DNA from: Modicisalibacter tunisiensis
GTDB lineage: Bacteria > Pseudomonadota > Gammaproteobacteria > Pseudomonadales > Halomonadaceae
Length of the DNA: 64,000 bases
NCBI RefSeq assembly: GCF_020148005.1
Contig: NZ_JAGXFD010000001.1
Coordinates: 2,979,322 to 3,043,321 of the forward strand
Direction: 5' to 3'
The notes under the pieces were generated by a model. The model saw nothing but the letters and a program-made list of their open reading frames with translations, searched no databases and had not been told where the DNA came from. The translations under genes were made by a program, and so were the position numbers. This document shows, piece by piece, positions 1 through 64,000 of this stretch; the stretch's first letter is position 1; every line of letters begins with the position of its first letter.

Positions 1-99
1 CATCAATCACCGATTGCAGCGATGAAGGAATGGCGGGCTAAACGGCCAGAGTTATTTACCAAGCGGGTGGTCAATCACACGGGACCCGACAGGTATTAG
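1..99 (+). mobile_element. C-terminal tail of a probable DDE transposase (cut by window edge)
   Basis: Frame 1 is open from the first base and ends at TAG 97-99, giving 32 residues. The pattern A-M-K-E-W...R-P-E-L-F-x-K-R-V-x-N-x-x-G-P-D resembles the tail that follows the rve integrase core in some IS481/IS3-like transposases. Base composition here is lower in GC than in the neighbouring genes, as expected for an insertion sequence. The catalytic DDE residues would lie outside the window, so family and integrity cannot be judged. It could also be the end of an unrelated protein. Confidence 0.5.
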
Positions 100-102
100 A
101 TA

Positions 103-160
103 GCGCGCTCGCATAACAACTTGAACGAGCACGCACGTTCAATATTCTTATGCTGCGCGC
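103..160. repeat. Nested inverted repeat downstream of the transposase tail
   Basis: The outer arms are GCGCGC(TC)GCATAA at 103-116 and TTATGC(T)GCGCGC at 148-160, matching 6+6 bases around a small bulge. The inner arms are TTGAACG at 121-127 and CGTTCAA at 136-142, with an 8-nt loop. The structure starts 4 bp after the transposase stop codon, so it may be the insertion sequence terminus or a terminator. There is no T-run. Confidence 0.55.
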
Positions 161-433
161 CCAACCCATTGATTTCAAAAGACTATGCGCTTTATCTCAC
201 TATATAGCTCTAATAACCGCGCATGCTACATTTGTCGCCATGTGGGCCTCGGGCCGACCTCCACCCTTCCCTACTGGCTCGATATCGCGTCCCCCACGCT
301 ACCGCCAAGCGAAGCACTGAACGCTCCACCGGCTGGGTCATTAGGGTTGTATCGGCGACCTCTCATCAAACTTAACCTATCGCGAATCCGCATCGCGTGA
401 CATGGCGTTACACGAAAGGCGTACACACAAGAA
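161..433. other. No supported gene
   Basis: This stretch lies between the hairpin and the mmsA terminator. The only open frame (185-400, 71 codons) has no ribosome binding site, no recognisable motif and an unusual composition, so it is not called. It may be remnant DNA beside the insertion sequence. Confidence 0.5.
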
Positions 434-460
434 CGCCCGCGCCGTCTGGCGGCGCGGGCG
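434..460 (-). terminator. Terminator-like hairpin after mmsA
   Basis: An 11-bp perfect stem (CGCCCGCGCCG at 434-444, CGGCGCGGGCG at 450-460) closes a 5-nt loop. Read on the minus strand it lies 22 nt beyond the mmsA stop codon and is followed by TTCTTGTG. It probably ends the mmsA transcript. Confidence 0.7.
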
Positions 461-482
461 TAGTTTCAGCCGTGCGAGGGGC

Positions 483-1970
483 TTACGAGGGGAAGTTGAA
501 CTGCGCGCTTTCCTGGGCGCTGCGCCTGGGCCAGCGCTGGGAGATGGCCTTGCGGCGGGTATAGAAGCGCACGGCGTCGGGGCCGTAGGCGTGCAGGTCG
601 CCGAACAGCGAGTCCTTCCAGCCACCGAAGCTGTGGAAGGCAACCGGCACCGGCAGCGGCACGTTGATGCCGACCATGCCGACCTCGATGGCGTCGGCGA
701 AGCGCCGCCCGGCCTCGCCGTCGCGGGTGAACACGCAGGTACCGTTGCCGTACTGGTGGGCGTTGATCAGGGCGATGGCCTCGTCGAAGGTCTCGACGCG
801 CACCACACACAGCACCGGGCCGAAGATCTCGTCACGGTAGATGCTCATGTCCGTCGTGACACGGTCGAACAGCGTGGCGCCGAGGAAGTAGCCCGGCGAG
901 CCGTCCACCAGCGGATGCTCGCGGCCGTCGACCACCAGCTCGGCACCAGCGGCGGCGCCCTGCTCGATGTAGCCGGCGACCTTGTCGCGCTGGCCGGCGT
1001 TGATCAGCGCGCCCATGTCGAGGCCCTTCTCGGTGCCCGCGCCGATCTTGAGTTCGCGGGCCTGAGGCGCCAGACGCTCGATCAGGGCGTCGGCGGTGGC
1101 ATCACCCACGCACACGGCCACGGAGATCGCCATGCAGCGCTCGCCGGCACTGCCGAACGCGGCGCCGATCAGGGTATTGGCGGCGTTGTCGAGGTCGGCG
1201 TCGGGCAGGACCACGGCGTGGTTCTTGGCGCCGCCGAGGGCCTGCACGCGTTTGCCCTGCCGAGTGCCGCCCTCGTAGATCCTGCGCGCCACCGGGGTGG
1301 AGCCGACGAACGACAGCGCCCGCACCTCGGGCGCCTCGATCAGCGCCTCGACGGCCTCGCGGTTGCCGTGGACCACGCTGAACAGCCCGCGGGGCAGCCC
1401 GGCCTCGTCGAGCAGCTCGGCCATCTTCACGGCAGCCGAGGGCACCTGTTCGGAGGGCTTGAGGATGAAGGCGTTGCCGCAGGCCAGCGCCATCGGGTAC
1501 ATCCACAGCGGCACCATGGCCGGGAAATTGAACGGCGTGATGCCGGCGACGACACCCAGCGGCTGGTGGTTGGACCAGGTGTCGATGGCCGGCCCGGCGT
1601 TGTGGGAATACTCGCCCTTGAGCAGCTCCGGCACGCCGCAGGCGTACTCGACGTTCTCGATGCCGCGCTTGAGTTCGCCCATGGCGTCCTCGAGCACCTT
1701 GCCGTGCTCCTCGCTGATCAGCGCGCAGATCTCGTCGGCGTCGCGCTCGAGCAGGGTCTTGAAGCGATACATCACCTGGGCGCGCTTGGCCGGCGGCAGG
1801 TCACGCCAGGCGGGCTGGGCCTCGCGGGCGGCGTCGATGGCGCGCTGCACGGTGGCGGTGTCGGCCATCGACAGGCGGCGTACCGGCTCGGCGGTGGCCG
1901 GGTTGATCACGTCGATGGTGCGCTGGCCCGCCAGGCGCTCGCCGGCGATCCAGTGGTATACGTCTGTCAT
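483..1970 (-). CDS. mmsA: CoA-acylating methylmalonate/malonate-semialdehyde dehydrogenase
   Basis: This 495-residue aldehyde dehydrogenase has the usual MMSDH length. It oxidises (methyl)malonate semialdehyde with NAD+ and CoA to propionyl- or acetyl-CoA, in the cytosol. Visible signatures are the N-terminal NP-x-T, the TPFNFP motif near residue 145, FVGSTPVAR near 221, and the catalytic cysteine in GSAGERCM (Cys279). The start at MTDVYHW is chosen because AAGAGA precedes it and homologues begin there; the frame stays open 32 codons further upstream. It is the last gene of the minus-strand run with the M24 and dioxygenase genes, separated from them by a 270-bp gap that holds a repeat. DddC and IolA belong to the same family, so substrate choice between methylmalonate and malonate semialdehyde cannot be read from sequence. 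Confidence 0.93.
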   Translation of the reverse strand: MTDVYHWIAGERLAGQRTIDVINPATAEPVRRLSMADTATVQRAIDAAREAQPAWRDLPPAKRAQVMYRFKTLLERDADEICALISEEHGKVLEDAMGELKRGIENVEYACGVPELLKGEYSHNAGPAIDTWSNHQPLGVVAGITPFNFPAMVPLWMYPMALACGNAFILKPSEQVPSAAVKMAELLDEAGLPRGLFSVVHGNREAVEALIEAPEVRALSFVGSTPVARRIYEGGTRQGKRVQALGGAKNHAVVLPDADLDNAANTLIGAAFGSAGERCMAISVAVCVGDATADALIERLAPQARELKIGAGTEKGLDMGALINAGQRDKVAGYIEQGAAAGAELVVDGREHPLVDGSPGYFLGATLFDRVTTDMSIYRDEIFGPVLCVVRVETFDEAIALINAHQYGNGTCVFTRDGEAGRRFADAIEVGMVGINVPLPVPVAFHSFGGWKDSLFGDLHAYGPDAVRFYTRRKAISQRWPRRSAQESAQFNFPS

Positions 1971-2045
1971 AGCGTCTCTTTTCTCGCGAATATGGTCGTC
2001 AGTCAGGGGTAGGGGCCTGGAACACCTTTCATAACCGGAGAACGG

Positions 2046-2234
2046 GATGGGCTTTCCCGGGGGCAAGCCTTCGCGAGGGCGCTGTAAACCCTTCCATGGG
2101 CGCTACCTTTGCCATCTGACCGCCATGGATGGCGGGAATGCCGGAATGGAAAGGAACACTTTCCGGCCATGGCAAAGGACCCTCGCTTCGCCTTGCCCCC
2201 GGCGCCCATCGTTCATTCCGAGCGTTTGGAAAGA
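2046..2234. repeat. Long intergenic repeat, copy 1 (with inserted loop)
   Basis: It matches the reverse complement of 47165-47298 almost throughout (shared blocks include GATGGGCTTTCCCG, CGCGAGGGCGCTGTAAACCC and GGGCGCTACCTTTGCCAT). The central palindrome CCTTTGCCAT (2106-2115)/ATGGCAAAGG (2169-2178) is split by a 53-nt loop that itself contains CCGCCAT-GG-ATGGCGG and GGAAAG-N5-CTTTCC. In the other copy the loop is only 2 nt. It fills the gap between the M24 gene and mmsA. No coding content is evident. Confidence 0.85.
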
Positions 2235-2239
2235 ATCTC

Positions 2240-3523
2240 TTAAAGCTCTCTTCCAAGCAGGGCTTCATCGAACGGATAGCGCGAGAGCTTTTCGATGCCG
2301 GTCTCGGTGACCAGCACTTCCTCCTCGAGCTTGACCCCGTCGGCGGCGCCGACCTCGCCGATGTAGCTCTCCACCGAGACCACCATGCCCGGCTCGAGGA
2401 TGCCGTCCTTGGAGAAGCGGTCGAAGTCCATGTGGTGGGCGACCAGCGGCGTCTCGCCGTGCATGCCCACGCCATGGATGATCGACGGGTAGCGGCGGTC
2501 GAGGAAGCGCTCGGGAATCTTCCAGGCGCGCTCGGCGATCTCGCGATAGCTCATGCCCGGCTTGAGGATCGCCATGTTGTGGTGGACCTGATCAAAGGCC
2601 ATCCGGTAGAGGCTCTGCTGGTAGCCGGTGGGCCGGCCGGGGCCGACGTGGAAGGTCCGCGAGAAGTCGGAATAGTAGCCGTGGCAGCCTATGGTGTCGG
2701 TATCCAGCGCCACCAGCTCCCCGGCACGGATCACCCGGCTGCTGGCCTCGTTGAACCAGGGGTTGGTGCGCGGACCCGAAGACAACAGGCGCGTCTCGAT
2801 GAACTCGCCGCCCTGCTCGATCACGTTGCCGTAGAGAATGGCGAACAGCTGGTTCTCGGTGACGCCCGGCTTGATCGCCGCTTCCACCTCGGCCACGGCG
2901 GCTTCGCTGCCGGCCATCGACTGGGCCAGGCAGGCGACCTCCTCGGGGGTCTTGATGCGCCGGCAGTGCAGGGTGTCCTGCATGCAGTCGAACACCTCGA
3001 GCCCCTGCGCCTCCAGCGAGCGCGCCAAGTTCAGCGCGCAGCGGTCCAGGCCGACCTTCTTGTTGCCCTTGCCGTGTGCCTCGATCAGCTCGGCGATCTC
3101 GACGCCGAAGGGGTCGGCGGAGAGGTTGTCGCGCTGGTTGACCGCCGACCACACCACCTTGGAGGTACGCGACTCGTCGATGGTCTCGAGCCAGGTCGAG
3201 ACGTGGGCGCTGCCGGGGTATTCGAAGAGGATCACCGGCCCTTCCAGCGGCACGTAGATGTAGCGCGTGGAGTTGCGCAGGAAATAGCCGAACATGTTGC
3301 GCGAGCCGGTGGCGTAGCGCTGGTTGTAGGGGTCGAACAGCACCACGGCGGCATAGCCCTGCTCGGCCATCATGGCGCGCAGGCGCGCGAGACGGCCGGC
3401 ACGCAGCTGCTTCGGGTCGAAGGCGTTGGGGATGCTGTCGCCGTTGGCCATCGGCGCGGAGGGAATGACCGGAATCTGATCCGGTTCGCTGTCGGTCAGA
3501 CGATCGGATTCGATGGAATTCAT
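2240..3523 (-). CDS. DddP-like M24-family (creatinase/prolidase-fold) metalloprotein
   Basis: This 427-residue protein has an N-terminal creatinase-like domain (about 40-180) and a C-terminal pita-bread M24 domain (about 195-420). Blocks such as EAHGKGN (149-153), GGE-x-IETRLL-x-SGPRTNPWF (238-257) and the tail YPFDEAL resemble DddP, the M24-type DMSP lyase. The expected metal ligands are all present: D274 and D276 in DTD, D286, H350 in HGVG, E385 and E400. At H350+6, where DddP has its proposed catalytic Asp377, this protein has Gly356. The start is ATG 3523 with AAGGAC upstream. It lies 58 bp after the dioxygenase gene. It could be a lyase or hydrolase on a DMSP-like or amino-acid-like substrate; a classical Xaa-Pro peptidase is less likely. 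Confidence 0.8.
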   Translation of the reverse strand: MNSIESDRLTDSEPDQIPVIPSAPMANGDSIPNAFDPKQLRAGRLARLRAMMAEQGYAAVVLFDPYNQRYATGSRNMFGYFLRNSTRYIYVPLEGPVILFEYPGSAHVSTWLETIDESRTSKVVWSAVNQRDNLSADPFGVEIAELIEAHGKGNKKVGLDRCALNLARSLEAQGLEVFDCMQDTLHCRRIKTPEEVACLAQSMAGSEAAVAEVEAAIKPGVTENQLFAILYGNVIEQGGEFIETRLLSSGPRTNPWFNEASSRVIRAGELVALDTDTIGCHGYYSDFSRTFHVGPGRPTGYQQSLYRMAFDQVHHNMAILKPGMSYREIAERAWKIPERFLDRRYPSIIHGVGMHGETPLVAHHMDFDRFSKDGILEPGMVVSVESYIGEVGAADGVKLEEEVLVTETGIEKLSRYPFDEALLGREL

Positions 3524-3581
3524 GAAAGAGTCCTTGCTGGGCCCAGCGTCGCGAGACACCGGGCCATGACGTGACGGAAGT

Positions 3582-4472
3582 TCAGTCGGCGAGGCTGTCG
3601 CTGCGCCGGGTGCGGCCTTCGCTGAGCATGCGCTCGTGAACCGGTGCCATGCGGCCGAAGATGCGCCGGGCGCGTTCCGGCTGACCGATGAAGCCCGGCT
3701 CCTTGGCATAGGCGAAGATCACCGTGTGCCGCTCGCGCTGGCCCTCCACCGGGGTCACCCGGTGCAGCGAATAGCGGCCGAAGAAGATCTGCAGGTCGCC
3801 CGGTTTCAGGTCCAGCGACTTCAGGCGGCTACGGTCACCGTCGAGTACTTCCTGCACACCCTCGAAGTTCTCGCCCTCGGGGCTGCGGATGCCGGGCGCG
3901 TACTCGAAGCGTCCGCCGCCTTCCGACTGACGGGTCATCATGGTGACGATGAACTCGTTGGTGTCGTAGTGCCACGGGTGCTGGCAGCCCTCGCGCAGCA
4001 CGTTGACCACCAGGTCGGCGAGCGGGTCGGCGTACTGGTGGATCTCGTCGACGCCCACCACGGTGGCGATGAAGCGCTGGAAATCCGGGTGACGGTAGAT
4101 CTGACGGATGATCGTCGAGTCATCGATGCGATCGCCGGCGACGAAGCCGTTGGTGCGATCGTCGAAGCGGTTGCGCGGATGCGAATCCGGCAGGCTCGGG
4201 TCGCCCGACGAGTTGTAGGGATTGGTCTCGTTCTGGTTGTAATGCGCCTCCGGAGACAGGCGCTCCGTCTCGCGCTCGAGACGCGCCAGCGCCTCTTCCG
4301 GCACGAACCGCTCGAGGACGACGCAGCCATCCTCGGCAAGCTGCCGGCGGCAGGCATCGATCAGCGCCTGGCCGGCGTCGCCCGAGAGCTGGGTGATGGG
4401 GTAACGCTGAAGATCGACGATGCCCTGCAGGGCCGACGTGGTGTCCCCGGCTTCGGCGGCGTTGGCGTGCAT
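3582..4472 (-). CDS. Fe(II)/2-oxoglutarate-dependent dioxygenase
   Basis: This 296-residue cytosolic protein has a double-stranded beta-helix pattern. H168-Y-D170 gives the HxD half of the iron triad, H237 (in YSLHRV) is the distal histidine, and R248 (ERHTVIF) is a likely 2-oxoglutarate ligand. The stretch QHPWHYDTNEF and the following EGGGRFEY recall the group holding phytanoyl-CoA dioxygenase-like enzymes and HalD/BesD amino acid halogenases. The intact Asp predicts hydroxylation rather than halogenation, because halogenases replace it with Gly or Ala. It is the first gene of the operon with the M24 and mmsA genes and is divergent from a LysR gene. The substrate is unknown. Confidence 0.85.
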   Translation of the reverse strand: MHANAAEAGDTTSALQGIVDLQRYPITQLSGDAGQALIDACRRQLAEDGCVVLERFVPEEALARLERETERLSPEAHYNQNETNPYNSSGDPSLPDSHPRNRFDDRTNGFVAGDRIDDSTIIRQIYRHPDFQRFIATVVGVDEIHQYADPLADLVVNVLREGCQHPWHYDTNEFIVTMMTRQSEGGGRFEYAPGIRSPEGENFEGVQEVLDGDRSRLKSLDLKPGDLQIFFGRYSLHRVTPVEGQRERHTVIFAYAKEPGFIGQPERARRIFGRMAPVHERMLSEGRTRRSDSLAD

Positions 4473-4579
4473 GCGGTAAGCTCCTCTGGCCTTCGATAAC
4501 GCCTGGACAGCCTAGAGCCGCCGACTCCATAATAAAAATGAATGATTAAGATAAGATTGATTTGGGAGCCTTATAGACC
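4473..4579. promoter_or_regulatory. Divergent promoter region, dioxygenase operon / LysR regulator
   Basis: This is a 107-bp intergenic region, strongly AT-rich at about 4529-4565 in an otherwise GC-rich context. LysR proteins typically bind T-N11-A sites in such gaps and control both directions. No perfect palindrome was found, so the exact operator is not assigned. Confidence 0.5.
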
Positions 4580-5509
4580 ATGGATACCGACTTGCTGCGA
4601 TCCTTCGTGACCGTGGCGGAATGCGAGGGGTTCAGTGCGGCGGGAAAGATCCTCTGCCGCACCCAGTCGGCGGTGAGTCTGCAGATCAAGCGCCTGGAAG
4701 ACCGGATGGGCGAGAGCCTGTTCGAGCGGACCAGCCGCAGCGTGCTGCTGACCCCGGCCGGCGGGCGATTGCTGCCCTATGCGCGCCAGATGCTCAAGCT
4801 GGAGGACGAAGCCAAGCGCATGATGGGCGCCGACCGGCAGGGCGAGACGATCCGTCTGGGGATTTCCGAGGAGCAGGCCGGCGCCTACCTGCCCGAGCTG
4901 CTGCCGACCTTCGCCCGGGAGCACCCCGAGGTACGCCTCGAGCTCGTCTGCGACATCAGCGCCAGCCTGATCGAGCGCTTTCAGGAAGGGCTGCTCGACG
5001 TGGTGCTCGCGGTGCGCCACGGCCCCACGCATACCGGGGAGCTGCTGGGCCGGGAGCCGATGGTCTGGGCGGTGGCCGACTCCGTCGATCTGGCGGAGTG
5101 GACGCACCTGCCGCTGGCCCTCAATCCGGAAGGCTGCATCTTCCGGGCCCATGCCTTCGCCGCCCTGGGGCGGGCATCGCGCAGCTGGGACGTGCGCTAC
5201 ACCAGCCCCTCGCCCACCGGCGTCAACGTGGCGGTGCAGTCCGGGCTGGCGCTGACCGTGAAGACGCCGCGCAGCGTGCCGGCCGGCTGCCGTATCGTCG
5301 ACGCCGGCGAGGGCCTGCCCGAGCTCGGCCATGTGGAGATAGAAATTCACCGCAGCCCCGGGCAGATGGGCGAAGCCTTCGACGCCTTCTGCACCGCGCT
5401 GAGCCGCACGGTCACCGAGACCGAGAGCGTGGAAAGCGCCGAGATCCTCGGCGAGTCGAGTGCGGCCTGTGCCGCCCTGCCCGGCACGGCAAGTACCGCA
5501 CGCCGGTGA
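4580..5509 (+). CDS. LysR-family transcriptional regulator
   Basis: The protein has 309 residues. The N-terminal winged helix (about 1-60) shows the LysR pattern F-x-x-V-x-E-x-x-x-F-S-A-A then Q-S-A-V-S-L-Q-I-K-R-L-E and L-F-x-R-x-x-x-x-V-x-L-T-x-x-G. A periplasmic-binding-protein-like effector domain follows (about 90-290). The C-terminal 25 residues are low-complexity and rich in Ser and Ala. It is transcribed away from the dioxygenase gene, so it most likely regulates that operon in response to its substrate or a pathway intermediate. It is convergent with idi, 16 bp away. Confidence 0.92.
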   Translation: MDTDLLRSFVTVAECEGFSAAGKILCRTQSAVSLQIKRLEDRMGESLFERTSRSVLLTPAGGRLLPYARQMLKLEDEAKRMMGADRQGETIRLGISEEQAGAYLPELLPTFAREHPEVRLELVCDISASLIERFQEGLLDVVLAVRHGPTHTGELLGREPMVWAVADSVDLAEWTHLPLALNPEGCIFRAHAFAALGRASRSWDVRYTSPSPTGVNVAVQSGLALTVKTPRSVPAGCRIVDAGEGLPELGHVEIEIHRSPGQMGEAFDAFCTALSRTVTETESVESAEILGESSAACAALPGTASTARR

Positions 5510-5525
5510 TCGGCCGGCGATCCCG

Positions 5526-6062
5526 TCAGCCGTCGCCCGCCAGCCGGGGAATCCCGGTCTCCGCGGCCCGTTCCAGATAGATCCGCAGCCAGGGCGTGAA
5601 CGCCTGCGGATTCGCGGCCACCTCCTGCCTGAGGGCCGCCACATCGACCCAGCGGCATTCGGCGACCTCCGCGGGGTCCGGGGCGAGCGTCGCCGCCGGG
5701 TCCCAGTCCGCCGCAAAGACCTGCACATGCTCGTGCTCGATCAGCCCGCCGCCCACCTCGGCCCGGTAGTCGAGGCGGCCGGCAGGCGCCAGCACCAGCA
5801 CCAGCCCCAGCTCCTCCTCGAGCCGGCGCGCGGCACAGGCCTCGACGGTTTCGCCCCAGTCGGGATGCGAGCAGCAGGCGTTGGCCCACTGCCCGGGCGA
5901 GTGATACTTGCCCGCGGCACGCCGCTGCAGCAGCGTCTCGCGCCCGCGAAAGACGAACACCGAGATCGCCAGGTGGCGGGTGCCCCGGCGGTGCGCCTCG
6001 AGCTTGCCGATGGGGCGAACGCACCCCAGGTCATCGAGGGCGGTAATGCGACGGTCGCTCAC
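5526..6062 (-). CDS. idi: Isopentenyl-diphosphate delta-isomerase, type I (NUDIX fold)
   Basis: It interconverts isopentenyl and dimethylallyl diphosphate. The protein has 178 residues from a GTG start at 6062, chosen because GGGAGAG lies just upstream and the preceding 22 codons have no counterpart in the family. The type I signatures are RHLAISVFVF, LLQRRAAGKYHSPGQWANACCSHP with the catalytic cysteine, and the NUDIX-like run GETVEACAARRLEEELG. The second catalytic element is E-H-E-H (about 122-125). The gene stands alone. Type I Idi is optional in bacteria that use the MEP pathway and is often kept where carotenoids or other terpenoids are made. Confidence 0.88.
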   Translation of the reverse strand: MSDRRITALDDLGCVRPIGKLEAHRRGTRHLAISVFVFRGRETLLQRRAAGKYHSPGQWANACCSHPDWGETVEACAARRLEEELGLVLVLAPAGRLDYRAEVGGGLIEHEHVQVFAADWDPAATLAPDPAEVAECRWVDVAALRQEVAANPQAFTPWLRIYLERAAETGIPRLAGDG

Positions 6063-6168
6063 GAACTCTCTCCCGTTGGAACCCGGCGAGTATACCCGAT
6101 GGCCCCGCCCCGTATCGCTGGATGACACGAATCGCGAACGCTAGGCTGAGACTGACAGGAGAATCACC

Positions 6169-6600
6169 ATGCGCCACGACATCCGCTGCAAGCGTATCTA
6201 CGCCGAGGCTGCTGACGACGACGGTGCCCGGGTACTGGTCGACCGCCTGTGGCCCCGCGGCAAGCGCCGCGACACCCTGGCGCTGACGCAGTGGTACCGG
6301 GATGCCTCGCCCTCCCCGGTGCTGCGTCGCCAGAAGCATCGCGGCGAGATCGACGACGACACCTTTGCCGGTCGCTATCGCGACGAGATCGACCGCGACC
6401 CGGACTGCCTGCTGCCGTTGATGCGCCTGGCCCGCCAGGGCCGCCTGACACTGCTGAGTGCGGCACGGGATCTGGAACACTCCCACGTGCCGGTGCTGCG
6501 CCAGGCGGTGCTGGATGCTCTGGACGCCGAGGATCGCGACTGCGAGGACCTGCCGGCGTCCGCGCCCTGCTACGCTACCTACAACGAACAGCGCGACTGA
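6169..6600 (+). CDS. DUF488 family protein
   Basis: This 143-residue protein carries the DUF488 signature VLVDRLWPRG near residue 25, followed by W-x-R-D-A-x-P and an RYRDEI segment. It looks like a small cytosolic protein; the family has no firmly established activity. Its ATG follows CAGGAG with good spacing. It stands alone, divergent from idi and convergent with fadA across a bidirectional hairpin. Confidence 0.85.
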   Translation: MRHDIRCKRIYAEAADDDGARVLVDRLWPRGKRRDTLALTQWYRDASPSPVLRRQKHRGEIDDDTFAGRYRDEIDRDPDCLLPLMRLARQGRLTLLSAARDLEHSHVPVLRQAVLDALDAEDRDCEDLPASAPCYATYNEQRD

Positions 6601-6620
6601 CGCCGCCTCACCCAAAAGGC

Positions 6621-6644
6621 GACGGCGCCGAACTCGGCGCCGTC
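6621..6644. terminator. Bidirectional hairpin between DUF488 gene and fadA
   Basis: The stem is GACGGCGCC (6621-6629) and GGCGCCGTC (6636-6644) with a 6-nt loop. On the minus strand it is followed by GCCTTTTGG, so it suits fadBA termination best. It can also stop the DUF488 transcript. Confidence 0.7.
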
Positions 6645-6674
6645 GTCATTACTGTCGCGGATAATATCGGACGC

Positions 6675-7880
<1,206 letters not shown>

Positions 7881-10055
7881 TCAGCGGGCGGCGGAGTCGC
7901 CGGTGGCCGGATAGAAACGTTCGCCGCCGGCAGCCATCTCGCGCAGCCGCTCGGTGGGCCGATACAGCGCGCCGTGCTCCTCGGCGAGACGGTCGGCCAG
8001 CGCCACGAAGGCCTCCAGGCCCATGGCGTCGATGTAGCGCAGCGCCCCGCCGCGGAACGGCGGGAAGCCGATGCCGTAGATCAGCGCCGTGTCGGCCTCG
8101 GCGGGCGTGCCGACGATGCCGTCCTCCAGGCAGCGCACCGTCTCCAGGCACAGCGGCACCATCAGGTGCGCGATGATGGTCTCGTCATCCAGCTCGCGGG
8201 TGTCCTGAACGCTCTCGGCGACCAGGGCGCGCGCCTCCTCGTCGCGGACCTTGCGCGGCTTGCCCTTGCGGTCCTCCTCGTAGCGATAGAAGCCGCGCGA
8301 GTTCTTCTGGCCGAGGCGGCCGTCGTCGACCAGCCGTGCGACCACGGAGCCGTCCTGCTGGGCCATGCGATCGGGGAAGCCCTCGGCGAGCACCTCGGCC
8401 GCGTGCCGCGCGGTGTCGAGCCCTACCACATCGAGCAGGTACGCCGGCCCCATCGGCCAGCCGAAGCCCTCCATCACCTTGTCGACGTGCTCGTAGTCGG
8501 CGCCCTGCGCCAGCAGCCGCTCGAAGCCGCCGAAATAGGGGAACAGCACCCGATTGACCAGAAAGCCCGGGCAATCATTGACCACGATCGGCGTCTTGCC
8601 CATGCGCCGGGCATAGGCCACCGTGGCGGCCACCGCCTCGTCGCCGGTGTGCTCGCCGCGGATCACCTCGACCAGCGGCATGCGATGCACCGGGTTGAAG
8701 AAGTGCATGCCGCAGAACCTCTCGGGGCGCTTCAGGGCCTTCGCCAGGCGCGAGATGGAGATGGTGGAGGTGTTGCTGGCCAGGATCGCGCCCTCGCCGA
8801 CCGCCGCCTCGACCTCGCCGAGCACCGCCGTCTTCACGTCGGGGTTCTCGACCACCGCCTCGACCACCAGGTCCACCGTGCCGAAATCGCCGTAGGACAG
8901 CGTCGGGCGGATGCCGGTGAGGCGTTCCGCCATGGTCGCCGTATCCAGCTTGCCACGCTCGACCTGCTTGACGAACAGCTTGCGGGCCTCCTTGAGCCCC
9001 AGCTGGATCGCCTCCTCGCGGATGTCCTTCATCAGGATCGGCACGCCCTTCGACGCGCTCTGGTAGGCGATGCCGCCCCCCATGATCCCCGCGCCCAGCA
9101 CGGCGGCCTGGTTCAGCTCGGGAGCCTGCTTCTCGTAGGCACCGGCCTTCTTCTTGACCTGCTGGTCGTTGAGGAACAGCCCCACCAGGTTGTAGCAGAC
9201 ATCGGTCAGCGCCAGCTTCGCGAAGGCCTTCGCCTCGATGGCCTGGGCGCGCTCCCGGGACTCGCCGGCCCCCTTCTGGACCACCTTGACCGCCTCGACC
9301 GGTGCCGGATAGTGCCGTCCGGCCTTGCCGGCCACATAGCCCTTGGCGGTCTCGAAGGCCATCATCTGCTCGACGCCGTTGAGCCCCAGCGGACCGGTCT
9401 TCATCGCCCGCCGCGCCTGGTGGTCGAGTTCGCCCCGCGCGGCGCGCTTGAGGATGTCGCGGGCGGCCTCCAGCAGTTCCTCGGCAGGCAGCACGGCGTC
9501 CACCGCACCGATGCGCAGCGCCTCGGCGGCCTTGTTCTGGGTACCGCCGGCGATCCACTCGATGGCGTTGTCGGCCCCCACCAGGCGCGGCAGCCGCACG
9601 CAGCCGCCCCAGCCCGGCAGGATGCCCAGCCGGGTCTCGGGCAGGCCGACCTCGGCCTTCTCCGCCATGACCCGGAAGTCGGTGGTCAGGGTGATCTCGA
9701 AACCGCCGCCCAGCGCCAGGCCGTTGATCGCCGAGACGCTGGGAAACGGCAGGTCCTCCAGACGGTTGAACAGCGCATGCACGGTCTGGTTCATCTCGAC
9801 CAGATAGTCCTCGCCCTTGGCGAACAGGCCGTGAAACTCGGTGATGTCGGCACCGACGATGAAGGCGGACTTGGCGCTGGCCAGGATCAGGCCGGTCAGG
9901 TTCGGCGCCGCCTCGATGGCGCCGACGGCCTCCTCCAGCTCACCGATCACCCGGCTGGACAGGGTGTTGACCGACTCGCCCTCCCGATCGAATGTCAGGG
10001 TGGCGATGCCGTCGCCATCCGTCGTCACCGATAACGCACTGCCTTGATAGAGCAT
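7881..10055 (-). CDS. fadB: Multifunctional fatty acid oxidation complex subunit alpha
   Basis: The protein has 724 residues, close to E. coli FadB (729). An N-terminal enoyl-CoA hydratase/isomerase domain (about 1-190) contains [10 protein letters not shown] and [15 protein letters not shown]. The 3-hydroxyacyl-CoA dehydrogenase part has the NAD-binding [12 protein letters not shown] near residue 320 and [17 protein letters not shown] near 450. The start is MLYQG at 10055, matching FadB N-termini, although the frame is open 29 codons upstream. A PsrA/FadR-like palindrome lies 32 bp before the start codon, suggesting repression relieved by long-chain acyl-CoA. Confidence 0.96.
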
Positions 10056-10086
10056 GGACCGATCTCCGCGGTTGGAAGGAAAGGCA

Positions 10087-10104
10087 TTCATACAAGCGTT
10101 TGAA
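10087..10104 (-). promoter_or_regulatory. PsrA-type operator upstream of fadBA
   Basis: On the minus strand the 18-mer reads TTCAAACGCTTGTATGAA, an imperfect palindrome. It fits the published PsrA pattern (G/C)AAAC-N2-4-GTTT(G/C) with one mismatch. Two similar sites precede the acyl-CoA dehydrogenase gene at 59.1-59.2 kb. Which TetR protein binds is not shown by the sequence. Confidence 0.65.
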
Positions 10105-10254
10105 TACGTCCTAGCTTGGCGCACCCGCCGTGGCCGCGTCAAGCCTCGCCCGCCACACCGCCCCGAGCGTCGCCATCGGGCGACTCCCGGTGAGCGGGCA
10201 CACCTGCTAGGATGCGCGCCTCATGCATCATGACCCGAACACACTGGCCCCGTC

Positions 10255-11382
10255 ATGACCCCAGCCGCACCCTCACGTCTGCTGCGCCTGCATCAGTTCA
10301 CCGAACAGGCGGTGCAGCATCTGCGTCCCTACGCCTGGCTATGGCCGCCCGTCGCCTTCCTGATCGGCGCACTGAGCTTCCTGCTGGTCGACCGCCAGCA
10401 GTCCCTGGGCGCCTTCCTGGCCCTGGGGCTGCTGCTGGCCTGGGTACTGCTGCTGTCGGAGAGCCTCATCGGCCGGCTGCTGGCCCGGCGCGGCTACCCG
10501 ACCCTGCCCCGCGGCGTGACCACCTTCATCGCGCAGATGATTCATCAGGAGACGCTGTTCTTCACCCTGCCCTTCCTGCTGGCCACCACGGTCTGGCGCA
10601 GCGGCCAGGCCCTGTTCACCCTCGCCATGGTCGGCTGCGGGCTGCTGTCGATCCTCGACCCGCTCTACTTCCGCCTCGCCGAGCGCCATCGCTGGCTGTA
10701 TTTCGCCTTTCACGCGCTGTGCGTCTTCCTGGTGATCCTGGTGACGCTGCCCATCATGCTGCACCTGACCACCGGCGAGACGCTGCTGCTCGCCGTGCTG
10801 GCCACCATGGTGTTCAGCCTGCCGAGCCTGGTGCACCTGCTTCAGCCGCGCGGCCTGCTGCGCTGGCTGGCGATGCTGGGGCTGGCCATGCTGCTGGGGG
10901 CCGGCGCCTGGGCCGGGCGCGCCTGGATTCCGCCGGCGACGCTGTGGATCACCGGCAGCGCCCTGTCGCCCGGCTTCGACGTCCCGCACCGCCGTCCCGT
11001 GGAGTCCATGGCCCTGACCGAAGCCAACCTGCAGAAACGCGGGCTCTATGCCTATACCGCCATTCGCGCCCCGCGCGGGCTGCGCGAGAAGGTCTACCAC
11101 GTCTGGCGTCACGACGGAAAAATCATCGACCGCATTCCACTGATCATTCACGGTGGGCGTGACGGCGGCTATCGCGCCTGGACCCACAAGCAGCACTTCC
11201 CCGAGGCCGCCGCCGGGCGCTGGCGGATCGACGTGATGACCGCCACCGGGCAACGTCTGGGGGTCATCCGCTTCTCGGTCGTCGAGGAGGCGCGCCAGGC
11301 CGGCCGGGCCGACGGCCGGATCCGCTCCCCGGCAGGCGTGCCGGGGCTCGACCTGCGTCGGCTGATTCCCGACGCGGACTGA
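10255..11382 (+). CDS. DUF5924/DUF2914 integral membrane protein
   Basis: This 375-residue protein has roughly seven hydrophobic segments between residues 25 and 225, followed by a soluble C-terminal domain (about 245-350). That domain has the DUF2914 pattern: VYHVWRHDGK, IPLIIHGGRDGGYRAW, GRWRIDVMTATGQRLG. The layout is that of DUF5924 family proteins. The function is unknown; the inner-membrane location is inferred from hydrophobicity. The gene is divergent from fadB and is followed 54 bp later by slyA on the same strand. Confidence 0.85.
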   Translation: MTPAAPSRLLRLHQFTEQAVQHLRPYAWLWPPVAFLIGALSFLLVDRQQSLGAFLALGLLLAWVLLLSESLIGRLLARRGYPTLPRGVTTFIAQMIHQETLFFTLPFLLATTVWRSGQALFTLAMVGCGLLSILDPLYFRLAERHRWLYFAFHALCVFLVILVTLPIMLHLTTGETLLLAVLATMVFSLPSLVHLLQPRGLLRWLAMLGLAMLLGAGAWAGRAWIPPATLWITGSALSPGFDVPHRRPVESMALTEANLQKRGLYAYTAIRAPRGLREKVYHVWRHDGKIIDRIPLIIHGGRDGGYRAWTHKQHFPEAAAGRWRIDVMTATGQRLGVIRFSVVEEARQAGRADGRIRSPAGVPGLDLRRLIPDAD

Positions 11383-11436
11383 CATCGAATCGCTCAAGGG
11401 GGGTTGCATTACCCGGCAGTTCCCGGAGAATCAAGC

Positions 11437-11919
11437 ATGAAATTAGCCTGCGAAACGACAAATCCAATGCCTGAAACTATCGGATTCAAGCTCACGCGCC
11501 TGGCGCGCATCTGGCGCGCCATCATCGACGAGCGGCTGGCGCCGCTGGAGCTGACCCAGACCCGCTGGGTGACCCTCTACCATCTCTGGCAGATGGGCGA
11601 TGGCCAGCCGCAGTGCGACCTGGCCCGCGCCATCGGCGTCGAGGCGCCCTCGCTGGTGCGCACGCTCGACCAGCTGGCCGAACAGGGGCTGGTCGAGCGC
11701 CGCCCGTCTCCCGAGGACCGTCGCACCAAGCAGGTCTTCCTCACGCAGCAGGCCACGCCGCTGCTGGAGCAGATCGACACCATCGTCACCCAGGCGCGTA
11801 CCGAGATGCTGGCCGGCATCGCCCAGCAGGACCTGGAAGTCCTCGACGAACTGCTGACTCGCGTCGAAAGCAATGCCCTGCGCCTGCAGACCCGCAAGCC
11901 GGGCAGCGACGACTGCTGA
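11437..11919 (+). CDS. slyA: SlyA-type MarR-family transcriptional regulator
   Basis: The protein has 160 residues. The segment RLARIWRAIIDERLAPLELTQTRWVTL and the wing EAPSLVRTLDQL-x-x-x-GLVERRPSPEDRRTKQVFLT match enterobacterial SlyA closely. SlyA binds DNA as a dimer, often countering H-NS-type silencing or responding to small aromatic ligands. The start at 11437 is chosen because GGAGAA lies 7 nt upstream; a second ATG 11 codons later would remove residues that precede the conserved region. Confidence 0.88.
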   Translation: MKLACETTNPMPETIGFKLTRLARIWRAIIDERLAPLELTQTRWVTLYHLWQMGDGQPQCDLARAIGVEAPSLVRTLDQLAEQGLVERRPSPEDRRTKQVFLTQQATPLLEQIDTIVTQARTEMLAGIAQQDLEVLDELLTRVESNALRLQTRKPGSDDC

Positions 11920-11952
11920 CACCCGCGCGGCCCGCCTCCCGGGGCCGCCGAT

Positions 11953-12474
11953 CTAGCACGGCGCGTCGGGCGGCCCCCGTCGTGCCTCATTGCCGGCCAG
12001 GGCATCACGCAGCGTGCCCAGCCGAGCATCGAGTGCCTCGAACGCCGCCGCCGGCTGCGATTCCCGCCACCACAGCCACAGGAAGTCGCGGGTCGACTCC
12101 AGCACCAGGGCATCCCCGGGCAGCTGCGCCAGCACCGCCTCCAGCGCCACACGTTGCTCCTGCGTGAGCGGCCGCAGTGGCTCGATCCGCCAGCGCCAGC
12201 CCTCGGCGCACGGTTTGAGCGCCTCGCTGGCGTGGGAGTCCCGCACGGCGACACAGCGCGGCCCGGGAGTCGTCTGCGGGTAGCGCCAGCGATAGGCGAC
12301 CAGCCCCCCTTCCGGCTGGTGCAGCGGCGGCTTGCCGAAATGCACCGACACGCCCGCCTCGCGCGCCGCTTCGCGCAGCCCCACGAGGCGCCGCTCGCGC
12401 GGCGAGGGACGCAGCCACACCACCGGCGACAGCATCGCCAGCAGCGCCAGTCCCAGGACCAGCCAGAAGGTCAT
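11953..12474 (-). CDS. Hypothetical single-pass membrane protein
   Basis: This protein of 173 residues is not recognised. It begins with one hydrophobic helix (residues 2-21), then a basic stretch (RPSPRERR), then a soluble domain with a conserved-looking GGLVAYRWRYP segment, several tryptophans, and a C-terminal predicted helix (about 105-160). This suggests an inner-membrane anchor with a cytosolic domain. It is convergent with slyA and divergent from the universal stress protein gene. Confidence 0.6.
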   Translation of the reverse strand: MTFWLVLGLALLAMLSPVVWLRPSPRERRLVGLREAAREAGVSVHFGKPPLHQPEGGLVAYRWRYPQTTPGPRCVAVRDSHASEALKPCAEGWRWRIEPLRPLTQEQRVALEAVLAQLPGDALVLESTRDFLWLWWRESQPAAAFEALDARLGTLRDALAGNEARRGPPDAPC

Positions 12475-12568
12475 CGAAATCTCCTAAAACGTTGATATGG
12501 GTCGTTGTGAAGCACAAAACGACGCCGTAGAGTGAAGTCGACCATTCGTCGACAAGGGAGGGCTTCCC

Positions 12569-13027
12569 ATGAGCAATGAATACCATCACGTCCTGGTGGC
12601 GGTGGACCTCACCAAGGATTCCCACAGGGTTCTCGAGCGCGCCATTCCCATCGCGCGCCGCAACAACGCCAAGCTGTCGGTGATTCACACCCTGGAGCCG
12701 CTGGGCTTCGCCTACGGCGGCGACATCCCCATGGACCTGACCAGCATCCAGGATCAGCTCGACGAGCATGCCAAGAGCCGCCTGGCCGAGGTCGCCGACC
12801 CCCATGACGTCCCCCGCGAGGATCAGCATGTGGTGGTGGGCATGCCGGACACCGAGATCCACCGCTTCTCCAAGGAAAACGACGTCGACCTGATCGTGGT
12901 CGGCTCCCACGGTCGTCACGGCTTCGCGCTGCTGCTGGGCTCCACCTCCACCGGCGTGCTGCACGGCGCCGAATGCGACGTGCTGGCGGTTCGCGTCGGC
13001 AAGGAAGGCGAAGAGACCGCCGAGTAA
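12569..13027 (+). CDS. Universal stress protein (UspA family)
   Basis: The protein has 152 residues. It shows the Usp fold: N-terminal HHVLVAVDLTKDS, a central A-x-x-x-x-A-K-L-S-V-I-H-T-L strand, and C-terminal DLIVVGSHGRHGFALLLGSTS. The glycine spacing in the last motif is close to, but one residue short of, the ATP-binding G-2x-G-9x-G(S/T) pattern, so nucleotide binding is uncertain. The ATG follows AAGGGAGG. It is a single-gene unit ended by the hairpin shared with uup. Confidence 0.9.
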   Translation: MSNEYHHVLVAVDLTKDSHRVLERAIPIARRNNAKLSVIHTLEPLGFAYGGDIPMDLTSIQDQLDEHAKSRLAEVADPHDVPREDQHVVVGMPDTEIHRFSKENDVDLIVVGSHGRHGFALLLGSTSTGVLHGAECDVLAVRVGKEGEETAE

Positions 13028-13037
13028 CGTCTTCGCG

Positions 13038-13062
13038 GGCCCCGGCGCCAGTCGCCGGGGCC
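13038..13062. terminator. GC-rich hairpin between usp and uup
   Basis: A 10-bp perfect stem, GGCCCCGGCG (13038-13047) and CGCCGGGGCC (13053-13062), closes a CCAGT loop between two convergent genes. It has no T-run, so intrinsic termination is likely but not certain. Confidence 0.55.
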
Positions 13063-13068
13063 GCCGGC

Positions 13069-14994
13069 TCAGGCATCGCCGTCGGTCATCGCCTCCAGTT
13101 CCATCCAGCGTTCCATCGCCGCATCCAGTTCCGCCTGCTTGGCGGTCAGCGCCTCCAGCGTCGCGGTCACCGCGCTCGCCTCCTGCTGGTAGAAGCCCGG
13201 GTCCCCCACCTGTTTCTCGAAGTCGGCGATCTCCGCCTCCAGCGCCTCGATGGTCGCCGGCAGCGCGTCCAGCTCCCGCTGCAGCTTGTAGGACAGCTTG
13301 ACCGGGCGCCGGGCGCCGCGCTCGGGCGCGGCGGCCTCGGTGGCGGGCACTGCCTCGCTGGCGGGTTCGGCCGTGCGTCGGGCGGTGTCGAAGACCCAGG
13401 GCGCCGGCGGCAACTTGCCGCCCTGGCGGATCCAGTCGCTGTACCCGCCGACATAGGCCCTGACCCGACCGTCGCCCTCGAAGGCCAGCACGTCGGTCAC
13501 CACGTTGTCCATGAATTCCCGGTCGTGGGAGACCAGCAGCAGCGTGCCCGGGAAGTCGAGCAGCAGCTCCTCGAGCAGCTCCAGCGTCTCGACGTCGAGA
13601 TCGTTGGTCGGCTCGTCGAGCACCAGCACGTTGGCCGGCTGGGTGAACAGCTTGGCCAGCAGCAGCCGGTTGGACTCGCCGCCCGACAGCGCCTTGACCG
13701 GCTGGCGAGCGCGCTCGGGGGTGAACAGGAAGTCCTGCAGGTAGCTGATGACGTGGCGATCCTTGCCGCCGATCGTCACCCGATCGCGCCCCTGGGCGAC
13801 GTTGTCGTAGACGCTCTTCTCGAGTTCGAGGCCGGCGCGCAGCTGGTCGAAGTACGCCACCTGCAGGTTGGTGCCCAGGCGTACCTGCCCCTCGGTGGGC
13901 TCGAGCTCGCCGAGCAGGATCTTGAGCAGCGTCGTCTTGCCGGCGCCGTTGCGCCCGATCAGCCCCACCCGGTCGCCGCGCTGGATCTCCAGGTTCAGGT
14001 CACGGATGATCCAGTCATCGCCATAGCGCTGGCTGACGCCGGTCAGCTCGACGACCCGCTTGCCGCTGCGCTCGCCGGTATCGACGCGGATCGTCGCCCG
14101 CCCCTGGCGCTCGCGCCGCTCGGCCCGGTCCCGGCGCATCTGCTCGAGCGCACGCACACGCCCCTCGTTGCGGGTCCGGCGGGCCTTGATGCCCTGACGA
14201 ATCCAGGCTTCCTCCTGGGCCAGCTTCTTGTCGAACTCGGCGTTCTCGCGCGCCTCGACCTCCAGCTCGTGGGTCTTCTGCGCCTGGTAGCGCGCGTAGT
14301 CGCCCGGATAGCGCCCCAGCCGGCCGCGATCGAGCTCCAGAATGTTGGTGGCCAGGCGCGACAGGAAGGCCCGGTCGTGGGTGATGAACAGCACGGCGCC
14401 GGGGAAGGCGGCCAGCTGTTCCTCGAGCCAGGTGATGGTATCCAGATCGAGATGGTTGGTGGGCTCGTCGAGCAGCAGCAGATCGGGCTCGGCGACCAGC
14501 GCCCGGGCCAGCGCCACACGCCGCCGCCAGCCACCCGACAGCTCGGACATGGGCGCATCCTCGGGCAGGCCCAGGCGCGTCAGCACGGTGTCGATGCGCT
14601 GATGGAACGACCAGCCGTCGATCGACTCGAGCTCGGTCTGCAGCTGCGCCAGCCGCGCCATGTCCGGTTCGGCCGACTGCACCAGATGATGGTACTCGGC
14701 GAGTAGCGTGCCGGCCCGGGGCAACCCCTGGGCCACCACATCGAAGATCGTCTCGCCGCTGGCCGCGGGCAGGTCCTGGGCCAGCACGCCGACGCGCAGC
14801 CCGGGAGCTCGCCAGACCTGGCCGTCATCGGGGAGAATCTCGCCGCTGATCAGCTTGAGCAGGGTCGACTTGCCGGTGCCGTTGCGGCCGACCAGCGCCA
14901 GACGCTCGCCCTTTTCCAGGACCAGGTCGGCGCCGTCGAGCAGCACATGCGGCCCGTAGGCCAGATGCAACTGTTCCAGACGTAGCAGTGTCAC
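13069..14994 (-). CDS. uup: ABC-F family ATPase Uup
   Basis: This 641-residue cytosolic ATPase has two ABC cassettes and no membrane segment. Cassette 1 has Walker A GRNGTGKST, LSGGWRRR and LLLLDEPTNHLD. Cassette 2 has GRNGAGKTT, LSGGESNR and VLVLDEPTNDLD. A charged C-terminal region (about 560-641) is predicted to be coiled coil, which distinguishes Uup from EttA and YheS. Uup is linked to ribosome function and to suppressing transposon excision. The gene is convergent with usp and divergent from tatD. Confidence 0.93.
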   Translation of the reverse strand: MTLLRLEQLHLAYGPHVLLDGADLVLEKGERLALVGRNGTGKSTLLKLISGEILPDDGQVWRAPGLRVGVLAQDLPAASGETIFDVVAQGLPRAGTLLAEYHHLVQSAEPDMARLAQLQTELESIDGWSFHQRIDTVLTRLGLPEDAPMSELSGGWRRRVALARALVAEPDLLLLDEPTNHLDLDTITWLEEQLAAFPGAVLFITHDRAFLSRLATNILELDRGRLGRYPGDYARYQAQKTHELEVEARENAEFDKKLAQEEAWIRQGIKARRTRNEGRVRALEQMRRDRAERRERQGRATIRVDTGERSGKRVVELTGVSQRYGDDWIIRDLNLEIQRGDRVGLIGRNGAGKTTLLKILLGELEPTEGQVRLGTNLQVAYFDQLRAGLELEKSVYDNVAQGRDRVTIGGKDRHVISYLQDFLFTPERARQPVKALSGGESNRLLLAKLFTQPANVLVLDEPTNDLDVETLELLEELLLDFPGTLLLVSHDREFMDNVVTDVLAFEGDGRVRAYVGGYSDWIRQGGKLPPAPWVFDTARRTAEPASEAVPATEAAAPERGARRPVKLSYKLQRELDALPATIEALEAEIADFEKQVGDPGFYQQEASAVTATLEALTAKQAELDAAMERWMELEAMTDGDA

Positions 14995-15110
14995 GCACTA
15001 CCTCACTTCGGGGGATGTCAGAAACGCCCAGTGTAACGCACCCGGTCAGCGCTGTGGCGGGGCCGGTCATCGCGTTACAATGCGCGCCACCATGATTCAA
15101 GGAGCGGCGC

Positions 15111-15974
15111 ATGTCTGATTTGCCCGATATCCGCGACGATTCTCCCCTGCCGGAAGCGCTGCGCTTCCGGGCACCGGCCCCGCTGGTGGACATCGGCGCC
15201 AACCTCACCCACGACAGCTTCAGCCGCGACGGCGAGGCAGTGATCGAGCGCGCCCGAGCGGCCGGTGTCGAGACGCTGATCGTCACCGGCACCGATCAGC
15301 GTCACGCCCGCCAGGCGATCGAACTCGCGGAACACCACACCGGGCTGTACGCCACGGCCGGCATTCACCCGCATGAAGCCAGCCAGTGGAATGCCGAACT
15401 GGCCGCGGCCTTTGCCGAACTCCATCGCCATCCGGCGGTGGTTGCCGTCGGCGAATGCGGCCTCGACTTCAACCGCAACTTCTCGACACCCGCCGAGCAG
15501 GAGCGGGCCTTCGAGGCGCAGCTCACGCTGGCCGCCGAGAACGGGCTGCCGCTGTTTCTTCACGAACGCGACGCCGGCCGGCGCATGCTCGAGATGCTCA
15601 CGGCCTGGCGCGACGATATCCGCGATGCGGTGGTGCACTGCTTCACCGGCGAGCGCGAGGTACTGCACGGCTACCTGGATCTCGACCTGCACGTGGGGCT
15701 GACCGGCTGGCTGTGCGACGAGCGCCGCGGCCATCACCTGCGCGAGCTGCTCGCCGACATCCCGCTGAACCGGCTGATGGTCGAGACCGACTGCCCCTAT
15801 CTGCTGCCGCGCAACCTGCCCGCCAAGCCCCGGGCGCGCCGTCATGAACCGGCGCTGCTGCCGTGGATCGTCGCGGAGATCGCCCACTGGCGTGGCGACA
15901 CGGCGCTGACGGTCGCCCGCGAGACCACCGCCACCGCCCGCCGTTTCTTTCAGCTCGAGGAGAACGTCCGATGA
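15111..15974 (+). CDS. tatD: TatD-family metal-dependent hydrolase (3'-5' DNA/RNA exonuclease)
   Basis: This 287-residue TIM-barrel protein has an N-terminal extension of about 25 residues before LVDIGANLTHDSF. Metal-binding segments typical of TatD are GIHPHE, VAVGECGLDFNRNFS, LPLFLHERDA, VVHCFTG and VETDCPYLLPR. FNRNFSTPAEQ favours TatD proper over YcfH or YjjV. It overlaps the next gene by 4 bp (ATGA), suggesting translational coupling. Confidence 0.93.
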   Translation: MSDLPDIRDDSPLPEALRFRAPAPLVDIGANLTHDSFSRDGEAVIERARAAGVETLIVTGTDQRHARQAIELAEHHTGLYATAGIHPHEASQWNAELAAAFAELHRHPAVVAVGECGLDFNRNFSTPAEQERAFEAQLTLAAENGLPLFLHERDAGRRMLEMLTAWRDDIRDAVVHCFTGEREVLHGYLDLDLHVGLTGWLCDERRGHHLRELLADIPLNRLMVETDCPYLLPRNLPAKPRARRHEPALLPWIVAEIAHWRGDTALTVARETTATARRFFQLEENVR

Positions 15975-16453
15975 GCGACTTTCCCGGCTTCATCGCCGTC
16001 GAGACCGGCGAGGAAGACGCCCTGCCACTGGCCATCGCCTGGGCGCTGCCCGACGGCCAGATCAAGCACACCCTGATCCAGCCCGACGATGACTGGCTCG
16101 GCGAGGAGCTCGCCGCGCTCGGCGACTACAGCCTGGACGAACTGCGTACCTTCGGCGTCAGCCCGCTCGATGTGCTCAAGGAACTCGAGGGCGATCACTT
16201 CAGCACCACGCTCTACACCACGGGCATCAGCGACGACGAGGCGGCGCTGTCACGGATTTTCGACACTTTCGGCGTCGATCCCTTCGTGGAGCTGGCGCCG
16301 GTGGCGAGCCTCTACCCCGACCTGCAACCGGGCGAATGGGAGCGGGCGCGCAATGACCTGTTCGGTGAACTCGGCCTCGAGCCGCTGCGCGCCGACCATG
16401 AGGTGCAGGTCATGCTCTACCTGCACCAGCGCCTGATCGACAGCGTCTCGTGA
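15971..16453 (+). CDS. Hypothetical acidic protein, possibly a degenerate exonuclease fold
   Basis: This protein of 160 residues is strongly acidic. The start overlaps the tatD stop (ATGA), with GAGGAGAAC upstream. FIAVETGEEDALPLAIAWALPDG resembles the first strands of DEDD 3'-5' exonucleases (D-x-E-T-T then I-E-I-A-W), but the first catalytic Asp is Ala here. Later segments SLDELRTFGVSPLDVL and EALARIF-like helices fit that fold only loosely. It is co-transcribed with tatD. Treat as unknown. Confidence 0.7.
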   Translation: MSDFPGFIAVETGEEDALPLAIAWALPDGQIKHTLIQPDDDWLGEELAALGDYSLDELRTFGVSPLDVLKELEGDHFSTTLYTTGISDDEAALSRIFDTFGVDPFVELAPVASLYPDLQPGEWERARNDLFGELGLEPLRADHEVQVMLYLHQRLIDSVS

Positions 16454-16465
16454 CCGCCAGCCGGG

Positions 16466-17002
16466 CTACCACCAGTGGTGCGGATAGCGGCGGTGCCGCG
16501 CCAGGTTGTTGACCAGCACGGCGACGCCCAGCATCAGCAGACAGCCCGCACCGACGGGCACAAAGGCGTACTGCCAGGTCAGGGCATGCAGCGCGTCGGA
16601 GCCAATCACCGCAATCAGCGCCGTGGCCCCGCCGGGCGGATGCAGAGTGTGGGTGAGCTGCATCACCAGGATCGCGGTGGACACCGCCACCGCGCCGGCC
16701 AGCCAGGTGTCGCCCAGCCACTGCCAGCAGGCGACGCCGATCAGCGCGGAGAGGACATTGCCGCCCAGCACGTTGCGCGGCTGGGCTAGCGGGCTCTCGG
16801 GGGCGGCATAGAGCAGGACCGAGGTGGCACCGAACGAGCCGATCATCAGCAGCGGCTGCACCGAGAACGACTGCTCGCTGATCGCCCCCACCCCCGCCAT
16901 GCCCAGGAAGGCGCCCAGCCAGGACCACAGCGCATCGCGCCATGGCGGACGCGGCCTGACGGCCGGCGCGCCCCGCATCTTTCCCAGGTAGTATCGAACC
17001 AT
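16466..17002 (-). CDS. HPP family integral membrane protein
   Basis: The protein has 178 residues with about four transmembrane helices and the family motif LTHTLHPPGGATALIAVIG near residue 120. HPP proteins sit in the inner or plastid membrane; some plant members are linked to nitrite transport, but no bacterial function is firm. The ATG at 17002 is preferred, with GAGGGAG upstream; a TTG nine codons earlier has no binding site. Confidence 0.88.
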   Translation of the reverse strand: MVRYYLGKMRGAPAVRPRPPWRDALWSWLGAFLGMAGVGAISEQSFSVQPLLMIGSFGATSVLLYAAPESPLAQPRNVLGGNVLSALIGVACWQWLGDTWLAGAVAVSTAILVMQLTHTLHPPGGATALIAVIGSDALHALTWQYAFVPVGAGCLLMLGVAVLVNNLARHRRYPHHWW

Positions 17003-17115
17003 GCGGCTTTCGCTCCCTCGACGTGACAAAGCGCGCTATCTTGCCAAGCCGGGGCCATGGCCGGGAAATACCGTTCGGTCATGGTGTTAGACCATCGACT
17101 TGCCTCGCATTCGCC

Positions 17116-17688
17116 TCATGCCGGCACGCCGCCGAGCACCTCACGACCGGCGGTAACGGCCGCCGCCACATCGGCGCCCTGCCCGTAACGGGCGTCCAGC
17201 GCCACCCGAAAGCTCGCCGCGCGCCGCGGCAGTCCCTGCGCCTCGTAGCGTGCCGCGCGTGCCTCGACCCGCTCCCGGAAGGCCTCGCGGTCCACCACCA
17301 CGTCACCGAGGTTGTCGACGCTGACGTGAAAGCGACGACGGCAGGCCCGGGTAAACAGCAGCTCGAGCGCCTGGGGCGCCACCTCCACGGTTTCGAAGGC
17401 CGCCTGCTGGCGGGCGTCGCGGCCGTCGGGCAGGTACCAGTAACCGTAGTCCTCCAGGCGACGGCGACGCTCGCCAGCGATGCACCAGTGGCTGATCTCG
17501 TGGAGGGCGCTGGCAAAGAAGCCCCGGGCGAAGATCACCCGATGCCAGGCGCACTCGGCATCGGCGGGCAGGTAGAGGGGCTCGTCGCCGCCACGGATCA
17601 GCCGGGTCCGGCAGGTATCGGCGAACAGACCATCGAACAGGGCGATGAGGTCCGCGACGCCATGGGGATGCAGGGGTTGGTCGCTCAT
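17116..17688 (-). CDS. epmC: Elongation factor P hydroxylase
   Basis: The protein has 190 residues. EpmC hydroxylates the beta-lysylated lysine of EF-P. The N-terminal half matches E. coli EpmC (YfcM): TRLI-x-GGDEPLYLPADAE, ARGFFASALHEISHWCIAG with the HExxH-like metal site, then DYGYWYLPDGRDARQQAAFE. The EF-P gene and epmA/epmB are not in the window. The gene is monocistronic by spacing. Confidence 0.93.
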   Translation of the reverse strand: MSDQPLHPHGVADLIALFDGLFADTCRTRLIRGGDEPLYLPADAECAWHRVIFARGFFASALHEISHWCIAGERRRRLEDYGYWYLPDGRDARQQAAFETVEVAPQALELLFTRACRRRFHVSVDNLGDVVVDREAFRERVEARAARYEAQGLPRRAASFRVALDARYGQGADVAAAVTAGREVLGGVPA

Positions 17689-17806
17689 GGCGGCGCATTA
17701 TACGGCGCCCCGCGCGGTGCGAAAATGCGCATCGCACAGGCAGACATCCCGGCGCCGGTTGCCTAGACTGGCGGCTCTTTCCTTTCCGCTAAGAGACAGG
17801 CTCGAC

Positions 17807-19249
17807 ATGGCGTATCCGGCCCGGCATGAACGCTGGCAATCCACGTTTCAGGAGTCCCGCGCCCTGCTGCGGCTGGCACTGCCGATCTGTGGTGCCCAGC
17901 TGGCCCAGTCGGGCATGAGCGTCGCCGACGTGATCATGGCCGGCCGGGCCAGCGCGCGCGACCTGGCGGCGGTGTCGGTGGGCTCCAGCCTGTGGCTGCC
18001 GCTGATGCTGTTCATGACCGGCGCGTTGATGGGCCTGACCCCGATCGTCGCCCAGCTGGTGGGCGCCGGCCGCATACCGGCGGTTCGCGCTCCCGTGCAT
18101 CAGGCCCTGTGGCTGGCGCTGGTATTCGGCGTGCTGGCCGGCCTGGCACTGGTGTTCGGCGTCGCGCCGGTGTTCACGCTGCTCGGGGTTCCCGACGGGG
18201 TCGCGGCGCTGTCCGCCGACTACCTGCGCATGGTCGCCATCGGCATGCCCGGCGTGGCGCTCTATCAGGCCCTGCGTGCCTTTGCCGACGGCATGAACCA
18301 CACCCGCCCGACCCTCTGGATCAGCCTGGTGGGGCTGGCCGTCAACATCCCCAGCAACTATGTGCTGATCTACGGCGGCGCCGGCATCGAGGCCGTGCTG
18401 GGCGGCGCCACGCCCGCTCGCCTGGCCGGGCTGCCCGCCCTCGGCGCCCGGGGGTGCGGCGTGGCCACGGCCATCGCCATGTGGACGATGTGCCTGACCA
18501 TGCTCGTCTGCACGCGCCGCAGCCGGGTGCTCGCCCCGGTACGCCTGTGGCAGACCCTGTGCCTGCCGGCGCGCCGCCCGCTGGCCGAGCTGCTCCGGGT
18601 CGGCCTGCCGATCGGCGTGGCGATCTTCGTCGAGGTCACGCTGTTCACCCTGATCGCGCTGCTGGTCGCCCGGCTCGGCGAGGTCACGGTGGCCGCGCAC
18701 CAGGTCGCGCTCAACTACACCTCGATCCTGTTCATGCTGCCGTTGTCGCTGGCCATGGCGCTGACGGTGCGCGTCGGCAATACCCTGGGACGCGGCGCGC
18801 CCGAGCGCGCCCGCTTCGTCGCCCTCGTCGGCCTGGGCGTCGGCGTCCTCGCAGCGCTGGTCAACGACCTGCTGATGTGGCTGACCGCCGGTCCGGTGGT
18901 CGCGCTCTACAGCCCGAATCCCGAGGTGCAGTCGCTGGCCCTGACGCTGATCGGCCTGGCGCTGCTCTATCAGGTGTCGGACTGCCTGCAGGTGACGCTG
19001 GCCGGGGCGCTGCGCGGCTACAAGGACACCCGCATCATCATGGCCATCACCCTCGTCGCCTACTGGCTGGTGGGGCTGGGCGGCGGCTGGCTGCTGGCCA
19101 CCGGGGCCTGGCCGGGGCTCGTGCCGCTGGGCGTGCGGGGCTACTGGCTGGGCCTGATCGCCGGACTCAGCGTCGCCGCCGTGCTGCTGGGCTGGCGCCT
19201 GCACGTCATCAGCCGCGCGCCGCGTCGAGCCGAAGCCCATGGGCACTGA
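17807..19249 (+). CDS. norM: MATE-family multidrug/Na+ antiporter, NorM type
   Basis: This 480-residue inner-membrane protein has about 12 transmembrane helices in two halves. The MATE features are LPICGAQLAQSGMSVADVIMAGR in helix 1, GLTPIVAQLVGAG, and LRVGLPIGVAIFVEVTLFTLIALLV at the start of the second half. NorM exports cationic drugs in exchange for Na+ or H+. The start at MAYPARHE is used because the upstream open frame crosses the epmC promoter. It overlaps the downstream lipoprotein gene by 11 bp. Confidence 0.9.
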   Translation: MAYPARHERWQSTFQESRALLRLALPICGAQLAQSGMSVADVIMAGRASARDLAAVSVGSSLWLPLMLFMTGALMGLTPIVAQLVGAGRIPAVRAPVHQALWLALVFGVLAGLALVFGVAPVFTLLGVPDGVAALSADYLRMVAIGMPGVALYQALRAFADGMNHTRPTLWISLVGLAVNIPSNYVLIYGGAGIEAVLGGATPARLAGLPALGARGCGVATAIAMWTMCLTMLVCTRRSRVLAPVRLWQTLCLPARRPLAELLRVGLPIGVAIFVEVTLFTLIALLVARLGEVTVAAHQVALNYTSILFMLPLSLAMALTVRVGNTLGRGAPERARFVALVGLGVGVLAALVNDLLMWLTAGPVVALYSPNPEVQSLALTLIGLALLYQVSDCLQVTLAGALRGYKDTRIIMAITLVAYWLVGLGGGWLLATGAWPGLVPLGVRGYWLGLIAGLSVAAVLLGWRLHVISRAPRRAEAHGH

Positions 19250-20309
19250 TCGTCGCCGGGCCTGGCGCCGGCCGGGCCGCGTGCTGCTCGGCCTGGCCCT
19301 CCTGAGCCTGAGCGGCTGCGGCGACCCGGCCGCCGATCAGCGCCTGGCCGCCTGGCAGGCCGGACTCGCGCAGGCGCTGGACGTTGCGCCGCCGGCGACA
19401 CCCTCGCCGCCCAATATCGGCGCCTTTCCCGAGCGCGACGCGCGCCTGTTTCCCGTCGCGGAGACGCGCGAGGGCCTGCTGGACGTCTATGCCCTGCGCC
19501 GCTGCGACATCGTCAAGCTGGTCGCCCGACGCAACAGCCAGCTGGGCAAGGTGGCGCCCGCCAGCCAGCGCTGGCTCTACGAGCTGACCCTCTGGCGACG
19601 CCTGCAGGCCTGCTGGAACGGCCCGGCCGCGCAGGCACTCGCCGCCGAGGACCGCCAGCGGCTCGGCCACCTGCTCGAACGCAAGACCCGCCAACTGCCG
19701 CGCGTGAGCTGGAACGCCCTGTTCGATGCCGAGGAATGGGTCGGCACCTTCTCGCGCGCCAGCTCGCCGCTGCCGCCCGACGCCGACCCGGGGCGCGCCC
19801 TGGCCGCACTGGCTTACCTGCGCCGAATGGTGGTGCACCAGTTCGATCCCCGCTGGACGCCCACCTCGGCCGATCTCGAGGGGCATCTCAAGGCCCTGCG
19901 GCAGGCGCCCTTCACCGCCGAGGTCCTGCGCGCCCTGCTGCTGGCCACGCAACGTCTCGAGGATCTGGACCGGCAGTTGGCAGGGGCCGCCTGCTCCCCG
20001 GACAATGCCGCCGCCCTGAACGCGGCGCTGGCCTCACCGGCGGTCCGGCGCGGGCACGCCTATCTGGCCCGGCTGGCCGAACAGGGCAGGCGCTGGCTGA
20101 CGGCGGTGAATGCCCTGCTCGATGCCTATCCGCTGGCCCGACCGGCCGTCACCCGCTATCGCCGACGCTGGCTGTCGCTCGACGCCCCCGCCGCTCCCTG
20201 GCCGCGGTTTCGCGTTGCCCTCGCCCGTCACGCGGCGCGGATCGCCAGCCTGCGCCGGGACTGCGCCACGCCGGGCGCTTCCGGCGCGTCGACGGCCGAC
20301 GGGGCTTAA
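19239..20309 (+). CDS. DUF3080 family lipoprotein
   Basis: The protein has 356 residues. A basic N-terminus (RRRAWRRPGR) and hydrophobic helix end in the lipobox LSGC, giving lipidated Cys27 and predicting periplasmic or outer-membrane anchoring. The DUF3080 core includes LDVYALRRCDIVKLVARRNSQLGKVAPASQRWLYEL near residues 80-115. The rest is helical and Arg/Leu-rich. The function is unknown. It is coupled by overlap to norM, with no strong ribosome binding site of its own. Confidence 0.85.
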   Translation: MGTDRRRAWRRPGRVLLGLALLSLSGCGDPAADQRLAAWQAGLAQALDVAPPATPSPPNIGAFPERDARLFPVAETREGLLDVYALRRCDIVKLVARRNSQLGKVAPASQRWLYELTLWRRLQACWNGPAAQALAAEDRQRLGHLLERKTRQLPRVSWNALFDAEEWVGTFSRASSPLPPDADPGRALAALAYLRRMVVHQFDPRWTPTSADLEGHLKALRQAPFTAEVLRALLLATQRLEDLDRQLAGAACSPDNAAALNAALASPAVRRGHAYLARLAEQGRRWLTAVNALLDAYPLARPAVTRYRRRWLSLDAPAAPWPRFRVALARHAARIASLRRDCATPGASGASTADGA

Positions 20310-20380
20310 CTTTCGACGTCGGGCTGTGCTAATAGTGAAGCGTGGCCCAGGCCGACACATTGCCGCTGAGGAGGGTAGCC

Positions 20381-21076
20381 ATGGGTATCCCGACGTCCCC
20401 CCGTTCCGCCCAGGTCATCGACCTGGACACCGCCCGTCATCGGCTGAGGGCCAGACGCCGCCTGATCCGCCTGGCGCCGGAGCTGGATGGCCTGGAAATG
20501 GTCTATCATCTGGCCTCGGACCCGGACACCCTGTACGGGATGCCGATTCTTGCCTGGGGGCTGCGCGAGGATGGCGAAGTGGTGGGCATGGTGCCCTGGA
20601 TGGAGGCCCTGACTCCCTGCCACGAACTCGACGATCCCGAGCACGGCCATTTCGTCGGCTATCGCGATCCGGAAACCGAGGACGTCTTCCTCTCCGCACC
20701 CGAGCACAAGGTGCTCGAACTCGAGCATGCCGCCGCCTACTTCGATTACGAGGACAGCGCGGAAACCACCCTGCTCCAGCAGCTGCCCGAAACGCTGGGC
20801 ACACACGCGCTGTGCCTCGACGACAGCCAGGCGAGCTGGCAGCTCAAGCTGGTGTTCGGCTGGCGGCTCTACAGCAACGGCGAAGTCGAGGCGCTGCTGG
20901 TCGACGAGAGCCGCGTGGAATCCACCCCGGTGGTCGCCGGCGATGCCTGCCTGTACGCCGGCCACAGCCGCCACGCGGTGGTGTACTTCTTCCAGCGGTC
21001 GATCGCCAATCGCATTCGCCAGGAGGACCCGGACACGCTCGAGGCGCTGGCCTGCATGGTCGGCCAGGAGGGCTAG
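20381..21076 (+). CDS. Hypothetical protein
   Basis: This 231-residue protein is not recognised. The start MGIPTSPRS is supported by GAGGAGG 8 nt upstream. It is acidic and soluble, with no signal peptide or membrane helix. An N-terminal RHRLRARRRLIRLAP patch precedes a domain with PILAWGLREDGEVVGMVPWME, an acidic middle (YFDYEDSAE) and SWQLKLVFGWRLYSNGEVEALLVDE. It is convergent with tusA. A clade-restricted cytosolic protein is likely. Confidence 0.7.
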   Translation: MGIPTSPRSAQVIDLDTARHRLRARRRLIRLAPELDGLEMVYHLASDPDTLYGMPILAWGLREDGEVVGMVPWMEALTPCHELDDPEHGHFVGYRDPETEDVFLSAPEHKVLELEHAAAYFDYEDSAETTLLQQLPETLGTHALCLDDSQASWQLKLVFGWRLYSNGEVEALLVDESRVESTPVVAGDACLYAGHSRHAVVYFFQRSIANRIRQEDPDTLEALACMVGQEG

Positions 21077-21087
21077 TCAGGCCGCCC

Positions 21088-21330
21088 TCACCCTCCCAGG
21101 CGAATGAAGTAGAGGTAGGTCTCGCCGCCGGTCTCCTGGGTCACCAGCTCGTGCCCCAGGAAATTGCAGAACTTGGGGATGTCGCGGGTGGTCGCCGGGT
21201 CGGTGGCGACCACCTTGAGGATCTCACCGGGCTGCATGTCACGCACCTTGTTGTGCATCAGCATGACCGGCTCGGGGCAATAGAGCCCGCGGGTATCGAG
21301 CTCGGCATCGAAATCGGGTGTTGCGTCCAT
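21088..21330 (-). CDS. tusA: TusA sulfurtransferase
   Basis: This 80-residue sulfur carrier relays persulfide sulfur for mnm5s2U tRNA thiolation. The signature is [15 protein letters not shown] with the active Cys, then [18 protein letters not shown]. Two adjacent ATGs follow GGAGGA; the second (21330) has the better spacing (about 5 nt), so it is chosen. It lies just downstream of rlmM on the same strand, making a small tRNA/rRNA modification unit. Confidence 0.93.
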
Positions 21331-21367
21331 CATTCCTCCATAGCGAACGACCGGGAACCTCGGCGGA

Positions 21368-22450
21368 TCAGTCCAGCCTGACATGCACCGTGACTTCCTC
21401 GCGGTCATGATAGAGCTGCTTGCAGGCGATCTCGGCCCGCACGCCGGCCCGTTCCAGCGACGCGGCCAGGCGCGACAGGCAGCGCTTCACCTCGGCCCAG
21501 CGTTGCTTCATCGGCAGCTTGAGATTGAACACCGCCTCGTGGCACCAGCGCCGGATCAGCCAGCGCTCCACCATGTCGATCACCCGCATGGGCTTGTCGA
21601 CGATATCACAGACCAGCCAATCGAGCCGGTACGGCGGCTCCCAGGTGAAGCCGTCCTCGCGGAGATGCTCGACCAGGCCGGTCGCCATCAGGTCGCGATC
21701 CATCGGCCCGTTGTCGATGGCATAGGTATGCATGCCGCGTCGCACCAGCTGATAGGTCCAGCCGCCCGGGGCCGCGCCCAGGTCGGCCGCCTGCATGCCC
21801 TCGTGCAGACGCGCCGGCCATTCATCGCGCGGCACGAAGACGTGCCAGGCCTCCTCGAGCTTGAGGGTCGAGCGGCTGGGCGCCTCCCGCGGAAAGCGCA
21901 GCCGCCGGATGCCGCCGGGCTGCTCGCTGCGGTTACCGGGAAAGCTCATCGCCAGCTGGACGCGGTCGCCGGCGCTCCAGAACAGGTGCAGGCGCCGCCC
22001 CTGGGCCTTGCGCCGCAGCGCACCGCGCTTGCGCAATGCGCCCTCGAGCGGGCGCTGCAGCGCCTTGGTCAGCGCGGCCAGCGCCTTGGCCTCGTTGCTG
22101 TCGGGGGTTTCCTGCCACAGCGACTCGAAGCTCCACCCGCTGGCCATCACCTGCTCGATGATCGGCGTCAGGCGATCCTCCCGCGACAGCGCCTCGAGCA
22201 CCGGCAGTGCCACCAGCGACTGGCGCGCGAAGACCAGCGCCTCCAGCGGCAGCTGGCGATGCAGGGCATTGGCCGGCTGCTCGTCGAGCATCACGAAACG
22301 CACGTGTGCGTCGCCCGCCTCGGCGACGGGATAGCCCGCCCAGCCCAGGGCGGCGGCCTTGTCCTGAAGCTCGGCGCTCAGGTCCCGCTCGAAACCGGCC
22401 CGGCAGTAGAAGAGCAGCTCGCGCGGCACGAGTTGCGCGGATTGTGTCAT
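21368..22450 (-). CDS. rlmM: 23S rRNA (cytidine-2498-2'-O)-methyltransferase
   Basis: This 360-residue enzyme 2'-O-methylates C2498 of 23S rRNA using SAM. An N-terminal THUMP-like/ferredoxin-like region (about 1-160) precedes a Rossmann methyltransferase with the SAM loop [19 protein letters not shown] near residue 220, then [12 protein letters not shown] and [11 protein letters not shown] holding catalytic K/D residues. The C-terminus is [14 protein letters not shown]. It is divergent from trmJ. Confidence 0.95.
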
Positions 22451-22570
22451 GTCACCTCCCCTGAAAGGCCCAGCAGTCTAGCGAGCCGCCCGAGCACCGA
22501 CAAGCCGCCCCTCGTGCCGCCGCAGCGGCTGGCGTACACTGACGGCTTTTGCGCCACGAAACCCGTTTCC

Positions 22571-23302
22571 ATGCTCGACAATATCCGCATCGTTCTCGTC
22601 CAGACCTTCCATCCCGGCAACATCGGCCAGGCGGCCCGCGCCATGAAGACCATGGGCCTGACCCGGCTGACGCTGGTCAACCCGCGCGCCTTCCCCGACG
22701 ACGAAGCGACCCGTCTGGCCGCCGGGGCCGACGATGTGGTGGCCTCGGCGCGGGTCGTCGACAGCCTGGAAGCGGCGGTCAGCGACTGCGTTCAGGTCAT
22801 CGGCGCCAGCGCCCGACTGCGCAGCCTGCCGCTGCCCCATTACGACGAACCCGACGCCATGGCCGGCGAGGTCATCGAGCACGCCTCGCAAGGGCCGGTC
22901 GCACTGGTCTTCGGGCGCGAACGCTTCGGGCTGACCAACGACGAGATTCGCCACTGCACGCATCAGGTCAGCATTCCCGCCAATCCCGACTACGGCGTCC
23001 TGAACCTGTCCCAGGCCGTGCAGGTGCTGGCCTACGACGTCTATCGCGCCTGGCGGCGGCAGCAGGGCCGCACGGCACCGCAACCCGGCCGCGGCCCCCT
23101 GCCCGACCAGGCCCAGCTGCAGCACTTCCACGCCCATCTCGAGCGGGTCATGGGCGCCAGCGGCTTTCTCAACCAGCCCCATGCCCGCACCAGCGAGCAC
23201 CTGCATGCCCTGTTCGCCCGGGCCCAGCCCAGCCGCAAGGAGCTCTCGCTGCTGCGCGGCCTATTGAGCGCCCTGGAGTCGCACCTGCCCGAGTCCCGCT
23301 GA
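22571..23302 (+). CDS. trmJ: tRNA (cytidine/uridine-32-2'-O)-methyltransferase
   Basis: This 243-residue SPOUT methyltransferase starts at MLDNIRIVLVQTFHPGNIGQAARAMKTMGL. The knot is formed by VALVFGRERFGLTNDEI and IPANPDYGVLNLSQAVQVL. The C-terminal extension (about 165-243) is typical of TrmJ. It methylates the 2'-OH of position 32 in tRNA anticodon loops. The start codon has no strong ribosome binding site. It is convergent with rpsA. Confidence 0.94.
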   Translation: MLDNIRIVLVQTFHPGNIGQAARAMKTMGLTRLTLVNPRAFPDDEATRLAAGADDVVASARVVDSLEAAVSDCVQVIGASARLRSLPLPHYDEPDAMAGEVIEHASQGPVALVFGRERFGLTNDEIRHCTHQVSIPANPDYGVLNLSQAVQVLAYDVYRAWRRQQGRTAPQPGRGPLPDQAQLQHFHAHLERVMGASGFLNQPHARTSEHLHALFARAQPSRKELSLLRGLLSALESHLPESR

Positions 23303-23335
23303 GCGACGGCCGAGACACAAGCGTCCCACAAACAA

Positions 23336-23361
23336 AAACCGCGGCCCGTGGGCCGCGGTTT
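23336..23361 (-). terminator. Strong intrinsic terminator of rpsA (bidirectional with trmJ)
   Basis: A 12-bp perfect stem, AAACCGCGGCCC (23336-23347) and GGGCCGCGGTTT (23350-23361), has a 2-nt gap. Read on the minus strand it is followed by TTTGTTTGTGGG, a U-rich tail, so it mainly ends the rpsA transcript. Confidence 0.85.
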
Positions 23362-23391
23362 CGATCACTGCGCCGGGATGGCGCCAGGCGC

Positions 23392-25068
23392 TCAGTCCTG
23401 ACCCATCTGCTGCTTGATCAGGTCGCCGATGGTGGTCGGGCCACCGGTCTCGACTTCCTGCTCGCGCAGACGGCTCATGTTGCGACGGGTATCCGCCTGG
23501 TCCTTGGCCTTGACCGACAGGTTGATCGCGCGGTTCTTGCGATCGACACCGACGATCCGGGCCTCGACGCTGTCGCCTTCGTTGAGCACGTTGCGTGCAT
23601 CCTCGACGCGATCGGCGCTGATCTCGGAGGCCTTGAGGATGCCGATGACGTCGGTCGCCAGCTCCACGTGGGCTTCCTTGGCATCGACCTCGACGACGCG
23701 ACCGGTGACGATCGAGCCCTTGTCGTTGACGGCCAGGAACTCGGAGACCGGGTCGGTCTCGAGCTGCTTGATGCCCAGCGAGATGCGCTCACGCTCCGGA
23801 TCGATGGAGAGGATGACGGCTTCCGCCTCGTCGCCCTTCTTGAACTGGCGCACCGCTTCCTCGCCGGTCTCGGACCAGGAGATGTCGGACAGGTGGACCA
23901 GACCGTCGATGCCGCCTTCCAGACCGATGAAGATACCGAAGTCGGTGATCGACTTGATGGTGCCGGAAACGCGGTCGCCCTTGTTGTAGCGCGCGTTGAA
24001 GTCTTCCCACGGGTTGGTGGTGCACTGCTTGATGCCCAGGGAGATACGACGACGCTCCTCGTCGATGTCCAGCACCATGACCTGAACTTCGTCGCCGACC
24101 TGAACGACCTTGGACGGGTGGATGTTCTTGTTGGTCCAGTCCATCTCGGAGACGTGGACCAGACCCTCGACACCCTCTTCCAGCTCGGCGAAGCAGCCGT
24201 AGTCGGTGAGGTTGGTGACGCGGGCGTTGACCTTGGTGCCTTCCGGGTAACGATCCTTGATGTTGACCCAGGGATCCTCGCCCAGCTGCTTGAGGCCCAG
24301 CGAGACACGGTTGCGCTCGCGGTCGAACTTCAGCACCTTGACGTTGATCTCGTCGCCCACGGCCACGATCTCGGACGGATGCTTGATGCGCTTCCACGCC
24401 ATGTCGGTGATGTGCAGCAGGCCATCGACGCCGCCCAGGTCGACGAACGCACCGTAGTCGGTGAGGTTCTTGACGATACCCTGGATCTGCTGGCCTTCCT
24501 GCAGGGTGGCCAGCAGGGCTTCACGCTCGGCGCTGTTCTCGGCTTCGAGAACGGCACGGCGGGAAACGACCACGTTGTTGCGCTTCGGGTCGAGCTTGAT
24601 GACCTTGAAGTCGAGTTCCTTGTTCTCCAGGTGCGTGGTGTCGCGCACCGGACGGACGTCGACCAGCGAGCCCGGCAGGAAGGCACGGATGGAGGACACG
24701 TCGACCGTGAAACCGCCCTTGACCTTGCCGTTGATCACGCCCTTGACGATCTCGTCCTTCTCGAAGGCCGCTTCCAGCTCTTTCCACGCTTCGGCACGCT
24801 TGGCCTTCTCGCGGGACAGGCGGGTTTCGCCGAAACCGTCCTCGACGGCTTCCAGGGCGACCTTGACTTCGTCGCCGACGCCGATGGTCAGCTCGCCGTT
24901 CTCGTCGCGGAACTGGGCGGCGGGGATCTGTCCTTCGGATTTCAGACCGGCGTTGACGGTGATCCAGTCACCCTCGATGTCCACCACGGTCGCCATGACG
25001 ATGGCACCGGGTTCCATGTTGATGTCCTGAAGTGACTGTTCGAACAGTTCAGCAAAGCTTTCGCTCAT
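23392..25068 (-). CDS. rpsA: 30S ribosomal protein S1
   Basis: The protein has 558 residues, against 557 in E. coli. It contains six S1 OB-fold repeats (about 21-87, 105-171, 192-260, 277-347, 364-434, 451-520), seen as recurring G-x-V-x-x-I-T-D-F/Y-G-x-F and GLVH-x-S-D/E-M/I segments. It binds mRNA and helps it onto the small subunit. [13 protein letters not shown] at 25068 is the usual S1 N-terminus, with TAGGA before it. It is downstream of cmk with a 195-bp gap, so it probably has its own promoter as well. The ihfB gene often found next is absent here. Confidence 0.97.
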
Positions 25069-25263
25069 GAGCATCCTACGTGATCAACGTTGATGGCGGT
25101 TTTCGCCCTCTCCGCACCACCAGCGAGTGCGGGCCTTCTCTACATATCCCCGGGGACGTTGGCGCTGGTTCGACCTGGTCCGGCTCTCGGCATCACACTC
25201 AGGTTGCCGGGCCACGTCATCACGTCTGGCCGGGGGCGCCGGAAGCGTTATCGCATCGGGATG

Positions 25264-25962
25264 TCAAAGCTGGGACACCAGGCCCCGGTCTTCAATCAGC
25301 CGCAGAATGTGATCCACCACGTCCGGTATCGTCAGCTCGGTGGTGTCCAGTTCGACAGCGTCGTGCGCCGGTTTCAGTGGAGCCACACTGCGCTGCATGT
25401 CGCGCGCATCCCGAGCCTGAATCTCTTCCAAAAGACTCGATAGACTAGCATCCACTCCCGCGTCCTGCAACTGACGGTAGCGCCGTCGCGCCCGTTCCTC
25501 GGCGGAGGCGGTGAGGAAGATCTTGAGCGGCGCCTCGGGGAACACCACCGTTCCCATGTCGCGCCCGTCGGCCACCAGCCCCGGGGCCTGGCGGAACTCG
25601 CGCTGGCGCGCCAGCAGCGCCTCGCGCACCGCGGGTACCGCCGCCACGCGCGAGGCATTCTCGCCCATGGTCTCGGTGCGGATCGCCCGGGTGACGTCCT
25701 CGCCTTCGAGCAGCACCCGGGCCTCGCCCGCCTCGGCGAGAAAGGCCACGTCCAGGGTGCCCGCCAGCCGCGCCAGGGCGTCGGCATCATCAAGCGCCGC
25801 CCCGTGCTTGAGCGCGGCCTGCGCGGTCAGCCGGTAAAGCGCGCCGGAATCCAGCAGGTGCCAGCCCAGGCGCTCGGCGACCAGGCGGCTCACCGTGCCC
25901 TTGCCGGCCCCGCCGGGCCCGTCGATGGCCAGCACCGCCACAGGAGACCCACCTGCCGTCAT
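25264..25962 (-). CDS. cmk: Cytidylate kinase
   Basis: The protein has 232 residues. It phosphorylates CMP and dCMP with ATP. It shows the P-loop [38 protein letters not shown], and the lid segment [11 protein letters not shown]. It overlaps the upstream tyrA-aroA gene by 4 bp, consistent with coupled expression in the aroA-cmk-rpsA arrangement. Confidence 0.96.
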
Positions 25963-28184
25963 GACGCCTCCTCGTCGAGCGTCAGGCCGACCCGGCGCGC
26001 CAGGTCGACGAACCCGGGAAAGGAGGTCGCGACGTTCTTGCAGTCGTCGATGACGATCGGTTCCCGGGCCCGCAGCGCGGCAATGGCGAAGGCCATGGCG
26101 ATGCGGTGGTCGCCGAGACTGTCGATGCGCCCGCCGCCGTAATTGGGTGTCTCGCTACCGTGGCCGACGATATCGATGCCGTCCTCGTGCAGGGTGTTCT
26201 CGACCCCCAGCACGGAAAGACCATCGGCCATGGCCGCCAGCCGGTCGGACTCCTTGACCCGCAGCTCGGCGGCGCCGCGCAGCCGGGTCACGCCCTCGGC
26301 GTTGGCGGCAGCGATGAACAGCGCCGGGAACTCGTCGATGGCCAGCGGCACCTGGTCCTCGGGAATCGTGATGCCCTTGAGCGGGGTGTAGCGTACACGC
26401 AGGTCGGCCACCGGCTCTCCGCCCACCTCGTGCGGGTTGTCGAGGCGGATATCCGCGCCCATCGCCTGGAGGATGTTGATCACGCCGATCCGCGTCGGGT
26501 TGATGCCGACATGCTCGAGCGTCAGGTCGGCGCCCGGGGTGATCGCCGCCGCCACTAGGAAGAAGGCCGCCGAGGAGATGTCGGCCGGCACATCGATCGG
26601 TGCCGCCGTCAGCCGGCCGCCGCCCTCGAGCCAGGCCAGGTCGCCGTCGCGATGCACCGGGTAGCCGAACCCGCTGAGCATGCGTTCGGTATGGTCACGG
26701 GCCGGCGCCGGCTCGCGCACCCGCGTGGTGCCCTCGGCATAGAGCCCGGCCAGCAGCAGGCACGACTTCACCTGGGCGCTGGCCATCGGCATGGCGTAGT
26801 CGATGCCCTTCAGGCGCTGCCCGCCGCGGATCGTCAGCGGTGGCCGGCCGCCCTCGGCGGTCTCGATCACCGCGCCCATCTCGCGCAGCGGATCGGCGAC
26901 CCGGCCCATCGGGCGCTTGGTCAGCGACTCGTCGCCGGTCAGCTCGGTATCGAAGGCCTGCCCGGCGAGCAACCCGGCGAACAGCCGCATGGCGGTGCCG
27001 GCATTGCCCACGTAGAGCGGCCCGGCGGGCGCCTTCAAGCCATGCAGGCCGACCCCGTGAATGGTCACCCGGCCCTGATGCGGCCCCTCGATGGCCACGC
27101 CCATCTCGCGGAAGGCCTGCAGGGTGGCCAGGCTGTCCTCGCCTTCCAGAAAGCCCGAAACCTCGGTAACCCCGTCAGCGAGCGCACCCAGCATGATCGA
27201 GCGGTGCGAGATCGACTTGTCGCCGGGCACCCGGATCGTGCCACGAACGCCGCCGCCGGGACTGACCCGGTAACGGATATTGCGTTGTTCCATCGCCTGA
27301 TATCTCGTCTTGTTCAATAGCGTGTCGAAATAGTGTCGGGCATGGCTGGCCCGGTCCAGCGTCGCCAGCATGGCGTCGTCGTCGCCCGTGACGATCGCCC
27401 GGCGCAGGCGGGCCACGCCCGCCTCGAAGTCGTCCAGTGCGGCGATCATCGCGTCCTTGTTGGCGGTGAAGATGTCCCGCCACATCACCGGGTCGCTGCC
27501 GGCGATACGCGTGAAGTCGCGAAAGCCGCCCGCCGCGTAGCGGAAGATCTCGAGGCGCTCGTCCTGGCGCGCCAGGGTGTCGACCAGCGAGAAAGCCAGC
27601 AGATGCGGCAGATGACTGGTGCGCGCCAGCACCTGGTCATGGCGCTCGATGGCCATGTCCACCACCTCCGCGCCGCAGGCCTGCCACATGGCCCGCACCT
27701 GCGCCAGGGCCGCGGGATCGCTGTCCAGCCCGGGCGTCAGGATCACCTTGTGGTGGCGGTAGAGATCGGGATTGGCGGCCGCCACGCCGCTCTTCTCGGA
27801 CCCGGCGATCGGATGCCCCGGAATGAAGCGCGGCGGCAACGAACCGAAGACCCGCTCGGCGGCGGCGCGGATGGCCAGCTTGGTGCTGCCCACGTCAGTA
27901 ATCACCTGAGCGTCGAGCAGCGGCGCCAGGCGTGCCAGCACCGACTCCATCGCCAGCACCGGCACGGCCAGCACGATGAGCTGGCTGTCGGCGACCCAGT
28001 CCGCCACCTCGGTACCGCCGGCATCGATCACCCCGAGCGCCAGCCCGCGAGCGATCTCTTCCGGATCACGGTCGCAGGCCACGACACGACCGGCAAAGCT
28101 GCCGGCCTTGAGCGCCGCGGCCAGCGAGCCGCCGATCATCCCCAGCCCGACGATGAGTACCCGGGGCGCCTGCGCGTCCGTCAT
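25959..28184 (-). CDS. aroA: Fused prephenate/arogenate dehydrogenase and EPSP synthase
   Basis: The protein has 741 residues with two domains. Residues 1-295 are TyrA: NAD-binding [14 protein letters not shown], then [12 protein letters not shown] and the helical dimerisation region. From about 305 it is Aro[33 protein letters not shown], then [18 protein letters not shown] and [13 protein letters not shown]. It therefore supplies both the shikimate step to EPSP and the tyrosine branch. The fusion is known in Pseudomonas and relatives. The stop codon of pheA abuts its ATG directly, so translation is probably coupled. Confidence 0.95.
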
Positions 28185-29276
28185 CTACAGCACACCCTGC
28201 GGGTAGGAGCCCAGCACCTTCATTTCCGCCGAGCGCAGGCTGACCTCGTCGAGCACGGCGGCCACTTCCGGCTGGTCGACATGGCCCTTGAAGTCGATGA
28301 AGAACACGTAGTTCCACACCCCGGAGCGGGACGGCCGGGTCTCCAGCCGCGTCAGGTCGATCTGGTGACGATGGAACGGCTCGAGCAGGTCGTGCAGGGC
28401 GCCGGGCTGGTTGCGCATCGCCACCACCAGCGAGGTCTTGTCGTCGCCGCACATCGGTACCGACGGGTGGCCGATGATCAGAAAGCGTGTGGAGTTGTCG
28501 GGGCGGTCCTCGATCTTCTCGGCGATCTTCTCCAGCTCGTAGAGCTTGGCGGCCATGTCGCCGGCGATTGCCGCGCTGTGCCATTCACTCTTGATCAGCC
28601 GCGCCGCCTCGGCATTGGAGGACACCGGCACCCGCTCGGCATGCGGGTAGTGGGCATCGAGCCACTTGCGGCACTGGGCGAACGACTGCGGATGCGAGTA
28701 GATCCGCGAGATCTTGTCGCGTCGCGTGGTGGGCGCCACCAGCAGGTGATGGTGGATGCGCAGCACCACCTCGCCGCAGATGTGCATCGACGAGTCCATG
28801 AAGGAGTCGAGGGTATGGTTGACCACGCCCTCGGTGGAGTTCTCCACCGGCACCACGCCGTAGTTGACGGCGCCGGCCTCGACCTCGCGGAACACCTCGT
28901 CGATCGCCGCCATCGGCAGGCTGACGGCGCTCTCGCCGAAATGCTTGAGGGCCGCCTGCTGGGTGAAGGTGCCCTCGGGACCGAGGTAGGCCACCTTGAC
29001 CGGCTGCTCCAGCGCCAGGCAGGCCGACATGATCTCGCGGAACAGCCGCCCCACCTCCTCGGCGTCCAGCGGCCCCTGGTTGAGCGCCATGATGCGGCGC
29101 AGTACCTGGGCCTCGCGCTCCGGCCGGTAGAACACCGCCCCGGCGTCCTCGGCCAGCTTGACCCGCGCCACCTGCTGGGCACACTCGGCCCGCTCGCTGA
29201 TCAGGCGCAGGATCTCGCCGTCGATCCGGTCGATGCGTTGGCGCAGTTCATCGAGATTGATCGGTATGTCGCTCAT
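28185..29276 (-). CDS. pheA: Bifunctional chorismate mutase / prephenate dehydratase (P-protein)
   Basis: The protein has 363 residues. The chorismate mutase AroQ domain is at about 5-90 (LRQRIDRIDGEILRLISERAE). Prephenate dehydratase is at about 94-270, with YLGPEGTFTQQAALKHFG and the DNSTRFLIIG motif. The ACT regulatory domain is at about 285-355 (PGALHDLLEPF, LETRPSRSG), the site of phenylalanine inhibition. It lies between serC (14-bp gap) and the tyrA-aroA fusion (no gap). Confidence 0.96.
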   Translation of the reverse strand: MSDIPINLDELRQRIDRIDGEILRLISERAECAQQVARVKLAEDAGAVFYRPEREAQVLRRIMALNQGPLDAEEVGRLFREIMSACLALEQPVKVAYLGPEGTFTQQAALKHFGESAVSLPMAAIDEVFREVEAGAVNYGVVPVENSTEGVVNHTLDSFMDSSMHICGEVVLRIHHHLLVAPTTRRDKISRIYSHPQSFAQCRKWLDAHYPHAERVPVSSNAEAARLIKSEWHSAAIAGDMAAKLYELEKIAEKIEDRPDNSTRFLIIGHPSVPMCGDDKTSLVVAMRNQPGALHDLLEPFHRHQIDLTRLETRPSRSGVWNYVFFIDFKGHVDQPEVAAVLDEVSLRSAEMKVLGSYPQGVL

Positions 29277-29290
29277 GTTCTCCCCCGCCC

Positions 29291-30373
29291 TCAGCCGTGA
29301 CGCCGTTCGAAGTCGGCCATGAAGTCCACCAGCGCCTCCACCGCCGCCTCGGGCACAGCGTTGTAGAGACTGGCCCGCATGCCGCCGACGCTGCGATGCC
29401 CCTTGAGGTTGAGCAGCCCCGCTGTCTCGGCCTCGCGCAGAAAGTCGCCGTTGAGCGCGTCATCGGCCAGCACGAACGGCACGTTCATCCGCGAGCGATT
29501 GCGCGGCGCGATCGGGTTGCTGTAGAAGCCGCTGGCGTCGATGGCGCCGTAGAGCGTCTCGGCCTTGCGGGCATTGATGGCGTCCATCGCCTCCAGCCCG
29601 CCGATATCCTGCTTGAGCCAGTCGAACACCAGGCCCGCCAGGTACCAGGCATAGGTCGGCGGCGTGTTGTACATCGAGCCGTGTTCCGCCATGACCCGGT
29701 AGTTGAACATGGTCGGCGTGTCGGGCCGGGCGCGGTCGAGCAGGTCGTCGCGCACGATGACCAGCGTCAGCCCGGCCGGGCCGATGTTCTTCTGGGCGCC
29801 GGCGTAGATGACCCCGAACCGCGAGACATCCAGCGGCGCCGAGAGGATCGACGAGGACATGTCGCAGACCAGCGGCACCTCGACCTCGGGGATGTAGTCG
29901 AAGGCCAGGCCGCCGATGGTCTCGTTGTCGGTGTAGTGCAGGTAGGCGGCGTCCGATGACAGCGCGATGGCCTCGGGGCGCGGCACCTCGCGCAGGCCGT
30001 TGTCCTCGCTCGACGCGGCGATGTGCGCGCCGGCGACGTGGCGCGCCTCGGCGATCGCCTTCTTGCCCCAGATGCCGGTGTACAGATAGTTGGGCGTGCC
30101 GCCGCGGCCCAGCAGGTTGTAGGGGACCATGGCGAACTGCGAGGAGGCGCCGCCCTGCAGGAACAGCACCCGGTAGTTGTCGGGGATCGCCAGCAGCTCG
30201 CGCAGGGTGGCCTCGGCGGCCTCGGCGATCGCCGTGAAGTCGGCGCTGCGATGGCTCATCTCCATCACCGACAGGCCACGACCGTGATAGTCGAGCAGCT
30301 CTTCCTGGGCGCGTTGCAGAACCGGGGTCGGCAGCGCGGCCGGCCCGGCACAGAAGTTGTAAAGGCGTGTCAT
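29291..30373 (-). CDS. serC: Phosphoserine aminotransferase
   Basis: This 360-residue PLP enzyme of serine and pyridoxine synthesis starts NFCAGPAALP and has the PLP lysine in YAGAQKNIGPAGLT (near 195). The substrate-binding region is FLQGGASSQFAMVPYNLL. It is followed closely by pheA. It is separated from gyrA by 69 bp containing a hairpin, so it may have its own promoter or partial read-through. Confidence 0.96.
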   Translation of the reverse strand: MTRLYNFCAGPAALPTPVLQRAQEELLDYHGRGLSVMEMSHRSADFTAIAEAAEATLRELLAIPDNYRVLFLQGGASSQFAMVPYNLLGRGGTPNYLYTGIWGKKAIAEARHVAGAHIAASSEDNGLREVPRPEAIALSSDAAYLHYTDNETIGGLAFDYIPEVEVPLVCDMSSSILSAPLDVSRFGVIYAGAQKNIGPAGLTLVIVRDDLLDRARPDTPTMFNYRVMAEHGSMYNTPPTYAWYLAGLVFDWLKQDIGGLEAMDAINARKAETLYGAIDASGFYSNPIAPRNRSRMNVPFVLADDALNGDFLREAETAGLLNLKGHRSVGGMRASLYNAVPEAAVEALVDFMADFERRHG

Positions 30374-30404
30374 CAGCGTTGCGTCTCACAAGTCCGTGAA
30401 AGAC

Positions 30405-30426
30405 GACCGCCGTGATCGCGGCGGTC
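30405..30426 (-). terminator. Hairpin between gyrA and serC
   Basis: The stem GACCGCCG (30405-30412) and CGGCGGTC (30419-30426) has a 6-nt loop. On the minus strand it is followed by GTCTTTCACGG. It is a weak intrinsic terminator or attenuator that would reduce gyrA read-through into serC-pheA. Confidence 0.5.
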
Positions 30427-30442
30427 GCGGGGGATCAGGCGC

Positions 30443-33160
30443 TCACTCGGCGTCATCCGGGGTGCCCGGCGCGGCCGCGTCGGATGCGGTTTCATCGCCT
30501 GACTCGGCCGCACCGTCCTCGGCCATCTCGTCGACGCCCTCCTCCTCGTCGCTGGGCTCGTCGACGCGTACCGTCTTGACCAGCGACTCGGCCTCGCCCA
30601 GACGAATCAGCATCACGCCCTGGGTGTTGCGCGAGGTCACCGAGACCTCCTCGACCCGGGTACGCACCAGGGTGCCGCGATCGGTGATCAGCATCATCTC
30701 GTCGCTGCCGTGCACCTGGATGGCCGAGACCAGGTCGCCGTTGCGGTTGCTGGTCTGCATGGCGATGACCCCCTGGCCGCCGCGACCGCGCAGCGGAAAC
30801 TCCTCCAGCCGGGTGCGCTTGCCGTAGCCGTGCTCGGAGGCGGTGAGGATATAGGCCTGCTCCGCTTCGGTCGCCGCCGCGGCATCGCCGGCACCCGTGT
30901 CTTCGACGGCCGCCTCCTCGCTGTCGATCCGGGTCGAGCTCGGGATGATCAGGCTGATCACCTCGGCATCGTCGGCCAGGCGCATGCCCCGCACGCCGCG
31001 GGCGGTACGCCCCATGGCCCGCACGTCGCCTTCATCGAAGCGGATCGCCTTGCCGTTGGAGGACAGCAGCATGACGTGATCCGAGCCGCCGGTAATGGCC
31101 GCCCCGACCAGACGGTCACCCTCGTCGAGGTCGATAGCGATCAGGCCGACGCTGCGCGGCCGCGAGAACTGCTCGAGCGAGGTGCGCTTGACGGTGCCCC
31201 GGGCGGTGGCGAAGAAGATGTAGCTGTCCTCGCGGTACTCGCGCACCGGCAGCATGGCGTTGATCGCCTCGTCGTCGTCGAGCGGCAGCAGATTGACCAG
31301 CGGCTTGCCCCGAGAGCCGCGGCTGGCGGCGGGAATCTCGTAGACCTTCAGCCAGTAGACCTTGCCCTTGTTGGAGAACAGCAGCACGGTGTCGTGGGTC
31401 GAGGCCACCAGCAGGTGCTCGATGACATCCTCGTTCTTCATGCTGGTCGCCGACTTGCCACGACCGCCGCGACGCTGGGCCCGGTAGTCGCTGATCGGCT
31501 GGCTCTTGGCATAGCCCGAGCGCGAGATGGTGACCACCATGTCCTCTTCGCTGATCAGGTCCTCGATGGTCAGGTCGAGCCGACTGGTCTGGATCTCGGT
31601 CTTGCGCGCGTCGCCGTACTGGTCGCGCACGGCGACCAGCTCCTCGCGGATCACCTCCAGCAGGCGATCCGCGGAGGCCAGGATGGCGGACAGTTCGGCG
31701 ATCCGCTCGAGAATACCCGAATATTCGTTGAGCAGCTTCTCGGTCTCGAGCCCGGTCAGGCGATGCAGGCGCAGCTCGAGGATCGCCTGGGCCTGGGCCG
31801 GCGACAGGCGATACTCGCCGCGATCGCCGGACAGCCCGAAGCCTTCCTCCAGCGCCTCGGGGCGACAGGACTCGGCCCCCGCGCGGGACAGCATGTCGAG
31901 CACCTGCCCCGGCCGCCAGGAGCGCTCGATCAGCTTGTCCTTGGCCTCGGCCGCCGACGGCGACGCCTTGATCAGCTCGATCACCTTGTCGATGTTGGAA
32001 ATCGCGACCGTCAGGCCCTCGAGGATATGGCCCCGCTCGCGGGCCTTCTTGAGCTCGAACAGCGTGCGCCGGGTGACCACCTCGCGGCGGTGGCGCACGA
32101 AGGCCTCGAGCATTTCCTTGAGGTTGAGCGTCTTGGGCTGGCCGTTGTCCAGCGCCACCATGTTGATGCCGAACACCGTCTCGAGCTGGGTGTGGGCGAA
32201 CAGGTTGTTGACCACCACCTCGCCGGACTCGCCGCGCTTGACCTCGATCACCACGCGCAGGCCTTCCTTGTCGGATTCGTCGCGCAGCTCGGCGATGCCC
32301 TCGATGCGCTTGTCCTTGACCAGCTCGGCGATCTTCTCGATCAGTCGCGCCTTGTTGACCTGATAGGGCAGCTCGGTGATGACGATGTGGTCGCGACCGC
32401 TCTTGTCGTCATGCTCGATGGTGTGGCGCGCCCGCACGTAGATGCGCCCGCGACCGGTGCGGTAGGCGTCGAGGATGCCGGCCCGGCCGTTGATGATGCC
32501 GCTGGTGGGGAAGTCCGGCCCCGGAATGTACTCCATCAGGTCGTCGACCGAGAGCGTGTAGTCGTCGATCAGCGCCAGGCAGCCGTCGACCACCTCTCTC
32601 ATGTTGTGGGGCGGGATGTTGGTGGCCATGCCCACCGCGATGCCCGAGCCGCCGTTGACCAGCAGGTTGGGCACCCGGGTCGGCAGCACGTCGGGGATGC
32701 GCTCGGTGCCGTCGTAGTTGTCGACCCAGTCGACGGTGTCCTTCTCCAGGTCGGCGAGCAGCTCGTGGGCGAGCCGCGCCATGCGCACCTCGGTGTAACG
32801 CATCGCCGCCGCGCTGTCGCCGTCGATCGAGCCGAAGTTGCCCTGGCCGTCGACCAGCACGTAGCGCATCGAGAAGTCCTGGGCCATGCGCACGATGGTG
32901 TCGTAGACCGCGCTGTCGCCGTGCGGGTGGTACTTACCGATGACATCGCCGACCACACGGGCGGACTTCTTGTACGGCTTGTTCCAGTCGTTGCCCAGCT
33001 CGTGCATGGCATACAGCACACGCCGGTGAACGGGCTTGAGCCCGTCGCGCACGTCAGGCAGTGCACGACCGATGATCACGCTCATCGCGTAATCGAGATA
33101 CGACTGCTTGAGCTCGTCCTCGATATTGACTGGCAGAATCTCTCTGGCGATGTCACCCAT
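30443..33160 (-). CDS. gyrA: DNA gyrase subunit A
   Basis: The protein has 905 residues. The N-terminal breakage-reunion domain has catalytic Tyr122 ([11 protein letters not shown]) and the quinolone region [13 protein letters not shown] with Ser83 and Asp87, which are the sensitive residues. The C-terminal beta-pinwheel contains the GyrA box QRRGGRGK. Two acidic low-complexity stretches (about 735-755 and 870-905) end the protein. It heads the minus-strand run gyrA-serC-pheA-tyrA::aroA-cmk-rpsA. Confidence 0.97.
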
Positions 33161-33316
33161 GTATCGTCAAATCCTTTGCACTGCGACTGATGAACGCTGG
33201 CCGGACAGCCAGCAAGCGGTCCCCGTGACCCGACGGACCGCGGAGCCCCCGGCGAGCCGATGGACGCCGATAATCGAGCGATTATACCATCCGCCCCGCC
33301 GTTAAGCAGCGGCGGA

Positions 33317-33751
33317 TCAGGCGCGATCGGCCGCCGGACTCAGCACGTAGGGCGTCAGGGTGTCGCGCAGTTCGCCCTCGATGGCCATGGCGCGCCCGGT
33401 ATGGGTGTCGAGCAGCACGAAGGTGAAGTCGGCATCGGCGATGCGCTTGCCGTCGGCAACGCGATTGATCTCCTGATGGATGATCGCGCTGCGATGATTG
33501 AGCCCGGCCAGCGAGGTGAGCACCTCGAGCTCGTCATGAATCACCGCGGCCCGGCGGTAGTTGATGTTGAGGTTGACCGCCACGGCCGCCAGCCCCCGGT
33601 TGAACAGCTCGGCCAGGTCGAACTGCTGCTCGAAATAGGCCCAGCGCCCCTCCTCGAGAAATTCTAGGTAACGCGCATTGTTGACATGGGCGTACCCGTC
33701 GAGATGAAAGCCGCGCACGCGAAGGGTCGAACGAGCGATACGGTTATCCAT
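33317..33751 (-). CDS. Acyl-CoA thioesterase, hot-dog fold (YbgC/4HBT-like)
   Basis: The protein has 144 residues. The segment RGFHLDGYAHVNNARYLEFLEEGRWAYFE is the 4HBT-type active site region (Asp, His and Asn around 20-27), and NINYRRAAVIHDELEVLTSL follows. It probably hydrolyses acyl-CoA thioesters in the cytosol. The ATG at 33751 is chosen because AAGGA lies 9 nt upstream; an ATG 7 codons earlier has no binding site. It lies between gyrA and rdgC. Confidence 0.85.
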   Translation of the reverse strand: MDNRIARSTLRVRGFHLDGYAHVNNARYLEFLEEGRWAYFEQQFDLAELFNRGLAAVAVNLNINYRRAAVIHDELEVLTSLAGLNHRSAIIHQEINRVADGKRIADADFTFVLLDTHTGRAMAIEGELRDTLTPYVLSPAADRA

Positions 33752-33937
33752 GGGTCGGCAATCCTTGAGCATCAAAAAATGACAAATGCTTCCGATTCTA
33801 GTCAGCCCCACACCGGGTAACAAACGGTAGTTTGAAACTGCCGGCAAGCGTCTGCTGCATTCGGCGTCGCCGCGCGACGACTGGTACCCGCCTGGCCAAT
33901 TCGCCATAATGTGTCTCCTTTGCAACGGGACGACGCC

Positions 33938-34867
33938 ATGTGGTTCAAGCACTTGCACCTGTATCGCCTGCACGACGCGCCGTCGCTGACCGCCGATGAA
34001 CTGCTGGCGGCCCTCGATGAGCAGGCCTTTCGCCCGCTCGGCGAGAGCGAAGCCAAACGCCTGGGCTGGCAGGCGCCGGCCGGCCAGGGGGGATCCCGCC
34101 GCCTGCATGAACTCCAGGGGCAGCGCCTTCTGACCGTGGCCCGCCAGGAGCGCCTGCTGCCCGCCTCGGTGGTGCGCGAGGCCGTCGAGAGCCGCGCCGC
34201 CGAGCGCGAGGCCGCCGAGGGCCGGCCACTGCGCCGTCCGGAAAAGCAGGCGCTCAAGGAGCAGGTCTACGAGGAGTTCCTGCCGCGCGCCTTCGTGCGC
34301 ACCCAGCGCATCGACCTGTGGTGGGACACCCGCAACGCCCTGATCGGCGTCAACGCCTCGAGCCGGGCCCGCGCCGAGGATGCCCTCGACCTGCTGCGCC
34401 AGACGCTGGGCTCGCTCAAGGTCACGCCGCTGGCCACGAAGGTGACGCCGACCCGCGCGATGACCGAATGGCTCTCGCAGCCCAGCGCCCGGCCCGCCGG
34501 GCTGGAGCTCGGCGACCAGGTGGAGCTCAAGTCGACCACCGGCGACGACAGCGTGCTGCGCGGCCGCCAGGTCGACCTGGACGGCGACGACATCCAGACC
34601 GCGCTGGACAGCGGCCGCCAGGCCACCCGCCTGGCCTTCACCATCCAGGATGCCGTGTCGCTGGTGCTGCACGACGATCTGGCGCTGAAGTCGCTGCGCT
34701 TCGCCGACGCGGTCCTCGACGAAGCCGCCGAGAACGAGACCGGCGACGACCCGGAACTGCGCCTGGAAACCGACTTCCTGCTGATGACCCAGGTCCTGGC
34801 CCGCTCCATCGAACAACTCATCGACTGGCTGGGCGGCGAAGCCTCCCCGGCCGCACCGACACCATGA
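33938..34867 (+). CDS. rdgC: Recombination-associated protein RdgC
   Basis: The protein has 309 residues. It opens with MWFKHLHLYRL and contains RRPEKQALKEQVYEEFLPRAF and IDLWWDTRNALIGVNASSRARAE, all typical of RdgC. The family is a ring-shaped DNA-binding dimer that inhibits RecA function. The stop overlaps the downstream acyltransferase start (ATGA), so the two genes are co-translated. Confidence 0.95.
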   Translation: MWFKHLHLYRLHDAPSLTADELLAALDEQAFRPLGESEAKRLGWQAPAGQGGSRRLHELQGQRLLTVARQERLLPASVVREAVESRAAEREAAEGRPLRRPEKQALKEQVYEEFLPRAFVRTQRIDLWWDTRNALIGVNASSRARAEDALDLLRQTLGSLKVTPLATKVTPTRAMTEWLSQPSARPAGLELGDQVELKSTTGDDSVLRGRQVDLDGDDIQTALDSGRQATRLAFTIQDAVSLVLHDDLALKSLRFADAVLDEAAENETGDDPELRLETDFLLMTQVLARSIEQLIDWLGGEASPAAPTP

Positions 34868-36027
34868 CACAACTGCTTTCCCCCGACGCCTTCGAAAAGA
34901 TTCGCCCCTACCACGACGACGAGGTGGCCGGCGTTCTCGACCGCCTGGCCCACGACCGGGAGTTCCTCGACGCCATCACCCGCTACCGGCTGCCCCGCCT
35001 GTCGCGCCATGCGCCCTGGCTGGCCCGCCGGCTGGCCGCCTTCGCCCTGCAGCGGCAGATGCGCGGCGTGGCCAGCGTCGCCGACTTCCAGTCCCACATC
35101 GCCGCCTACATGCGCCGCATGCTGGCCACCACCACCGACGCCTTCACCGTCGAGGGCATCGACAAGCTGGACCCCGAGCGGGCCTACCTGTTCATCGGCA
35201 ACCACCGCGACATCGCCCTCGACCCGGCCTTCGTCAACTACGCGCTCTACCAGGCCGGGCGCAACACCGTGCGCATCGCCATCGGCGACAACCTGCTGCA
35301 GAAGCCCTTCGTCACCGACCTGATGCGCCTCAACAAGAGCTTCATCGTGCCGCGCAGCGCCAAGGGCAAGCGCGCCATGCTCGCCGCCTACCAGACCCTG
35401 TCGAGCTACATTCGCCACTCGATCACCGTCGACAACCACCCGGTCTGGCTGGCCCAGCGCGAGGGCCGCGCCAAGGACGGCATCGACCGCGCCGACGCCG
35501 CCATCGTCAAGATGCTGACCATGGCTCGCCGGCAGGAAGACAAGCAGGCCGACTTCGCCGAGGCGATCCGCGAACTGCGCCTGGTGCCGGTGTCAATCAG
35601 CTACGAGTACGACCCCTGCGACCTGCAGAAGGCCCGCGAGCTGCACGCAGTGCACACCGAAGGCCGCTACGAGAAGGTCGAGTTCGAGGATATCCGCTCC
35701 ATCGTCGCCGGCATCACCGGCTACAAGGGACGCATCAAGCTGACCTTCGGCACCCCGCTGGAAGGCGGCTTTGCCACCCCCGACGCGGTGGCCGAGGAGA
35801 TCGACCGCCAGGTGCTGGCGGGCTACCACCTGTTCCCCAGCCACCACCTGGCGCTCGAGGCCAGCGGTCTGGCCCCGGACCTCGTCGACCTGAGCGAGGT
35901 CACCGCGGCCGACCGCCAGCGCTTCGAGGAACGGCTGGCGACGGTGCCGGAGCCCCTGCGGGAATGGTGGCTGGCGCAGTACGCCAACCCCGTGCTCAAT
36001 CGCGCCGGCAGAATAACCAGCGACTGA
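34864..36027 (+). CDS. Glycerol-3-phosphate/lysophosphatidate acyltransferase-like protein
   Basis: The protein has 387 residues. The acyltransferase site is FIGNHRDIALDPAFVNYAL near residue 115. The spacing from His to the second Asp is one residue longer than the usual H-x4-D, although an Asp also sits at H+2. NKSFIVPRS and WLAQREGRAKDGIDRAD match the lipid acyltransferase substrate motifs, and VPVSISYEYDPCDLQKA follows. It is likely peripheral to the inner membrane and transfers acyl chains in phospholipid or storage-lipid synthesis. It is coupled to rdgC by a 4-bp overlap. Confidence 0.82.
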   Translation: MTQLLSPDAFEKIRPYHDDEVAGVLDRLAHDREFLDAITRYRLPRLSRHAPWLARRLAAFALQRQMRGVASVADFQSHIAAYMRRMLATTTDAFTVEGIDKLDPERAYLFIGNHRDIALDPAFVNYALYQAGRNTVRIAIGDNLLQKPFVTDLMRLNKSFIVPRSAKGKRAMLAAYQTLSSYIRHSITVDNHPVWLAQREGRAKDGIDRADAAIVKMLTMARRQEDKQADFAEAIRELRLVPVSISYEYDPCDLQKARELHAVHTEGRYEKVEFEDIRSIVAGITGYKGRIKLTFGTPLEGGFATPDAVAEEIDRQVLAGYHLFPSHHLALEASGLAPDLVDLSEVTAADRQRFEERLATVPEPLREWWLAQYANPVLNRAGRITSD

Positions 36028-36118
36028 AAACTGAAAGAAGGACCGGACTCGAGAACTCGGCGAGCGACGGCCAGGCCAGGTGTGATCTCTCGGCAGGTGG
36101 TTCATCCGGAGCCTGGCC

Positions 36119-36186
36119 GTGGGAGCGACTTCAGCGCGATGAACCCGTCATCGGGCCACCGCTGTCGGGGATGAATCCCCTCCCAC
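36119..36186. repeat. REP-like palindromic element
   Basis: The ends are GTGGGAG (36119-36125) and CTCCCAC (36180-36186), with GCGACTTCAGCGCGATGAA and GGGGATGAATCCCC inside. This resembles the short GTGGGAG-type extragenic palindromes common in Pseudomonas and Halomonas. It lies in the 348-bp gap between the convergent acyltransferase and trkH genes. Confidence 0.6.
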
Positions 36187-36251
36187 AGGTGACTCCGGTT
36201 AGCCGGCCGGGCCTTTCCGTGAACAACCTGGGTGGGTTTACACAGCTAGGC

Positions 36252-36343
36252 AAAAGTCAGCGAGGAAGCGGACTGGGCTCGCACGCGAGTTTACTTGCTG
36301 CTAAATGAGCATTCCGATCGGACTCGCGCGCGAGCTGACTTTT
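36252..36343. repeat. Composite palindrome with shared core, copy A
   Basis: Perfect 10-bp arms AAAAGTCAGC (36252-36261) and GCTGACTTTT (36334-36343) enclose a core at 36284-36309 that reads CGCGAGTTTA, six bases, GCTAAATGAG. The same core, with a 5-base centre, occurs inverted at 43527-43551 inside different arms. The T-run in the right arm suits termination of the acyltransferase transcript. It lies 33 bp beyond the trkH stop codon. Confidence 0.7.
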
Positions 36344-36375
36344 AACGACGCATGGCCGAGCACAGCCAGTTCCGA

Positions 36376-37854
36376 TCATTTCCGCCAGAACATCGGCGTC
36401 AGCAGCACCAGAACCGTCAGAATCTCCAGCCGCCCCATCAGCATGCCCACGCACAGCAGCCACTTCGCCGCGTCGGGCAGGGTGGAAAAGTTGCCCGCCG
36501 GGCCGATGATCTCGCCCAGCCCCGGCCCGACGTTGGCCACCGCGGTGGCCGCCCCCGACAGCGCCGTGACCAGGTCGAGCCCCAGCATCGACAGGCCCAG
36601 CGCCAGCCCGGCCACGGTCAGGAAGAAGAAGAAGGAAAAAGCCACCACGCCACGGCCGATCTCGTCGCTGAGGATGCTGTCGTTGTAGCGCTGGGCGAAC
36701 ACCCCATTGCTGTGGATCAGAAAGCGCAGCTGGTTGCGCAGCATCAGCAGCGCGATCTGAAAGCGGAAGATCTTCATGCCGCCACTGGTGGAACCGCTGC
36801 AGCCGCCGACGAACGTCAGGTAGAAGAACGCCACGATCGCCAGCGCGCCCCACTGGGTGTAATCGTCGGACGCGTACCCGGTGGTGGTGACCACCGAGAC
36901 GACATTGAACGTCACCTGGCTCAGCGACTCGAAGACCGGCAGCCCGCCGAGCACGCGATAGGCGGTCAGCACGCCGATCGCCAGCGCCAGCAGCACCAGC
37001 ATGCCGCGCACCTGCTGGTCGCGCCACAGCACGCCCGGCGTGCCGCGCATCGCGCGGATGTAGAGCACGAACGGCAAGGCGCCGCTGAGCATGAACAGCG
37101 AGCCCAGCCACAGCAGCACCGGCTGGTGGGCATAGGCGCTGAAGGAGGCGTCGGAATTGGCGAAGCCGCCGGTGGACAGCGAGGTCATCGCCAGCACCAC
37201 CGCATCCAGCGGCAGCATGCCCGCCAGCCAGTAGCACAGGGTGGCCAGTGCCGTCAGGCCCAGGTAGATGCTCATGGTGGCCTTGGCGATGCCGCGGGTG
37301 CGCGGCATCACCTTGTCGGACCAGTCCGAGGACTCGGTGTGGAACAGCCGCATGCCGCCGACCTTGAGGAACGGCAGAATGGCGATCGCCATGACGATGA
37401 TGCCGATGCCGCCCAGCCACTGCATCATGCCCCGCCACAGCTTGAGGCCGTCGGAGAGTCGCTCGATGCCCACCAGGATGGTCGACCCCGTGGTGGTGAT
37501 CGCCGACACCGACTCGAAGACGGCATCGGTGAACGACAGCTGCGGCGCCCCCAGCACCAGCGGCAGGCTGGCGAAGCCGCTCACCGTCAGCCAGCTCAGG
37601 GTGGTCAGAACGAACATCTGGCGCGGCTTGAGGGCGATGGGCACATGGCGGGTCAGCAGCAGCACGCTTGCCACCGTCGCCAGCACGATCGCCATCGACA
37701 GCGCGAAGGCGTGGGCATCCGGGTCCCCCTCGGCCAGCAGCACCAGCCACGGCAGGATCATGAAGGCGGCCAGCACCAGCCACAGCACGGCCAGTACCTT
37801 GAAGACCGGTGCCCACGAGCTGAGCGACAGCCGCGGCATCACGAGTGAAGCCAT
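36376..37854 (-). CDS. trkH: TrkH/TrkI-family potassium uptake protein
   Basis: This 492-residue inner-membrane protein has four M1-P-M2 repeats. The four pore-loop filters are readable as TTTGST (near 117), LSTGGF (near 227), TTTGY (near 325) and NVGPGLG (near 445). It works with cytosolic TrkA, not in the window, to take up K+, a main early osmotic response in halophiles. The start at MASLVMP is supported by AAGGGA upstream and the family N-terminus. It is divergent from a cation efflux gene. Confidence 0.9.
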   Translation of the reverse strand: MASLVMPRLSLSSWAPVFKVLAVLWLVLAAFMILPWLVLLAEGDPDAHAFALSMAIVLATVASVLLLTRHVPIALKPRQMFVLTTLSWLTVSGFASLPLVLGAPQLSFTDAVFESVSAITTTGSTILVGIERLSDGLKLWRGMMQWLGGIGIIVMAIAILPFLKVGGMRLFHTESSDWSDKVMPRTRGIAKATMSIYLGLTALATLCYWLAGMLPLDAVVLAMTSLSTGGFANSDASFSAYAHQPVLLWLGSLFMLSGALPFVLYIRAMRGTPGVLWRDQQVRGMLVLLALAIGVLTAYRVLGGLPVFESLSQVTFNVVSVVTTTGYASDDYTQWGALAIVAFFYLTFVGGCSGSTSGGMKIFRFQIALLMLRNQLRFLIHSNGVFAQRYNDSILSDEIGRGVVAFSFFFFLTVAGLALGLSMLGLDLVTALSGAATAVANVGPGLGEIIGPAGNFSTLPDAAKWLLCVGMLMGRLEILTVLVLLTPMFWRK

Positions 37855-37932
37855 TGCGTTCGTTCCCTTGCGTTCCTGTATGCGGGCGAGGACTATAACG
37901 TACAACTGAACTCGCTTCCCGGAAAACACCGC

Positions 37933-39096
37933 ATGACACAAGCCTTTACTCGCGCCGAAGAGACCCGTCTCGCCCATCGCGTCACCATCATCGGCGCCGT
38001 CCTGGACACCCTGCTGGGCATCGCCAAGATCCTCGTCGGGCTCGCCGTGGGCTCCGCCGCGCTGGTCGCCGACGGCATCCACTCCTTCTCCGACCTGCTG
38101 ACCGACGTCTTCGTGGTCGTCGCCACCCACTTCGGCCGCCAGGAACCCGATCACAACCACCCCTACGGCCACGGCCGCATCGAGACCCTCGGCACCCTGC
38201 TGCTGGGCAGCGTGCTGCTGTTCGTCGCCGGCGGCATCGCCTGGGCCAGCCTCAGCCGGCTGCTGGCCGGCACCCCGGTGCCCCCGGCCGGCCCCTGGGC
38301 CATCGGCCTGGCGGTGGTCGCCCTGCTCGGCAAGGAATGGATCTTCCGCTATACCCTGAAGGCGGCACGACGCATCCGCTCGCGTCTGCTCGAGGCCAAT
38401 GCCTGGCATTCACGCAGCGACGCCCTGTCCACGGTGGCGGTGCTGGTCGGCCTGATCGGCAGCGAGCTGGGCGCCGGCTGGCTGGACGCGGTCGCCGCGG
38501 TGGTGGTCGGCCTGCTGGTGGGCAAGATCGGCGTCGAGCTGCTTTGGGAGGCGGGCCGCGAGCTGGTCGACACCGCCCTGCCCGAGGCGGACCAGCGGCG
38601 CATGCGCGAGCTGGCCATGGCGGTGCCCGGCGTGCGCGACGTGCACCAGCTGCGCACCCGTACCGTTGCCGAGCAGGTGCTGCTCGACCTGCACCTGGTG
38701 GTGGCGCCGCGGCTGACCGTCTCCGAGGCCCACGAGATCGGCAACCAGGTCTGCCGCGAGCTGTATGCCGCCTTTCCGCGGCTGGAGGACATCACCTTCC
38801 ACGTCGACCCCGAGGACGACTCCCACGACGCCCGTCCCGATGCCGACGACGGCCTGCCGCTGCGCGCCGACGTGGAAGACGCCCTGGAGCAGGCCTGGGG
38901 GCGGCTCGACTGCTGGCAGTCCCGCGTGGCGCTGGACCTGCACTACCTGGACAACCGCATCGATGTCTCGCTGTACATCGACGAGAGCCTCGCCCCGCAC
39001 GACCTGGATCATCAGGCCAAGCGCCTGCGCCATGCCGGCGAGACCCTGCCCTGGCTGGGCCAGCTGCGCGTGTGGCGCGGGCCGGGACGCGCCTGA
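37933..39096 (+). CDS. Cation diffusion facilitator transporter
   Basis: The protein has 387 residues. The six-helix membrane domain (about 15-215) carries the metal site motifs ADGIHSFSDLLTD in helix 2 and HSRSDALS in helix 5, plus a His-rich loop HNHPYGHGRIE. The cytosolic dimerisation domain at about 215-290 (VPGVRDVHQLRTR, DLHLVV) is followed by a C-terminal extension of about 90 residues absent from FieF. It exports a divalent metal (Zn, Fe, Mn or similar) against H+. Confidence 0.9.
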   Translation: MTQAFTRAEETRLAHRVTIIGAVLDTLLGIAKILVGLAVGSAALVADGIHSFSDLLTDVFVVVATHFGRQEPDHNHPYGHGRIETLGTLLLGSVLLFVAGGIAWASLSRLLAGTPVPPAGPWAIGLAVVALLGKEWIFRYTLKAARRIRSRLLEANAWHSRSDALSTVAVLVGLIGSELGAGWLDAVAAVVVGLLVGKIGVELLWEAGRELVDTALPEADQRRMRELAMAVPGVRDVHQLRTRTVAEQVLLDLHLVVAPRLTVSEAHEIGNQVCRELYAAFPRLEDITFHVDPEDDSHDARPDADDGLPLRADVEDALEQAWGRLDCWQSRVALDLHYLDNRIDVSLYIDESLAPHDLDHQAKRLRHAGETLPWLGQLRVWRGPGRA

Positions 39097-39185
39097 GCCT
39101 GCGGCCACTCACGCCGGCCTGACGCATCGCCCGACTCGTGGTATCTTGCGCGGTAACGTGATCCGTCGACGGGGAGAAAACCGAC

Positions 39186-39467
39186 ATGGCCAGCTCGGAA
39201 ATGCAGAAAGTCCGTGTCATCAACGAACTGCGGGATTTCATCAAGAAGCTGTTGCAGGATCCGGCGATCCTCGAGCAGTCGCTCGTCATCGCCCGCCAGC
39301 GCCTGGATCAGGACAGCGGCCCGGCGGCCCTGGCGCAGATTGCCAACGAGATCAGCGACACCACCAGCATTCATATTCCGGACGATCCGGAGTCTTATTC
39401 GGAAGCGGACAAGCTGTTCCTGGAGTTGCTGAAGGAAGTGGTGAGTGAGGAGAAGGCGCTTTATTAA
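39186..39467 (+). CDS. Small hypothetical protein
   Basis: This 93-residue protein is not recognised. It is acidic and soluble, mostly helical by inspection (IKKLLQDPAILEQSLVIARQRL, ADKLFLELLKEVVSEE), with no Cys or Trp. GGGGAG lies 9 nt before the ATG and a terminator follows 4 bp after the stop, so it looks like a real single-gene unit. It is probably a clade-specific protein. Confidence 0.75.
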   Translation: MASSEMQKVRVINELRDFIKKLLQDPAILEQSLVIARQRLDQDSGPAALAQIANEISDTTSIHIPDDPESYSEADKLFLELLKEVVSEEKALY

Positions 39468-39471
39468 TAAA

Positions 39472-39493
39472 TAGGCCGGATTATACCGGCCTA
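39472..39493. terminator. Terminator between the small orphan and pilA
   Basis: The stem TAGGCCGG (39472-39479) and CCGGCCTA (39486-39493) has an ATTATA loop and is followed by ACATTTTC. It can serve both convergent genes. Confidence 0.75.
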
Positions 39494-39506
39494 ACATTTT
39501 CAAAAA

Positions 39507-39965
39507 TCAACCTCTGCACTCAGCAGGCCTGTATTTATCCGCCAAATCTCCACCGGTGCAGTCCCAAGAGATTCTGCCATTAGGGGGTGTTCCTTTAGCA
39601 ATAGCACCATCATTATCGTTGGGGACAAAAGTTATAGTTTTATCAGCGCCACCAGCAGCAGCAGTGAACGCTACAGTAATTGTACCATTATCTGGATTGA
39701 TACCTACAGACTTCACATTATTTGTACTTGAAGGTGCAACATAGCCAGAATCAAGCGCTACGCCAGAAGCAGCATTTTCTGCTACAGCAACTTTTGCCCC
39801 CGAAGCCAAGGAAAGTCCCTCACTCACACGCGCTCTTACCGTATAATCTTGGTACTGTGGGATAGCTATAGCCGCCAAAATCCCGACAATCGCCACCACG
39901 ATCATCAGCTCGATCAGCGTAAAACCACCCTGCCCCCGGGCCGTCCGGGTCATCGTCTTCATCAT
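39507..39965 (-). CDS. pilA: Type IV major pilin (type IVa)
   Basis: The protein has 152 residues. A short basic leader ending in Gly is followed by [20 protein letters not shown], the class IVa prepilin site cut by PilD, with Glu5 of the mature protein. C-terminal cysteines in WDCTGG and PAEC form the expected disulfide loop. Start at 39965, after GAGGAA with 7-nt spacing. The mature part is notably AT-richer than its neighbours (codons such as ATA, TTA, AGA), which suggests exchange of the pilin gene. It is divergent from pilBCD. Confidence 0.93.
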
Positions 39966-40277
39966 TTCCAGCTTCCTCGAATTCCATGCGTACCGTGTCG
40001 GCCCGTTGCCGACGCCCTCCGACGCTATCACAGCCCGGACGGCCTCGTGGACCCTCGCGCGTCAACGCGGCATGAGCCAACGGCCCCGCTCACCTTGACA
40101 ATCGTCATGCGCGCGGTGGCAGGCCTGCACCACCAGCGTTGAAATAGACTACATTATTTTACACCAGAAACGCCCTGCCGAGAGTACCGTATTTCATGGT
40201 GGCACGGGTCGGCATCCTGGCTGATCGGTGCCCCACGCAGGAACGCGACCGCAACGAGAGGCAGAACGCCCGACGCC
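39966..40277. promoter_or_regulatory. Divergent intergenic region between pilA and pilB
   Basis: This 312-bp stretch has no gene. It holds an AT-rich patch around 40140-40170 and a GCAGGCCTGC palindrome near 40119. Pilin promoters often use sigma-54, but no site with the required GG-N10-GC and flanking match was convincing on the pilA strand. Confidence 0.4.
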
Positions 40278-42098
40278 ATGTCTTCCTACCAGCCCCCCTA
40301 CGCTCCCGATACCGATGACACGCCGCCAGCATCGACGGACGATGCGCCGGTAGCCGGCTCGCCTCTGGCCCGCGCCTCGGCGGGGCATTCGGACGGGCTG
40401 CGCGGCCTGTCCCGGCGGCTGATCGCCGAGGGGCGGGTCAGCGAGGCGGCGATGCACCAGGCGGAGGAAGAGGCGCGGGCCAATGAAACCTCGCTGCTCA
40501 AGCACATCATCGACACCGGCCTGGTCACCGCCCGGGACGCCACCCAGGCGGCCGCCCGCGAATACGGACTGCCGGTGGTCGACCTCAACGCCCTGCGCCG
40601 CGACCGCTTCCCGCCGTCGCGGGGCATGCCGGAAAACGTCCTGCGCCGGCACCACATCCTGCCGCTGATGCGGGTCGAGCATCGCCTCACCGTGGCGGTG
40701 CCCTTCCCCTCCACCCTGGCCGCCCTGGACGAGCTGCAGTTCGCCACCGGCCTGTCGGTGGACGGCGTGCTGGCCCCAATCGACCAGCTCGAGCCCGCCG
40801 TCGAGAACTACCTGGCCCAGGGCAACGCCGACAGCATGCTCGAGGCGCTGGACGATGCCACCGGCCTCGACGAGCTCGAGGCCGAGACGATTCCGCTCGA
40901 CGAGGAGCCCACCCTCGACGCCAGCACCGCCGGCGACGACGCCCCGGTGGTCAGGTACGTCAACAAGATCCTGCTCGACGCCATCCGCCGCGGCGCCTCG
41001 GATATCCACTTCGAGCCCTACGAGAGCACCTACCGGATTCGCTATCGCATCGACGGCATGCTGCTCGAGGTCGCCCAGCCGCCCTTCAACCTGCGCACGC
41101 GCATCGCCGCGCGCCTGAAGATCATGGCGCGGCTGGACATCTCGGAGCGCCGGCTGCCCCAGGACGGCGCCATCAAGCTGCGCCTGTCGCGCAACCGCTC
41201 GATCGACTTCCGCGTCAACTCGCTGCCCACCGTGTACGGCGAGAAGATCGTCCTGCGCCTGCTGGACCCCACCTCGGCGAAGCTGGGCATCGACGCCCTG
41301 GGCTTCACGCCCGAGCAGCGGGCGATGTACGAGAACGCGCTGGCCGCGCCCCAGGGCATGATCCTGGTCACCGGCCCCACCGGCAGCGGCAAGACGGTGA
41401 CGCTCTATACCGGGCTCAACCAGCTCAACACCGCCGAGCGCAACATCTCCACCGCCGAGGACCCGGTCGAGATCAAGCTGCCGGGGGTCAACCAGGTCAA
41501 CGTGCTGCCGCGGATCGGCCTGGACTTCGCCACCGCCCTGCGCGCCTTCCTGCGCCAGGACCCGGACGTGATCATGGTCGGCGAGATCCGTGACCTGGAA
41601 ACCGCGGAGGTCGCCGTCAAGGCCGCGCAGACCGGCCACCTGGTGCTGTCGACGCTGCACACCAACTCCGCGGCCGAGACCCTGACCCGGCTGCGCAACA
41701 TGGGGCTGGCCTCCTACAATATCGCCAGCTCGGTCTCGCTGATCATCGCCCAGCGGCTGGCCCGCAAGCTCTGCCGCCACTGCCGCGAGCCCGCGGACAT
41801 TCCCCGGCAGGTGCTGATCGAGGCCGGCTTCACCGAGGACGAGATCGCCGGCGCCCGGCTCTATCGGCCGGTGGGCTGCCAGCAGTGCACGCTGGGCTAC
41901 AGTGGCCGGATCGGGATCTACGAGGTAGTCCCGGTCGACGACGAGATCGACCGCCTGATCCTGGCCGAGGCCAGCGCCATGGATATCGCCGCCGTCGCTC
42001 GCCGGCAGGGTTACCCGGACCTGCGGCACAGTGGCCTGCGCAAGGTGCTCGACGGCACCACCAGCCTCGAGGAGATCAGCCGCGTCACCAAGGATTGA
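40278..42098 (+). CDS. pilB: Type IV pilus assembly ATPase PilB
   Basis: The protein has 606 residues. An N-terminal MshE/N1-like domain (about 45-190) precedes the GspE-type motor. Motor motifs are ASDIHFEPYE, Walker A GPTGSGKT (near 370), the Asp box, Walker B DPDVIMVGEIRDLETAE and His box GHLVLSTLHTN. The zinc-binding cysteines are CRHC and CQQC. It powers pilus extension at the inner membrane. An Asp/Pro-rich leader of about 30 residues is unusual but modest. Confidence 0.96.
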   Translation: MSSYQPPYAPDTDDTPPASTDDAPVAGSPLARASAGHSDGLRGLSRRLIAEGRVSEAAMHQAEEEARANETSLLKHIIDTGLVTARDATQAAAREYGLPVVDLNALRRDRFPPSRGMPENVLRRHHILPLMRVEHRLTVAVPFPSTLAALDELQFATGLSVDGVLAPIDQLEPAVENYLAQGNADSMLEALDDATGLDELEAETIPLDEEPTLDASTAGDDAPVVRYVNKILLDAIRRGASDIHFEPYESTYRIRYRIDGMLLEVAQPPFNLRTRIAARLKIMARLDISERRLPQDGAIKLRLSRNRSIDFRVNSLPTVYGEKIVLRLLDPTSAKLGIDALGFTPEQRAMYENALAAPQGMILVTGPTGSGKTVTLYTGLNQLNTAERNISTAEDPVEIKLPGVNQVNVLPRIGLDFATALRAFLRQDPDVIMVGEIRDLETAEVAVKAAQTGHLVLSTLHTNSAAETLTRLRNMGLASYNIASSVSLIIAQRLARKLCRHCREPADIPRQVLIEAGFTEDEIAGARLYRPVGCQQCTLGYSGRIGIYEVVPVDDEIDRLILAEASAMDIAAVARRQGYPDLRHSGLRKVLDGTTSLEEISRVTKD

Positions 42099-42205
42099 CA
42101 GACAGGAATTGCAAAACAGTCCCCGCAGAGGGATGACGAATGGCCGCCACGGCGGCCCTGACGGTACGCAACGCAAGTCGCCCCCCGGGACGCAGGGAAC
42201 CAGCC

Positions 42206-43474
42206 ATGGCCACGACAACGACGTACGGCTCTCGCCGTGACAAATCGCGCAAGGGACGCAAGCCGCACGAGCGCACCCCCCTCTACCGGTGGCGCTGGAC
42301 CGGCAAGAACAACAAGGGCAAGAAGGTCGACGGCGAACTGGTCGCCGGCCATCGCGGCGAGGTCGAACGCGAACTGGCCCGACAGGGCATCATCGTCAAG
42401 ACCATCCGCCGCAAGAGCAGTCTGTTCGGCGGCGTGGGGCGCATCAAGCCACGGGACGTGATGCTCTTCTCGCGCCAGATGGCGACCATGATCCGCGCCG
42501 GCGTGCCGGTACTGCAGGCGTTCAGCGTGGTCATCGAAAGCCTCAAGAACCCGGCGATGCGCAACCTGGTGCAGAAGCTGGCCGACGACGTGGCGGCCGG
42601 TTCGAGTTTCTCGGACGCGCTGCGCCAGTATCCGCGCCACTTCGACCGGCTGTTCACCAACATGGTGGAGGCCGGCGAGCAGTCCGGGTCGCTGGACCGC
42701 ATGCTCGACCGGGTCGCCACCTACCAGGAGAAGGTCGAGTCCCTGAAGGCGCGGGTCCGCAAGGCACTCTACTATCCCACGGCGGTCATCGCCGTGGGCA
42801 TCGGCGTCACCGCGTTGCTGCTGATCAAGGTGGTGCCCCAGTTCGAGAGCCTGTTCCGCGGCTTCGGCGCCGAGCTGCCGGCGATGACCCGCATGACCAT
42901 CTCGCTGTCCGAGCTGGCCCAGACCTACTGGCTGCCCGGGCTGGGCGCCCTGCTGGCGGCGGCCGTCGCCGCACGGCTGGCCGCCCGGCGCTCCCCGGCC
43001 TTCGCCTATCGGCTGCACGCGCTGGCGCTGCGCCTGCCGGTGGTCGGCGACATTCTCGACAAGTCCGCCGTGGCGCGCTTCTCGCGCACCCTGGCGACGA
43101 CCTTCGCCGCCGGCGTGCCGCTGGTGGAGTCGCTGGAAACCGCCGCCGGCGCCACCGGCAATCAGGTCTACGAACGGGCCGTGCTGCGCATCCGCGACGA
43201 CGTCTCCAATGGCCAGCAGCTGCACTTCGCCATGCGCAACACGCGCCGCTTCCCGACCATGGCGGTGCAGATGGTCAGCATCGGCGAGGAAGCCGGCTCG
43301 GTGGACACCATGCTCAACAAGGTGGCCGACTTCTACGAGGAAGAGGTCGACAACAAGGTCGACGCCCTGACCTCGCTGCTCGAACCCTTCATCATCGTGG
43401 TGCTGGGGGTGCTGGTCGGCGGACTGGTGGTGTCGATGTACTTGCCGATCTTCGAGCTGGGCAACGCGATATAG
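42206..43474 (+). CDS. pilC: Type IV pilus inner-membrane platform protein PilC
   Basis: The protein has 422 residues. Two GspF domains (about 85-210 and 290-410) repeat the pattern FSRQMATMIRAGVPVLQAF and FSRTLATTFAAGVPLVESLE, with three transmembrane helices near 190, 240 and 395. PilC is turned by PilB. The start at MATTTTYG is supported by CAGGGA upstream; an in-frame ATG 22 codons earlier is weaker. It is 107 bp after pilB. Confidence 0.95.
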   Translation: MATTTTYGSRRDKSRKGRKPHERTPLYRWRWTGKNNKGKKVDGELVAGHRGEVERELARQGIIVKTIRRKSSLFGGVGRIKPRDVMLFSRQMATMIRAGVPVLQAFSVVIESLKNPAMRNLVQKLADDVAAGSSFSDALRQYPRHFDRLFTNMVEAGEQSGSLDRMLDRVATYQEKVESLKARVRKALYYPTAVIAVGIGVTALLLIKVVPQFESLFRGFGAELPAMTRMTISLSELAQTYWLPGLGALLAAAVAARLAARRSPAFAYRLHALALRLPVVGDILDKSAVARFSRTLATTFAAGVPLVESLETAAGATGNQVYERAVLRIRDDVSNGQQLHFAMRNTRRFPTMAVQMVSIGEEAGSVDTMLNKVADFYEEEVDNKVDALTSLLEPFIIVVLGVLVGGLVVSMYLPIFELGNAI

Positions 43475-43508
43475 GCAACGGTGCTACTGCGCTCGACGAT
43501 ACGGCGTT

Positions 43509-43568
43509 GACCTTCATCTCGGCACACTCATTTAGCGCTGCTAAACTCGCGCTGCCTCGATGAAGGTC
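43509..43568. repeat. Composite palindrome with shared core, copy B
   Basis: Perfect 10-bp arms GACCTTCATC (43509-43518) and GATGAAGGTC (43559-43568) enclose the core at 43527-43551, which on the minus strand reads CGCGAGTTTA, GCAGC, GCTAAATGAG. The outer arms are unrelated to those of copy A at 36252-36343. It sits between pilC and pilD and may lower read-through. Confidence 0.7.
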
Positions 43569-43678
43569 GCCTTGTCTCGTCTTCGCTCGTGACGCACCTC
43601 GACTGCTGCCATGCCAGAAAAGCGCGGCTGTGGTACCGTCTGGCGCCGATGCCCGCCGACGATTAGAAGGAGTTCCCC

Positions 43679-44545
43679 TTGCCCGCCGATTTTCCGCCCC
43701 TGCTGTTGTGGCCGCTGGTCGCGGTGCTGGGCCTGTGCCTGGGGTCGTTCGTCAACGTGGTGATCGCGCGCCTGCCGCCGATGCTGATGCGCCAGTGGCA
43801 CGAGGAGGCCTGCGCCGCCCTGGACCGCGATCCCGACCCGGAGGTGGCGAAACTGCCCCACCTCAACCTGTGGCGCCCCGGCTCGCACTGCCCGCGCTGC
43901 GGAACCGCCATCGCCTGGCACGACAACATTCCGCTGCTGGGCTATCTCAAGCGGCGCGGGCGCTGCGCCCACTGCCGGCTGCCGATCAGCCTGCGTTACC
44001 CGCTGGTGGAGCTGGCCGGGGGGGCGCTGGCCGTGGCCGTGGCGGCGATTCACGGGGTCGACCCGGCCGGGCTGGCCCTGCTGGGCGCCTGCCTGACCCT
44101 GCTCGCGCTGGCGGTGATCGACCTGCGCACCCAGCTGTTGCCGGACGTGCTGACCCTGCCGCTGCTGTGGGCGGGGCTGCTCTACCAGCTGCTGTTCCAG
44201 CCGCTGATGCTCGGCGATGCGGTGCTCGGCGCCATGTTCGGCTACGGCGTTCTCTGGCTCTTCTACTGGGGCTTCAAGCTGATCACCGGCAAGGAAGGCA
44301 TGGGCTACGGCGACTTCAAGCTGCTCGCCGCGCTGGGTGCCTGGCTGGGTTGGCAGGCCCTGCCGCTGCTGCTGATCCTGTCCGCCGGAGCGGGGGCGGT
44401 GGTCGGCATCCTCGCCCAGCTCGCCGTGCCGCGGCTGCGCGGCCAGCCGATGCCGTTCGGCCCGTTCCTGGCGCTGGCCGGCTGGATCGCCCTGCTCTTC
44501 GGTGCCCCGCTGCTGGCCGCCTATCAGGCGTTGCTGCTGACGTGA
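43679..44545 (+). CDS. pilD: Prepilin leader peptidase / N-methyltransferase
   Basis: This 288-residue inner-membrane aspartic protease cuts and N-methylates PilA. It starts at TTG 43679, supported by AAGGAG 6 nt upstream. The cytosolic zinc loop has CPRC and CAHC cysteine pairs (about 70-105). The catalytic aspartates lie in [12 protein letters not shown] and [19 protein letters not shown]. It completes the pilBCD cluster and is followed by coaE, as is common in gammaproteobacteria. Confidence 0.95.
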
Positions 44546-44589
44546 TATCCCTTTCCGCCTTCAAAGGGTGTTTACAGGAGGTCCACGAC

Positions 44590-45228
44590 ATGACTCCGCC
44601 ACTGACCATCGGCGTGACCGGCGGCATCGGCGCCGGCAAGAGCGCCGTGGCCAACGCCTTCGCCGCCCTCGGCATTCCCTGGGTGGACGCCGACCACGTG
44701 GCCCGCGAGATCGTCGAGCCCGGCGAGCCGGCGCTGGCCGAGATCGCCGAGCACTTCGGCCCCGAGGTACTCGACGCCGAAGGGCGCCTCGACCGTCGGG
44801 CCCTGCGCGCCATCGTGTTCGACGCGCCCGACGAGCGTGCCTGGCTGGAGTCCGTGACCCATCCGCGGATCCGCGAACGCCTGCTGACGCATCTGGAACG
44901 CCTGCGGGCCGGCGGCGCGCCCTACCACCTGCTGGTCTCGCCGCTGCTGTTCGAGTCCGGCCAGGCGCGCCTCGCCGACCGCTGCCTGGTGGTGGACGTG
45001 CCGGAAACCGTGCAGGTCGCCCGCACCACCGCCCGCGACGACGTGGACGAGGCCCAGGCCCGCGCCGTCATCGCCGCGCAGATGCCACGCGCCGAGCGTC
45101 TGGCCAGGGCCGACGATGTCATCGACAATCAGGGGGATCACGAGGCGCTCGCGCGCCGGGTGGCGGAACTCGACGCCCGCTACCGGGCGCTGGCCGCCTC
45201 TGTCTCCACCGACCAAGGATCACCATGA
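44590..45228 (+). CDS. coaE: Dephospho-CoA kinase
   Basis: The protein has 212 residues and performs the last step of CoA synthesis. It shows the P-loop [39 protein letters not shown] and [15 protein letters not shown] precedes the ATG. It overlaps yacG by 4 bp, giving the common pilD-coaE-yacG order. Confidence 0.96.
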
Positions 45229-45470
45229 GCGACGACACCCGCAACCCGACCCGGCAACGCCCGCTGGAAGTGGCCTGCCCGCAGTGCCGGACCCGTGTGG
45301 TCTGGTCCACGGACAACCCCTACCGGCCGTTCTGCTCCAAGCGCTGCCGGCTGCTCGACCTCGGCGCCTGGGCCGACGAATCCCACCGCATCGCCGGCGA
45401 ACCGGCCATGGACGAAGCCGACCTCGATGCGCTGATCGACCGCCTGGAGCGCGGCGGCGATAACCGCTGA
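45225..45470 (+). CDS. yacG: DNA gyrase inhibitor YacG (zinc finger)
   Basis: This 81-residue protein has a C-P-x-C...C-S-x-x-C zinc site (CPQC, then [21 protein letters not shown]), the hallmark of YacG, which binds GyrB and blocks DNA binding. The remaining C-terminal half is acidic. It is translationally coupled to coaE. A MITE-like repeat starts 24 bp downstream. Confidence 0.93.
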
Positions 45471-45494
45471 GCCTGTAGTCCTCGCTTCGATTCA

Positions 45495-45636
45495 GGAAGC
45501 GCTGAATAAATCGCCGAGCGGAGTGCAGCGCAAGGCGCACGGAGCACAGGAACCGGAGCCTATGGGGTATAGGTGAGGATTCCGAGCACCGCGCAACGAA
45601 GCGATGCACCCGCGCAGGCATTTAGTCAGTGTTTCC
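45495..45636. repeat. MITE-like intergenic element with imperfect terminal inverted repeats
   Basis: This 142-bp element has ends GGAAGCGCTGAATAAAT (45495-45511) and ATTTAGTCAGTGTTTCC (45620-45636), which pair at 13 of 17 positions. Inside are GGAGTGCAGCGCAAGGCGCACGG-like blocks. The right end touches the first base of the prpD stop codon (45637). It has no open frame of note. It lies between the convergent yacG and prpD genes, where it may act as a terminator. Confidence 0.65.
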
Positions 45637-47121
45637 TCAGATCACGAACAGATCCATGAACTCATGCACCGGCGTGGCCTCCAGCTGCGCCTGGTCCTTG
45701 CACAGGCCGAAGATCCGCTCGCAGCGCCCGGCCGGGAAGCGCGTGGCCAGGTTGGCCTGGAACTTGGCCTCGAGCAGCGGGATGCCCTCCGCGCGGCGGC
45801 GGCGATGGCCCACCGGATACTCCACTTCCACCTTGTCGGTCTTGCTGCCGTCGCTGAAGAACACCTGTACCGCGTTGGCGATGGAGCGCTTGTCGGCCTC
45901 CAGGTACTCGCGGGTATAGCGCGGGTCCTCCTCGATCACCATCTTGCCGCGCAGCTCGTCGATGATCGGGTGCGCCTCGTGGAAGGCGTCCTCGTAGTGC
46001 TCGGCGGTCAGCGACCCGAACGCCAGCGGCACCGCGGTCATGTACTGCAGGCAGTGGTCGCGGTCGGCGGGGTTCGCAAGGTGCCCTTCCTTGGAGATGA
46101 TGCGAATCGCCGACTCGTGGGTGGTGATGACGATCCGCTCGATCTCGTCGAGGCGATCCCTCACCTCGGGGTGCAGCCGCACCGCCGCCTCGCAGGCGGT
46201 CTGGGAGTGGAACTCGGCGGGGAAGGAGATCTTGAACAGGATGTTCTCCATCACGTAGGTGGCGTAGTCCTGGGGCACGTTGAAGCGGCGCTGGTCTTCC
46301 GGCTTGAGCGCCTGGTCCTTGTTGGTCTTGGAGAACAGCACGTCGTAGAACCCCCACTGCGGCGCGGACAGCACCCCGGGAATGCCCATCTCGCCACGCA
46401 GGGCGATATCCGCCAGACGCACCGCCCGCGAGGTGGCATCCCCCGCCGCCCAGGACTTGCGCGAACCGGCATTGGGCGCATGGCGGTAGGTGCGCAGGCT
46501 CTGGCCGTCGACGAAGGCATGCGACAGCGCCGAGAGCAGCTGTTCGCGATCGGCGCCCATCAGCTTGGCGACCACCGCGGTGGAGGCCACCTTGACCAGC
46601 ACCACGTGATCCAGACCCACGCGGTTGAAGGAATTCTCCAGCGCCAGCACGCCCTGGATCTCGTGGGCCATGATCATCGCCTCAAGCACCTCGCGCATGG
46701 TCAGCGGCGCCTTGCCGCGGGCGACACGCTGCTGCGAGAGGTGATCGGCGACGGCGAGGATGCCGCCCAGATTGTCGGAGGGGTGGCCCCACTCGGCGGC
46801 CAGCCAGGTGTCATTGTAGTCCAGCCAGCGGATGATCGCGCCGATGTCCCAGGCGGCCTTGGCCGGGTCGAGACGAAACGAGGTACCCGGCACGCGGGCG
46901 CCGTGCGGCACCACCGTGCCCTCGACGAGCGGGCCCAGGTGCTTGGTGCACTCGGGAAAGCGCAGGGCCAGCAGGCCGCAGCCCAGGGTATCCATCAGGC
47001 AGTTGCGGGCGGTATCCAGAGCCTCGGTGCTGTCGATCCGGTAGCCGAGCACGTAATCGGCAATCTGCTGGAGTTCGGCGTCGTAGTCCGGACGCTGGTT
47101 CTGTTCAACGTTGGCGCTCAT
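45637..47121 (-). CDS. prpD: 2-methylcitrate dehydratase
   Basis: The protein has 494 residues. It dehydrates 2-methylcitrate to 2-methylaconitate. Family features are [60 protein letters not shown] and [15 protein letters not shown]. The start at MSANVEQN follows AAGGA; the open frame before it is repeat DNA. It is the last gene of the prp run, separated from prpC by a long repeat. No acnD or prpF is present, so the PrpD route is used. Confidence 0.95.
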
Positions 47122-47164
47122 CGTGGTTCCTTGATGTAGAGGGGGCGAAGCCGCATTGGAATTC

Positions 47165-47298
47165 GTTTCCAAACTCTCGGAATGACGGGCGCCGGGGGCC
47201 AAGGCAAAGCGAGGGTCCTTTGCCATGGATGGCAAAGGTAGCGCCCAGGGAGGGGTTTACAGCGCCCTCGCGAAGCCTTGCCGCCGGGAAAGCCCATC
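47165..47298. repeat. Long intergenic repeat, copy 2 (short-loop form)
   Basis: This is an inverted copy of the element at 2046-2234. The central palindrome CCTTTGCCAT (47217-47226) and ATGGCAAAGG (47229-47238) has a 2-nt loop, so the 53-nt insert of copy 1 is absent. It fills the prpC-prpD gap. A transcript through it would form a strong hairpin and could set the prpD level. Confidence 0.85.
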
Positions 47299-47322
47299 TC
47301 CTCTGCCGGTTGAGGGGGGCGC

Positions 47323-48450
47323 TTATTGACGCTGCTCGATCGGCAACCATTCCTGCTTGTCCGGCCCGGTGTAGTCGGCGCTGGGACGGATGATGCGGTT
47401 GTTCTCGCGCTGCTCGAAGACGTGCGCGCACCAGCCGGTCAGCCGCGAACAGACGAAGATCGGCGTGAACAGCTTGGTGGGGATGCCCATGAAGTGATAG
47501 GCGCTGGCGTGGAAGAAGTCGGCGTTGCAGAACAGCTTCTTCTCGCGCCACATGACCGCCTCGACCCGCTCGGAGACGGGGTACAGCCGGGTGTCGCCGA
47601 CGTCCTCGGCCAGCCGCTTCGACCAGTGCTTGATGATGGCGTTGCGCGGGTCGGACTCGCGGTAGATGGCGTGCCCGAAGCCCATGATCTTCTCCTTGCG
47701 CTCGAGCATGCCGAGAATCTCGCGCTCGGCCTCGTCGGGGCTCTGCCAGTCCTCGATCATCGCCATGGCCGCCTCGTTGGCGCCGCCGTGCAGCGGCCCG
47801 CGCAGCGAGCCGATGGCCCCGGTCACGCAGCTGTGGATGTCCGACAGCGTCGAGGCGCAGACCCGCGCGGTGAAGGTCGAGGCGTTGAACTCGTGCTCGG
47901 CGTAGAGGATCAGCGAGACGTTCATCACCCGGGCGTGCAGCTCGGAGGCCGGCTTGCCGTGCAGCAGGTGCAGGAAGTGCCCGCCCACCGACTCGTCGTC
48001 GGTTTCGGTGTCGATGCGCACCCCGTCGTGGGAGTAGCGGTACCAGTAGTTGATGATCGACGGGAAGGCCGCCAGCATGCGGTCGCTCTGGTCCTGCTGC
48101 TCGTCGAAGCTCTCCTCGGTCTCGAGGTTGCCGAGCATCGAGCAGCCGGTGCGCATCACGTCCATCGGATGGGCGTCGGCGGGAATCTGCTCGAGCACCG
48201 TCTTGAGCGCATCGGGCAGGCCGCGCAGCCCCTTGAGCCGGGTAACGTAGGCGTCGAGCTCGGCCTGATTGGGCAGCTTGCCCTTGAGCAGCAGGTAGGC
48301 GACCTCCTCGAAGCGGGCATGCTCGGCCAGGTCGTGAATATCGTAGCCGCGATAGGTCAGCCCCGAGCCGCTCTTGCCCACGGTGCAAAGCGCCGTGCTG
48401 CCGGCGCTCTGGCCGCGCAGGCCGGCGGTGTTGGACGCAGTCTCTGCCAT
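47323..48450 (-). CDS. prpC: 2-methylcitrate synthase
   Basis: This 375-residue member of the citrate synthase family condenses propionyl-CoA with oxaloacetate. Active-site regions visible are GPLHGGANEAAMAMI (His), GFGHAIYRESDPRNAIIK (His) and the C-terminal FVCSRLTGWCAHVFEQR with Asp and Arg context. The shorter length and prp context separate it from GltA. AAGGAG precedes the ATG. Confidence 0.95.
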   Translation of the reverse strand: MAETASNTAGLRGQSAGSTALCTVGKSGSGLTYRGYDIHDLAEHARFEEVAYLLLKGKLPNQAELDAYVTRLKGLRGLPDALKTVLEQIPADAHPMDVMRTGCSMLGNLETEESFDEQQDQSDRMLAAFPSIINYWYRYSHDGVRIDTETDDESVGGHFLHLLHGKPASELHARVMNVSLILYAEHEFNASTFTARVCASTLSDIHSCVTGAIGSLRGPLHGGANEAAMAMIEDWQSPDEAEREILGMLERKEKIMGFGHAIYRESDPRNAIIKHWSKRLAEDVGDTRLYPVSERVEAVMWREKKLFCNADFFHASAYHFMGIPTKLFTPIFVCSRLTGWCAHVFEQRENNRIIRPSADYTGPDKQEWLPIEQRQ

Positions 48451-48500
48451 GACGTGTCTCCTTGCCTTGTTATGCTGTCAGCCTCTTTACACAATCCCTG

Positions 48501-48534
48501 CCCGGGCGCCGGATATGTCCGGCAACCGCCCGGG
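48501..48534. other. Intercistronic hairpin between prpB and prpC
   Basis: The outer stem CCCGGGCG (48501-48508) and CGCCCGGG (48527-48534) surrounds an inner CCGGA-TATG-TCCGG hairpin. It sits 7 bp past the prpB stop codon, inside the operon. It could stabilise the prpB mRNA end or attenuate prpCD expression. Confidence 0.55.
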
Positions 48535-48541
48535 GCAGCGC

Positions 48542-49423
48542 TTAGCGATCCTTGTCGAACAGCTCATCGAGCTTGCGCTCGAAGGCGTGGTAATCGAGGA
48601 AGTCGTAGAGTTCATCGCGGGTCTGCATCAGCTCGACCACGTCGTGCTGGTGGCCCTGCTCGTGGATGCTGCGATAGACCTTGAGCGCCGCGGCGTTCAT
48701 GGCGCGGAACGCCGAGAGCGGGTACAGCACCATCCGGCAGCCCACCTCGCCCAGCTCCTGCTGGGTGAACAGCGGCGTGGCGCCGAATTCGGTGATGTTG
48801 GCGAGAATCGGGGCGTCGACCCCTTCACAGAAGGCGCGGTAATCCTCGAGGGAATGCACGGCCTCGGCGAAGATCGCGTCGGCGCCGGCCTCGATGCAGG
48901 CATTGGCGCGGTCGACGGCCGCCTCGAGCCCTTCCTTCTGGAAGGCATCGGTACGGGCGATCAGGTAGAACTCCGGATCCAGGCGCGCATCGGCGGCGGC
49001 CTTGATGCGGTCGACCATCTCCTGCCTGGAGACGATCGCCTTGTTGGGGCGGTGCCCGCAGCGCTTCTGGGCCACCTGGTCCTCGAGATGGACCGCAGCA
49101 ACGCCGGCTCGACCCATCTCGCGGATGGTGCGGGCGATGTTGAAGGCCCCGCCCCAGCCGGTGTCGATATCCACCAGCAGCGGCACGTCGGTGGCGGCGG
49201 TGATGCGCCGGGCGTCCTCGACCACGTCGTTCATGGTGGTCATGCCCAGGTCGGGCAGGCCGAAGGAGGCGTTGGCCACGCCGCCGCCGGACAGGTAGAT
49301 CGCCGAATGGCCGACCTTTTCCGCCATCAGCGCGGAATAGGCATTGATGGTGCCGACGATGGGCAACGGGCGCTGCGCGTCGAGGGCGGCGCGAAAGCGC
49401 GCCCCGGGGGTGAGTCGGGTCAT
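48542..49423 (-). CDS. prpB: 2-methylisocitrate lyase
   Basis: This 293-residue member of the isocitrate lyase superfamily splits 2-methylisocitrate into pyruvate and succinate. It carries the K-R-C-G-H catalytic motif ([12 protein letters not shown]) with the nucleophilic Cys, [12 protein letters not shown] for metal binding, and [14 protein letters not shown]. Its start overlaps the GntR gene stop by 4 bp, so regulator and operon are co-transcribed. Confidence 0.96.
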
Positions 49424-50145
49424 GGTGTCTTCCTCTGGAGGGGGGGCACGGGCGGTTGTTCGGCTTCCTGCTCGAGCACGGCGGCGTAGCGCTTGGCCAC
49501 GTTCTCGCGGGAGGCGCTGACATGGCGGCGCATCAGCAGCTCGGCGAGCTCCTCGTCGCCCGCCTCGATGGCGTCGACGATGCGATGGTGCTCGACGAAG
49601 GCCCGCCGCGGGCGCGCGCCACTGGCACTGAACTGGGTGCGATACAGCCGCACCAGGTAGTAGAGGTCGTCGCAGAGCAGGGTCATCAGCATGCGGTTGT
49701 GGCTGCCCTGGACGATGCGATAGTGGAAGTCGAGATCGCCCTCGCGCTGGTAGTAGGCCTCGCCGCGGGACAGGTCCGACTGGCGCTCGTGAAACGCCAG
49801 CACCTCGCGCAGCCCGGCGATCTCCTCGGCGGTCATGTGGCGCGCCGCCAGCCGCGCGGCCATGCTTTCCATGGCCTCGCGCACATCGAACAGCTCGAGC
49901 AGCTCGCGCATCGTGAGCTTGACCACGCGCGCGCCGACGTGGGGGACGCGCTCGATGAGCCGATGGGTCTCGAGCCGGCGCATCGCCTCGCGCAGCGGCC
50001 CTCGCGAAATGCCGTAGGTCTTGGCCAGGCCCGGCTCGGTGATCTTGGTGCCGGGTGCCAGTTCGCCGCGCACTATGGCATCCTGCAGCTGGTTGAATAC
50101 GCGCTCGGCGAGGGTGCGAACTTCGGGAACGGGAGTGTCCTGCAT
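49420..50145 (-). CDS. prpQ: GntR-family regulator of propionate catabolism (PrpQ type)
   Basis: The protein has 241 residues. The N-terminal winged helix (about 8-75) includes [47 protein letters not shown]. An FCD/FadR C-terminal domain (about 85-220) has the D/H metal-ligand pattern [13 protein letters not shown]. It is the first gene of the prp operon and lies beside two ATTGTCGACAAT palindromes, one 13 bp before its start codon. It is expected to repress prpBCD until propionyl-CoA or methylcitrate appears. The symbol is by context. Confidence 0.85.
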
Positions 50146-50157
50146 GTCATGCTCGCC

Positions 50158-50169
50158 ATTGTCGACAAT
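50158..50169. promoter_or_regulatory. Operator 1 of the prp operon
   Basis: The perfect 12-bp palindrome ATTGTCGACAAT lies 13 bp upstream of the GntR start codon. It is the form described for GntR-type propionate regulators (PrpQ). Its position would block early transcription. Confidence 0.8.
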
Positions 50170-50274
50170 CTGGATTGTCTTGCACTCTAGTCAGCCCGTC
50201 GATGAGCGTCAACACCCCGTTTGCTTCCGGCTGTTAGACCTTTGGTGAGTCACCTCTCCGGGGCTTGCAACAGC

Positions 50275-50286
50275 ATTGTCGACAAT
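50275..50286. promoter_or_regulatory. Operator 2 of the prp operon
   Basis: This is a second perfect ATTGTCGACAAT, centred 117 bp from operator 1 and 78 bp before pabB. The spacing allows looping between sites, or it may affect pabB transcription. Confidence 0.75.
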
Positions 50287-50363
50287 AAGCGCGCTCCACG
50301 ATCAACGACGCCGCGCCCCGGTGCCTGATAGAATACGCCCCTTCCCACGCCAGACCGCCGCGC

Positions 50364-51710
50364 ATGACCGACCGACTCGACATCACCCCGCTGCCCTATC
50401 ACGGCACCCCCATGGCCCGCTTCGCCGCACTGCGCCACCGGCCCGGCGCGGTGCTGCTGGACAGCGGCAGGCCCGAGGCCCCGAGCGGGCGCTTCGACAT
50501 CCTGGCCAGCGACCCGCTGACCACGCTGAGCGTGGATGCCGCGGGTCGGGTCACGGCGGATGACGGCAGCCCCCTGCCCGAGAGTCCCTTCGCCGCCCAG
50601 CAGGCACTGCTGGAACGCCTGCCGAACGAGGTGCCCGACAGCGAGCTGCCCTTCCTCGGCGGCCTGATCGGCTACTGGAGCTATGATCTGAACCGCCACC
50701 TCGCCCCTCTCGAGGGCCGCGCCCGCCCTGTTACCGACCTGCCGTTGAGCCGCGTGGGCCTCTACGACTGGGCGATCATCGAGGACCATCAGCAGCACCG
50801 CGCCTGGCTGGTGGCCGGCGCCACGCGCCGCGCCCAGGTTCTCGACTGGCTCACCCGGGCGTCCCCGGACGCGGCGCCGTTCGCTCTCGACGCGCCCTTC
50901 GCCGCCGAACTCGACCGCGACGCCTACGGCGAGCGCTTCCGCCGCGTGCAGGCCTACATTCGCGCCGGGGACTGCTACCAGATCAACCTGGCCCAGCGCT
51001 TCAGCGCGCCCTTCCGCGGCAGCCTGTGGGACGCCTACCAGCGCCTGCGCCGGGCCACGCCCACGCCCTTCGGCGGCTTCCTGGCCTGGGACGACAAGGC
51101 CTTGCTGTCGGTCTCGCCGGAACGCTTCATCGCCGTGCGCGACGGCCGGGTCGAGACGCGGCCCATCAAGGGCACGCGGCCGCGGGGCGCCACGCCCGAG
51201 GCGGATCGTCGGGAGGCCGAGGCGCTCACCGGCAGTCTCAAGGATCGCGCCGAGAACGTCATGATCGTCGACCTGCTGCGCAACGACCTGGGCCGGGTCT
51301 GCCGGCCGGGCAGCGTGCGGGTCCCGCAGCTGTGCGGGCTGGAGAGCTACGCCAACGTGCACCATCTGGTCAGCGTGGTCCGGGGCGAACTGGCCGCCGG
51401 CCGGTCGGCGCTCGACCTGCTGGCCGCCGCCTTCCCCGGCGGTTCGATCACCGGCGCCCCCAAGATTCGCGCCATGCAGATCATCGACGAACTCGAGCCC
51501 GGCCAGCGCAGCGTCTACTGCGGCAGTCTCGGCTACGTGGACGTGCGCGGCCACATGGATACCTCGATCGCCATCCGCACGGTGGTGGCCGACGGCGATC
51601 GGCTGCACATCTGGGGCGGCGGCGGGCTGGTCGCGGACTCCGACGAGGAAGCCGAGTATCAGGAAACCCTGGCCAAGATCACCCGCCTGATGGAGGCCCT
51701 CGACGCATGA
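50364..51710 (+). CDS. pabB: Aminodeoxychorismate synthase component I
   Basis: This 448-residue chorismate-utilising enzyme of folate synthesis aminates chorismate to ADC. Active-site blocks are YQINLAQRFSAPF, the catalytic lysine in PIKGTRPRG (near 275), ENVMIVDLLRNDLGRV and GGSITGAPKIRAMQIIDELE. PIKGT, rather than the PIAGT of anthranilate synthase, marks PabB. A partner PabA is not in the window. The next gene starts 22 bp later. Confidence 0.95.
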   Translation: MTDRLDITPLPYHGTPMARFAALRHRPGAVLLDSGRPEAPSGRFDILASDPLTTLSVDAAGRVTADDGSPLPESPFAAQQALLERLPNEVPDSELPFLGGLIGYWSYDLNRHLAPLEGRARPVTDLPLSRVGLYDWAIIEDHQQHRAWLVAGATRRAQVLDWLTRASPDAAPFALDAPFAAELDRDAYGERFRRVQAYIRAGDCYQINLAQRFSAPFRGSLWDAYQRLRRATPTPFGGFLAWDDKALLSVSPERFIAVRDGRVETRPIKGTRPRGATPEADRREAEALTGSLKDRAENVMIVDLLRNDLGRVCRPGSVRVPQLCGLESYANVHHLVSVVRGELAAGRSALDLLAAAFPGGSITGAPKIRAMQIIDELEPGQRSVYCGSLGYVDVRGHMDTSIAIRTVVADGDRLHIWGGGGLVADSDEEAEYQETLAKITRLMEALDA

Positions 51711-51732
51711 TCGGCCCGCGGAGCGCCCCGTC

Positions 51733-52809
51733 ATGAGAGCCACTTCGCCGAGCGCCAGTGCCGATACGCACGACAGCGTCGCGCGCTACCACGCGCGGCG
51801 GCGTCGCCAGCGGCGCCTGCTGGCCGGCATGGCCGGGCTGACGCTGCTCGCCCTGCTGGTGGAAGTGGCCACCGGGCCCGGCGGCTACCCGCTCGACGAC
51901 GTGCTGAGCGCGCTGCTGACCCCGGACCGGGCCGTGCCCACGCTGCGCGCCATCGTCTGGGAGGTGCGCCTGCCGGTGGCGCTGATGGCGGTGCTGACCG
52001 GGGCCAGCCTGGCCATGGCCGGCGCCGAGATGCAGACGCTGCTCAACAATCCGCTGGCCGATCCCTTCACGCTGGGTATCGCCTCCGCCGCCAGCGTCGG
52101 CGCCGCGCTGAGCCTGGTGCTGGGCGTGCAACTGGTGCCGCTGGTGGGCCCCTGGCTGATCGCCGGCAACGCCTTCCTGATGGCCATGGCCGCGGCCCTG
52201 ACCCTGTGGGCCGTCAACCGCTGGCGCGGCGTCGGCGTCCAGGGGCTGGTGCTGCTGGGCATCGCCATCATGTTCTTCTTCAACGCCCTGCTGGGGCTGC
52301 TGCAGTTCGTCGCTTCCGCCGAGGCCTTGCAGCAGCTGACCTTCTGGTCGCTGGGCAGCCTGAGCCGTGCCGACTGGCCCGCGGTGGCGCTGGTCGCCGT
52401 GGTGCTTGCGGTCTGCGGCATCGGCTTCGCGCGCGGACGCTGGCAGCTCACCGCCCTCGGCCTGGGCGAGGCCCATGCCCACTCGCTGGGCATCGATACC
52501 CAGACGCTGCGCCTGCGCGCCCTGCTGGGCGCCTCGCTGCTGGCCGCGGCCACGGTGGCCTGCGTCGGCACCATCGGCTTCGTCGGCCTGGTCGGCCCGC
52601 ATATCGCCCGGCTGCTGGTGGGCGAGGACCAGCGGGTGTTCCTGCCCATGGCGACCCTGTGCGGGGCCTTGCTGATGAGTGTCACCGCGACGCTGGCCAA
52701 GTCCGTGGTCCCCGGCCTGGTGGTGCCGATCGGCCTCATCACGGCGCTGATCGGCCTGCCGTTCTTCGTCTCGCTGATCCTGCGCAGCCGCACGGAGCCC
52801 TGGGGATGA
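51733..52809 (+). CDS. FecCD/BtuC-family ABC transporter permease
   Basis: The protein has 358 residues with about nine or ten transmembrane helices. The FecCD signatures are LRLPVALMAVLTGASLAMAGAEMQTLLNNPLADPFTLGI, then GTIGFVGLVGPHIARLLVGEDQR and SVVPGLVVPIGLITALIGLPFF. It imports an iron-siderophore, haem or cobalamin-type ligand. It is coupled to the ATPase gene by a 4-bp overlap. No periplasmic binding protein or TonB receptor lies in the window. Confidence 0.92.
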   Translation: MRATSPSASADTHDSVARYHARRRRQRRLLAGMAGLTLLALLVEVATGPGGYPLDDVLSALLTPDRAVPTLRAIVWEVRLPVALMAVLTGASLAMAGAEMQTLLNNPLADPFTLGIASAASVGAALSLVLGVQLVPLVGPWLIAGNAFLMAMAAALTLWAVNRWRGVGVQGLVLLGIAIMFFFNALLGLLQFVASAEALQQLTFWSLGSLSRADWPAVALVAVVLAVCGIGFARGRWQLTALGLGEAHAHSLGIDTQTLRLRALLGASLLAAATVACVGTIGFVGLVGPHIARLLVGEDQRVFLPMATLCGALLMSVTATLAKSVVPGLVVPIGLITALIGLPFFVSLILRSRTEPWG

Positions 52810-53606
52810 GCCTGCAGGTCGACGCCCTGTACTGCCGTCGCGACGGCCGCCCGGTGCTCGACGGCGTCGGCCCGCTCGAGGCCCGTGGCGGCGAGATCAC
52901 CGCCCTGATCGGCCCCAACGGGGCCGGCAAGTCCACGCTCCTGCGCAGCATCGCGGGCCACCAGCCGGCCGGCGGCGAGATCCGGCTCGACGGCGCCTCG
53001 TTGCGCCACCAGCCGCTGGCTCGTCTTGCCCGCCACCTCTATTACCTGCCACCCAACACCGCGACCGCCAGCCGCCTGCCGGTGTTCGAGACCCTGCTGC
53101 TGGCCCTGCGCACCCGGGGCTGTCCTGCCGACGCCCCCGCGACCCTCGAGCGCATCCGGACCATGCTGCACCAGCTCGAACTCGACACACTGGCCGAGCG
53201 CCCGCTGGCCCAGCTGTCCACCGGGCAGCGCCAGCGCGTGGCCGTCGCCCAGGCGCTGATCCGCGAGCCCCGACTGCTGCTGCTCGACGAGCCCACCAGT
53301 GCGCTGGACCTGCATCACCAGCTGCGCGTGCTCGATGACCTGCAACAGCGCGCCAGGCAACAGGGCCAGATCATCGTCATCGCGCTGCACGACCTGACCC
53401 TCGCCGCCCGCTTCGCCGATCGGCTCTGGGTGCTCGACCGGGGATGTCTGGTGGCTCAGGGCGAGCCCGGCGAGGTACTCACCGCCGACCTGCTGCGGCG
53501 CGTCTATGCCATCGAGGCCGAGGTGGATACCGGCGGCCCGGCCGGCGCCCGCATCACGCCGCTGGCGGCCACCCGGCGACCCGACGGCGGTGGCGGCACG
53601 CCCTGA
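52806..53606 (+). CDS. ABC transporter ATP-binding protein (FecE/BtuD type)
   Basis: The protein has 266 residues. It shows Walker A GPNGAGKST, signature LSTGQRQRVAVAQAL, Walker [13 protein letters not shown] and the H-loop IALHDL. The second residue pattern of the signature (LSTGQ rather than LSGGQ) is tolerated in this subfamily. It pairs with the upstream FecCD permease. Confidence 0.93.
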   Translation: MSLQVDALYCRRDGRPVLDGVGPLEARGGEITALIGPNGAGKSTLLRSIAGHQPAGGEIRLDGASLRHQPLARLARHLYYLPPNTATASRLPVFETLLLALRTRGCPADAPATLERIRTMLHQLELDTLAERPLAQLSTGQRQRVAVAQALIREPRLLLLDEPTSALDLHHQLRVLDDLQQRARQQGQIIVIALHDLTLAARFADRLWVLDRGCLVAQGEPGEVLTADLLRRVYAIEAEVDTGGPAGARITPLAATRRPDGGGGTP

Positions 53607-53782
53607 CGCCAAGACCGGCGCCGTGGTGCGCGGCGGCCTCTTAGCGCCAAATCATCTAAATGGGTGATTCATACTGAAATTTACGCTATATAAGCATCGA
53701 ACCAAACATTATTGGGGCGGCCTGTAGCGGCTTTGCTACCGTAGACGCATTTCACGGATTCACGCCCTTCGAGGAGCGCCGC

Positions 53783-54403
53783 ATGACCCTGGATATCGAC
53801 GCCGTCAACCGAGAACTCGGCCATGACCCCGAGGCCCTGACCCGCTGGGCGCTGGAGCTCGACAAGCGCGCCATCTGCACCACCAACTTCCGACCCTTCG
53901 AGGCGGTGATCCTGCATCTGGCGACGCGCTTTCAGCCCGACATCCCGGTGGTATGGATGGACTCCGGCTACAACACCGAGGCCACCTACCGGTTCGCCGA
54001 CGAACTCGCCCAACGCCTGTCGCTGAACCTGACGATCTATCACCCGCGCCGCTCGCGGGCGCATCGCGAGGCGGTGGACGGCCCCCTGCCGGGAATCGAC
54101 GACCCGCGCCATGCCGCCTTCACCGAGGAGGTCAAGCTCGAGCCCTTCAACCGCGCCCTGCGCGAGATGGCCCCCGAGGTGTGGCTGACCGCCCTGCGTG
54201 CCGAGGACACCGCCCAGCGCGCCCGGATGCAGCCCGTCTCGCTCAACGCCGACGGCCTGATCAAGGTCGCGCCGGTACTGCACTGGACCGCGAAGGACAT
54301 GTACCAGTACCTGCAGCGCTTCGACCTGCCCAACAACTTCGACTACTTCGACCCCACCAAGGTCGAGGAGAAGCGCGAGTGCGGCCTGCATCTGCAGCAC
54401 TGA
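53783..54403 (+). CDS. cysH: Phosphoadenylylsulfate reductase
   Basis: This 206-residue protein reduces PAPS to sulfite using thioredoxin. PP-loop-type segments are ICTTNFRPFEAVILHLATRF, VWMDSGYNTEATYRFADEL and a C-terminal ECGLH with the single catalytic cysteine. The CC...CxxC iron-sulfur cysteines of APS reductases are absent, so PAPS is the likely substrate. It is somewhat shorter than E. coli CysH (244). CysB and thioredoxin genes are adjacent, matching its regulation and reductant. Confidence 0.9.
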   Translation: MTLDIDAVNRELGHDPEALTRWALELDKRAICTTNFRPFEAVILHLATRFQPDIPVVWMDSGYNTEATYRFADELAQRLSLNLTIYHPRRSRAHREAVDGPLPGIDDPRHAAFTEEVKLEPFNRALREMAPEVWLTALRAEDTAQRARMQPVSLNADGLIKVAPVLHWTAKDMYQYLQRFDLPNNFDYFDPTKVEEKRECGLHLQH

Positions 54404-54426
54404 CCGATCGCCTGCCCTGAACGACG

Positions 54427-54449
54427 GAACCCCGCCATGCGCGGGGTTC
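54427..54449. terminator. Hairpin between cysH and cysB
   Basis: The stem GAACCCCGC (54427-54435) and GCGGGGTTC (54441-54449) has a 5-nt loop and is followed by TCTCTGC on the plus strand. It separates two convergent genes. Confidence 0.65.
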
Positions 54450-54480
54450 TCTGCATTCGAGACTCGTCACTCGCCGGGCG

Positions 54481-55479
<999 letters not shown>

Positions 55480-55712
55480 CTATTGCCTTGACATCGACAA
55501 GGGAATAATGGGCAGCCTATCAATTACCTAATAGAATATAGGGAGCATCATAGACGCCCGCGCCGACAGCGGCAAGCGATCGCGACCGCGGCGTGCCTGC
55601 CGATAGACCGCTCCTATCAAAGGGCTGAACCCAGCGTATTTGCCAGCGGGAGGCTCCAAGGCTACCATCGACCGACTACGCTAGAGTCAGCGCAAGCAAT
55701 CTGGAGATTCAC

Positions 55713-56036
55713 ATGGCTAATAACGTCGATGTCACCACCGCCAACTTCGAGCAGGAGGTGCTGAAGGCCGACAAGCCCGTCCTGCTGAAGTTCTGGGCGC
55801 CCTGGTGCGGCCCCTGCAAGATGATGGCGCCGGTGGTCGAGGAAGTCGCCGACGAGAAGGCCGATACCCTCAAGGTCGTCAGCGTCAATGTCGACGATGC
55901 TCCGGACATTGCCGCCGAGCATGGCGTGCGCGGCGTACCGACCGTGATGCTGTTCAAGTCCGGCGCCAAGGTCGCCTCGTTGGTCGGCGCCCAATCGAAG
56001 TCGCAGCTGGTTCAGTTCATCGATCAGAACGCCTGA
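55713..56036 (+). CDS. trxA: Thioredoxin
   Basis: The protein has 107 residues with the WCGPC redox site (near 31-35), FWAPWCGPCKMMAPVVEEVA, and the cis-proline loop GVPTVMLFKSG. It serves as reductant for CysH and ribonucleotide reductase. It is monocistronic, with GGAG before the ATG and a strong terminator after. A 260-bp gap without a gene separates it from cysB. Confidence 0.96.
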   Translation: MANNVDVTTANFEQEVLKADKPVLLKFWAPWCGPCKMMAPVVEEVADEKADTLKVVSVNVDDAPDIAAEHGVRGVPTVMLFKSGAKVASLVGAQSKSQLVQFIDQNA

Positions 56037-56060
56037 TCACAACGAGCGCTCGCGTCTCGT

Positions 56061-56092
56061 AACGCCGCCCCATCCAGCCATGGGGCGGCGTT
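56061..56092 (+). terminator. Intrinsic terminator of trxA
   Basis: A 13-bp stem, AACGCCGCCCCAT (56061-56073) and ATGGGGCGGCGTT (56080-56092), has a 6-nt loop and is followed by TTCG; the T-run spans 56091-56094. It also serves the convergent permease gene. Confidence 0.85.
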
Positions 56093-56111
56093 TTCGTATC
56101 CCCGTATCGCG

Positions 56112-57161
56112 TCAATACTCCCGGCGTCCGCCCAGCATTCTCGCCAGCCAGCGTGTCTCGGGATGACTGTTGAGGGCGATCTTCAGCGTCATGGTCAGCG
56201 GCACCGCGAGCAGCATTCCCACCGGCCCCAGGATCCACCCCCATACTACCAGCGACAGAAAGGCCACCAAGGTCGAAAGCCCCAGGGTATGGCCCATCAC
56301 CCGTGGCTCGATGAGATTGCCGATCACGAAGTTGATGACCAGATAGGCCAGCGCCAGCACACTCGCCTTCGCCAGACCGCCGTCGGGCATCACCAGGGTC
56401 AGCATCACGGCCGGCACCGCCGCCAGGGCCGAACCGATGTTGGGAATGTAGTTGAGACTGAACGCCAGCGTTCCCCACAGCAGCGGGAACTGCACCCCCA
56501 GCAGCAGGCAGGCGAGATAGATCAGTGCCCCGGTGACCAGGCTGATGACCGTCTTGATCGCCAGGTAGCACTTGAGATTGTGACTGAATTCATTGAAACG
56601 GCGCAGACTCGGCACCGGATTGTCGAGCGACTCGGCAACCTTCTCGCGAAAGTCCAGGGTCTCGAAGAGCATGAAGATCACCAGCAGGATGATCAGCACG
56701 CTCTGCGACAGCAGGTTGCCGATACCGCCGAGGAACGTCGGCACCATCTGCGTCGCAGTCGTGGGGTCCAGCCACTCCGACATGCGCCGCGGCTGGATGT
56801 AGACGCCCATGTTGCTCAACCAGTTGAGCACCGTGAGATAGTGCTTGCGCAGTTGGTCCTCGAGCTGGGGCAACGCTTCCATGAAGGTCGTGAAGCTGCT
56901 GGCCAGCAGAGTGCCCAACAGGGTGAAGAAGAGGCAGAGGATCAGCAACGTCAGCAACACCGAGAGACGCCGGCTCACGCCCAGGCGATACAGCCAGTGA
57001 ACCGGGGCCGTGCAGATCACCGCGATGAACAGCGACAGCAGCAGCGGTACCAACAGATCGGCGCCGAGCTTCATGCCCCCGATGATGACCACCAACGCCG
57101 CCAGGGTCAGAATCAGGTTGAGGGGGATGTCGCGCTTTTTTGGGTCAACGTCGTGGTCCAT
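56112..57161 (-). CDS. AI-2E family transporter (PerM/TqsA-like permease)
   Basis: This 349-residue inner-membrane protein has about eight helices. Family features are the N-terminal pair of helices, the amphipathic middle (about 80-150), LKTVISLVTGALIYLACLLLGVQFPLLWGTLAFSLNYIPNIGSALAAVPAV and the C-terminal LIEPRVMGHTLGLSTLVAFLSLVVWGWILGPVGMLLAVPLT. Members move varied substrates, including autoinducer-2 or Na+. The start is taken at 57161, with AGGA 8 nt before; an ATG 3 codons earlier overlaps that site. Confidence 0.88.
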   Translation of the reverse strand: MDHDVDPKKRDIPLNLILTLAALVVIIGGMKLGADLLVPLLLSLFIAVICTAPVHWLYRLGVSRRLSVLLTLLILCLFFTLLGTLLASSFTTFMEALPQLEDQLRKHYLTVLNWLSNMGVYIQPRRMSEWLDPTTATQMVPTFLGGIGNLLSQSVLIILLVIFMLFETLDFREKVAESLDNPVPSLRRFNEFSHNLKCYLAIKTVISLVTGALIYLACLLLGVQFPLLWGTLAFSLNYIPNIGSALAAVPAVMLTLVMPDGGLAKASVLALAYLVINFVIGNLIEPRVMGHTLGLSTLVAFLSLVVWGWILGPVGMLLAVPLTMTLKIALNSHPETRWLARMLGGRREY

Positions 57162-57235
57162 GCTGGCCATCCTGGCAGTTGCGGTGCGCCCATGATGGCG
57201 TCATCGCCGTCGGACCACAATCGCCCGACACGACA

Positions 57236-57265
57236 GCCCCACGCCGGCATCAAACGGCGTGGGGC
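57236..57265. terminator. Hairpin downstream of the acyl-CoA dehydrogenase gene
   Basis: An 11-bp stem, GCCCCACGCCG (57236-57246) and CGGCGTGGGGC (57255-57265), closes an 8-nt loop 32 bp after the stop codon. No U-rich tail follows. Confidence 0.55.
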
Positions 57266-57297
57266 GATAGCGCAGTGTCACTCGAGGCGACGCTTAC

Positions 57298-59109
57298 TCA
57301 GATCGCGAAGCCGCGTGCGAAGTCATCCTCGTCCAGTGCCATCAGCGACTCGCCGCCGGCGCGAATCATCGCCGCATGCGCGCGAGTCCGCGGCAGCAGG
57401 CGCTGATAGTAAAAGTCGGCGGTCGCCCGCTTGGCGCGATAGAAGGCCGCGTCCTCGGTGCCCTCCGCCAGCGCCCGCTCGGCGGTCGCCACGGCGCGCG
57501 CCCACAGGTAGGCCAGGGTGACATAGCCGGAATAGAGCAGGTAATCGACACTCGCGGCCCCGACTTCCTCGCGATCGTTCATCGCCTTCATGCCCACGGC
57601 CAGGGTCAGTTCGCCCCATTCGGCATTGAGCGTCGCCAGCGGTTCGACGAAGGGCTTCAGCACCTCGTTGTCGGCATTCGCCTGGCAGAACTTGTGAATT
57701 TCCTTGGTGAAGACCTTGAGCGTCTCGCCCTGACTCATCAGCACCTTGCGGCCCAGTAGGTCGAGCGCCTGGATGCCGGTGGTGCCCTCGTAGAGACGGG
57801 TGATGCGGGCATCGCGGACGAACTGCTCCATGCCCCACTCCTGGATGAAGCCATGACCGCCGAAGACCTGCAGGCCCTCGTTGGTGGCCTCGAAGCCCAG
57901 CTCGGTGAGAAAGGCCTTGACGATCGGCGTCAGCAGACCCAGCAGCGTTTCGGCCCGCTCGCGCTCGGCAGCGTCCGTGGCGTGGCCAGCCAGATCGACC
58001 AGTTGCCCGGTGTACATCACCAGCATGCGCCCACCCTCGGCCAGCGACTTCTGGGTGAGCAGCATGCGTCGCACGTCGGGGTGCACGATGATCGGGTCCG
58101 CCGGCTTGTCGGTAGCCTTGGCACCCGACAGGGCGCGCATCTGCAGGCGATCGCGCGCATAGGCCAGCGAGTTCTGGTAGCTCGCCTCCATCAGGCCCAG
58201 CCCCTGAATGCCCACGCCGATACGCGCCTCGTTCATCATGGTGAACATGCAGGCCAGGCCCTTGTGCGGCGGCCCGACCAGATAGCCCTTGGCGTCATCG
58301 AAGTTCATCACGCAGGTGGCGTTGCCGTGGATGCCCATCTTGTGCTCGAGCGAGCCGCAGGTGACGCCGTTGCGCTCGCCCGGGTTGCCGTCGGCATCGG
58401 GCAGGAACTTGGGCACCACGAACAGCGAGATGCCGCGGGAGCCCTCGGGGGCATCGGGCAGCTTGGCCAGTACCAGATGCACGATATTCTCGGCCAGGTC
58501 GTGCTCGCCGGCGGAGATGAAGATCTTGGTGCCGGTAATCCGGTAACCGTCGTCGCCCTCGGGAACGGCGCGGCTCTTGATCAGCCCCAGATCGGTCCCG
58601 CAGTGCGGTTCGGTCAGGCACATGGTCCCCGTCCACACGCCTTCGACCAGCTTGCTCAGGTAAGTGGCCTTCTGCGCCTCGGTGCCGTGATGGCGCAGCG
58701 CATCCGCCGCACCGTGGGACAGCCCCGGATACATGCCCCAGGCCAGGTTGCTCGAGCAGATCATCTCCGACAGGGCCAGACCCAGCGATGCCGGCAGCCC
58801 CTGGCCGCCGTGCTCGACCGCCGCGGACAGCCCCGGCCAGCCCCCCTCGACGTACCGGGCGTAGGCGTCCTTGAAGCCCCGCGGCGCCTTCACCTCGCCG
58901 CCTTCCAGCCGACAGCCTTCCTGATCCCCGCTCTGGTTCAGCGGCAACAGTACCTCGCGGGCGAAGCGTCCACCCTCCTCGAGAATCGCCGCGACGATAT
59001 CGGGCGTCGCCTCCTCGCCACCGGGCAGACGCGCATAGTGGCCGGGGTAATCGAGCACCTCGTTCATGACGAAGTGCAGGTCGCGTAGCGGGGCCTGATA
59101 ATCGGGCAT
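57298..59109 (-). CDS. Acyl-CoA dehydrogenase, long form (FadE5/DmdC-like)
   Basis: This 603-residue FAD enzyme starts MPDYQAPLRDLHFVMNEVLDY, typical of the large acyl-CoA dehydrogenases with an extra C-terminal domain (about 470-600). FAD and substrate motifs are WTGTMCLTEPHCGTDLGLIKS, ITGTKIFISAGEHDL, VFGGHGFIQEWGMEQFVRDARI and YEGTTGIQALDL with the catalytic Glu. DmdC (3-methylmercaptopropionyl-CoA dehydrogenase) is in the same group, but length and motifs alone do not separate the substrates. Two PsrA-like sites lie upstream. Confidence 0.92.
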   Translation of the reverse strand: MPDYQAPLRDLHFVMNEVLDYPGHYARLPGGEEATPDIVAAILEEGGRFAREVLLPLNQSGDQEGCRLEGGEVKAPRGFKDAYARYVEGGWPGLSAAVEHGGQGLPASLGLALSEMICSSNLAWGMYPGLSHGAADALRHHGTEAQKATYLSKLVEGVWTGTMCLTEPHCGTDLGLIKSRAVPEGDDGYRITGTKIFISAGEHDLAENIVHLVLAKLPDAPEGSRGISLFVVPKFLPDADGNPGERNGVTCGSLEHKMGIHGNATCVMNFDDAKGYLVGPPHKGLACMFTMMNEARIGVGIQGLGLMEASYQNSLAYARDRLQMRALSGAKATDKPADPIIVHPDVRRMLLTQKSLAEGGRMLVMYTGQLVDLAGHATDAAERERAETLLGLLTPIVKAFLTELGFEATNEGLQVFGGHGFIQEWGMEQFVRDARITRLYEGTTGIQALDLLGRKVLMSQGETLKVFTKEIHKFCQANADNEVLKPFVEPLATLNAEWGELTLAVGMKAMNDREEVGAASVDYLLYSGYVTLAYLWARAVATAERALAEGTEDAAFYRAKRATADFYYQRLLPRTRAHAAMIRAGGESLMALDEDDFARGFAI

Positions 59110-59157
59110 CCTGGGCTCTCCTCGAATGACTGGGTAACGACCGTACAGTGGCCGCAC

Positions 59158-59175
59158 TAAAACAGTCGTTTGAAA
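59158..59175 (-). promoter_or_regulatory. PsrA-like site 1 upstream of the acyl-CoA dehydrogenase gene
   Basis: On the minus strand it reads TTTCAAACGACTGTTTTA, fitting CAAAC-N4-GTTT. It lies 49 bp before the start codon. Confidence 0.6.
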
Positions 59176-59196
59176 CTAGAGTTGCATCTGCACAAA

Positions 59197-59214
59197 GTCA
59201 AGCGTTCGTTTCAA
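59197..59214 (-). promoter_or_regulatory. PsrA-like site 2 upstream of the acyl-CoA dehydrogenase gene
   Basis: On the minus strand it reads TTGAAACGAACGCTTGAC, fitting GAAAC-N4-GCTTG. It lies 22 bp beyond site 1, about two helical turns, as expected for paired dimers. It also sits just downstream of the SDR stop codon. Confidence 0.5.
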
Positions 59215-59252
59215 TTTCGGGAAGCCTCGTTTCCGCAAGCAACATGACGGAA

Positions 59253-60014
59253 TCAGCTCATGCGGATGCCGCCGTCGAGCCGAATCGTCTCGCCGTTGAG
59301 CATGACGTTGGTGATGCCCTGCTCCACCAGCGCCGCATACTCCGCGGCGCGCCCCAGCCGTTTGGGAAACGGCACCGCCGCCGACAGCGAGGCCACCGCG
59401 TCATCGGGGATGCCCTGCATCATCGGCGTCTCGAACACGCCCGGGGCGATGCTCAGCACGCGCACGCCGTAGCGCGACAGCTCGCGTGCCAGCGGCAGGG
59501 TCATCCCCGCCACGCCGGCCTTGGAGGCACTGTAGGCCGCCTGCCCCACCTGACCGTCGAAGGCGGCGATCGACGCCGTGGTGATCACCACGCCACGCTC
59601 GCCGTCCTCGCCCTCGGGCGCGTTGCGGGCCATGGCCGCCGCCGCCAGCCGCACGACGTTGAAGGTGCCGGTCAGGTTGATCGCCACCGTGCGCGCGAAG
59701 TCATCCAGCGAGCCCGGATTGCCGTCCCGGTCGAGCAGCTTGGCGACGCTGACCACCCCCGCACAGTGCACGAGCCCGTGCAGACCGCCCCGGGCCACGG
59801 CCCGGTCCACCGCCGCCTGCATGGCCGCCGCATCGAGGATGTCACCGCACACCGCCTCGGCACGCGCGCCGAGCGAGGCCGCCCGATCGTTCACCGCCTC
59901 GCTGCGGTCGCTCATCACCACCCGGGCGCCACCCGCCACCAGCCGTTCGGCGGTGGCCGCGCCCAGCCCGGACGCCGCACCGGTCACCAGGAACTGCCGG
60001 TCACGTATCTGCAT
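59253..60014 (-). CDS. Short-chain dehydrogenase, 3-hydroxyacyl-CoA dehydrogenase type II-like
   Basis: The protein has 253 residues. The Rossmann start FLVTGAASGLGAATAERL is followed by the catalytic S/Y/K set (ITTASIAAFDGQVGQAAYSASKAG) and the tail IAPGVFETPMMQGIPD with ITNVMLNGETIRLDGGIRM. The pattern is that of HSD17B10-type enzymes that oxidise 3-hydroxy(-2-methyl)acyl-CoA with NAD+. It lies between the TetR gene and the acyl-CoA dehydrogenase on the same strand and probably shares their pathway. Confidence 0.88.
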   Translation of the reverse strand: MQIRDRQFLVTGAASGLGAATAERLVAGGARVVMSDRSEAVNDRAASLGARAEAVCGDILDAAAMQAAVDRAVARGGLHGLVHCAGVVSVAKLLDRDGNPGSLDDFARTVAINLTGTFNVVRLAAAAMARNAPEGEDGERGVVITTASIAAFDGQVGQAAYSASKAGVAGMTLPLARELSRYGVRVLSIAPGVFETPMMQGIPDDAVASLSAAVPFPKRLGRAAEYAALVEQGITNVMLNGETIRLDGGIRMS

Positions 60015-60082
60015 CGCCGCTCTCCCCTGTGGCCCTGAACCTGTCGCCCTGAGAATGAAGCTAGCCCGGGATGGCCCGCCCG

Positions 60083-60670
60083 TCACTCGCGCGTGATCAT
60101 GGCCACCAGCGCCCGCGCCAGATCTTCCGAGGTGCGCCCTCCCTCGCCGACCGTGTCCGAGGGGTTGTACCAGCGTACCGTCCAGTTGAGTGCCCCCAGC
60201 ACGAAACGGCGCACCAGAAAGGCATCCCCCGTGACGATCCCGGCGGCGATCGCCTCGTCGATCACCTGCTCCCAGAGCCGTTCGTAGGCATCACGCAGCG
60301 GTACCAGCCGCTCCCGCGAGGCCGCATCGAGACGCCGCCACTCGTAGAGGGCGGCCACATGCGCGTTGCGATCGCTGAGCAGGGTTTCCAGGTGGGCGCG
60401 GGCCATGGCATGCAGGCGTGCCCGCGGCCGGGGGTCGGCCTCCGCCAGTTCCCGCCGGGCGATGGCCAGAGCCCGTTGCGTGCCTTCCTCGATCACCGCA
60501 CAGAGGATCTCCTGCTTGTCACGGAAGTGATGGAACAGGCTGCCGGACTTGATGCCCATCGCCTGGGCCAGCATGCGCACCGTGGTGCGATCGAAGCCCG
60601 TCTCGACGAAAAGACGAGCCGCGATGCCGACCAGCTCCTTGCGGCGCGGCGAGGCGTTTTCTAGAGTCAT
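60083..60670 (-). CDS. TetR/AcrR-family regulator
   Basis: The protein has 195 residues. The helix-turn-helix RKELVGIAARLFVETGFDRTTVRMLAQAMGIKSGSLFHHFRDKQEIL is followed by a ligand domain with YEWRRLDAASRERLVPLRDAYERLWEQVI and ALNWTVRWYNPSDT, as in KstR2/acyl-CoA-responsive regulators. The start at MTLENAS excludes a 20-codon open leader. It is divergent from the thiolase and upstream of the SDR, so it likely represses this acyl-CoA module. A TGAACGAGCGCTTG motif just upstream (60674-60687) is a candidate self-operator. Confidence 0.88.
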   Translation of the reverse strand: MTLENASPRRKELVGIAARLFVETGFDRTTVRMLAQAMGIKSGSLFHHFRDKQEILCAVIEEGTQRALAIARRELAEADPRPRARLHAMARAHLETLLSDRNAHVAALYEWRRLDAASRERLVPLRDAYERLWEQVIDEAIAAGIVTGDAFLVRRFVLGALNWTVRWYNPSDTVGEGGRTSEDLARALVAMITRE

Positions 60671-60777
60671 TCCTGAACGAGCGCTTGCTTGGTTTCGTCC
60701 GAGCAAACCACAGGGGCCGAAGCGGGTCAACGCGCGGCACCCTGCCCCAACCCGCCGCCCAGCCTCGGAGACCGCCC

Positions 60778-61965
60778 ATGAACGCCGCAGACGAGATCGT
60801 CATCCTCTCGGGAGCCAGAACCCCCATGGGCAGCCTGCTGGGGAGCCTGTCAAGCATCAGTGCCCCGGAACTGGGCGCCGTCGCCGTGCGCGGTGCCATC
60901 GAGCGCGCCGGGGTCGAGCCCGGCGAGATCGACGAGGGCCTGATGGGCTGCGTGCTGCCTGCCGGGCTCGGCCAGGGGCCGGCGCGTCAGGCCCTGCGCC
61001 GCGCGGGCGTGCCCGACGCCTGCGGGGCGACCACCGTCAACAAGCTGTGCGGCTCGGGCATGAAGGCGGCCATGCTGGCCCACGACCTCCTGCGCGCCGG
61101 CAGCGGCTCGCTGGTGGTCGCCGGGGGCATGGAGTCGATGTCCAACGCCCCGCACCTGCTGCCCGGCGCCCGCGCCGGCTACCGGCTGGGCCACGGTGCG
61201 CTCAAGGATCACCTGTTCCTCGACGGCCTGGAGGATGCCGAGAGCGGCCGGCTGATGGGCGCCTTCGCCCAGCAGGTGGCCGATGACCGCGGCTACTCCC
61301 GCGAGCGCATGGACGACTTCGCCATCGCTTCCCTGGAGCGCGCCATGGCCGCCGACCGGCATGGCGAACTCGCCGACGAGATCGTGCCGGTGAGCGTGAC
61401 CTCCCGGCAGGGAACGAGCCGGGTCGAGCAGGACGAGCAGCCCTTCAGTGCCAAGCTGGAGCGCATTCGTTCCTTGCGACCGGCCTTCGGCGAACACGGG
61501 ACCATCACCGCCGCCAATGCCAGCTCCATCTCGGACGGTGCCTCGGCACTGCTGCTCGCCCGTCGCGATGCCGCCGAGGCGCGCGGCCTGACACCCCAGG
61601 CGCGGATACTCGGCCACGCCACGCATTCCCGCCACCCGAGCGAGTTTACCCTGGCGCCCGTCGGCGCCGTCGGCAAGCTGCTCGAGCGACTCGACTGGCA
61701 CGTCGACGACGTCGACCTCTTCGAAATCAACGAGGCCTTCGCGGTGGTGACGCTGATCGCCATGGACGAACTGAACCTGCCCCACGAGCGAGTCAATGTG
61801 TTCGGCGGTGCCTGCGCCCAGGGCCATCCGATCGGCTCGAGCGGCTCGCGGATCCTCGTCACGCTGCTCAACGCCCTGCGCCGGCGCGGCGGCCGGCGGG
61901 GCATCGCCAGCCTGTGCATCGGCGGCGGCGAGGCCACCGCCGTGGCCATCGAACGGCTCGACTGA
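60778..61965 (+). CDS. Acetyl-CoA acetyltransferase-type thiolase
   Basis: The protein has 395 residues. The nucleophilic Cys lies in TVNKLCGSGMKAAMLA (near 90), then GGACAQGHPIGSSGSRILVTLL (His) and SLCIGGGEATAVAIER (Cys). It resembles degradative or biosynthetic thiolases of the AtoB/PhaA class more than FadA. The ATG follows TCGGAG. It is divergent from the TetR gene. With the SDR and the acyl-CoA dehydrogenase it forms most of a beta-oxidation cycle, lacking only a hydratase. Confidence 0.92.
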   Translation: MNAADEIVILSGARTPMGSLLGSLSSISAPELGAVAVRGAIERAGVEPGEIDEGLMGCVLPAGLGQGPARQALRRAGVPDACGATTVNKLCGSGMKAAMLAHDLLRAGSGSLVVAGGMESMSNAPHLLPGARAGYRLGHGALKDHLFLDGLEDAESGRLMGAFAQQVADDRGYSRERMDDFAIASLERAMAADRHGELADEIVPVSVTSRQGTSRVEQDEQPFSAKLERIRSLRPAFGEHGTITAANASSISDGASALLLARRDAAEARGLTPQARILGHATHSRHPSEFTLAPVGAVGKLLERLDWHVDDVDLFEINEAFAVVTLIAMDELNLPHERVNVFGGACAQGHPIGSSGSRILVTLLNALRRRGGRRGIASLCIGGGEATAVAIERLD

Positions 61966-61973
61966 GCCGCCGC

Positions 61974-62300
61974 TCAGTGGCCCGGATGCGCGAACTCGAC
62001 CGGCCGGCGCAGACAGAACACCGGGATGCCGGCCGCCGCCACCGCCTCGACCAGCCGGTCGGCCATGCCGGGCTCGAGCACGAACATCACCTCCTCCGGG
62101 CGATCGGCCAGCTCGAAGAAGTGTGCCGAATGGCGATGCCCGTCCTCGCCCGCGCTCATCTCGCCGGCGCGCCGCGTCAGCCGAGTGATACCCAGCCCGT
62201 GCGCCTCGTCGATCACCGCCTCCAGCGCCGAACGGCCGTGATGACGACGCGACTCCGGCGCCATGAAGATCACCTCGAATCCCTGCTGCCAGGCTGTCAT
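61974..62300 (-). CDS. DUF190 family protein
   Basis: The protein has 108 residues. DUF190 proteins are PII-like small trimeric proteins commonly encoded beside crcB. The pattern [29 protein letters not shown] fits, but the N-terminal part is shorter than many homologues. Its start overlaps the crcB stop (62297-62300), so both are made from one fluoride-responsive transcript. A role in fluoride or ion homeostasis is inferred from context. Confidence 0.8.
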
Positions 62301-62692
62301 CGTATTGCCCCCGCCAGGTTGCGCATCAGTTGAAAGGTCGCCATGCCCACGGCAGTCATGGCCAGCGAACCGCCGACATGCAGCACGATGCCGGTCAGCG
62401 CCAGGCTCCAGCGCCCGCCCTGCAGGGCGGAAAGCATCTCCGCGGAAAAGGTCGAGAAGGTGGTCAGCGCGCCGAGAAAGCCGGTGACCACGAAGAGCCG
62501 CCATTCCGGCGCCAGCGGCAGCTGGCCGAACAACGCGATGGCCACGCCGATCAGCCAGGCACCGAGCCAGTTGGCCACCAGGGTGCCGGGCGGCAGCGAG
62601 GGAAACAGTGCATTGAGCCACAGGCCGAGCAGCCAGCGCAGGTTGGCCCCCAGCGCCGCGCCACTGCCGATGGCGATGATCGATAACCACAT
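62297..62692 (-). CDS. crcB: Fluoride efflux channel CrcB/Fluc
   Basis: This 131-residue protein has four transmembrane helices. It shows [10 protein letters not shown], the [14 protein letters not shown] segment with the conserved Asn, and [14 protein letters not shown] carrying the Phe box and Na+ site. It forms dimeric fluoride channels in the inner membrane. ATG 62692 is chosen because the preceding open frame covers the riboswitch leader. It is followed by a DUF190 gene. Confidence 0.94.
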
Positions 62693-62782
62693 GAGGAAGG
62701 ACCCTGTCCTGTTGCCGAACATAATCAAGAACGCGAGACGCACAGGATCAGAACGCACGACGCCTGCTGCGCCACCCGGGCG

Positions 62783-62866
62783 CCTCGCAGGCATCATTAA
62801 CCGTGAGTACGGTGGTTTGGCGGGCCGGAAACACCGTGCCGCCGGGAGGCATGCCATCTCCCGGGC
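62783..62866 (-). ncRNA. Fluoride riboswitch (crcB motif)
   Basis: The aptamer is readable on the minus strand about 100 nt before crcB. P1 is GGGAG (62862-62858) with CTCCC (62848-62844) around the loop ATGGCATGC. An optional GC hairpin follows. Then AAAC (62818-62815), and P3 ACCGT (62813-62809) with ACGGT (62804-62800). The pseudoknot pairs GGCAT in the P1 loop (62855-62851) with ATGCC (62794-62790). This is the layout of the known Thermotoga and Pseudomonas aptamers. The expression platform was not resolved; no clear terminator is visible. Confidence 0.85.
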
Positions 62867-62924
62867 GATAGGTTTAGCATGCCCTCCCGCGAGGGTTCAA
62901 GGCCTGCCGCGGGCAGGCTTGCGA

Positions 62925-63812
62925 TCAGCCGTAACGGCCGGTGATGTAGTCCTCGGTCTTCCTGATGTGTGGATTGGAGAACATCACCCGCGTATCGTTG
63001 TACTCGATCAGCTCGCCAAGATGGAAGAACGCTGTGTAGTCCGCAACGCGGGCGGCCTGCTGCATGTTATGCGTGACCGTGACGATGGTGAACTGCTGCT
63101 TGAGCTTGTCCATCAGGTCTTCGATGGTCGCCGTCGAGATCGGATCGAGCGCCGAAGTCGGTTCATCCATCAGGATCACGTCGGGTTGCACGGCAATCGC
63201 CCGGGCGATACACAGACGCTGCTGCTGACCGCCCGAGAGCGAGGTGCCCGGCTGGTGCAGCTTGTCCTTGACCTCGTTCCATAGCCCAGCGTCTCGCAGT
63301 GCGCGCTCGACCAGCTCGTCCTGTTCGGCCTTGCGCCCAACCAGATCATGCATGCGCGGCGCGTAGGCGATATTCTCGTAGATCGACTTTGGGAACGGGT
63401 TGGGCTTCTGAAAGACCATGCCCACCCTGCGGCGCAGGGCCACCTCGTCCATCTTTGTCTCGTTGACATCGCGGCCGTCCATCTCCACCAGCCCCTGGAT
63501 GCGCACGCTCTTGATCAGGTCATTCATGCGGTTGAGGCAACGCAGGAAGGTCGACTTGCCACAGCCCGAGGGGCCGATCAGCGCAGTGACGTTCTTCTGA
63601 TAGATGTCGATGTTGATGTTCTTCAGCGCCTGATGCTCGCCGTACCAGAGATTGAGATCGCGCACGCGAATGCTCAACTCGTGGTTAGCCTCCTTGTTGC
63701 GATTGACCGGCTCGCCCGGCTGCCCCGCCTGGGGTGCGTGAGTCCTTGTGGAATCGCCCGTTGGCACGTCGATGGCCTGCCCCTTCGCCTGGGTAGTCTG
63801 TTCGTTGAGCAT
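62925..63812 (-). CDS. pstB: Phosphate ABC transporter ATP-binding protein
   Basis: The protein has 295 residues. A variable leader of about 40 residues precedes the ATPase: [22 protein letters not shown], Walker [26 protein letters not shown], signature [14 protein letters not shown], Walker [17 protein letters not shown] and H-loop [10 protein letters not shown]. It energises phosphate uptake through PstCA. GAGGAC precedes the ATG. It follows pstA by 28 bp. No phoU lies directly downstream. Confidence 0.96.
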
Positions 63813-63840
63813 GAATCGTGTCCTCGAGATAGTCGCCGGC

Positions 63841-64000
63841 TTACCAGCGACGTTCGAATTTCTTGCGCAGCAACACTGCAGTGGCATTGAGCGTGATCAG
63901 CACCGCGAGGAGGACCAGAATGCCGCCGGCGGTCTTCTCGACGAAGGCGGGGCTCGGGTCGCCCGCCCACGTGAAGACTTGCGCCGGCATCACCGTGGCG
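63841..64000 (-). CDS. pstA: Phosphate ABC transporter permease PstA, C-terminal end
   Basis: The last 52 codons end at TAA (63841-63843). They read [23 protein letters not shown], then a transmembrane helix ([21 protein letters not shown]) and a basic tail RKKFERRW, as in PstA. The N-terminal part lies beyond the window. It is in operon with pstB. Confidence 0.88.

Follow-up and report, generated by a model that had tools for sequence, protein, structure and literature searches.

A conserved HalD-family oxygenase and DddP-like M24 metalloenzyme pair linked to a betaine-type transporter in Modicisalibacter tunisiensis and its relatives

The genes described here lie at positions 483 to 5,509 of the window, by which we mean the whole 64,000-nucleotide stretch of Modicisalibacter tunisiensis DNA that was analysed. 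Gene calls and profile matches placed all four genes as an earlier note on this DNA had located them, with genes for an HxD oxygenase, an M24 protein and MmsA on the minus strand and a divergent LysR gene. The features are as follows.

483..1970, minus strand: MmsA-type CoA-acylating (methyl)malonate semialdehyde dehydrogenase, 495 aa (TIGR01722)
1971..2239, minus strand: 269-bp gap separating mmsA from the M24 gene; strong RNA fold (fold z-score against shuffles)
2240..3523, minus strand: M24 (pita-bread) metalloenzyme, DddP-like, 427 aa (PF00557)
3582..4472, minus strand: HalD/BesD-family Fe(II)/2-oxoglutarate (2OG) oxygenase, 296 aa (PF23169, HxD...H...R)
4473..4579, no strand assigned: 107-bp divergent intergenic region between the oxygenase and LysR genes, likely regulatory (from coordinates)
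4580..5509, plus strand: LysR-type regulator, divergent, 309 aa (PF00126 and PF03466)

According to the gene calls, 58 bp separate the oxygenase and M24 genes, 269 bp the M24 and MmsA genes, and 107 bp the oxygenase and LysR genes, and we infer that oxygenase, M24 and mmsA are transcribed as one operon. The RNA fold in 1971-2239 has a z-score of -4.09, with none of 200 shuffles equally good, and may modulate or separate mmsA expression; a terminator scan between M24 and mmsA found no terminator-like sites and no T-run terminator. A single sigma-70-like site was found on the plus strand at 4504-4533 in the 2.8 kb scanned, which is not significant against a shuffle mean of 0.4. For comparison of gene neighbourhoods we used the best 80 of 85 loci fetched with the oxygenase as query, which are mostly from Halomonadaceae and hence related samples. 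A divergent LysR gene lies within 400 bp in 77 of these loci; in the remaining three it is divergent past an inserted transporter. LysR would control the divergent promoter.

The oxygenase matches PF23169, the Pfam HalD domain, with 64.6 bits (cut-off 26, E 1.2e-17). The best PDB match of its predicted fold (pLDDT 78.6) is HalD with ornithine (7u6h, E 1e-15), and a hydroxylase homologue of BesD (7jsd) is also among the fold matches. The likeness to HalD/BesD halogenases and hydroxylases thus lies in the predicted fold and in PF23169, whereas the solved members share only ~17% identity with the window oxygenase, whose gene context is of the betaine type instead. In 2OG halogenases, Gly or Ala replaces the Asp of the HxD motif, and HalB has Gly at this position. 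Among 27 aligned oxygenase orthologues, picked from 81, H168-x-D170, H237 and R248 are invariant, and Asp is also present in all 18 wider-family rows compared. The HxD motif is therefore as in hydroxylases, which supports the previous view of this protein as a hydroxylase and rules out a halogenase.

The oxygenase and M24 genes are adjacent in all 80 loci, with 13-144 bp between match ends, as expected of the conserved, catabolic-looking operon proposed earlier; the catabolic role itself is our reading of the locus. Among relatives, 24 genomes contain an oxygenase orthologue, and in every one of them M24 lies within 300 bp. Even for paralogous oxygenases (43-48%), M24 is within 300 bp at 18 of 20 loci, and the own genome of the window provides a 19th pair, 211 bp apart once full genes are used. 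MmsA itself is well supported (662 bits against TIGR01722, cut-off 448.5; E 1e-238 against PDB 5tjr), and (methyl)malonate semialdehyde would be a product of the route. However, MmsA follows M24 in only 45 of the 80 loci, and it is ruled out as a core member; the own genome has two further MmsA copies with 56 and 50% identity. Thus, of the three genes that had been suggested to travel together, oxygenase and M24 do so and MmsA does not: the pair is a unit in this clade, and MmsA is optional. HalD proteins more distant than this clade often have no M24 neighbour: in 13 HalD regions from another class M24 was adjacent in two, distant or some kb off in two, not seen in six and uncallable in three. 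The codon-usage gene caller truncated genes in some loci and gave no usable calls in L151, L166, L168 and L169.

The system extends beyond the operon of the earlier note, for the most part into DNA outside the window. A QAT betaine-type ABC transporter, a carbon-nitrogen (CN) hydrolase and an MmgE/PrpD protein are encoded to the left of the window, at a distance of 3.4-9.1 kb. The transporter is linked to the enzymes in the own genome and in most relatives, and this agrees with the betaine- or osmolyte-type substrate that had been suggested. Within 8-kb flanks, QAT genes occur in 21 of the 80 loci and MmgE in 10. A CN hydrolase orthologue is present in the same 24 genomes as the oxygenase and in one of 73 others (G051, partial), a co-occurrence with a Fisher probability of 7e-22 that ignores kinship among genomes. 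It lies less than 50 kb from the oxygenase-M24 pair in 20 of the 24; in the other four it is at a distance of 400 kb or on a different contig. A genome from a different class (L161) has the same gene set. OpuAC/ProX-type genes follow HalD-M24 in the paralogous locus of the own genome (L105) and in L101, and in L150 they come after HalD-M24 and another 2OG oxygenase.

Two separate pathways, one of QAT, CN hydrolase and MmgE and the other of oxygenase and M24, co-inherited since both serve saline life, are unlikely, although several observations point that way. Each block is a gene group of its own, the orders differ, and the blocks are far apart or on different contigs in the four genomes mentioned above. 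The cassette occurs without oxygenase-M24 on two Paracoccus plasmids and on a third plasmid, from Shinella HZN7 (L191), where QAT and CN hydrolase are accompanied by neither HalD, M24 nor Rieske genes; G051 has hydrolase and binding protein with no oxygenase orthologue, and MmgE is infrequent in the flanks. Against this stand the close linkage in 20 of 24 genomes and the matching presence and absence of hydrolase and oxygenase within five genera in which only some members have the trait.

The M24 protein matches PF00557 (E 1.9e-33) and PDB 4rzy (E 5e-78), and is 36% identical to RlDddP. Its predicted metal ligands (D274, D276, D286, H350, E385 and E400, with the motif HGVGMHGE) retain all six listed for DddP, Asp297 included, in PMC4108388 (Asp295, Asp297, Asp307, His371, Glu406 and Glu421). 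The same paper reports that Asp377 does not vary among DddP lyases and prefers it as the base; Tyr366 is named beside it. In the window M24, Tyr366 is kept as Tyr345, but Asp377 is replaced by Gly356, a Gly found in all 27 orthologues. In addition, the score against the NCBI DddP equivalog model NF043017 is 318.6 bits, below the cut-off of 600, and the clade is separate from DddP in a tree where RlDddP is a long branch of unsure placement. The structure model of M24 was weak (pLDDT 61.7) and was left out of the analysis.

The likeness to DddP is thus one of fold family and metal-site residues, and the protein lacks Asp377, a sufficient model score and a lyase context. The DddP/DMSP parallel drawn earlier is not supported as chemistry, and we reject a DMSP lyase role for M24 on the Gly356 substitution, the model score and the separate clade. 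By its sequence, M24 is assigned to an uncharacterised DddP-like subfamily. A route for DMSP or another sulfonium compound, with M24 as a DddP-type lyase and MmsA in a DddC-like step, is very improbable despite the retained metal site and the presence of MmsA, and despite the fact that QAT systems carry DMSP too; for a lyase, moreover, the oxygenase would be superfluous.

Related M24 proteins pair with MttB or Rieske-type genes in place of the oxygenase. MttB neighbours M24s of the window's own clade in L099, L100 and L106, and more distant M24s have MttB or Rieske-type neighbours in L107, L108 and L152-L154, where the Rieske label of L152 in the tree stands for a reductase alone; likewise, L155 is labelled MttB in the tree, though no MttB gene is reached before the end of its contig. 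Six of 15 M24 regions had no recognised oxidative partner, and one was uncallable. On two Paracoccus plasmids, the QAT-CN hydrolase cassette is itself joined to a Rieske oxygenase. HalD-family and MttB genes occur together in L103, L110 (which adds Rieske) and L141, and the exchange of partners could instead reflect neighbouring pathway steps.

Among the closest known systems, aerobic betaine catabolic clusters with Rieske demethylases (GbcAB for glycine betaine, and Stc2/Hpb for proline and hydroxyproline betaine) also have a LysR or GlxA regulator, a QAT transporter and an oxidative first enzyme, and the R. leguminosarum cluster (L108) has an M24 gene alongside hydroxyproline genes. They contain a Rieske protein with its reductase, whereas the window has a HalD-family 2OG oxygenase, and an M24 with Gly356 rather than Asp. 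The corrinoid MttB clusters of rhizobia and roseobacters share the M24 clade (~63-65% identity) and, in Sinorhizobium and Shinella, the QAT family. There MttB takes the place of the oxygenase, accompanied in L099 and L100 by an FAD/GcvT-like oxidoreductase, and an isochorismatase-family hydrolase stands where the system described here has the CN hydrolase.

Considering gene content, active-site residues, co-occurrence with linkage, and partner exchange, we lean modestly towards the view that this operon encodes the oxidative steps in the catabolism of a quaternary-ammonium osmolyte, with a probably N-demethylating oxygenase. The solute would enter via the QAT (OsmF/ProX-like) transporter, and the oxygenase would hydroxylate it, with an N-methyl carbon as the likeliest site and formaldehyde being lost; this probable N-demethylation would fill the role of the Rieske or corrinoid MttB demethylases in the sister clusters. 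The M24 metalloenzyme would then take the oxygenase product, the CN hydrolase and MmgE/PrpD protein would handle the remainder, and MmsA, where present, would convert a small semialdehyde to acyl-CoA, all this in an order that we deduce and with LysR governing the divergent promoter.

Alternatively, the substrate may be a cationic amino acid, or an amino-acid derivative, which the oxygenase hydroxylates at carbon, M24 cleaving or hydrolysing the product and the betaine transporter carrying that zwitterion or being a mere neighbour. This is rather unlikely, but the solved structures of the HalD family, nearest to the oxygenase, hold lysine or ornithine according to their PDB entry titles. Some members also have ABC transporters of other kinds as neighbours, including a Liv-type set upstream of the oxygenase in three halomonad loci, a Liv-type binding protein in L142, and a transporter in L103 assigned by layout, names such as SBP_bac5 or Dpp on reference genes being layout labels and not test results. 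On the other hand, the oxygenase co-distributes with the QAT-CN hydrolase cassette, and related M24s have MttB and Rieske-type partners, which are ill-suited to a primary amino acid. For the preferred quaternary-ammonium substrate, glycine betaine is probably not the main compound, because the own genome has a separate GbcA (L187, 840.9 bits, cut-off 670); MttB, sought there as an alternative, was not found. Neighbouring genes (hydroxyproline genes, HutH, a CocE hydrolase and a class III aminotransferase) give conflicting substrate leads.

Among the matches listed from the open-licence PMC literature, none described a betaine cluster that pairs such an oxygenase with M24. Betaines are major osmolytes, and carbon and nitrogen sources, in saline waters, in soils and around plant roots. 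We tentatively raise the possibility that this HalD clade is a new class of aerobic 2OG-dependent quaternary-ammonium N-demethylase, needing neither reductase nor corrinoid, paired in this clade with a new M24 activity; together they would give halophiles one more way, besides Rieske and MttB enzymes, to attack betaine osmolytes. The partner exchange yields a short list of candidate substrates, and which compound is attacked, and whether the mode of attack is new, are now testable questions. Should the oxygenase prove to be a betaine demethylase, an unrecognised route would exist in many halomonads, as 24 of 61 sampled family members carry an orthologue. Likewise, DddP-like M24 genes, which in related loci are currently labelled Xaa-Pro peptidase and could be mistaken for DMSP lyases, would belong to betaine breakdown.

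The genes at window 483-5509 have the identities that the earlier note gave them:

483-1970, minus strand: MmsA, a CoA-acylating semialdehyde dehydrogenase
2240-3523, minus strand: M24 protein, a DddP-like metalloenzyme
3582-4472, minus strand: HalD-family protein, an Fe(II)/2-oxoglutarate (2OG) oxygenase
4580-5509, plus strand: LysR gene, divergent

The source genome is that of a halomonad, and the closest named locus, among the best 80 of 85 from one scan with the oxygenase as query, belongs to Halomonadaceae bacterium T82-2 (98%). In all 80 loci the M24 gene directly follows the oxygenase gene (13-144 bp between match ends), a divergent LysR gene lies within 400 bp in 77, and MmsA comes next in 45, or in 43 when only the 77 loci that leave 1.5 kb or more for it are counted. 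In L071, L076, and L080, a Liv-type transporter, which we regard as an alternative uptake system, is inserted between LysR and the oxygenase; it is a five-gene ABC transporter oriented as the oxygenase (L071:3261-7895). Among 97 relative genomes, 24 contain an oxygenase orthologue (77-100% identity), each with an adjoining M24 gene. M24 lies within 300 bp in 18 of 20 further HalD loci of 43-48% identity; in a 19th, from the own genome, the true gap is 211 bp, and one locus lacks M24. None was found near three remoter HalD loci (35-38%), and these counts leave out one 58-residue fragment (G086). The own genome also contains a second module, LysR-HalD-M24-OpuAC binding protein (G000:C1 ~677.6-681.9 kb). 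The HalD-M24 pairing is looser outside close relatives: among 13 HalD regions from another class, M24 adjoins in two (L161 and L167), is distant or some kb off in two (L165 and L173), and was not seen in six, three having no usable gene calls, and of four plasmid matches opened among 92 records, L101 and L102 contain M24 and L103 and L110 do not.

The window oxygenase scores 64.6 bits against Pfam HalD (cut-off 26), and its AlphaFold model (pLDDT 78.6) matches best HalD with ornithine, followed by HalB, HalA, a hydroxylase homologue of BesD, and BesD. H168, D170, H237, and R248 are invariant across 27 aligned oxygenases (that of the window plus 26 from the 80 loci). In the wider family the HxD Asp is kept in 18/18 rows and the Arg in 17/18, where matches below 200 aa were left out and the HalD genes of L103, L110, L162-L164, and L170-L172 are not included. 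Halogenases of the HalD family have Gly at the HxD Asp position, as in the WHWGD of HalB. Since the Asp is retained here, the oxygenase should, judged from its sequence, be hydroxylating rather than halogenating. HalD-family proteins of 33-37% identity, mostly annotated as 2OG-Fe(II) oxygenase and once as arpA, also occur as a separate subgroup on plasmids of Pantoea, Klebsiella, and other enterobacteria (plasmid matches H7-H40).

The M24 protein shares 36% identity with RlDddP across the aligned region and has all six of the metal ligands that PMC4108388 gives for RdDddP. The paper prefers Asp377 for the role of base and describes both Asp377 and Tyr366 as invariant among DddP lyases. Tyr366 is retained as Tyr345, whereas Asp377 is replaced by Gly356, with Gly in 27/27 orthologues, and the NCBI DddP model gives only 318.6 bits versus a cut-off of 600. 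In a tree of 33 M24 rows, the window's clade (16 members) is separate at support 96/100, and RlDddP falls, on a long branch of uncertain placement, within nine Asp-bearing proteins (94/75), whose neighbours are mostly MttB or Rieske-type genes, two of these labels being partly assumed. Gly is found in 14 of 15 M24 proteins labelled as HalD-partnered, the one Asp being on a Pseudomonas plasmid, and in 3/3 Sinorhizobium/Shinella proteins with MttB. The M24 protein is also better conserved among orthologues than the oxygenase (mean column identity 91% versus 82%).

The partner of M24 is exchanged between lineages. Window-clade M24 genes of Sinorhizobium/Shinella (L099, L100, and L106) have an MttB-family gene nearby, together with genes for an isochorismatase-family hydrolase and a betaine-type (quaternary-ammonium) ABC transporter (QAT), L099 and L100 having an additional FAD/GcvT-like oxidoreductase; two further members of the window's clade (L146 and L147) have the isochorismatase-family gene and neither HalD nor MttB. 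Remoter M24 genes neighbour MttB and FAD oxidoreductase in L107, L153, and L154 and only the FAD oxidoreductase in L155, where the contig ends; L108 combines M24 with Rieske oxygenase, reductase, and hydroxyproline genes, and L152 has a Rieske-type reductase with similar genes. In L109 an MttB gene lies ~5 kb from the M24 gene. Fifteen M24 regions gave HalD in four, MttB plus FAD oxidoreductase in two, FAD oxidoreductase alone in one, Rieske reductase in one, and no recognised partner in six, with one lacking usable calls. Betaine demethylases are known from both the Rieske and the MttB families. For glycine betaine, PMC12478193 describes GbcAB and corrinoid MtgBCD routes. Read most simply, the 2OG oxygenase would occupy the demethylase slot. 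This reading is countered by L103, L110, and L141, where a HalD-family and an MttB gene are present together, so that the two enzymes could catalyze successive steps rather than substitute for each other.

In the own genome, a transport cassette lies left of the window, its end 3.4 kb short of window base 1. At G000:C1 2970176-2975956 lie QAT permease, ATPase, permease, OsmF/ProX-like binding protein, carbon-nitrogen (CN) hydrolase, and MmgE/PrpD, with families assigned through homologues in L087. A CN hydrolase orthologue (69-100%) is present in 24/24 oxygenase-bearing genomes, with an internal stop in G060, versus 1/73 others (G051, partial; Fisher 7e-22, phylogeny not corrected for). Five trait-mixed genera are concordant for hydrolase and oxygenase, and a sixth (G033, G051) is discordant. 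The QAT binding protein occurs in the 24 genomes, G051 (72%), G047 (partial, 73%), and G029 and G049 (50%). The oxygenase-M24 block and this cassette are within 50 kb of each other in 20 of the 24 genomes; one genome separates them by 400 kb, and three have them on different contigs. The HalD paralogue tracks CN hydrolase less closely (11/15 genomes, G051 counted). The IPP-isomerase-like gene next to LysR gives a weak control for neighbouring genes because it is so rare (4/97 genomes, all four oxygenase-bearing); this patchy gene (window 5526-6062) encodes a NUDIX protein above two IPP isomerase cut-offs. The 8-kb flanks of the 80 loci contain QAT in at least 21, CN hydrolase in at least 29, and MmgE in at least 10, lower bounds since the own cassette would partly exceed such flanks. 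In L161, from a genome of another class, the oxygenase-M24 pair is again beside CN hydrolase and QAT genes, with no LysR called. Two Paracoccus plasmids have QAT and CN hydrolase (49.6% identical) with Rieske oxygenase, reductase, and flavoproteins, HalD and M24 being absent from their incomplete gene tables; HalD, M24, and Rieske are likewise absent from the incomplete table of a Shinella plasmid with QAT and CN hydrolase.

A second CN hydrolase (54-61% to that of L087) lies near the first cassette in L174, L175, L176, and L178 (e.g. L174:10998-13034), along with another QAT binding protein and a 667-678-aa gene, a CocE/NonD-type hydrolase where tested (L174); L180 has a comparable set apart from the first cassette. 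Such a set perhaps serves a second, ester- or amide-linked substrate. A Na+/H+ antiporter-family gene is upstream of the QAT cassette in L104 (143-1492) and L182, the latter also with a true hutH; L174 has antiporter-family and aromatic amino acid lyase family genes nearby, and L181 genes of matching sizes.

In the proposed pathway, the substrate would enter through QAT and the oxygenase would oxidise it, an N-methyl group being the probable site; M24 would act next, and amide-type hydrolysis would fall to CN hydrolase here. In other loci an isochorismatase-family protein or one of the Amidase family (PF01425) would take that part. MmsA would be the outlet in some lineages, and the window copy may be dedicated to this pathway, since the own genome has two further MmsA-like genes (56 and 50% identity). 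The own genome contains GbcA and gave no match to MttB, which makes glycine betaine an improbable target. A pathway with malonate or methylmalonate semialdehyde as its end product would, speculatively, fit beta-alanine betaine. No oxygenase-M24 betaine cluster is described among the open-licence papers listed, or in passages of PMC4113996 and PMC10686828, and older proline-betaine papers may mention the M24 genes. We rate the cluster as a variant of betaine catabolic clusters that is itself new, with putative enzyme activity.

The 56% MmsA copy adjoins a 370-aa gene (L184:262-1374), a putative agmatine deiminase gene. The 269-bp M24-mmsA gap (window 1971-2239) folds much more strongly than shuffles (z -4.09), contains a perfect 10-bp inverted repeat spotted by eye, and is possibly an attenuator or REP-like element.
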